Of a DNA stretch of 33,849 nucleotides, positions 1 through 33,849 are shown piece after piece. The notes under the pieces are model-generated. The model worked only from the letters and a program-made list of their open reading frames with translations, was not told the origin of the DNA and ran no database searches. The position numbers and the translations under genes are program-made. The stretch comes from a virus. How positions within the stretch are numbered: position 1 is the stretch's first letter; the number at the start of each line of letters is the position of its first letter. The stretch is taken from positions 1 through 33,849 of IMG/VR virus record IMGVR_UViG_3300020055_000078. The stretch is one strand, 5' to 3'.

Positions 1-2
1 AT

Positions 3-1325
3 GACGTTGCAGATAAGACTGCTTCTTTTACAATTACAGCATCAGGAAAAAATGTTGATGTATTAATTGTGGATGGAAGTATTACAACAACTGCAGGTAA
101 TCATCCAGAGTTTGCCGTTAATCCTGACGGTACAGGTGGTACAAGAGTTCAATATTTTAATTGGTTCTCATTAACAAATCAATTAGGATTAGGTTTCAAC
201 GGTACTTACGACTATAGCACAATAGGTTCGGCTTCAGATACAAATCACGGCTGTCACGTCGCAGGAACAGTGGCAGGGAATACTTTAGGTTGGGCAAGAG
301 ATGCAAATATTTACAGTTTAGAATTTGATTATTTTGGCTCCGTAAACTATGGACCTCTTTCTATGAGTACTATGTGGGATTACATTCGCGAATGGCATAA
401 TACAAAACCAATTAATCCAGACACAGGCCGACGTAATCCTACAATAAGTAATCACAGTTATGGGTCTACTTTTACAAAAGATTCCTTAGTCACAAATAAT
501 CCTAATTATGACGGTATAGGAGCAATAAGATACCGCGGTGTTATTCTTGATGAATATAATACTAATGGAAACGATGTAAGTGATGCACAATTAGAAGCAA
601 GAGGTGTTAATGTACCAGCTGACTCAAATTTTACAATTTCAGCTTACACTACAGATTATGTAGCAGATGTTCAAGATGCTATAAGTGACGGAATTATTAT
701 AGTGACCTCAGCTGGAAATCATTCTCAAAAAAATGTTTTATTTGGTGACCAAGATTATGATAACATATTGTATTTAAGAGCTGATAGTAATTATACTGCT
801 ATCGTTTATTCTAATAGGGGTGGCCAATCGGCTGGAAAAAATGTATCTCAAGCACTCGTAGTAGGGAACCTTTACGACGAAAGCGATGATAAAAAAGATC
901 CTGGATCTGTTTGTGGTAATATTGTAGATGTATTCGCAGCAGGATATGGTATTATGAGTTCTGTATTAACTGGATCTCGTGCAGACTTAAGAGATAGCAA
1001 TTTTTACTTATCTAAGTATGGCGGTTCAAGTATGGCAAGTCCACAGGTGGCAGGTGTATTGGCATTATTTGCTGAAAGTAATCCAAACTTAACAATGTCA
1101 GAAGCACACGACTTTATTACAAATACAGCAACTCCAAATATAATGTATGACACAGGAACTGATGATTGCACTGATTTTGAAAGTTTACAAGGGGCAGCAA
1201 ACAAAATTTTATATTGGAAAAACCAAAGACCTGAAACAGGTTTAAGTTTTCCAAAAATTAATGCAAAAGTAAGACCTAGCTCAGGAAGAACTTGGCCTAG
1301 ACCAAGAATGAGAGTTAAAGGTTAG
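3..1325 (+). CDS. Subtilisin-like serine protease (peptidase S8), 5' truncated
   Basis: This is a serine endopeptidase of the subtilase family. The frame is open to the left edge, so the N-terminus is outside the window. A GTG at 69 could be misread as a start, but it sits inside the strand VDVLIVDGSI that carries the catalytic Asp (codon 72-74). The other active-site residues are visible: His in NHGCHVAGTVAG (codon 246-248), the oxyanion Asn in TSAGN (717-719) and the nucleophile Ser in GGSSMASPQVAG (1029-1031). The usual HGTH is HGCH here, which leaves the catalytic His intact. Spacing between Asp and His, and between His and Asn, is larger than in subtilisin, so there are insertions. The last 20 or so residues are rich in Arg and Pro. 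It lies 44 bases upstream of a gp8-like baseplate gene. I infer either virion maturation or a tail-borne enzyme. No signal peptide can be judged because the N-terminus is missing. Confidence 0.9.
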   Translation, partial: DVADKTASFTITASGKNVDVLIVDGSITTTAGNHPEFAVNPDGTGGTRVQYFNWFSLTNQLGLGFNGTYDYSTIGSASDTNHGCHVAGTVAGNTLGWARDANIYSLEFDYFGSVNYGPLSMSTMWDYIREWHNTKPINPDTGRRNPTISNHSYGSTFTKDSLVTNNPNYDGIGAIRYRGVILDEYNTNGNDVSDAQLEARGVNVPADSNFTISAYTTDYVADVQDAISDGIIIVTSAGNHSQKNVLFGDQDYDNILYLRADSNYTAIVYSNRGGQSAGKNVSQALVVGNLYDESDDKKDPGSVCGNIVDVFAAGYGIMSSVLTGSRADLRDSNFYLSKYGGSSMASPQVAGVLALFAESNPNLTMSEAHDFITNTATPNIMYDTGTDDCTDFESLQGAANKILYWKNQRPETGLSFPKINAKVRPSSGRTWPRPRMRVKG

Positions 1326-1333
1326 AAACTGGT

Positions 1334-1341
1334 AATAAATA
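1334..1341 (+). promoter_or_regulatory. Candidate T4-like late promoter (AATAAATA)
   Basis: This octamer fits NATAAATA, the late promoter element described for marine T4-like phages (T4 itself uses TATAAATA). It lies in the short gap between the protease and the gp8-like gene, 28 bases before the ATG. The first base is A rather than T, so it is weaker evidence than the two perfect copies at 10237 and 27234. Confidence 0.5.
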
Positions 1342-1369
1342 AACAAAAATATAGAAGAGTTAACTCAAC

Positions 1370-3334
1370 ATGGCAGAAATCTTAACAAACAATTTTAAGA
1401 GTGATGTAAATAAAATTTTCATCGCCGACGCAAAAGCGAACGATGATTATTATATGTTTGTTTCTACAATCGGAACATTTAATCCGGTTGACTCTGCTTA
1501 TTCACAAAATGAGTTTTTAGAAAATACTCTGTTCGGAAAAAGAATTCATCCTGCTGATATTAACTTTATGATAAGATATTATCCTTGGCAGAGAGGAACA
1601 GTATATACTCAATTTGATGACACAGCTGATTTAACAGGAACAAACTTTTATGCGGTAGTTGGTCCTAACGATAATGATACTGGAGATTATCGAATTTATA
1701 AATGTTTAGATAACGATAACGGTGCAACTGCCGAATCTCCTCCTACATTTGACAATGCTAACTTAAATCAAATTTATGAAACGGCCGACGGTTATGTATG
1801 GAAATATATGTATCGTTTAACAACATTACAGTTTGAAGGATACAATGCATTAGGTTATATTCCTATTGACCCAGCAGCGGTTATTGAACCTGCTGAAGTT
1901 CGAGGTGGGGGTATTTCTGATATTCAAGTTGAGAACCAAAATGGGAACCAAGGTTATCAACAAAAATTTGGAGTGTTGGATTTTATCTTTGGTAGAACAG
2001 GTGGCGGTAATGTTCACGGAGAAGTTTCAGTTAGACTTGACCCTGTGAATAATGACTTATCTTCAATTGATAACTATTATGTTGGTCAATATCTTTACAT
2101 TACAAATCCAAGCTCAAGTGTTACGAATCTATTTAAAATAGATTATTATAAATTTAATGAAGCAAGTGGTTTGGCTGAAATAAGAGTAGGTCCTGAACTT
2201 GCGAATCCTTCAAGAGGAAACGTTGAAGGTGCAACACAAGCAAACCCAGTTGTCATTACATCAGTAGGTCATAATCTTGTATCAAGACAACCTATTCGTT
2301 TTAGAGATGTAGGTGGTATGACAGAATTGAATGATGACGACGGTGATGGAAATCCAGTTTATTATGTAGTACCAATCGACGATGATACATTCTCATTAAG
2401 AACAGACCCAAATTTAGCAAATAATTTAGACGGTTCTGGATTTGGTGCATTTACATCAGGCGGAACATATGAAGCTGATAAGGATTTAATCACTGCAGGA
2501 GTTAAAGTAAACGGACCTGCTAATATTATTCCTAGAGTTGATATTAAAGGAGATGGTATTGGGGCGGTCGCAATTCCTGTTCTTGAAGACGATGTAATTA
2601 ATTCAATCACAGTATTAAATAAAGGCTCAGGATACACAAACGTTATCGCAAATGTAATTGACCCTGCAGTCGACTTTAATCCTGATGACCCAACAACGAC
2701 AGATGTAAGATGTAAGATAAGACCTATTATTGAACCAAACGGTGGTCACGCATATAATTTAATTGATGAATTAAAATGTAAACATTTTGGAATGTATGGA
2801 TATATAACTGCAGAAGACAATACTCATATCGGTGATGTAAATACTTACGGTGCTTTAGGTATTGTAAGATCACCTCAATTTAGAAGTGTAGGATCCGGGT
2901 CATGGAGAAGTGGACAGTCAAATGCTGTTTCATCTCCTGATGTTTTTGATAATCGTATCGCAGTCACAACCGACGATTATGGAAGTTTAACAGCAAATAG
3001 TACTGTGACACAAATTGATGGAAGTAATGAGATTACATTTACCGCACAAGTACATGAAATTGACGCATCAGCAAACACAGTTTATTTAGCAGAATTTATG
3101 GGTCCAAACAGAAATAATATTCTTGTAGGTAATGGAGATACATCATTTAACCCTAATCTTGATATTGTATCAGATACAGGACAGAGAATCACAATAAATA
3201 ATCCAGTAGCAGACAATATTGTATATTCTGATTATATACAAAGAACAGGTGAAGTATATTTCATGGAAGACTTCTTCCCATTAGCAAGAACCGACTTATC
3301 AAGAGAAGAATTTAAGTTTGTATTGGAATTTTAA
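1370..3334 (+). CDS. 8: Baseplate wedge subunit, T4 gp8-like
   Basis: This is a baseplate wedge component. In T4, gp8 dimers bind gp7, gp10 and gp6 as the wedge assembles. The signature is in the N-terminal third: YRIYKCLDN near residue 108, then a Pro-rich stretch, then ETADGYVWKYMYRL at residues 137-150. This matches the T4 gp8 pattern of a 'VYRCLD' strand followed by 'DGYVWEYLFEI'. An aromatic block around residues 66-78 includes RYYPW. At 654 residues it is about twice the size of T4 gp8 (334). Extra material from about residue 180 to 450 includes a module with VGHNL, GMTELN and DDDTFSL (residues 290-345), which resembles a beta module common in phage fibre proteins. The ATG at 1370 is preceded by AGAAGAG. 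It is followed 15 bases later by the DUF4815-type gene, so the two are probably cotranscribed. Confidence 0.85.
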   Translation: MAEILTNNFKSDVNKIFIADAKANDDYYMFVSTIGTFNPVDSAYSQNEFLENTLFGKRIHPADINFMIRYYPWQRGTVYTQFDDTADLTGTNFYAVVGPNDNDTGDYRIYKCLDNDNGATAESPPTFDNANLNQIYETADGYVWKYMYRLTTLQFEGYNALGYIPIDPAAVIEPAEVRGGGISDIQVENQNGNQGYQQKFGVLDFIFGRTGGGNVHGEVSVRLDPVNNDLSSIDNYYVGQYLYITNPSSSVTNLFKIDYYKFNEASGLAEIRVGPELANPSRGNVEGATQANPVVITSVGHNLVSRQPIRFRDVGGMTELNDDDGDGNPVYYVVPIDDDTFSLRTDPNLANNLDGSGFGAFTSGGTYEADKDLITAGVKVNGPANIIPRVDIKGDGIGAVAIPVLEDDVINSITVLNKGSGYTNVIANVIDPAVDFNPDDPTTTDVRCKIRPIIEPNGGHAYNLIDELKCKHFGMYGYITAEDNTHIGDVNTYGALGIVRSPQFRSVGSGSWRSGQSNAVSSPDVFDNRIAVTTDDYGSLTANSTVTQIDGSNEITFTAQVHEIDASANTVYLAEFMGPNRNNILVGNGDTSFNPNLDIVSDTGQRITINNPVADNIVYSDYIQRTGEVYFMEDFFPLARTDLSREEFKFVLEF

Positions 3335-3349
3335 GGAACGTAAGCAAAG

Positions 3350-6300
3350 ATGCCTATTAATAAAAATTTAAACATTGCTCCATACTTCGATGATTACGAT
3401 GTAGAGAAACAGTTTTATCGAGTTATGTTCAAGCCCGGCTATGCCATTCAGGCAAGAGAGCTTACGCAATTACAAACAATGCTCCAAGGCCAGGTAGAAG
3501 CTTTCGGAGATAATATATTTAAAGAAGGTTCAGTTGTAAAAGGATGTAACTTTACAGAACTTGATGACCTTCAATTCGTTAAAGTTAACGATGGCCCGTC
3601 CGGATTTAATGCAACATCTTATATTAGTGGTCCTGCTGTAGAAACACTTCAGGGTCAAGAAGTTGAACTCGATTATGTTTATGAAATTGTTGGTCAATCA
3701 ACAGGATTGAGAGCAGAAATTGTTCAAGCATCAACAGGTTTCCAAACAAGACCACCAGATTTAAACACATTCTATATTAACTATTTAAATACAACATCAG
3801 CGGCAACTCAATTCCAAGCTGGTGAAAACCTTGTAATTAACAGACACAAATACTTAAGAGGTACAACTCAAGAAACTCTTAATTCTGAGCCAGTCATAAC
3901 TCAAGGACTTGCTGTAAGTGCAGGTATTAGTACTCCTCATGTAGGTAAGTCTTTTGGTATCGAAGCTGCTCCTGGTATTATATTCCAAAAAGGTCATTTT
4001 ATCTTTGTTGCCGAACAGAGACTTATTGTTGAGAAATACAGCAATTCGCCTAACGATAAATCTGTAGGTTATTTAGTATCTGAATCACTTATTAATGCTT
4101 TACAAGATTCAAGCCTATACGACAATGCAAACGGTTCTAAAAATGAAAACGCACCGGGTGCTGATAGATTAAAACTTGTACCTACGCTCACAGTTAAAGA
4201 TACATCAACTGCAGCTGCAGATTCTGACTTCTTTACATTAGTTCGTTATCAAAACGGTAATGCAATTACTGTTCGCGACGTTTCACAATATAACGTATTA
4301 GGTGATGAACTTGCTCGAAGAACATACGAAGAGTCAGGTAATTATATTTTAGAACAATTCCCATTAAGTACTGATGACCGTATTCCTGAAGGTCAATCTA
4401 ATACAGAGGTCCAAGTTATTGTAGGACCTGGTACTGCTTATGTCAAAGGTTATAGAATAGAAAATTCTGGAGATCGTGCATTTACAATTGACCAAATCGC
4501 AACGACTGAAGAAATTACAAACCAAAATGTTTCTATGGAATATGGTAATTATCTTGAAGTTGAAGATACGGCAGGTTGGAACGGAAAATTAGATATTGGT
4601 CTTGGTTCTGCAGCAAATCCTCAAACATCTTCAAACCAAGATATGGGTGATGTATATATTCAGAATTTAACAAAGAATAGAATTTATTTACACAGTGGTA
4701 ATTATAGTGGTGTATATAATTTATCAGACTTAGATAGATTCAGCGACGGTAATGGTTATGTTCAAGTAAAACAAACTGGTGCTGCTCCTTTATTAAGAGA
4801 AACAAATAAAAAGGCATTAGTTTTTGATACAGGTGTAAATGGATTATTTGGAACAAACAATACGCTGATTCCTGTAAGAGCTTATGTTCCTGCTACACAT
4901 TCCAACGGAACAATTACTTTAACGGCAAACCCAGGTGAAGATTTTAATTGTTCACAAGATGACATATTAGTTGTTGATAGTTCTTCAGTACAACATGATG
5001 CTACAACATCAACTGCATTAAATAATTCACAGCTGAATATTCAAATTTCTAATACAGCTGCCACGAATGTGTCAGTTTATTATAACAAGAGATTAATTGG
5101 TTCAACCGACGGTGTTGACCCATATAATAAAGTTGTAAGATCACCTTATATTAAATTTGCATATAATAATGCGCAATCCAAATACAGTTTAGGATTCCCT
5201 GATGTATTTGACATTATTAGTATTGTGGATTCTTCAGGCGAAGATTATTCAAACAGCTTTAGATTAAGAACAAATCAAAAAGATACTTATTACGATATTT
5301 CATATTTAGAATATATTGAAGGCAGACCTCAACCGTCAGGAACAATGACAGTTCAGTTAAAAGTGTTTCAAGTCAATACATCTACAGGTGAACACTTCTT
5401 CTCAATTAACAGCTATCCTAATTCATTAGAAGCTTGGGAGATTCCTTCTTATGTATCTGGGTCAGGAACAGTTTATAATTTAAGAGATTGTTTTGATTTC
5501 AGAGCACATGTGAATAAAGATGCTTCGGCTGATTATAATAATACAAGTGCAGGTTCTGCTCCTACAATTTCTACGCAAGTTGGAACATATGCTTTATCGT
5601 TTAGCAATGTAGGACAACCGTTAACTCCTGCTGCACAGCAATCTTTACAAACAGATTTAGAATATTACTTAACAAGAATTGATACTATTGCTTGTGATTC
5701 TTACGGAAACATCAGCCTAATCAAGGGTGAAGAAAACAGAAACGCGGTTCCACCAAGAATAGGAACAGACAAGTTAGCAATTGCTAACGTTGAGATTCCA
5801 TCATATCCTGCACTATCCAAGAAGCAAGCTGAAGTTCTCCGTAAAGGAGATTACGCAATCAGACCAAGAGCAACTGGTATTAAAGCTTATACAATGAAAG
5901 ATATGCACAATCTTGAGAAGAAGATTGATAACATGGCATATTATATTTCATTGAACCAATTAGAATCTGAAACTTCAAACTTGGTTATCAGAGATGAAAA
6001 CGGTTTAAACAGATTTAAGAATGGATTTATTGTTGACCCATTCAACGATTTAACTTTATCTGAAATTAGTCATCCACAATTTAACGCATCAGTTCCATTT
6101 AATCAAAAGATTTTAACTCCATCGTTAAAAACATTTGCTTTGGATTTGATTTACGATTCTTCAACAGGTTCTTCTGTGTTCCCAAGTACCGATAATGGTA
6201 AAGCGGCAACAATTGGAAGAAACTCGAGTGTTGATATTATCGAGCAGCCTTATGCTTCTAACTTTAGAAATTGTGTTTCTAATTTTTACAAGTATGTAGG

Positions 6301-8782
6301 TGATGGAATTATTTCTCCACCTTACGATGCTGCTTATGATACAACAGTTAACCCTGCATCTATTGATATTGACTTAACTGAACCTTTCCAAGAGTTCGTT
6401 GATAGTATTCAAGAGTTCATTCCGATGACTGATACTTCAACAACGACAATGTTTGAAAGAGACCCAGGTCGAAGAGGAAGAAGAGGAGCAGGTACACAGA
6501 CACAAACAATCACAACAAGAACAAGTGAAATTACAATTGACGGTAGCACAACAACCGAAAACTTTGTTGGTGAATTTGTATCTGACTTTAGATTCCAACC
6601 ATTTATGGCATCAAGGGATATTAAAATCTATATGTCAGGTTTAAGACCTAATCAAAGACATTACTTCTTCTTTGATGGTATTTCTGTTGATGCTCATGTA
6701 TTACCAGGTTCAATTACAGCGGATTCAATTGATGAAGTTGAAAGATTTGGCGAAAAGGGTGATGCAGTTGAAACCGATGCAAACGGTGTATTAAGAGCGG
6801 TCTTCCATTTACCTGCCGAAACATTCTATGTAGGTGATAGGGTATTAGAAATTGCTGACGTAAATCAATATTCAAGTATTGATAGTGGAGCAACATCAAA
6901 AGGATTCGTTACTTACCGTGCATACAACTTCAGTGTTGAAAAGACAAGTTTAACAACATCTACAAGGTCACCTAATTTTGATGTGAATACGACAACAACA
7001 ATTAGAAATGTTGCTCGACGTATTCGAGGTAGAGATCCTCTTGCACAAACATTCTTTATTAAGAAAGGTATGGGTCAAGGTTCAAACTCTGTTTACTTAT
7101 CAGAAGTTGATGTATACTTTAAACGTAAGCCTGATGGAACGATAGGTGGTGCAAACGCTAATGCTGCACTCAACGGTATCACACTTCAGATTCGTGAAGT
7201 ATTAAATGGATATCCTACAAACCAAATTCTACCATTCTCTGCGGTTCATAAATTACCAGCAGGAGTAAGTGTATCTGAAGATGCTTCAGTCGCAACAACA
7301 TTTGAATTTGAAGCACCTGTTAGATTGGACGTTGAAAAAGAATACGCAATTGTTCTTCAGCCTGATGCATCAGATCCAAATTATTTAGTATATACATCTA
7401 AGGTTGGTGGTACTGATTTAACACCAGGTGATACTCAAGGTGCTGCTATCGTTCAGGATTGGGGAGACGGTGTATTATTTACTTCAACTAATAACAGTGC
7501 ATGGTCGTCATATCAGGATGAAGACGTTAAGTTTACAATCAGAAGACACAACTTCAATTCTTCAACAGGTACTGTAAGATTAACAAACAACAAAAACGAA
7601 TTCTTGTCAGTTACGGATATCACAGGAAGGTTTACACCGGGTGAAAAGATTTATCAAGCAAAAGGTTCTTCAGGAACAGTTGGTGTCACAAACAATAGTA
7701 AGACATTAACAGGTACTGCATTATCAAGTGTATATGCTGAAGGCGACTTCATGATGATTGAAGGTGGTAATCCAGTTGTGAAAGGATTATATAAAGTAGT
7801 CACAATTGTTAATGCTGATACATTAACTCTTGATAGACCTTGGCCAATTACAACAGGTTCAGCAAATGCAACTCCTGTAGTTGTTGGTGATTTATGTCAT
7901 TACGATTTAAGAAATCCATTTGAAATGCATTTAGAAAATTCATCGGTTAGTTCTTCTAAAGTATTTACTGTAAGCGATCCTTTAGATGCAACCACTAAAA
8001 TTCTTGGAATAGATAGTGGTAATTCTGCTGATATAGCATCAATTGATAATATCAATTTAAGTTATGTTCAGCCTATGATTATGAAAGCTGCTGATGATGT
8101 TTCTAAGACAACATTATCAGGTACATTCGTTCCACCTGATGATGTAAATATAACATATGATATGCCAATGGCTTTCAATGATAATAATCACTTTAGTACA
8201 GACGGTGTTATTATTTACAGTATGTCTAACGATCCTTCAAGAACAAAAGTATTTAAAGTAAATGTTGGACTTGAGAATGGCAGCAACGTCACATCAACTC
8301 CATTTGTTGATATTGAAGCATCTAAATTAATTGCATATCAATATAAGATTACGAATAGTGCTGATACAACAGCAAAGTATATCAGTAAGACTATTGAGTT
8401 AGCTGAAGATCTTGATGCTGAAGATTTCAATTTAATTCTTTCTGCTTATCGTCCAAAAGGAACAGATATTAAAGTTTATATCAAAGCTCAGAACGGATAT
8501 GACAATGATGAGTTTGATAATTTAGCTTGGACTGAATTAGAATTATTTGAAGGAGTAGGTTCATTCTCAACGGCGACACAATTACAAGATTATAGAGAAT
8601 TTAAATATAGAATCAATGCTTCAAATAAGGTAAGTCAATTACCTTCTGAACCATTTACATATACATCACAAGCTGGTGTATTCCAAGGATTTAAGAGATT
8701 CCAAATTCGTATAGATATGTTATCTCCAAATATCCATAATGCACCAACACTTAAGGACTATCGTGGTATTGCACTTACGTAG
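3350..8782 (+). CDS. Large baseplate/tail structural protein, DUF4815 type
   Basis: This virion structural protein has 1,810 residues. The N-terminus carries the DUF4815 signature of marine T4-like phages: PYFDDYD (11-17), FYRVMFKPGYAIQARELTQL (22-41), then LQTML, FGDNIFKEGSVV and VKGCN. Later landmarks are an Arg-rich patch, RDPGRRGRRG, followed by a Thr-rich linker near residues 1037-1065; LRPNQRHYFFFDGISV near 1095-1110; and DPLAQTFFIKKG at 1229-1240. The C-terminal strand FKRFQIRIDMLSPN ends with LKDYRGIALT. These motifs recur in large tail proteins of this phage group. The location directly after the gp8-like gene, where T4 has gp9-gp11, suggests a wedge, fibre-connector or tail-pin role. 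That role is inferred. AAGGA at 3333-3337 is the likely ribosome site, and it overlaps the end of the upstream gene. Confidence 0.8.
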   Translation: MPINKNLNIAPYFDDYDVEKQFYRVMFKPGYAIQARELTQLQTMLQGQVEAFGDNIFKEGSVVKGCNFTELDDLQFVKVNDGPSGFNATSYISGPAVETLQGQEVELDYVYEIVGQSTGLRAEIVQASTGFQTRPPDLNTFYINYLNTTSAATQFQAGENLVINRHKYLRGTTQETLNSEPVITQGLAVSAGISTPHVGKSFGIEAAPGIIFQKGHFIFVAEQRLIVEKYSNSPNDKSVGYLVSESLINALQDSSLYDNANGSKNENAPGADRLKLVPTLTVKDTSTAAADSDFFTLVRYQNGNAITVRDVSQYNVLGDELARRTYEESGNYILEQFPLSTDDRIPEGQSNTEVQVIVGPGTAYVKGYRIENSGDRAFTIDQIATTEEITNQNVSMEYGNYLEVEDTAGWNGKLDIGLGSAANPQTSSNQDMGDVYIQNLTKNRIYLHSGNYSGVYNLSDLDRFSDGNGYVQVKQTGAAPLLRETNKKALVFDTGVNGLFGTNNTLIPVRAYVPATHSNGTITLTANPGEDFNCSQDDILVVDSSSVQHDATTSTALNNSQLNIQISNTAATNVSVYYNKRLIGSTDGVDPYNKVVRSPYIKFAYNNAQSKYSLGFPDVFDIISIVDSSGEDYSNSFRLRTNQKDTYYDISYLEYIEGRPQPSGTMTVQLKVFQVNTSTGEHFFSINSYPNSLEAWEIPSYVSGSGTVYNLRDCFDFRAHVNKDASADYNNTSAGSAPTISTQVGTYALSFSNVGQPLTPAAQQSLQTDLEYYLTRIDTIACDSYGNISLIKGEENRNAVPPRIGTDKLAIANVEIPSYPALSKKQAEVLRKGDYAIRPRATGIKAYTMKDMHNLEKKIDNMAYYISLNQLESETSNLVIRDENGLNRFKNGFIVDPFNDLTLSEISHPQFNASVPFNQKILTPSLKTFALDLIYDSSTGSSVFPSTDNGKAATIGRNSSVDIIEQPYASNFRNCVSNFYKYVGDGIISPPYDAAYDTTVNPASIDIDLTEPFQEFVDSIQEFIPMTDTSTTTMFERDPGRRGRRGAGTQTQTITTRTSEITIDGSTTTENFVGEFVSDFRFQPFMASRDIKIYMSGLRPNQRHYFFFDGISVDAHVLPGSITADSIDEVERFGEKGDAVETDANGVLRAVFHLPAETFYVGDRVLEIADVNQYSSIDSGATSKGFVTYRAYNFSVEKTSLTTSTRSPNFDVNTTTTIRNVARRIRGRDPLAQTFFIKKGMGQGSNSVYLSEVDVYFKRKPDGTIGGANANAALNGITLQIREVLNGYPTNQILPFSAVHKLPAGVSVSEDASVATTFEFEAPVRLDVEKEYAIVLQPDASDPNYLVYTSKVGGTDLTPGDTQGAAIVQDWGDGVLFTSTNNSAWSSYQDEDVKFTIRRHNFNSSTGTVRLTNNKNEFLSVTDITGRFTPGEKIYQAKGSSGTVGVTNNSKTLTGTALSSVYAEGDFMMIEGGNPVVKGLYKVVTIVNADTLTLDRPWPITTGSANATPVVVGDLCHYDLRNPFEMHLENSSVSSSKVFTVSDPLDATTKILGIDSGNSADIASIDNINLSYVQPMIMKAADDVSKTTLSGTFVPPDDVNITYDMPMAFNDNNHFSTDGVIIYSMSNDPSRTKVFKVNVGLENGSNVTSTPFVDIEASKLIAYQYKITNSADTTAKYISKTIELAEDLDAEDFNLILSAYRPKGTDIKVYIKAQNGYDNDEFDNLAWTELELFEGVGSFSTATQLQDYREFKYRINASNKVSQLPSEPFTYTSQAGVFQGFKRFQIRIDMLSPNIHNAPTLKDYRGIALT

Positions 8783-8790
8783 AAAATATT

Positions 8791-8976
8791 ATGACTGATA
8801 ATTTAAATAGAGATAAATCTGGAGCAGTACTTAATACAGACCTCGCAGCCTTAAATAAATATAAGGTAGAAAGGAATTTGTATCGCAAGGTCGAGAGAAT
8901 CCAAAATGACTTATGTGATATCAAAAGAAGCATAATTGATATTTACGAAAGAATAGAAAAACTGGAAGAAAGATAA
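8791..8976 (+). CDS. Small helical (coiled-coil) protein, function unknown
   Basis: This is a short 61-residue gene placed 8 bases after the DUF4815-type gene and 1 base before the next ATG, so it belongs to a tightly packed operon. The sequence is highly charged. From about residue 22 it has a heptad-like pattern (YKVERNLYRKVERIQNDL, then IKRSIIDIYERIEKLEER), which predicts a single long helix or coiled coil. The N-terminal MTDNLNRDKSGAVLNTDLAA resembles small proteins I recall beside baseplate genes of marine T4-like phages, but no function is known to me. The spacing and charge pattern argue that it is a real gene, not a chance frame. It could be an assembly factor or a trimerisation adaptor for the fibre encoded next. 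Confidence 0.75.
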   Translation: MTDNLNRDKSGAVLNTDLAALNKYKVERNLYRKVERIQNDLCDIKRSIIDIYERIEKLEER

Positions 8977-8977
8977 G

Positions 8978-10222
8978 ATGGCTCGTAATATAGGAACAAT
9001 TAATACATCACAAACCTTTCAGAATTGGTTTGATAAAACGAATGATCTCGTTGAAGAATTGCGAGACAACATTATCACGGCTTCTTCAAGTGGAGATTCC
9101 ACAACAGGTGATGCAACTTTAATTGGAGATTTTACATCAACTAATTTAATCGCAAGTACATTACTTTCATCTAACGAGATTGCTGCGGTAGGAAGTTTAA
9201 TTAATTTCCAAGATCCTATACAAATTACAGGTACTTCTGCTACAACAGCAACATTCCTATATGCAGGAACAGGTGGTCAAACAAGATACACTGATGGTAA
9301 TTTATCTTGGGATGTTGGATTAGAAAGTTCTAACCCAGGCAATTTTATTATTGATACTGGAGCAGGCCAAACTAAATTAGAATTATCAGTCGCAGGTACA
9401 TTAACGGTACCTAATCTTATTGTGACAGATGTTATTTCTGCGAATACAATTTCATTAGGCGGTGGCGGTTCAGGTTTAAACTCTGATGATATTGATGAAG
9501 GTACGCAGAATTTATATTTTACTGATGCAAGAGCAATCGGAGCATTCACTGGCGGTGACGGTATTAATATCGCAACTGATGGAACAATTTCATTTGACGG
9601 TGAAGGTAAATTAACCACTTATGAAGGTGATGAATTTAGAATAGCAGGTTCAATGGGTGCTGCTGGTATCAAAGCTTATATAGATGGAGCATACTTAAGC
9701 GGTGTTGGATTTGGAAGATTAAGATGTGATTGGTCAGGTAATACTTATGATGTATTAACTTGGCTCCCATCAGGTATTGATGTAAATGGTTATGGTCGTT
9801 TTGAAGATGACGTAAGAATTGATAACGGCGATCTTGTTGTAAGAAATAGCTCTAACGATATTACGGCATTCATAGACAATAGCGGTAATGGTTATTTTAC
9901 AGGTGATGTGACAACAAACGGAAACGCATCGGACGAAAGATTAAAGGAAAATATTGTTCCTCTTGAAAAAGGATTAGGAACAGTAGAACAAATTAAAACG
10001 TATACATTTAACTATAAAGATAGACCTGAGGATACATTACCTGGTGTAATTGCTCAGGAGATTGAACAAATTTTACCGGAAGTGGTTTATGATATTGAAA
10101 TGGAGGATGATACTTACAAGGCAGTAAGATATCAACAAATAGTGCCAATACTTGTTAATGCGATAAAAGAATTAAGTGATAAGGTAAAAGATTTAGAAAA
10201 CCGTCTTGAAAAGGACAGTTAA
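8978..10222 (+). CDS. Tail fibre protein with C-terminal S74 intramolecular chaperone
   Basis: This is a 414-residue fibre subunit. The N-terminus (MARNIGTINTSQTFQNWFDKTNDL, about residues 1-35) is helical and probably the attachment end. Residues 50-310 are beta-rich and repetitive, with Thr, Gly, Asn and Ser dominating, and include FTDARAIGAFTGGDGI, a motif common in phage fibres. The C-terminus is a Peptidase_S74 (endosialidase-type) chaperone. ASDERLKENI gives the Ser318/Lys323 dyad, followed by GVIAQEIEQILPEVV and a final helix from about residue 385 to 414. In this family the chaperone drives trimerisation, then cuts itself off just before the Ser, so about 97 residues would be lost from the mature fibre. 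The gene begins one base after the small helical gene. It could be the gp9/gp10 functional counterpart or a separate short fibre. Confidence 0.85.
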   Translation: MARNIGTINTSQTFQNWFDKTNDLVEELRDNIITASSSGDSTTGDATLIGDFTSTNLIASTLLSSNEIAAVGSLINFQDPIQITGTSATTATFLYAGTGGQTRYTDGNLSWDVGLESSNPGNFIIDTGAGQTKLELSVAGTLTVPNLIVTDVISANTISLGGGGSGLNSDDIDEGTQNLYFTDARAIGAFTGGDGINIATDGTISFDGEGKLTTYEGDEFRIAGSMGAAGIKAYIDGAYLSGVGFGRLRCDWSGNTYDVLTWLPSGIDVNGYGRFEDDVRIDNGDLVVRNSSNDITAFIDNSGNGYFTGDVTTNGNASDERLKENIVPLEKGLGTVEQIKTYTFNYKDRPEDTLPGVIAQEIEQILPEVVYDIEMEDDTYKAVRYQQIVPILVNAIKELSDKVKDLENRLEKDS

Positions 10223-10236
10223 TTTAAGATTGGTCT

Positions 10237-10244
10237 TATAAATA
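10237..10244 (+). promoter_or_regulatory. T4-like late promoter (TATAAATA)
   Basis: This is a perfect TATAAATA, the late promoter core read by T4-type gp55 sigma with the gp45 sliding clamp. It lies in the 51-base gap before the giant gene, 30 bases upstream of its ATG. No convincing terminator hairpin precedes it, so transcription from upstream may also read through. Confidence 0.75.
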
Positions 10245-10273
10245 ATAAGTAATACCAAAAGGGAAAAGCATAA

Positions 10274-13200
10274 ATGGCAAAGATTTCAGAACTAGGTTCC
10301 ATTACCGGTGCAAATACCAGGTCGGAAGACCTGTTCGTCATTGTTAACCTTGTCCAAGGTGACGACGGTACAAAGAACATTACTAGGAAAGAACTTGTTG
10401 AAGCAATTCAGTACGAGATCTTTTCTAGAATTACTATCACTGGGGGAACAATCTCCGGTGTGGTCATGTCTGACTCACGATTAAATAACGTTGAGATTGA
10501 TAATTCCGAAATCGAAGATACTGAATTTGTTCGTGGTTCAATTGACGACACAGTCATAACAAACAGTACTGCTAACAATATCACAATGACATATAGTAGT
10601 TTCCAATTTGGAACACTGCTTGATTCTTCTGCTAACAATTTAACAATTACTTCATCTGACTTTTCACAAGGCACAGGTAATAATAACGTCTTTGAAAATA
10701 CAACTTTATTAGACGGAAGTGCTAATAATTTTGTCATTACCGATTCTTCAGTAAACAACGCAGTCATTACAGATTCAACTGCTAATAATATTATTATTAC
10801 GAATTCTGAGTTTAACGACGGCACGGGTAATAATGTTGTTCTATCTAATTCCACAATTGATAATTCTACATTCAGAGATGGTACTGTAAATAATTCGGTC
10901 ATCGAGCAATCTGATTTCAATAACGGTGAGTTAGCAGATTCAATAGGTACAAACATTCAGCTTGACAATTCTTCATTTGCTGAAGGTACTATTACAGATT
11001 CAACAATGTCTGATTCTGTCATTCTTGACAGTACAGCAAATAATATGGCAATCACCTCTTCTACTTTCACAAGTGGTGATATCTTTGACAGCAACGCAAA
11101 TAATGTAATCATTACAAATTCCGAATTTAATGATGGCACAGGTAATAATGTCACATTAACTAATTCAACAATTGATGATTCATTAATTTCAGATAGTGAA
11201 ATTTCTAATACCTCTTTCACAGGTACAATGGCAAATGTTGTTGCTCAAAACTTACAAATTACAAGTTCATCTGCTGACGGATTATCTTCAAACAATTCAA
11301 CATTTGATAATGGCGAACTTTCTCAATCAACATTCTCAGGCGGAGTAATTAATCAATCCAAGCTTGTTGATTTTGATATGGAACTCAATAATGAATTTGA
11401 GCCTCCAATGGATGATGAAAGTTATTTCGCAATTCGTAACGAAAAGACAGGTGATACTGAACAGATTAACTTCGGTCAATTATTCGACGAAATATCTAAG
11501 AAAACCTCTCAAGCATTAAAGGTTCACGTTGATGCAGGTTCAGGTGACGATAGTTTCCCTGGTACTCAAATGCAACCTGTTAGAACCTTAGAGAAAGCTT
11601 TTGAACTTTGTTTAGAAAAAGCAGGTGGCGAACTTAATCGTAACGCAATTAATAACTCCGTTCACATTTCGGTTGGACCAGGAACATATTATACAAAAGG
11701 TAATCTGCAGTTACCTGATGATTGTTCCTGTACTTCAACCTCAGGTCAGTATGCAACAGTCATTGAATTAGAAAAAGGATACGAAAATAATAACGGTATT
11801 CTTGTAGGTTCTGGTTGTTATGTCCAAGGATTTGCATATCAGAATTTCCAAGTTGATAACTTTGATTTCCCAGAAGGCGGATTCGCGATTGCTTATCGTC
11901 CTGGTGCCAAATTATTACGTTCTCCATACTTAAGAGATAGTTCACAGTTATCAAACTTCTTAAGACAAGATGTTGAACCACCTCTTAACCCTTATAACAG
12001 CAAAGGTACGCTGGCTGACCTTGGTAGAGAATTTACTTTAAGTAATATTTCTGACCCAACAAAATTTGCTCTTGATGATGAAATTGAATTCTCATCTGGT
12101 GCAATCGGATTTGTATCTTATGTTTCTGAGATTGCTTCTGATAGCAAGATTCACGTAAGGAACTTAAAAAACAATCAAGGGTTTGCTGTAGGAGATACAA
12201 TAGTTTCTGAATCTGGTGGTACTGCTGTAATACAATCAATCGGTATTGACGATTTCCCAAACAGGGAAGTTGGTCGAGGCGGTGGTTGTGTACTTGCAGA
12301 TAGAAGAGTACTTGATACTGATTCATTATATACCTACGTACTTTGTTTTGGTTTCACACCTCGTTCACAAAACGGTATAGGATATGTCGCAAGAGACGGT
12401 GCTGGTGTTAACGGTATTGGTTCTCTGTCCATCTTCGTTCGTTGCGCGTTCTATGCTCTGAACGGTGGTCAAATGACATTGAACAACTCAGGTACACAGT
12501 TCGGTGATATCTCTATGAGGGCAAAAGGAACAACTCAGTTCTTTGCTCCAAAATCAACAAGTGCAACAATTATTGGTAATACAGCATTTGCTGATACGAT
12601 TGATGACAATGCAGATGCAATTATTGATGACGTTGTAGATTACTTAACATCTAATACAGCAAACGGTGGATTAGGTTATAAAGAATACGATTCAGACAAA
12701 TGTTTAAGAGATGCAGGTATTGTTCTTGACGGTACTGCATACGATGTTGCTCTTGATACAAACTATTGGGGTAGATTAGGTGGTATTACTTATAGGTCTC
12801 CAATCAGTTATGTTGTTCCAGGCGAACAGCTTGAAGAAACAAAAGGTGCATTAGAATACTTAAGAGATAGAACAAAAGAAATATTCATCTCAGGTAGTTC
12901 AGCAATTAACGAAAGAGTTGAAAAGTCGTTTAGTGAACTTTTAAATGTCCTTGAATACGGCGAAGAAAATATAAACCCAATTGTATGGTCCGAGACATCG
13001 GTACCTCGAGTGGCTTCTAGAAGGTTATTACAAGACAACTCTGAGTTCATTAAAGATGAATTAATTGACTGGATTGAAAACAATAACGAATTCTATGCTT
13101 ACGATAGTGCAGCTTGTCGACGTGATGTTCAAGATTACATTTTACCTGCTGTCACTAACGATATGTTATACGAAACAAATTATAATGCTGTCACTGCAGG

Positions 13201-16200
13201 TCGTGCATATTATATGGCAACAGCAAAAACTGTTATGGAAAATCAGAACAATGAAACAGTTGCTGCTTACCGTAGATTAAAGGACCAAACAAACGAATTA
13301 ATTGACGGCGATTCATATCTTGCTTCTCAAAGGCTTGATGATGGATTCGACGAAATTCTACAAATCCTTGAAAATAAAGGAACACAGTTTACACCTACTG
13401 CCGCTACTTATGACCCATCTACTGGTTTATCAGTTATCACACTCGGCAGCGGCCACGGTTTAACAAAAGGAAGAAAGGTTCTTCTGAAAACTGGCGGCCT
13501 CATATTTACATGCGATAGAGATAATAATACAACAAGACATGCATATCCTCGAGCTTCTGACCCAGCTGCAGGTACTCCAATCGAAGTTATCGGTTCAACT
13601 GATACAAAGATTGTGATTAATGTCGGTAAGTCTGATTTAATTGATAATCATACTTTTGTAGAATCTTTAACAAATGCTGTTTCTATATTAGGTTCAGAAA
13701 TTACATGGAGCGATTCTTCAAGTATTCCTGCTGATAAGAGAAGCGCAAGAAAACAATTACAAGCAAATAGAGAATTCTTACAAGAATTAGTATTAGGATA
13801 TATTGACGATACATACTTCAGATATAATTCTGATAAGTGTCAGAGAGATATTAAATCTTATATCCTACCTGCGGTTGAAAGAGACATCTTAACAGGTTCA
13901 AACTATAATGCAATTCAAACAGGTATTGCTTATCGTTCAGGTACTGCTCTTGCTGACAATGTAATTAATGAACAGTTAGTAGAAACAACTGGAGCAATTA
14001 ATAACCTAAAAGATAGAGTTAAAATAAATGGTGGTCAATCAGGATTCACTGTAAGTACTGCTTCTTATGACCCAGCAACTGGAGTATTTACTGCCACTGT
14101 TGGTGCAGGACACGGACTTGTGATTGGTGATTTTGTTAACTTTGCTGATGAAGGTATTACATTCAGTTGTGATATGGGAAGCGGCCAACAAAATCATACT
14201 TCACCTCAAGCACACCATCCTTATTACAGAAAACCTTGTCCTATCACAGGTGTAACAGATACAACTATTACAATGAATGTAGGAACAGGTGGTACAGGTC
14301 AAGCTGCTCATACATTTGTATCAGCGGTCGCAAATGCAATTTATCCTTCAATGTTGAGAGGATTAGATTATACTCCAACCGATGCATCTTACGATCCTAC
14401 AACAGGAAGGTTTGAAGCAACTATCGGTCAACACGATTTACATCCTGGAGATTATGTAAAATTCCTTGAAGATGGAATTACATTCAGTTGCGATACAGGA
14501 AGCGGACCTACAAACGATGCAGTTCCAAATCCAGGACATCCTTTCTACAATCATCCTTGTCCTGTTCATTCAGTGACAGCAACAACTATTGTATGTTATG
14601 TAGGAACAGGCGGTACTAACGATCATACATTTGTATCTGCGTTAGCAAATGCAATTACTCACGTTGTCGGAATTACTGATAAGGCATCAGAACATCGTTC
14701 AGATGAAGCATTTGATAAAATTGTTGGAATACTCAATAGTTCAAATAAAACTTATTCAACATCAACTGCTTCTTATGACCCAGTCACAGGATTGTCAGTA
14801 TTAGATATTGGCAGCCACGATTTACAACCAGGTGATGAAATTATTATTGCTCCTGAGAGTTTAACATTTACTTGTGCAACTGATGGTAATGCAACACAAC
14901 ATTCATACCCAACAACTACAATTACTCAGTTTACGCCAACTGCTGCTACTTACGACCCAGCAACTGGAGTATTCAGTGCAACAATAGGTTCACATAAATT
15001 ACAAGTTGGTGATCTTATTGAAATTGCTCCTGAGTCAGTTACATTTACTTGTGACTTAGACGGTAATGTCACAGAACATTCTTATCCTGAACCACATCAT
15101 CCGTTCTATAAGAAAAAGATTGCATTAACTGCTGTCACAGCAACAACGATTACTTGTAATGTAGGTGCTGCGATAAATGGCGGTGGAGCTCATACATTTG
15201 TATCTGCTCTAACAGGTTCTATTGAAGGTGAAAGACAACATCCTGCATATAAGAAGCCTGTCGTAGTTGCTGCTACAACAAACACAACGATTACTTTAAA
15301 TGTAGGTACATCAACTGATACATCAGTACATACATATGTATCTTCAACAGCTAACAATATTAAATCTGCTAAGTATATTTCAACATATACTCCATACAAC
15401 GCAACCTATGATTCTGCGACTGGAGAGTTTGTTGCTACAATCGGATTACACAATCTTGAAGCAGGCGATTATGTAATGATTAAACCTGAGTCAGTAATCT
15501 TTACTTGCGACTTAGATGGAAACCTTACAGAACATGCTGCTCCACAGGCTCACCATCCTGCATATAAGACACCTGTTAAATTAACCGAGGTGACAACCGA
15601 TACAATTACAATGAACATCGGACCAGGTCCTGGTGGTGCCCATACATTTGTTAGAGCGGATGTAGGTGCAATTGATTCTGATGCGTTAGTATTTACTGAC
15701 CCTGCATCTCATGTTCAACATTATACACCAACAACCTCTACATACGATCCTGTCACAGGAATCAGTGTTGTCACAATCCCAGGACATAATTTAACAACTG
15801 AAGATTATATTGAGTTTGCTCCATATTCATTTACATTTACTTGTTCGTTAGACAGTAATGCAACTGAACATCATTACCCAAGAAAAGGTGATGGTAATTA
15901 CAGAATGCCGATGGCAATCACAAATGTTGCTGGAGATGATATTACAGTTAACGTAGGAACAGGTTCTGGAGGAACTCATACATTTGTATCTGTTGAAAAG
16001 GATGCTGTATCTAAAGTTACTTACAATTCTCAAGGTCAATACGCAAGAGAACAATTACAAATTAATAAAGACTTCTTGGCTAAGGAAGTATCTCATTACC
16101 TAGAAACAAATTACTTTGTATTTGATGGTGAGAAATGTTCAAGAGACACAGGTTATATTCTTGATGCGGTAAGACGAGATGTTGCTACAGGTTCTAATTA

Positions 16201-19200
16201 TCATTCTGTATTTACAGGATTAGGATATCGTATTGGAACAGTCGGAGCTCGAACTGTTGTTGAAGACCAACTTACAGAAACAGTTGCTTCAATCAATTAT
16301 ATGAAAGATACCGTTCTTGCTGATGCAATTGTTGCCGCTGATGCAACAGCAGTATCAAGAGTCACAGTTGCATTTGATGAAATTATTGATATAATGCAAA
16401 ACGGTTCAGGCAATGCAAATCCATTAGGATACGGTACTGCTGCTGAGGTTAGTGCATTACATACAATAGGTTCAAATGCTTTAATCAATAACAGAGCATT
16501 CTTACAGGCTGAAGTCACAGCATATATTGCTCAAGAGTTCCCAACATTAACTTACGATATTGCTAAATGTGAAAGAGATACAGGTTATCTTGTAGATGCA
16601 ATCGTATGGGATGTAAGATTCGGTTCAAACGCAGCCGCAGTTAATTTCGCAAGATTGTATTATGAAAATGCAATCAGTGTATTACCTGAAGACCAAAAAT
16701 TACCTACAGCAAAAACTTGGGAACATTTGGCAAATGTTGCTTATAACATCGCAAGAAATGTTGCTGTCACACCAACAACAGGAAATGCACAAACTCAAAA
16801 TACATCTTTATCTGATGCAGGAGTTGAAGTAGGTGAAGCGGTAAGAGCAGGAATCAATGTCACAACTCAAATTATTAGAGATGACAATTTAAGTTCACTA
16901 CCTACTCTGAATGAAGGTAATGTTGAAACTGCACTTGTTGGTTCAGTAAATGCAATTGATGGAATAACAGAAAATCTACAAGAATCAGTAATTGATTACT
17001 TGAAAGACGAACATAACGGATTACCGTTCAAGAAAGAAGTTTGTGAAAGAGATGTTGGTATTATCATCGATGCAGTATCAAGAGATATTGAATACGGCGG
17101 TAATGAAAATACAGTTGAAGTATTTGAGTATTACTTCAAGAGATTCAATACAACATCGGCTGATTACGAACAACTACGTTCAACCAATGTTCTTCCAATT
17201 GAAGTCAAAGGTCAATTTAAAACATTATCCGATTACGAAGATACAGCAAATGTTTCAGGTTTAAGAGAATCAATTAATGTTCTTCCTTATAATCAACGCA
17301 TTCCTACAAAGCAAGCATTTACTTTACTTGCTGATAAGGCTGCTGAGGTTGTGACAGAGCTTGGTGCAGGTAGTTCTTCATTCACTCAATACAGCCCAAC
17401 AAACGCAAGCTACAATCCTGCTACTGGAGTATTTACCGCTGAAATCGGTGCTCATAGTTTAGGAGTTGGTGATAAGATTTGGTTAAAGCCTAACGGAATT
17501 ACATTTAGTTGTGATATGGGTGGCGGTCCTGCGAATCATACTTCGCCTCAACCACATCATCCTTATTATAACAAGCCTGTCACATTGACTGCTGTCGGTG
17601 CAACTTCAATTACAATGAATGTAGGAACAGGTGGTTCAGGTCAACAAGTTCATACATTTGTTTCTGCTGACGCAAACTCAATTAGTGAAGGTCCATATCA
17701 AAATACAGATGGAACTGCTGCAAGCACAGCAACAGGAACTGCAGTACATAATTTAATTGATACAATTGCTCAGTTAGTTGATAAGGTTAATATTGAAGAT
17801 GATGAAATGCCTGTAATTACAAAGGCAAGCTTTGACCCTAACAGAACATTAGCAAGAAAACAATTACAACGTAACAGAGACTTTATCATCGAAGAAGTTC
17901 AAGGATATCTGAAAGATCGTTATTATGTCTTTGACGGTGATAAGTGTAAGAGAGATATCGGTTTATTAATTGATGCAGTTGGTGTTGATATATTAACAGG
18001 TTCTAATTACAACGCAGTGTTTAACGGTCTTGCATACAGAATCGGAACGGTTGGTGCTGATGCTGTAATTAACGAACAGTTAACAGAAACAGTTTCAGCA
18101 ATTAAATACGCAAGAGATCTTTGTGTAGCTGCCGTTACTGACTCTGCTATGAAAACAAGAACAACTGATTCATTCAATGAAATCATTGATATCATGACAA
18201 ATGGCAGTGCTGCTGCAGATACAATCGACTTTACTAATACGGCGCCAAACTTCAACAGGTTAAGTGCAAGGTCTCAACTACAAAATAACAAAGCATTCTT
18301 ACAGGCTGAGATTACAGCTTGGCTTGCTGCGAACAGGCCAAGTCATACATACGATGTTGCTAAATGTGAAAGAGACTTAGGATACTTAATTGATGCAGTA
18401 TCACATGATATCCAGTTCGGCGGAAACTTTGCTACAATCAACGATGCAAAACTGTATTTTGAAAATGCAGTATCAGTATTACCTGAAGACCAACGCGAAC
18501 CAACCGCAGCTGCTTTCTACCATATCGGTGATTGTGCTGAGTTAATTGCTTTAGATACAGATATCGGTGGATTGAAATCAGTAGGTAATGCTTTAACTCA
18601 AGACTTTACTTCAGGAAACGCAGGTGCATCGGCCGCTGCTGCAGTGGAAGGTTTATTTGATATTGTTGCTTCTTCAATTGAGAACAATACATTACTTATG
18701 AATCCGCCTCATGAAAAACCTGATGCAACATTATTCAATGCTGTGAACGCAGGTGCTCAAGGTGAAATTGAAAATGTTAAGTCAACTGTTCAAGGTGGAG
18801 TACTCAATCATCTATCAACATACTTTGAAGTACTTCCATACAGTGAAGCAAAATGTCGAAGAGATACAGGTTATATTGTAGATGCTGTTGCACACGATAT
18901 TCAATACGGTGGAAACTCAGCAACAGTTCAAACTGCAGGAATGTATTTTGAAAATGCAATTAACACTGGATTACAAATCGAACAAAGAATGGGAACAAGA
19001 GATGCATTCTTACACATGGCAAAAATTATAGAACATGTTGTAGGTGCTAAACCAATTACAACAACTTTATTCCCAAGAACGAAGAAATACTACACAGGTG
19101 ATATTTTAACACAATACGAATATTGGAATGGAATTCATTCTTATCAATCAATCGAAGAACAGGATGTAGCAGTACATGGTGCAAACCCTGATACTTCAAT

Positions 19201-21163
19201 CGCAGCAAGACGACTTGTTGAAATTGTTGCTAACGCAGTTGACGATAAGGTTGAAGTTAGAAATACTATTCCTGATAGAATTGATATTGAGCAAACTTGG
19301 ATGGGTGCTAACTATATTGCTTCTAAAGAATTGGTTGAAAGACAATCAGATGTATATGCAAACGGTGTAATTAGTTATCTAACAACTGCACATAACGGAT
19401 TAAGTTTCGCAGATGCAAAATGTCGAAGAGATATTGGATTCTTAATTGATGCAGTATCGCATGACATTCAACATGATACTAATTTTGCTTCAAGACAGGC
19501 AGCAGGTATTTACTTCGAGAATGGATTATCAGTACTTCCTGCAGATACAAGAAAACAAACTGCTTCAATATACAACTTCCTTGGCGATGCAATGGAACAA
19601 GTTGTTCAAGAAGCACCTGTCACAAACGCAAGTAGTTATACATTAACTCCTCAAGACTTCTCAGGAGTTGCTGCGACAGCAACTGAAGGTGCAAGAGTTC
19701 ACGAATTGATTGGATACGTTGAAGATGTAATTCACGAAAATGATGTTGATGAATTACCTGCTATTGAGAAAACAGCAACTTGGATGGCAGCTGAATTATC
19801 AACTGCTGCTATTACAATTGATGACAATTCTGAAGAACTTGCTTCTGATGTGACTCAACATATTAACAGCAACTTTAATGTACTTGATTACAATAAAGCA
19901 AAATGCAGAAGAGATACTCAATACTTACTTGATGCATTCAGCTTCGACTTGAACTACGGTGGTAATACTGCTTCAAGATGGAATGCTGATTTCTACTTCT
20001 GGAATCAAATTTACAGATTGCCTGAGGATCAGAGAATACCTACTGCGAAATCGTATCGTCAATTAGGTAGAATTTGTAAGGATATCGTATTAGGTGAATA
20101 CCCAGGACAATTAACATTAGGTGAAATTGGAACTGATATTGAAAGTAAGAAAGTTGAATCACTTGCTAATATCTTCTATAACACTCAATTGTATAATGAT
20201 ACCAAGTACTTACCTGTTAAGGAAGAACCTGATTACACATACAGTCAATCAGCGTTTACTGATGCATTAAATGTAATTGAACAAAGGAAAGAAGGTTTAC
20301 AAGAAGATACTGTAAGATTCGTTAATGCTACTTACGACTTCATTGATATTAACTTAACAAGACGTGATGCAAGAAACTTATTAACCGCAGTTATGAATGA
20401 CTTCAAATATGAAGATCTTCAAGTACCTGTTCCAAGTTATACAACAAACGGAAATCAGAATGCGGTTAGAACATTTACTTCAACGTTCTTTGATTACGAC
20501 GGAACTCATGTGTTCCCAGTATTCAATCCTGCTAACCCAGCGCTGAAACTGAAATATAAAGGTTCACTAAATGATGTTGCTGACCTAGCAACGTTAACAG
20601 GAATGAAACCAAACTGGGCATATATTGTTGCGACTGATTATGCGACAAGCTTCTATGCTGGAGATATATATTATTGGAATGGAACACAATTCATCAACGC
20701 AGGTGCAAACAATACTGACTTGTTAGATGCGTTCACTGGCTCATGGGATAGAATGAGAGATTATCTTGTAAACAATCTATCACCTGATACTGACCACTCA
20801 GCAATGATTGAAGGATTATTTAATGATTGCTTGAAGGACAATGTACTGAGACCTAACACATTGGTATTCGGATCATTGGTTGAATCCATTGCTCACCAGT
20901 TTAACGGTGCATCAGCAGGTGTTAACAGAAATGCTCTACCTCTGAACTTCAGAAACTTAGGTGCTGCTATTTCAGCGGTTGCTTCGGTACTGAATGAGGA
21001 TGGTGGTAGAATTCGTTGGTCAGGAGCTGATGAATTGAATAACCAGTACTTCGCAAGAGGTCTGAGAATTAACGGTAGAACAGGTCGAATTGAAGGTCGA
21101 CCATTTACATCTTCTGTAAGAAAACTCGCAAGAAGAGCTTCAAACAGTAGAGCAGTAATATAA
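10274..21163 (+). CDS. Giant repeat-built virion protein (3,629 residues)
   Basis: This is probably a tail-fibre or adhesin-like structural protein; no enzyme motif was recognised. Residues 1-45 (KISELGSITGANTRSEDLFV, then a VQGDDGTKNIT-like stretch) resemble N-termini of marine phage fibres. Residues 50-364 are a Ser/Asn/Thr stacked-repeat region. Residues 418-760 look like a beta-helix (VDAGSGDDSFPGTQMQPVRTL, then VHISVGPGTYY). From residue 810 two repeat families intermix. Eleven helical repeats centre on Cys-x-Arg-Asp, with Cys at 810, 948, 1189, 1955, 2099, 2257, 2558, 2698, 2861, 3050 and 3211, plus a Cys-less copy near 3365. Eight beta repeats begin near 1039, 1258, 1366, 1494, 1553, 1705, 1817 and 2373. 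Residues 3430-3475 hold a small Trp/Gly domain ending IYYWNGTQFINAG. The reading frame has no break. The ATG follows GGGAAAAG at 10260-10267. The gene occupies 30% of the window. Confidence 0.8.
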   Translation: MAKISELGSITGANTRSEDLFVIVNLVQGDDGTKNITRKELVEAIQYEIFSRITITGGTISGVVMSDSRLNNVEIDNSEIEDTEFVRGSIDDTVITNSTANNITMTYSSFQFGTLLDSSANNLTITSSDFSQGTGNNNVFENTTLLDGSANNFVITDSSVNNAVITDSTANNIIITNSEFNDGTGNNVVLSNSTIDNSTFRDGTVNNSVIEQSDFNNGELADSIGTNIQLDNSSFAEGTITDSTMSDSVILDSTANNMAITSSTFTSGDIFDSNANNVIITNSEFNDGTGNNVTLTNSTIDDSLISDSEISNTSFTGTMANVVAQNLQITSSSADGLSSNNSTFDNGELSQSTFSGGVINQSKLVDFDMELNNEFEPPMDDESYFAIRNEKTGDTEQINFGQLFDEISKKTSQALKVHVDAGSGDDSFPGTQMQPVRTLEKAFELCLEKAGGELNRNAINNSVHISVGPGTYYTKGNLQLPDDCSCTSTSGQYATVIELEKGYENNNGILVGSGCYVQGFAYQNFQVDNFDFPEGGFAIAYRPGAKLLRSPYLRDSSQLSNFLRQDVEPPLNPYNSKGTLADLGREFTLSNISDPTKFALDDEIEFSSGAIGFVSYVSEIASDSKIHVRNLKNNQGFAVGDTIVSESGGTAVIQSIGIDDFPNREVGRGGGCVLADRRVLDTDSLYTYVLCFGFTPRSQNGIGYVARDGAGVNGIGSLSIFVRCAFYALNGGQMTLNNSGTQFGDISMRAKGTTQFFAPKSTSATIIGNTAFADTIDDNADAIIDDVVDYLTSNTANGGLGYKEYDSDKCLRDAGIVLDGTAYDVALDTNYWGRLGGITYRSPISYVVPGEQLEETKGALEYLRDRTKEIFISGSSAINERVEKSFSELLNVLEYGEENINPIVWSETSVPRVASRRLLQDNSEFIKDELIDWIENNNEFYAYDSAACRRDVQDYILPAVTNDMLYETNYNAVTAGRAYYMATAKTVMENQNNETVAAYRRLKDQTNELIDGDSYLASQRLDDGFDEILQILENKGTQFTPTAATYDPSTGLSVITLGSGHGLTKGRKVLLKTGGLIFTCDRDNNTTRHAYPRASDPAAGTPIEVIGSTDTKIVINVGKSDLIDNHTFVESLTNAVSILGSEITWSDSSSIPADKRSARKQLQANREFLQELVLGYIDDTYFRYNSDKCQRDIKSYILPAVERDILTGSNYNAIQTGIAYRSGTALADNVINEQLVETTGAINNLKDRVKINGGQSGFTVSTASYDPATGVFTATVGAGHGLVIGDFVNFADEGITFSCDMGSGQQNHTSPQAHHPYYRKPCPITGVTDTTITMNVGTGGTGQAAHTFVSAVANAIYPSMLRGLDYTPTDASYDPTTGRFEATIGQHDLHPGDYVKFLEDGITFSCDTGSGPTNDAVPNPGHPFYNHPCPVHSVTATTIVCYVGTGGTNDHTFVSALANAITHVVGITDKASEHRSDEAFDKIVGILNSSNKTYSTSTASYDPVTGLSVLDIGSHDLQPGDEIIIAPESLTFTCATDGNATQHSYPTTTITQFTPTAATYDPATGVFSATIGSHKLQVGDLIEIAPESVTFTCDLDGNVTEHSYPEPHHPFYKKKIALTAVTATTITCNVGAAINGGGAHTFVSALTGSIEGERQHPAYKKPVVVAATTNTTITLNVGTSTDTSVHTYVSSTANNIKSAKYISTYTPYNATYDSATGEFVATIGLHNLEAGDYVMIKPESVIFTCDLDGNLTEHAAPQAHHPAYKTPVKLTEVTTDTITMNIGPGPGGAHTFVRADVGAIDSDALVFTDPASHVQHYTPTTSTYDPVTGISVVTIPGHNLTTEDYIEFAPYSFTFTCSLDSNATEHHYPRKGDGNYRMPMAITNVAGDDITVNVGTGSGGTHTFVSVEKDAVSKVTYNSQGQYAREQLQINKDFLAKEVSHYLETNYFVFDGEKCSRDTGYILDAVRRDVATGSNYHSVFTGLGYRIGTVGARTVVEDQLTETVASINYMKDTVLADAIVAADATAVSRVTVAFDEIIDIMQNGSGNANPLGYGTAAEVSALHTIGSNALINNRAFLQAEVTAYIAQEFPTLTYDIAKCERDTGYLVDAIVWDVRFGSNAAAVNFARLYYENAISVLPEDQKLPTAKTWEHLANVAYNIARNVAVTPTTGNAQTQNTSLSDAGVEVGEAVRAGINVTTQIIRDDNLSSLPTLNEGNVETALVGSVNAIDGITENLQESVIDYLKDEHNGLPFKKEVCERDVGIIIDAVSRDIEYGGNENTVEVFEYYFKRFNTTSADYEQLRSTNVLPIEVKGQFKTLSDYEDTANVSGLRESINVLPYNQRIPTKQAFTLLADKAAEVVTELGAGSSSFTQYSPTNASYNPATGVFTAEIGAHSLGVGDKIWLKPNGITFSCDMGGGPANHTSPQPHHPYYNKPVTLTAVGATSITMNVGTGGSGQQVHTFVSADANSISEGPYQNTDGTAASTATGTAVHNLIDTIAQLVDKVNIEDDEMPVITKASFDPNRTLARKQLQRNRDFIIEEVQGYLKDRYYVFDGDKCKRDIGLLIDAVGVDILTGSNYNAVFNGLAYRIGTVGADAVINEQLTETVSAIKYARDLCVAAVTDSAMKTRTTDSFNEIIDIMTNGSAAADTIDFTNTAPNFNRLSARSQLQNNKAFLQAEITAWLAANRPSHTYDVAKCERDLGYLIDAVSHDIQFGGNFATINDAKLYFENAVSVLPEDQREPTAAAFYHIGDCAELIALDTDIGGLKSVGNALTQDFTSGNAGASAAAAVEGLFDIVASSIENNTLLMNPPHEKPDATLFNAVNAGAQGEIENVKSTVQGGVLNHLSTYFEVLPYSEAKCRRDTGYIVDAVAHDIQYGGNSATVQTAGMYFENAINTGLQIEQRMGTRDAFLHMAKIIEHVVGAKPITTTLFPRTKKYYTGDILTQYEYWNGIHSYQSIEEQDVAVHGANPDTSIAARRLVEIVANAVDDKVEVRNTIPDRIDIEQTWMGANYIASKELVERQSDVYANGVISYLTTAHNGLSFADAKCRRDIGFLIDAVSHDIQHDTNFASRQAAGIYFENGLSVLPADTRKQTASIYNFLGDAMEQVVQEAPVTNASSYTLTPQDFSGVAATATEGARVHELIGYVEDVIHENDVDELPAIEKTATWMAAELSTAAITIDDNSEELASDVTQHINSNFNVLDYNKAKCRRDTQYLLDAFSFDLNYGGNTASRWNADFYFWNQIYRLPEDQRIPTAKSYRQLGRICKDIVLGEYPGQLTLGEIGTDIESKKVESLANIFYNTQLYNDTKYLPVKEEPDYTYSQSAFTDALNVIEQRKEGLQEDTVRFVNATYDFIDINLTRRDARNLLTAVMNDFKYEDLQVPVPSYTTNGNQNAVRTFTSTFFDYDGTHVFPVFNPANPALKLKYKGSLNDVADLATLTGMKPNWAYIVATDYATSFYAGDIYYWNGTQFINAGANNTDLLDAFTGSWDRMRDYLVNNLSPDTDHSAMIEGLFNDCLKDNVLRPNTLVFGSLVESIAHQFNGASAGVNRNALPLNFRNLGAAISAVASVLNEDGGRIRWSGADELNNQYFARGLRINGRTGRIEGRPFTSSVRKLARRASNSRAVI
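10421..11365 (+). repeat. Degenerate stacked-repeat region, N-terminal part of the giant protein
   Basis: Residues 50-364 repeat a short degenerate unit of the form D-S-x-x-N-N-x-x-I-T-x-S-x-F/T. Examples are DSTANNIIITNSEFNDGTGN near 10770 and DSNANNVIITNSEFNDGTGN about 318 bases later. These two copies are almost identical as protein but differ at many codon third positions, so the protein pattern seems to be kept by selection. The regular alternation of hydrophobic and Ser/Asn/Thr residues suggests stacked beta coils, loosely like pentapeptide-repeat or ice-binding solenoids. The structural reading is inferred. Confidence 0.65.
13388..16020 (+). repeat. Array of Cys/His beta repeats in the giant protein (copies 1-7 of 8)
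   Basis: Each full copy is about 100 residues. It starts Y/F-x-P-T-x-A-x-Y-D-P-x-T-G, continues with I-G-x-H-x-L-x-x-G-D, then T-F-T/S-C-D, a loop with H, P and HHPxY, a P-V/C-x-x-T-x-V-T strand, and ends N-V-G-T-G then HTFVSA. Starts are at 13388, 14045, 14369, 14753, 14930, 15386 and 15722, with an eighth copy at 17390. Copy 4 is cut short at about 58 residues, and copy 5 is followed by an extra half copy. A CxRD helical repeat (Cys codon 13838) lies between copies 1 and 2. The GHxLxxGD core resembles a beta module common in phage fibres. Confidence 0.75.
16040..20420 (+). repeat. Array of Cys-x-Arg-Asp helical repeats in the giant protein (copies 4-11 plus a degenerate copy)
   Basis: Each copy reads roughly K-C-x-R-D-x-G-Y-I-x-D-A-V-x-x-D-I. 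A preceding helix is often of the form A-R-x-Q-L-Q-x-N-x-x-F. Two subtypes are visible. One continues TGSNYNAVFTGLAYRIGTVG and EQLTETV. The other continues YGGN, YFENAxSVLPEDQRxPTA. Cys codons are at 16136, 16568, 17042, 17945, 18365, 18854, 19421 and 19904. A Cys-less copy (LTRRDARNLLTAV) lies near 20360. Three earlier copies are at 12701, 13115 and 13838. I know no function for this repeat. Confidence 0.75.
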
Positions 21164-21179
21164 AATAGGATAAAGAAAA

Positions 21180-21605
21180 ATGCCAATTACAACTATACAA
21201 ACATCGCAGGCACCTGATGCAAAACCGGTAGCGGTCAATAAGGTTGTCTCTACAAACTGGCAAGTTCTTGCGGATGTTCCTAATTATGAAGTTCCTGAAT
21301 TAGTTTTCGGTGGTTCAACAACAGTTGAGCCTGGTGTAGGTGAAATTATTTCGCCATTAATTTTATGTAATACAACGAACAGTACTGTTCTTGTTGACGT
21401 AAGAATGCACAGAGAAGATTTAAATGCAGAATTTTATGTATTAAGACAACTGCCAGTGCCAGGTTATCAAACAATCCCGATTCCACTGAACGGCCAATTT
21501 TTAAAGAGTGGTGATACGTTAGAGATTTTAGCGGATACTGATTTAGCAGTTCACGCAACATTATCTTTCACTCAAGGTCAGTCAGAGGAAGACGATGTTG
21601 TTTAA
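21180..21605 (+). CDS. Small virion-type protein, function unknown
   Basis: This is a 141-residue, mostly beta protein that begins 16 bases after the giant gene and is probably cotranscribed with it. AGGATAAAG upstream is the likely ribosome site. The chain alternates hydrophobic and polar residues (VSTNWQVLADVPNYEVPEL, PLILCNTTNSTVLVDVRMHR, LKSGDTLEIL, LAVHATLSFTQG) and ends in an acidic tail, SEEDDVV. This pattern resembles small immunoglobulin-like or jelly-roll virion proteins. It has no signal peptide or membrane segment. Its position between two giant fibres suggests a fibre adaptor, cap or decoration protein. That is inference from context only. Confidence 0.7.
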   Translation: MPITTIQTSQAPDAKPVAVNKVVSTNWQVLADVPNYEVPELVFGGSTTVEPGVGEIISPLILCNTTNSTVLVDVRMHREDLNAEFYVLRQLPVPGYQTIPIPLNGQFLKSGDTLEILADTDLAVHATLSFTQGQSEEDDVV

Positions 21606-21609
21606 TAAG

Positions 21610-21617
21610 AATAAATA
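21610..21617 (+). promoter_or_regulatory. Candidate T4-like late promoter (AATAAATA)
   Basis: This matches NATAAATA in the 50-base gap before the collagen-like fibre, 38 bases before the ATG at 21656. That distance is similar to the perfect copy at 27234. The gene's ribosome site AAGGA lies at 21641-21645. The surrounding sequence is very AT-rich, so a chance match is possible. Confidence 0.5.
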
Positions 21618-21655
21618 TATTATTAATAAAACTTGAATTTAAGGAAATAAACTAA

Positions 21656-24600
21656 ATGTCTTTTGGAACACTAACAGGAAAAAGTCAGTTAATAGGTTTC
21701 GGTAATCCGCAAGCCTTTCCAATTACGCTTGACCCCGTCGTCTATGAAGGCGCGGTTGTTTACGCTGATAATGATAAGCTGTATTTTTCTGATGGTACAC
21801 AATGGGTCGAGATACAAGGTGGCGGTGGTACCACAGTCGATGCTATTCTTCCATTTGCATTTATTCGAGTTGACGACACAAATGCAATTACAGGTACAGG
21901 AATCTCATCTTCGAATTGGGATGCAGTTAATGGTACATTAGACTTTACCTTTAGCGCTGCTCAACCTGACACAGATTATACGGTCGTAACTGATGGTGAG
22001 CTTAATGACGATGGTCGTTTAGTATCAATTCAAAGTAAAACAGTTAATGGATTTGAAGCTTCATTCTATGACAGCAATGGTAATGCAACAACTCCGTCTA
22101 CATCAAGTGCATTTGCTATTATGGTATTTGCATCTGACCCTGTCACTCAAGTAGGTAATGGTCAGCAAGGTATTCAAGGCGCAACTGGTGCTCAAGGTTT
22201 ACAAGGTGATTACGGTCCTGGATTTGAAATCATCGGTTCAATCGCAGGTCCTGGTGACCAATCTTCATTAAATACAGCATTCCCAGGTGCAACAACAGGT
22301 CAAGCTGTAGTTGACCAATCTGATGATACTCTTTGGATTTATGATGGAGCAAACTGGGTTAATATCGGTTCGTTCCGTGGAGTTCAAGGTTTACAAGGTT
22401 TCATTGGACCACAAGGTGTTCAAGGTATATTAGGTAATGAAGGTATTCAAGGTGAAAGAGGATTCCGCGGATTCCAAGGTGTTCGTGGTGTTCAAGGCTT
22501 CCAAGGTGTTCAAGGTCTATTAGGTTTCCAAGGTACACAAGGTCGAGCAGGACCTCAGGGTATTCAAGGTACTACAGGTATCCAAGGTGACTTAGGTATT
22601 CAAGGAACACAAGGACGTGCAGGTCCACAAGGTATTCAAGGTTTCACAGGTATTCAGGGTGATGTAGGTTTACAAGGTTTCGTCGGTTCATACGGCGGTG
22701 TATCATTTGAGTTTGATTTTGATACTGGAGTTATTGCTCAAAACCCAGGTGCTAATGAGTTCGCAATTAACAACTCAAGCATATCTGCTCCTACAGCTTT
22801 ATTCATCAATAATACCGCTAAGAATAGCGCGGATCTTGAAGAGTTATTTGACTCAATTGATAGTGTTGAAGGTGATGTTAAAGGTTATATCCAAATTACA
22901 AACATTGCTGATAATCAAAAATCCGTTACTTACGCAATTTCAAATATTACTGATAATGTTGGTTGGCATACATTCTTTATCAGTCACGTTGTTTCAACAG
23001 CATCGGTTTCAGATTTAACATCAAGTCCTGCTTGTATCATTTCATTTACAAGAGTTGGCGATATTGGTTCTCAAGGTATTCAAGGTATCAATGGTATCCA
23101 AGGTTTCACAGGTATTCAAGGTGATGTCGGTCCTCAAGGAACTCAAGGTATTCAAGGACCTCAGGGTACACAAGGAATTCAAGGAACACAAGGTTTACAA
23201 GGTCGTGCAGGTCCTCAGGGTCTACAAGGAATGCAAGGTCTTCAAGGTAATGACGGTATTCAAGGACATATCGGATTTAGTGGTGGCTTAACATTTGATT
23301 GGGACTTCGTCAATTCAACAACAGAAGGTTTCCCAGGATTAAATAGTTGGTTAATTAATGATGGCGATGTGACTCAGGCAACCACTTTATACATCGACGA
23401 TTTAACAAACACAGGCCGTAGAGTAGACGGTTTATTTGACTTCTTAGATACATTAACAAGTGAACCTAAAGGTCAAATTTTTATTCGTACTCCAAAAGAT
23501 ACGACATCTGATGACTATGAATTTGTAATTTATAACTTTACAAATTGGACTTGGTCAACATCAGGAACAGGAAAAGATTGGGGTCATTTTGATATTGAGT
23601 ACGTAGCAAGTAGTACATTAGGTGGTACTGATGCAAGCCCAGGTACAAGTTGGCAGAATGGTGCGGTTGCTACTTATGGTGCAACAGCAATTATTGATTT
23701 TATTCCAAACGGTCAACGAGGTATTCAAGGCTCACAAGGTATTCAAGGTTTACAAGGTGACTTTGGTCCACAAGGTACGCAAGGTGCTCAAGGTCCTCAA
23801 GGAACAACTGGTATTCAAGGTTTACAAGGCTTACAGGGTCTACAAGGTGAATCTGTTCAGGGTACTCAAGGTACACAAGGTGTTCAAGGACTGCAGGGAT
23901 TACAAGGACTTCAAGGTTTACAAGGCGAACAAGGTATTACGGGTATCCAAGGTACTCAGGGTATTCAAGGTTTACAAGGACTCCAAGGTTTACAAGGTGA
24001 ACAAGGTCAATACGGTGGTTTAACATGGATATGGAACTTCACAAGTAATATTGTTGGAGGTACAGACCCAGGTACAAATAATTGGAAACTTAATAATGCT
24101 AATCCAGCAAGTGCTACATTAATTACACTTGATGATATTCCTGCTGACCAATATACACAAGAGATTGATGCTTTCTTAGATTTCATCGATGCTCAGCCAG
24201 GTGCAGTCAAAGGTTATCTAAAAATACAAGAAGGTAATTACGACGATGGAAATGGTCCTGCTGGTCACCATTGGATGGTTTATGAAATTACAGATTGGAC
24301 TTGGGATTCAGGTTCTAAGAATTACGGTTTCTTTGATGTTAACTATGTTGACGGTAATGTATCAAGTTGGCAAACACAAGTTAACGCAGTTCACGGTCCT
24401 GCCACATTAATTACATTTATTCCTCGCGGCCCAGCTGGTATTCAAGGTGCGCAAGGTACACAAGGTTTATTAGGTCTTCAAGGTTCAACAGGACAAGGTT
24501 TACAAGGACCTCAAGGTATTCAAGGTTCATTTGGTTTACAAGGTGCTGAAGGTTCATTTGGTGGTATTACATTTGATTATACATTCAGTACTGATACTTT

Positions 24601-27136
24601 AAACAACGACCCAGGTGTTGGTACATTAAAATTCAATAATGGTACATATTCATCTGCTACAGCAATGTTCATTGATGATAGGGATGATAACTTTGTTGAT
24701 ATTCAACCTTTCTTAAGAACAATTGATGACTCAACAAGTCCTATTAAAGGTCATTTTAAAGTTACGAAAAAATCACAACCTGAAGTATTCCAAATATTTA
24801 CAATTTCAGCTTTAACTGAAGTCACAGGATATTTCAATGTCACCTGTGCATTTGTAAACGGTAATGGTTCATTCTCTGATGGAGAAGATATTACAATTAC
24901 ATTCGCAAGAACAGGCGATGCAGGTTCAACCGGTGCAACAGGTGCTCAGGGTATCCAAGGTTTCACAGGTATTCAAGGACCTCAAGGTTTACAAGGACAA
25001 ACTGGTGCAGGAGCTCAAGGTTCTTCAGGTCCTGCCGGTATTCAAGGTCCTCAAGGTATTCAAGGTTTACAAGGTAATGACGGTGGAGTCGGTGCTCAAG
25101 GTCCTCAAGGACCTATCGGTCTTCAAGGTGATTTAGGATTCCAAGGACCTAGCGGTGCAGGAGCACAGGGTGTTCAAGGTATTCAAGGTATTATTGGTTC
25201 ACAAGGTATAGCAGGGACTGGTGGAATCGGCGGACAGGGAACGCAAGGTATTCAAGGACCACAAGGTACTGACGGCGGGGTCGGTACACAAGGTTCAGCC
25301 GGACTTGACGGGCAACCCGGACCTGCTGGTCCTCAAGGAATTCAAGGTACTGATGGTGCTGGTTCGCAAGGTCTTCAAGGTGTCCAAGGACCACAGGGTG
25401 CTGATGGAACTGGTACACAAGGTTTACAAGGTGTCCAAGGTATATCAGGTATCACAGGAACTGGTGTCCAAGGTGTCCAAGGTGATACAGGTACTCAGGG
25501 TACACAAGGTATCCAAGGATATGATGGAACAGGTTCTCAAGGTCCTGCTGGTTTCCAAGGTGTCCAAGGTACTGACGGTCCTCCAGGATTAGGATTACAA
25601 GGTACTCAAGGATTCACTGGTTTCCAAGGTATTCAAGGTCTAATTGGTATTCAAGGACAATCTGCTCCAGGTACTCAAGGCTTACAAGGTATTCAAGGTT
25701 TCCAAGGTGTTCAAGGACCTCCAGGAACAGGTGCTCCGGGTATTCAGGGACCTCAAGGCATTCAAGGTATTCAGGGTGGCCCAGGAGATCCAGGTGGAGA
25801 AGGTGTTCAGGGTGCACAAGGATTTACGGGTTATCAGGGTGTTCAAGGTAACGATGGAGCTGGTGAAGCAGGTCCTCAAGGAACAACTGGTTCTCAAGGT
25901 GCTCAAGGTAATGACGGCGGAGGCGGTGGTCAAGGTACACAAGGTACTCTTGGTGCACAAGGTGTCCAAGGTGAAAGAGGATTACAAGGAAACACAGGTA
26001 TTGGTGGACAAGGAAACCAAGGTTTCCGAGGTTTCCAAGGTGAACAAGGTATTGATGGTGGAGTTGGTGGACAAGGTCCTTCCGGTCCTATAGGCCCTCA
26101 AGGTGTTCAAGGTATAACTGGTGCCGATGGGCAGCTTGGTCAACAGGGTCCTGCTGGGTCTGGTGCTCAGGGTGAAGCAGGTTCTCCTGGTGCGCAAGGT
26201 GCGGATGGATTCCAAGGACCCGCAGGTCCAGCTGGTCCACAAGGTGTTTCAGGTATTACAGGTTCTGGATTACAAGGTCTTCAAGGTATTCAAGGACCTA
26301 TAGGTATATCTGTTCAAGGTGTTCAAGGTTCTTCAGGGTCTACCACTGATGTTGATGTTTCTACAATCCATAACTCTGGATTACAAGGCACCGCGATGTT
26401 TATCACAATGGTGCAAGGTGGTTCAGGAGCAAGACCTTTATATGGAACAACAACTCCTAACCCAGATGGTTCGGATGCCGATTCATTAGCAGAGAGTAAC
26501 TTCTATTATATCAACGATGATGATGAATTAACAGTACATAACTTAAACGCAGTTAATTCAATTACTCTAGGCGGTTCAACAATTACAACATGGCCATCAG
26601 GTGGTGGATCATTTGATGGAACAGCAACGAATACAGTCACCACAGGTTCTATTGTATTCAACGATAACGCTAAATTATACTTCGGTACAGGTTCTGACTT
26701 TGAGGTATATGAAAACGGTTCAGGATTATACATTGACGGTAACGATGATACCCATGATATTACAATTAGGGATTCAAGTAATGCGGTAGTTGCTGGATTT
26801 GATATGGGTACAAAAGGATTCGTTTGTGGAGGCGACGGTACGTTTACTGGAGACGTAACTACAAACTCTGATGCGAGACTAAAAGAAAATGTTAATGTAA
26901 TAACAAATGCACTTGATATTGTTGATAACCTGAGAGGTGTTACATATAACAGGATTGATAAAGACAGTAAAGAAATTGGTTTAATTGCTCAAGAAGTTGA
27001 GGAAATTTTACCAGAAGTTGTTCGTACTGGAAATGATGAAGAAGGTCTTAAATCAGTTGCATACGGAAACATTACTGCTGTTCTAATTGAAGCAATTAAA
27101 GAACTAAAATCTGAAATCGAACAACTGAAAAAGTAA
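21656..27136 (+). CDS. Collagen-like tail fibre with S74 C-terminal chaperone
   Basis: This is an 1,826-residue fibre subunit, probably a trimer. Residues 1-168 form a beta N-terminal domain. Gly-X-Y stretches follow at about 169-188, 242-348, 468-544, 686-788, 925-970 and 1087-1562. Gln often fills the Y position (GIQGxQG), and Pro is scarce except in the last segment. A small Trp domain (residues 189-241, ending [15 protein letters not shown]) splits the first two. Four related beta domains of 116-141 residues fill the gaps at 349-467, 545-685, 789-924 and 971-1086. After a beta shaft (1563-1737), [10 protein letters not shown] gives the S74 Ser1738/Lys1743 dyad, followed by [16 protein letters not shown] and a terminal coiled coil. 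In this family the last 89 residues would be cleaved off after trimerisation. Its own promoter candidate (21610) and a terminator (27184) make it a possible single-gene transcript. Confidence 0.9.
22160..26338 (+). repeat. Gly-X-Gln collagen-type repeats in six blocks
   Basis: The coding DNA is a run of GGT-x-CAA type 9-base units (for example GGTATTCAAGGT), broken by four beta-domain inserts and one small Trp domain. The final block (24914-26338) is the longest, about 475 residues. It differs from the others by having more Pro, Asp and Ala and many single-residue Gly-X-Gly breaks. Other-frame readings of this tract give Lys/Val-rich chains that are only shadows. Confidence 0.9.
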
Positions 27137-27183
27137 TTTATTATGGAGTATAAGGTGCTCTAAATCATTAATACCGATTACAC

Positions 27184-27215
27184 AAAAAGGGCATTTAAAC
27201 ATAATGTCCTTTTCT
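27184..27215 (+). terminator. Intrinsic terminator hairpin after the collagen-like fibre
   Basis: AAAAGGGCATT (27185-27195) pairs with AATGTCCTTTT (27203-27213) over 11 pairs including one G-U, around a 7-base loop. The right arm ends in a T run (TTTTCT). It lies 47 bases after the stop codon at 27136 and 18 bases before the late promoter at 27234, so it appears to separate two transcription units. The stem centre has four G/C pairs or G-U steps, so it is moderate in strength. Confidence 0.75.
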
Positions 27216-27233
27216 ATTTGTAGCACTGGATAT

Positions 27234-27241
27234 TATAAATA
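27234..27241 (+). promoter_or_regulatory. T4-like late promoter (TATAAATA)
   Basis: This is a second perfect TATAAATA, located between the terminator and the ATG at 27280 (38 bases downstream). Together with the hairpin it marks the start of the last transcription unit in the window. Confidence 0.8.
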
Positions 27242-27279
27242 AGGTAATAATATAAAAAATTTAAAAAGGTTTCATCACC

Positions 27280-27618
27280 ATGGCATCAAGAGCTAACATA
27301 TACATCGATAGAGGAATGGACTTCAGGACTGAGCTGAACCTGTTTAATGACGAAGGTGTCGAATATGATGACGCAACTATTTCTGTTTATAATTTCTATA
27401 GCAGCATAAGAAAAGTATATTCGTCCACGGCAGCGACTAATTTCAATATTGAAGTAGCAAATAATGACGTCACATTGGTACTTACCGACCAACAAACGGA
27501 AGCACTCGCTCCGGGCAAATATCAATATGATGTAATAATGGAAAAACAAACAGGAGAACTTACCAAAATAGTTGAAGGCCTAGCGATCGTAGTCGATACT
27601 ATTACGGAGGTTTCGTGA
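27280..27618 (+). CDS. Small beta-sandwich structural protein, fibre-associated
   Basis: This protein has 112 residues. It starts MASRANIYIDRGMDFRTEL and continues with a compact beta pattern (SVYNFYSSIRKVYSS, NFNIEVANNDVTLVLTDQQT, LAPGKYQYDVIMEK, IVEGLAIVVDTITEV). The theme 'RGMDFRTELNLFNDEG ... LAPGKYQYDV' resembles small fibre- or baseplate-associated proteins that I recall from marine T4-like phages and BppU-type N-terminal domains. The biochemical role is unknown to me. It is the first gene after the late promoter, and its stop codon overlaps the next start as GTGA. This implies translational coupling and probably a physical partnership with the 1,348-residue fibre. Confidence 0.75.
   Translation: MASRANIYIDRGMDFRTELNLFNDEGVEYDDATISVYNFYSSIRKVYSSTAATNFNIEVANNDVTLVLTDQQTEALAPGKYQYDVIMEKQTGELTKIVEGLAIVVDTITEVS
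27606..27610 (+). promoter_or_regulatory. Shine-Dalgarno GGAGG fixing a GTG start
   Basis: GGAGG lies 4 bases before a GTG at 27615, inside the end of the preceding gene. It is the strongest ribosome site noticed in this window and supports the non-ATG start of the downstream fibre. Confidence 0.75.
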
Positions 27619-30600
27619 GTATAAAAGTCAAAATCGGTGGCGGCCGCTCGATTAAGGCTGTCCCGAAACAAGACCAATCCACTCCTATTGTAGCACCAGC
27701 AGAACGAAAGCCTCAAATCGTTCCGGATAGTGTTGTCCTTGGTATTGACACAATCGGCGAATACGTTGTTTCCGTTGCGAATACTGATGGAATCATTGTA
27801 TCTCAAACAGTTTATGACCAAGGAGCAAATGTTGTTATTGGTCACGCTGACACTTCTAATGCTGTCAGTACTACAAACCCAAATTTATCTTATCCGAAAA
27901 ATATTTCAATTGATACTTTCGGACATATTACAGATTTTGAAAATGTAAGCTTCAACCCAGCAAACTTCGAAGCTAACTCAACAATTATATCTTCAAAAGA
28001 TTTCACCATAGGAACAACAAATCTAAACCTAGGTGATACATCTGAAACTCTTACAGGTCTTACATCTCTTGATGTCGCCGGGCCTGGTCTATTTAATACT
28101 TTATCCATACGAGATATCACAGAAGGTCGAATACTTTTCGCAGGTGCTAATGGCGCTGTGTCTGATAGTGCAGGATTAACTTTTGATGGAACCTCGTTAA
28201 TCGCTTCAGGCGGTGTATTCCTCGATGGATTAGATGTTGTAGGCCAGGCCGAGGTCGGCTCTCTAAATGTTGAAGATTTAACTCAAGGTCGTATTGTATA
28301 TGCAGGAGCTGATGGAGAATTAATTGATTCACCTGGACTTACATTTAACGGCACAAGTATTATCGCAACAGGCGGGGTGTTCTTAGATGACTTATCCGTT
28401 CCTGGGCAAGCAACATTAGGAAGTGTTAATATTACTGACCTCAATGAAGGTCGTATTATGTATGCCGGGGCAAACGGCGAACTTATTGATTCTGCTAACC
28501 TATCTTTTGATGGTGTTTCCATTACAGCAACAGGTGGTGTATTTTTAGATATACTTAGAGTACCTGGTCAAACAGAATTAGGTTCAGTTAATGTCACTGA
28601 TTTGACATCAGGCAGAGTTGTATTCTCAGGTGTTGACGGAGAACTTGTTGATAGTGATAAGTTAACATTTAACGGAACAACATTTACAGTAGATGGTGAT
28701 ACGGATATTACAGGTAATGTCACTATAGGCGGTAATTTAACATTAGGTGATAATCAAGTTGATACCATTAATGTTGTTGCTGACTTTACATCGGACTTGA
28801 TTCCTGATGCATCAGATACATACAGTTTAGGTACGCCTACTAAAGAATGGCGTAGAATATTTACTCCGACACTTAAGAGTTCTTCAGGTGTCGTTACGAT
28901 TGATGAAACCGGCGCTCTTACACTACCTGTAGGTGGAACCTCAGACCGACCAACCGCTGCTATAGGTATGGTTCGTTATAATACTTCGGATAGTAGATTT
29001 GAAGGTTATGATGGTACACAATGGTCAGAATTAGCAGGTAGTGTTAAAGACGTTGATAAAGATACTTTCATACAAGCTGAAACAGCACCTGGCGCAGACA
29101 ATGATGAATTAGATTTTTATACAGGTGGAACACAAAGAATTCAAATTGATTCTTCAGGTGACTTCAAATATGGTTCTACATTAAGTGAGATAGTATTTGA
29201 CTTTTCAACAGGTGGAGCAACATTTGCCTCTGCTGCGGTTGCCGATATTCCAAACCAAGCAGTTGTATATGCAGGTTCTGGTGGTGAATTAAATGGAACG
29301 GCGAACCTTTCTTGGGATGGAACAAACTTAACAGTACTTGGTGGTATTTCTGTTGATGGTGACTTTAGTACATCAGGTGGTTTATCAGGTGACAGTTTAT
29401 CAGTAGGTAACCTCGAAGCGAACACAATGATGTTCGTAACCGATACTGGTGCGTTATCTTCAAATAATAATATCCAATATGACGGTGCTCATTTAGTTGT
29501 TAATGCAACTTCACAATTCTTAACTTCTCCTGAAATTAATACCGTAACACCTGGGCAAGTATTTGTAGCAGGCGCAAACGGAACAATAGAAGGTGATGCA
29601 GGTTTAACATACAATCAAACAACGAACGAATTATCATTAGGAAACTTAACCGATAACCGCGTAGTTGTTGTAGGACCTAATGGCGTACTTGAAGATGACG
29701 CAGGATTTACTTGGGATGGTTCAACATTAACAGTTGACGGAGACGGTTCATTTACAGGAAACCTAACGGTCGCAGGTAATCTAACATTAGGTGACCAAGT
29801 ACAAGATACGATTAACGTTGTTGCTGACTTTACCTCAGACTTATTACCTAAAGATGATGCTACGTATGACCTAGGTACTACAGGTTCAAATTGGAATGCA
29901 TTATATGTAAGAACAATTGATAGTGATACTGAAGTTGTTGTGGTTGATACAACAGGTGCACTTACAGTTCCTGTCGGTACTACCGCGGAGAGACCTGCTT
30001 CATTAACATCAGGTATGGTTCGCTTCAATACAACAGATGGAGTATTTGAAGGATATAGTGGAAATGCTTGGGCATCACTAGGTGGTGTTAAAGACGTTGA
30101 CCAAGATACTTTTGTTGAAGCAGAATCAAGTCCTGGTGCAGATAACGATGAATTAAGATTTGTCACCGCAGGTATTACTGCATTTACAATTGACAACTCA
30201 CAACGAATTACAACTCCTGCTGCGACTGACCTTGTCTTTGATGTCAGTGGTAGTATCGATGTTAGCAATACAATTATAACAGGTTTAGCGGAGCCTGTCA
30301 ACAATTCCGATGCAGTTACTAAGTTTTATGTAGAAAATACTTTTGATAGAGACTTCCATATAACGAAAGGTGCTAATACGTATGTATTGGATTTATTTAA
30401 TACAACGAATACACCAAGTTTTGAAATTGGAACAGCATTAACAATTGAAACATATGATTCTGGAAATAATGTTGTTCAAGTTGGATTAGACCCAGTATGG
30501 CAATCATTTACAGGTTTAAGAGAAGCTGGTGTTGAAGGCACGGTTCCAAACTTTGAGTTTGACGTTTATGGTCGTGTTCGTTCTCTTGTAAATATTCCAT

Positions 30601-31661
30601 TATCTGTATCGTCCAACGCGGTTGTTGACTTCGTTCCATCTATTTTTGGTGTTGTTGAAGATGCTGTTAGAAATGGTAATATCGAACGCGGTTTAACTGT
30701 TACGGCAAACAACGTGTCACAGAAAGTAAACTTTGAAACTGATAACTTTGACATAGAATTAACAGGAGCAGTCACAGGTGACGGTACAGTTGTTCATAAC
30801 TCAAATGTTTCAATCGCAACATCGTTTAATTACGTAGACCTTGATGCAAGATATATTAATGCAGAAGGTGGTGATACATCAAACGGTGACTTACGAGCAA
30901 CGAAATTTGTAAGTAAAGACGATTTAAATTATTATGCTGACCCGGCAGGTACTTCAAGATTTGCTGATTTATGGGTAGGTTATAATAAACCAAGTACAAC
31001 ACTTACATTTGGTACTGGTTCTGGAAATATGTATATGTTTGCTCAAGGAACCAAACTAGGTTTCTTAAGTTCTACATTTAACTTCGGTACATATTTTGAT
31101 AATACAAATAATAGTTGGTATGTATCAGACGGTTCCGTATTTTCAAGGAACTTTATTGACAGTCAAAATACTAATTATAGAGTTAACCCTGCTGGTGGTA
31201 ATAGCCGCATTTTAGGACTAAATGTTGATACACAAATCCTATTAGGAAGTAATTTCTTATTTGCGAATTCTGCTATTTCCACTACTTCAGGAGATATTAC
31301 AATCAATCCATCTTCTGGTGTATTGAGTGTTGACAACTCTATTATATCAAATGTTAGTGACCCTGTCAATAGTTTAGATGCAGTAAATAAACAATCTTTA
31401 GATACAGCGATAAATAATCTAACAGTAGGCGGTATAGAATTAGCCGCAGAGTCAGGCAGCGTAGATACAGTTGCCCTTGGCGAAACAATTACCTTTGCTG
31501 CTGGTGAAGGTATAGATACAACCGTCAGCAATAATCAAATATTAATTGCTGGTGAATTAGCGAGTGATACCAATATTGGTGTTGCTTCGTTTAATATAGC
31601 AAACTTTACAGTGACAAGCGGCGATGTTGCCGTGACAACACTTGATGGAGGAACCTTTTAA
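27615..31661 (+). CDS. Long tail fibre protein built of repeats
   Basis: This 1,348-residue fibre starts at GTG, supported by GGAGG 4 bases upstream and a GTGA overlap with the previous stop. The N-terminus is basic (MSIKVKIGGGRSIKAVPKQ) and is followed by a domain with LGIDTIGEYVVSV (about 40-52). Residues 171-359 hold tandem 54-residue repeats starting GRI/VxFAGxNGE. Two related modules begin near 360 and 706 (GNLTLGD, DTINVVADFTSDL, GMVRFNT, FEGY, KDVDQDTF). The fibre linkers EPVNNSDAVTKFYVEN (893) and DPVNSLDAVNKQSLDTAI (1249) match joints in other phage fibres, as do two segments with Y-x-x-(D/N)PAG near 1100 and 1185. There is no S74 chaperone and the C-terminus ends in beta sequence (VTTLDGGTF). 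I infer a host-contacting or proximal long fibre segment. It is comparable in size to T4 gp34 (1,289 residues), but clear sequence identity was not seen. Confidence 0.85.
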   Translation: MSIKVKIGGGRSIKAVPKQDQSTPIVAPAERKPQIVPDSVVLGIDTIGEYVVSVANTDGIIVSQTVYDQGANVVIGHADTSNAVSTTNPNLSYPKNISIDTFGHITDFENVSFNPANFEANSTIISSKDFTIGTTNLNLGDTSETLTGLTSLDVAGPGLFNTLSIRDITEGRILFAGANGAVSDSAGLTFDGTSLIASGGVFLDGLDVVGQAEVGSLNVEDLTQGRIVYAGADGELIDSPGLTFNGTSIIATGGVFLDDLSVPGQATLGSVNITDLNEGRIMYAGANGELIDSANLSFDGVSITATGGVFLDILRVPGQTELGSVNVTDLTSGRVVFSGVDGELVDSDKLTFNGTTFTVDGDTDITGNVTIGGNLTLGDNQVDTINVVADFTSDLIPDASDTYSLGTPTKEWRRIFTPTLKSSSGVVTIDETGALTLPVGGTSDRPTAAIGMVRYNTSDSRFEGYDGTQWSELAGSVKDVDKDTFIQAETAPGADNDELDFYTGGTQRIQIDSSGDFKYGSTLSEIVFDFSTGGATFASAAVADIPNQAVVYAGSGGELNGTANLSWDGTNLTVLGGISVDGDFSTSGGLSGDSLSVGNLEANTMMFVTDTGALSSNNNIQYDGAHLVVNATSQFLTSPEINTVTPGQVFVAGANGTIEGDAGLTYNQTTNELSLGNLTDNRVVVVGPNGVLEDDAGFTWDGSTLTVDGDGSFTGNLTVAGNLTLGDQVQDTINVVADFTSDLLPKDDATYDLGTTGSNWNALYVRTIDSDTEVVVVDTTGALTVPVGTTAERPASLTSGMVRFNTTDGVFEGYSGNAWASLGGVKDVDQDTFVEAESSPGADNDELRFVTAGITAFTIDNSQRITTPAATDLVFDVSGSIDVSNTIITGLAEPVNNSDAVTKFYVENTFDRDFHITKGANTYVLDLFNTTNTPSFEIGTALTIETYDSGNNVVQVGLDPVWQSFTGLREAGVEGTVPNFEFDVYGRVRSLVNIPLSVSSNAVVDFVPSIFGVVEDAVRNGNIERGLTVTANNVSQKVNFETDNFDIELTGAVTGDGTVVHNSNVSIATSFNYVDLDARYINAEGGDTSNGDLRATKFVSKDDLNYYADPAGTSRFADLWVGYNKPSTTLTFGTGSGNMYMFAQGTKLGFLSSTFNFGTYFDNTNNSWYVSDGSVFSRNFIDSQNTNYRVNPAGGNSRILGLNVDTQILLGSNFLFANSAISTTSGDITINPSSGVLSVDNSIISNVSDPVNSLDAVNKQSLDTAINNLTVGGIELAAESGSVDTVALGETITFAAGEGIDTTVSNNQILIAGELASDTNIGVASFNIANFTVTSGDVAVTTLDGGTF
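28125..28691 (+). repeat. 162-bp tandem repeat in the fibre gene (3.5 copies)
   Basis: Copies begin at 28125, 28287, 28449 and 28611, exactly 162 bases (54 codons) apart. Each encodes G-R-I/V-x-F/Y-A/S-G-A/V-N/D-G-x-x-x-D-S, then L-T/S-F-D/N-G-T/V-S, A-T/S-G-G-V-F-L-D, V-G/P-G-Q, and V-x-D-L. The fourth copy loses the pattern after about half a unit. Diverged codons but an unchanged period point to an old tandem duplication under length constraint, as expected for fibre shafts. Confidence 0.85.
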
Positions 31662-31703
31662 ATAGTTGCCTATATAGGTATATGATATAAGAAGGACATA
31701 TAT

Positions 31704-33849
31704 ATGTCGACATTAATTAAGTTAAAAAGAAGTGCCGTTCAAGGACGAGTGCCAACTACTGCTCAGCTGGAGTTAGGCGAACTTGCGATAAACACTTATG
31801 ACGGTAAGATATACATTAAACAAGATGTTAACGGTACAGAGAGCATCGTTGAGTTTAGTGCGGATCCTGCTGACCTTTTAACTTTAATTAAAACAGTCGA
31901 CGGTTCAGGTTCAGGTCTCGATGCTGACCTACTTGATGGTTTAGATTCAACACAATTTTTAAGATCCGATGTTGATGATACATTCGCAGCAAATTTAACA
32001 ATCACAGGCGATCTTACTGTATCAGGAAATACGACTTATGTCAATACAGAAACTATTCAGTTATCTGATAATATCATTACTCTTAACGCTAATCATACAG
32101 GCAGTCCAACTCAAGATGCAGGTCTTGAAGTTGAAAGAGGTTCTGAAACAAATGTCATTCTACAATGGAATGAAGCAAATGATTATTGGGAAATTGCTTC
32201 GGGTGGAACGATTGGAAGAATCATCACAACAGGTGATGAAGGCGCAGGGAATGGATTTGACGCCGACTTACTTGACGGGCAAGAAGGATCGCATTACTTA
32301 GATTTTACAAATGCGACTAATAAACCTGACCCTCAAATAGATGTTAATATAACAGGGAAGGTAACTGGGTCAGGGACGACCACTTTAACTGACTTAGGTA
32401 ATGGTACAATTAACATATCTGCTGAACTTGCGAATACCGCAGTCACAGCAGGTTCATACGGTTCAGCTTCTTTAATTCCAACATTCACCGTTGATGAAGA
32501 CGGTCGTATTACCGCAGCCGCAGATGTATCAGTCGCAGGTGTTTCTGATACTGATTGGTATATCGCAAATAATACATTCCAAATTTCTACAGTTGATGGC
32601 AGCGTATTTAATACTGTCATTGATGAATTTACAGGTTTAACAGTCACGGGTGATATAGTAGTCACAGGTACAGTTGACGGCCGAGATATATTAGCAGACG
32701 GACAAAAGCTTGATGCAATTGAAGCTGGTGCTACAGCTGATATGTCTAACAATGAAATTCTTGAAGGTTTAAAAACAGTTGATGGTACAGGCTCAGGATT
32801 AGATGCTGACTTACTTGATGGGCAAGAAGGTACATATTATTTAGATTATACTAACTTCACAAATACACCTTATGTAATTACAAATAATGAAATCATAGAA
32901 GTTATCTTAAGTAATGATGGACAGTTCTCAGGAATTGACGCAGACTTACTTGATGGTGCAAATAGTGATTTCTATCTTGACTTTACAAATGCAACAAATA
33001 AACCTGACCCAACAATTACACTCGCAGGCGATGTCACAGGTTCAGTTACATTAACTGATTTAGCAGACGGAACAATCACAACAGATATTGCTGCTTCAGG
33101 TGTTACTGCTGCTCAATATGGTTCGGCAACAGCAATTCCTATTATTACAATCGCAGCTGATGGACGTATCACTGCAGCTGCTACTGCTTCGGTCGCAGGT
33201 ATAAGTTCTACGAATTGGTTAACAGCAAATAATACTTATCAGATTATTACAGGTGACGGTTCTCAATACGATGCCAACATTTCTCAGTTTGATGCAAACG
33301 TTGATTTCGGTGCAGGTATTGATGTCACAGGAAATATTACAGTCACAGGAACTGTTGATGGTAGAGACCTATCAGTTGATGGCGCAAAGCTTGATGGTAT
33401 AGTTCAAGGCTCAGGTAATGGGTTTGATGCTGACTTGCTCGACGGTCAAGAAGGTTCATATTATTTAGATTTTACAAATACAACAAATAAGCCTGACCCA
33501 CAGATTGATGTTGCACTCACTGGTAAAGTCACAGGAAGCGGTTCTACAACACTTACAGATTTAGGCAATGGTTCTATATCAATTACAACAGAACTCGCGA
33601 ATACGGCTGTCACCGCAGGAACTTATGGTTCTGCTTCAGCAATACCTGTCATTACGGTTGATGAAGATGGGCGTTTAACTAATGTCACCACAGGAGCCGT
33701 CAAGGGTGTAGATTCAACTGTATGGTATAACGCAAATAATACCTACCAGATTAATACAGGTGATGGTTCTGTCTTTAATACGGTTATCGACCAATTTGCC
33801 GATATTGATATTAATGGTGATATTACAATCTCAGGAACGGTTGATGGTC
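31704..33849 (+). CDS. Repeat-built tail fibre protein, 3' truncated by the window edge
   Basis: This open frame starts at ATG 31704 (AAGGA at 31692-31696) and runs without a stop to the last base, giving at least 715 residues. The N-terminus, TLIKLKRSAVQGRVPTTAQL followed by ELGELAINTYDGKIYIK, is the attachment-type domain found at the start of many phage fibres and in Mtd-like proteins. The body repeats a unit with F/L-D-A-D-L-L-D-G-Q-E-G, YLDFTNATNKPDP, TGKVTGSG, TTLTDLGNG, ELANTAVTAG, TVDEDGR, WYxANNTYQI and TGTVDGRD. DADLLDG motifs fall near residues 73, 187, 368, 412 and 575. The role is probably a long tail fibre or receptor-binding fibre; the true tip lies beyond the window. A TTTAAATA with one mismatch to the late promoter overlaps the preceding stop codon (31657-31664), so either read-through or a weak promoter may drive it. 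Confidence 0.85.
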   Translation, partial: MSTLIKLKRSAVQGRVPTTAQLELGELAINTYDGKIYIKQDVNGTESIVEFSADPADLLTLIKTVDGSGSGLDADLLDGLDSTQFLRSDVDDTFAANLTITGDLTVSGNTTYVNTETIQLSDNIITLNANHTGSPTQDAGLEVERGSETNVILQWNEANDYWEIASGGTIGRIITTGDEGAGNGFDADLLDGQEGSHYLDFTNATNKPDPQIDVNITGKVTGSGTTTLTDLGNGTINISAELANTAVTAGSYGSASLIPTFTVDEDGRITAAADVSVAGVSDTDWYIANNTFQISTVDGSVFNTVIDEFTGLTVTGDIVVTGTVDGRDILADGQKLDAIEAGATADMSNNEILEGLKTVDGTGSGLDADLLDGQEGTYYLDYTNFTNTPYVITNNEIIEVILSNDGQFSGIDADLLDGANSDFYLDFTNATNKPDPTITLAGDVTGSVTLTDLADGTITTDIAASGVTAAQYGSATAIPIITIAADGRITAAATASVAGISSTNWLTANNTYQIITGDGSQYDANISQFDANVDFGAGIDVTGNITVTGTVDGRDLSVDGAKLDGIVQGSGNGFDADLLDGQEGSYYLDFTNTTNKPDPQIDVALTGKVTGSGSTTLTDLGNGSISITTELANTAVTAGTYGSASAIPVITVDEDGRLTNVTTGAVKGVDSTVWYNANNTYQINTGDGSVFNTVIDQFADIDINGDITISGTVDG

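Follow-up and report, generated by a model that had tools for sequence, protein, structure and literature searches.

A candidate virion-borne subtilase zymogen genetically linked to a baseplate fibre in T4-like marine phages

The window analysed here is an entire virus record of 33,849 bases, which opens with a gene for a subtilase of family S8 (Table 1). Its reading frame comprises 440 open codons ending in TAG and has no 5' limit within the record. In profile searches, the encoded fragment matched Pfam PF00082 (E 8.6e-22, 78.2 bits, with a curated cut-off of 21.8 bits) and phrog_9158 (E 5e-67). An earlier note had proposed an S8 protease with its Asp, His, Asn and Ser in the expected order and a gp8-like gene directly downstream; the match well above the PF00082 cut-off, the four residues and the neighbouring gene, which belongs to the 'baseplate wedge subunit' family phrog_438, bear this out. 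The enzyme is also, as had been stated, distinct from gp21, the head protease of T4, which is likewise a protease of T4-like phages but belongs to another family (S77) and has another role; separate PF03420 (S77) genes are present in two related contigs. Farther along the window, a 3629-residue protein with many repeated blocks of the types YDPxTGxF and CRRDxxYIxDAV adjoins a collagen-like fibre of 1826 residues.

Table 1. Coordinates of the features discussed in the text (positions are those of the window unless a contig is given; residue numbers are given as fragment / full-length copy)
Feature	Position	Strand	Remarks
S8 subtilase gene	3..1325	+	5' end cut by record edge; last 440 of ~563 residues
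Catalytic Asp, D24 / D147	72..74	+	kept in 118/118 covering relatives
Catalytic His, H82 / H205, motif HGCH	246..248	+	kept in 127/127 covering relatives
Oxyanion-hole Asn, N239 / N362	717..719	+	kept in 126/126 covering relatives
Most variable block, full-length residues 363-420	720..893	+	directly after oxyanion Asn; from identity blocks
Nucleophile Ser, S343 / S466, in GGSSMASP	1029..1031	+	kept in 124/124 covering relatives
gp8-like baseplate wedge gene	1370..3334	+	phrog_438, E 1e-48; directly downstream of protease
Large tail protein with DUF4815	3350..8782	+	PF16075 E 1e-50, phrog_358; constant next neighbour in lineage
Repeat protein, 3629 aa	10274-21163		
Collagen-like fibre, 1826 aa	21656-27136		
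Full-length protease counterpart	L013:3477-5165		IMG/VR contig
S-CAM1 subtilase C030809_094	L367:5338-7593		
S-BM3 SBM3_00202	L371:1-1361		
Non-S8 slot protein, Sf-CH1b	L369:4335-6632		
Non-S8 slot protein, S-BM3	L371:4323-6149		
Non-S8 slot protein, S-SCSM1	L374:4325-6295		
Non-S8 slot protein, AG-345-F15	L370 from 4341		

The missing 5' end could be supplied from a full-length counterpart of 563 residues, 97% identical to the fragment, which matches phrog_9158, a group of cyanophage proteins with no assigned function, over residues 2-559, i.e. most of the protein (E 4.7e-102). Compared with this copy, the window lacks about 123 residues, and the propeptide-like domain described below lies within them. 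This nearly identical ORF is intact and shows that the gene is not broken by a stop or frameshift. Conservation of the catalytic residues was counted in an alignment of 128 proteins, taking only those that cover each column (Table 1). The Cys of the HGCH motif, singled out earlier as a departure from textbook subtilases, is real but not special: more family members have Cys at this position than any other residue (69 of 127), the alternatives being T, V, A, I, M or S. The gene product is an S8 subtilase with intact catalytic residues.

The gene directly upstream of the protease lies outside the window and is known from relatives. In longer related contigs (L018), gp6 is followed in turn by a second wedge gene, a fibre gene, the protease gene, gp8 and the genes for the DUF4815 protein and an S74 fibre. 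The N-terminus of the upstream fibre carries a T4 gp9/gp10-type domain (PF07880, 25.4-27.5 bits, with a curated cut-off of 25), and at its C-terminus lies a module some 125 residues long. Directly upstream of the protease, the module is present in all 96 visible loci of the window's clade and in 77 of 78 loci of the S-RSM4-like clade, i.e. 173/174 for the two clades combined, counts that include some near-duplicate contigs and become 110/144 over all clades when collapsed at 80% identity. The spacing between the module gene and the protease gene is one to six bases across clades, most often a single nucleotide. In the P-SSM2-like clade the module is upstream in none of the 40 loci, and P-SSM2 itself has a collagen-like tail-fibre gene in place of the module gene.

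The proposed linkage to baseplate genes holds as regards the baseplate-cluster context, but synteny with gp8 is restricted to the window's own lineage: gp8 comes next after the protease at 97 of the 108 loci in that clade and at 1 of 79 in the next, and we rejected it as a defining feature. The deeper linkage of the protease is with the upstream fibre gene, not with gp8. One further protein surfaced in our structure search and not in the tblastn search of phage records, namely S-CAM1 C030809_094; annotated as 'putative proximal tail fiber', it is a subtilase (PF00082, E 3.5e-10) encoded one base downstream of the module gene.

Scans of viral contigs yielded many relatives; in one of them, these made up at least 586 of the 599 candidate stretches. 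A tblastn search of 50,697 phage records identified the gene in 40, all from cyanophages except for two marine single-cell viruses. A bacterial origin was considered and rejected, as nothing beyond general S8 matches came from the scan of bacterial genomes; most of these covered part of the catalytic domain at about 25-40% identity. We looked for psbA as a host marker in 12 related contigs, one of them of 183 kb, and found no match. Phrog_9158 proteases of the cyanophages S-H38 (QPB07966), S-CREM1 (SCREM1_165), Sf-FR1 (SfFR1_192) and S-RSM4 (SRSM4_039) belong to the same family and share the layout of a putative propeptide plus enzyme and the upstream fibre module; they differ in being 32-41% identical to the window's protein and known by annotation only. 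Those of S-H38 and S-CREM1 lie, like the window's, one gene from gp8, whereas in S-RSM4 and most others the protease is not close to gp8 but has tail-fibre and structural genes around it. More distant are P-SSM2 PSSM2_297 (T4-GC 292, 'contains PF00082') and S-SCSM1 SSCSM1_228, subtilases of T4-like cyanophages that also adjoin tail-fibre genes but are about 31% identical and have no fibre module directly upstream. An S8 peptidase is also mentioned in P-HM1 and P-HM2 (PMC3037559). We found no functional study of this protease family in open papers.

An AlphaFold model of the full-length copy, built with an alignment of 111 sequences, reached a pLDDT of 91.1 and a pTM of 0.85; an earlier run with 15 sequences (pLDDT 50) was set aside. 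Residues 84-534 form a proteinase-K/aqualysin-type domain, with proteinase K, aqualysin and keratinase as structural matches at Z scores of 33-35 over about 275 residues. The large insertions noted from the fragment are confirmed: the aligned part of aqualysin or proteinase K is about 276 residues long, which leaves roughly 175 extra. Residue 84 of the full-length copy corresponds to residue 1 of mature aqualysin, and the preceding residues 1-83 adopt in the model a beta-alpha-beta-beta-alpha-beta succession that ends at that point. This is the arrangement known for I9 propeptides, and the predicted secondary structure would fit a propeptide-like, I9-like domain. A search of Pfam at E up to 1 gave no I9 profile match for the N-terminal domain, and sequence and profile searches of the PDB with the propeptide returned nothing useful. 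Using Foldseek, the whole chain aligned to unautoprocessed pro-subtilisin E across both domains with an rmsd of 20, indicating that no single frame superposes both domains.

As judged from the sequence, no Sec signal peptide precedes the propeptide-like domain: the full-length copy begins with MKEYIVTLHN and passes directly into strand one of this N-terminal domain. Secreted S8A subtilases such as proteinase K and aqualysin I share with the phage enzyme the fold, the catalytic residues and, putatively, a propeptide ahead of the enzyme, but the phage enzyme differs by its lack of a signal peptide, its larger catalytic domain, its unusually conserved N-terminal domain and its linkage to a phage fibre. 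Within the phage family, identity is 0.66 for the N-terminal domain and 0.60 for the enzyme, versus 0.25 and 0.60 for the corresponding regions of 16 bacterial subtilases, whose domain boundaries are rough, having been placed by distance from motifs. The conservation excess of the N-terminal domain is greatest in the module-bearing clades. Such unusual conservation suggests an additional job for the propeptide-like domain, perhaps docking to the fibre.

A number of relatives are fusion proteins in which the protease is joined to laminin-G lectin, esterase, Ig or cupredoxin domains. In L342, L259, L262 and L009, the subtilase and an esterase or alpha/beta-hydrolase domain form one long protein, which in L342 and L009 also harbours Ig-like domains. 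Cupredoxin-like domains with a His-Cys-His-Met pattern are found at the protease end in L235 (residues 642-677), at the C-termini in L029, L012 and L011, and also inside the upstream fibre of L013 (P0003, residues 358-444), as if such a module had moved between protease and fibre genes. In the long proteases of 855-881 residues, one and the same additional domain of about 300 residues occupies either of two sites, before the catalytic Asp in L023 and L026 and between Asp and His in L036, L040, L044 and L050. This domain has a conserved EHxxHTxH stretch, and nothing in Pfam matched it at E up to 1.

Between relatives, pairwise dN/dS values of the protease range from 0.30 to 0.62, below 1 and therefore consistent with purifying selection, versus 0.13-0.15 for gp8: the protease changes faster than gp8. 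Among eight close relatives, residues 362-420 show 45% mean identity versus 64-78% in the other blocks, and by analogy with proteinase K this variable block would border the substrate pocket. Comparison of window positions 1-6530 with L013, L014, L015 and L022 revealed mosaic identity, which places a recombination boundary close to where the protease gene ends (3'). Identity to L022 is about 99-100% across gp8 and the DUF4815 gene but only 65-93% in the shared part of the protease; relative to L013, the protease is 95-100% identical and gp8 mostly 77-87%. This mosaicism indicates that the protease cassette moves by recombination, independently of gp8.

In the cyanophage S-SCSM1, 45 virion proteins were detected by mass spectrometry (PMC9602691), and 48 genes are labelled 'virion protein' in its GenBank record. 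The label covers the three non-structural proteins named as detected in the S-SCSM1 paper and is absent from several genes for baseplate, hub and terminase proteins; for these two reasons it seems to track detection. One of the labelled genes is SSCSM1_228, which codes for a subtilase of 1411 residues with added laminin-G domains, a feature that sets it apart from the window's protein. Its low identity to the latter and the lack of the fibre module in its own upstream gene limit the comparison, and a presence of the window's protease in virions would have its support from this homologue only. The proteome of S-CREM1 lists only 14 proteins.

What the data directly support is a subtilase with intact catalytic residues, a propeptide-like architecture and a genetic link to a fibre; from there, we infer its position at the fibre, its activation and its substrate. 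The account that we favour, and consider probable with some reserve, is that of a zymogen which a T4-like marine phage carries in its virion, a fibre-linked subtilase that cuts host-surface proteins. The enzyme would be made in the cytoplasm behind its 83-residue I9-like domain, which should fold it and hold it inactive. It would then be incorporated in the baseplate region together with the upstream-encoded fibre, whose N-terminus resembles the gp9/gp10 docking domain of T4 and whose C-terminal module is the constant genetic partner of the protease. Upon contact with the cell, the protease would cut host-surface or extracellular-matrix proteins, which might aid adsorption or tail access. Of the two functions offered in the earlier note, cutting of host-surface proteins fits better than maturation of fibres or baseplate proteins, given the surface-binding fusions, the variable region after the oxyanion Asn, the swapping of the cassette and the virion-labelled homologue.

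Maturation nevertheless represents the main rival: a protease acting during tail assembly might cleave the fibre encoded with it, gp8 or some other protein of the baseplate, and would not have to remain in the particle. That the enzyme is so closely spaced with one fibre gene in different clades is also what one would expect of a fibre-processing enzyme, and T4-like phages already have one maturation protease, gp21, employed for head maturation. However, the fusions with lectin, esterase, Ig and cupredoxin domains look host-directed, as do the recombinational swapping and the fast-changing region beside the oxyanion Asn, and P-SSM2 retains the enzyme though a collagen-like fibre replaces its fibre partner, making maturation unlikely in our view. 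S8 enzymes are usually free enzymes, and a soluble protease could be freed at lysis or work inside the infected cell, in matrix degradation or host protein turnover, its place in the baseplate cluster being due to chance. We regard this as quite improbable in view of the absent signal peptide, the constant pairing with a structural fibre gene and the homologue labelled as a virion protein. Highly improbable, finally, is a catalytically dead structural or receptor-binding domain that retains only the subtilase fold; the large insertions around the active site and the presence among the structural matches of PCSK9, which acts mainly as a binder, would agree with it, but Asp, His, Asn and Ser are invariant in all covered relatives.

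A tentative extension of the virion-borne zymogen account, possible rather than probable as a whole, combines a propeptide anchor, a latched protease and an adaptor module. The propeptide-like domain would be more than a folding aid and would bind the C-terminal module of the fibre, the lid serving as the anchor of a latched virion protease that is uncapped upon host contact, and the module would act as a general-purpose adaptor, with either a subtilase or an unrelated virion protein in the gene slot downstream. It is favoured by the N-terminal domain being at least as conserved as the enzyme, most markedly in module-bearing clades, and by the occupation of the slot directly after the module by non-S8, mutually homologous proteins in four cyanophage genomes (Sf-CH1b, S-BM3, S-SCSM1 and AG-345-F15), that of S-SCSM1 being likewise labelled as a virion protein. 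An HMM search for the propeptide domain in these slot proteins gave no match, which weighs against the extension. In mirror-tree analyses, the module showed a partial correlation of 0.23 with the propeptide and 0.05 with the catalytic domain; we discounted this as docking evidence, since touching genes stay linked under recombination. S-BM3 also has a 7.9 kb gene annotated as 'peptidase S8' (SBM3_00202), three genes upstream of the fibre partner region of its non-S8 slot protein.

The family had already been annotated by others; its members stand out among subtilases by their missing leader, the unusual conservation of their cap and their genetic link to a tail fibre. Known phage-tail enzymes mostly cut sugars or peptidoglycan. 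The text of a 2018 review on how tailed phages breach cell barriers does not contain 'protease' or 'proteolytic' (PMC6116005). If this family is virion-borne and active, marine T4-like phages bear proteases on their fibres, which would touch on the question of which host surface proteins are barriers or receptors, and a large family of 'hypothetical' genes would become directly testable.
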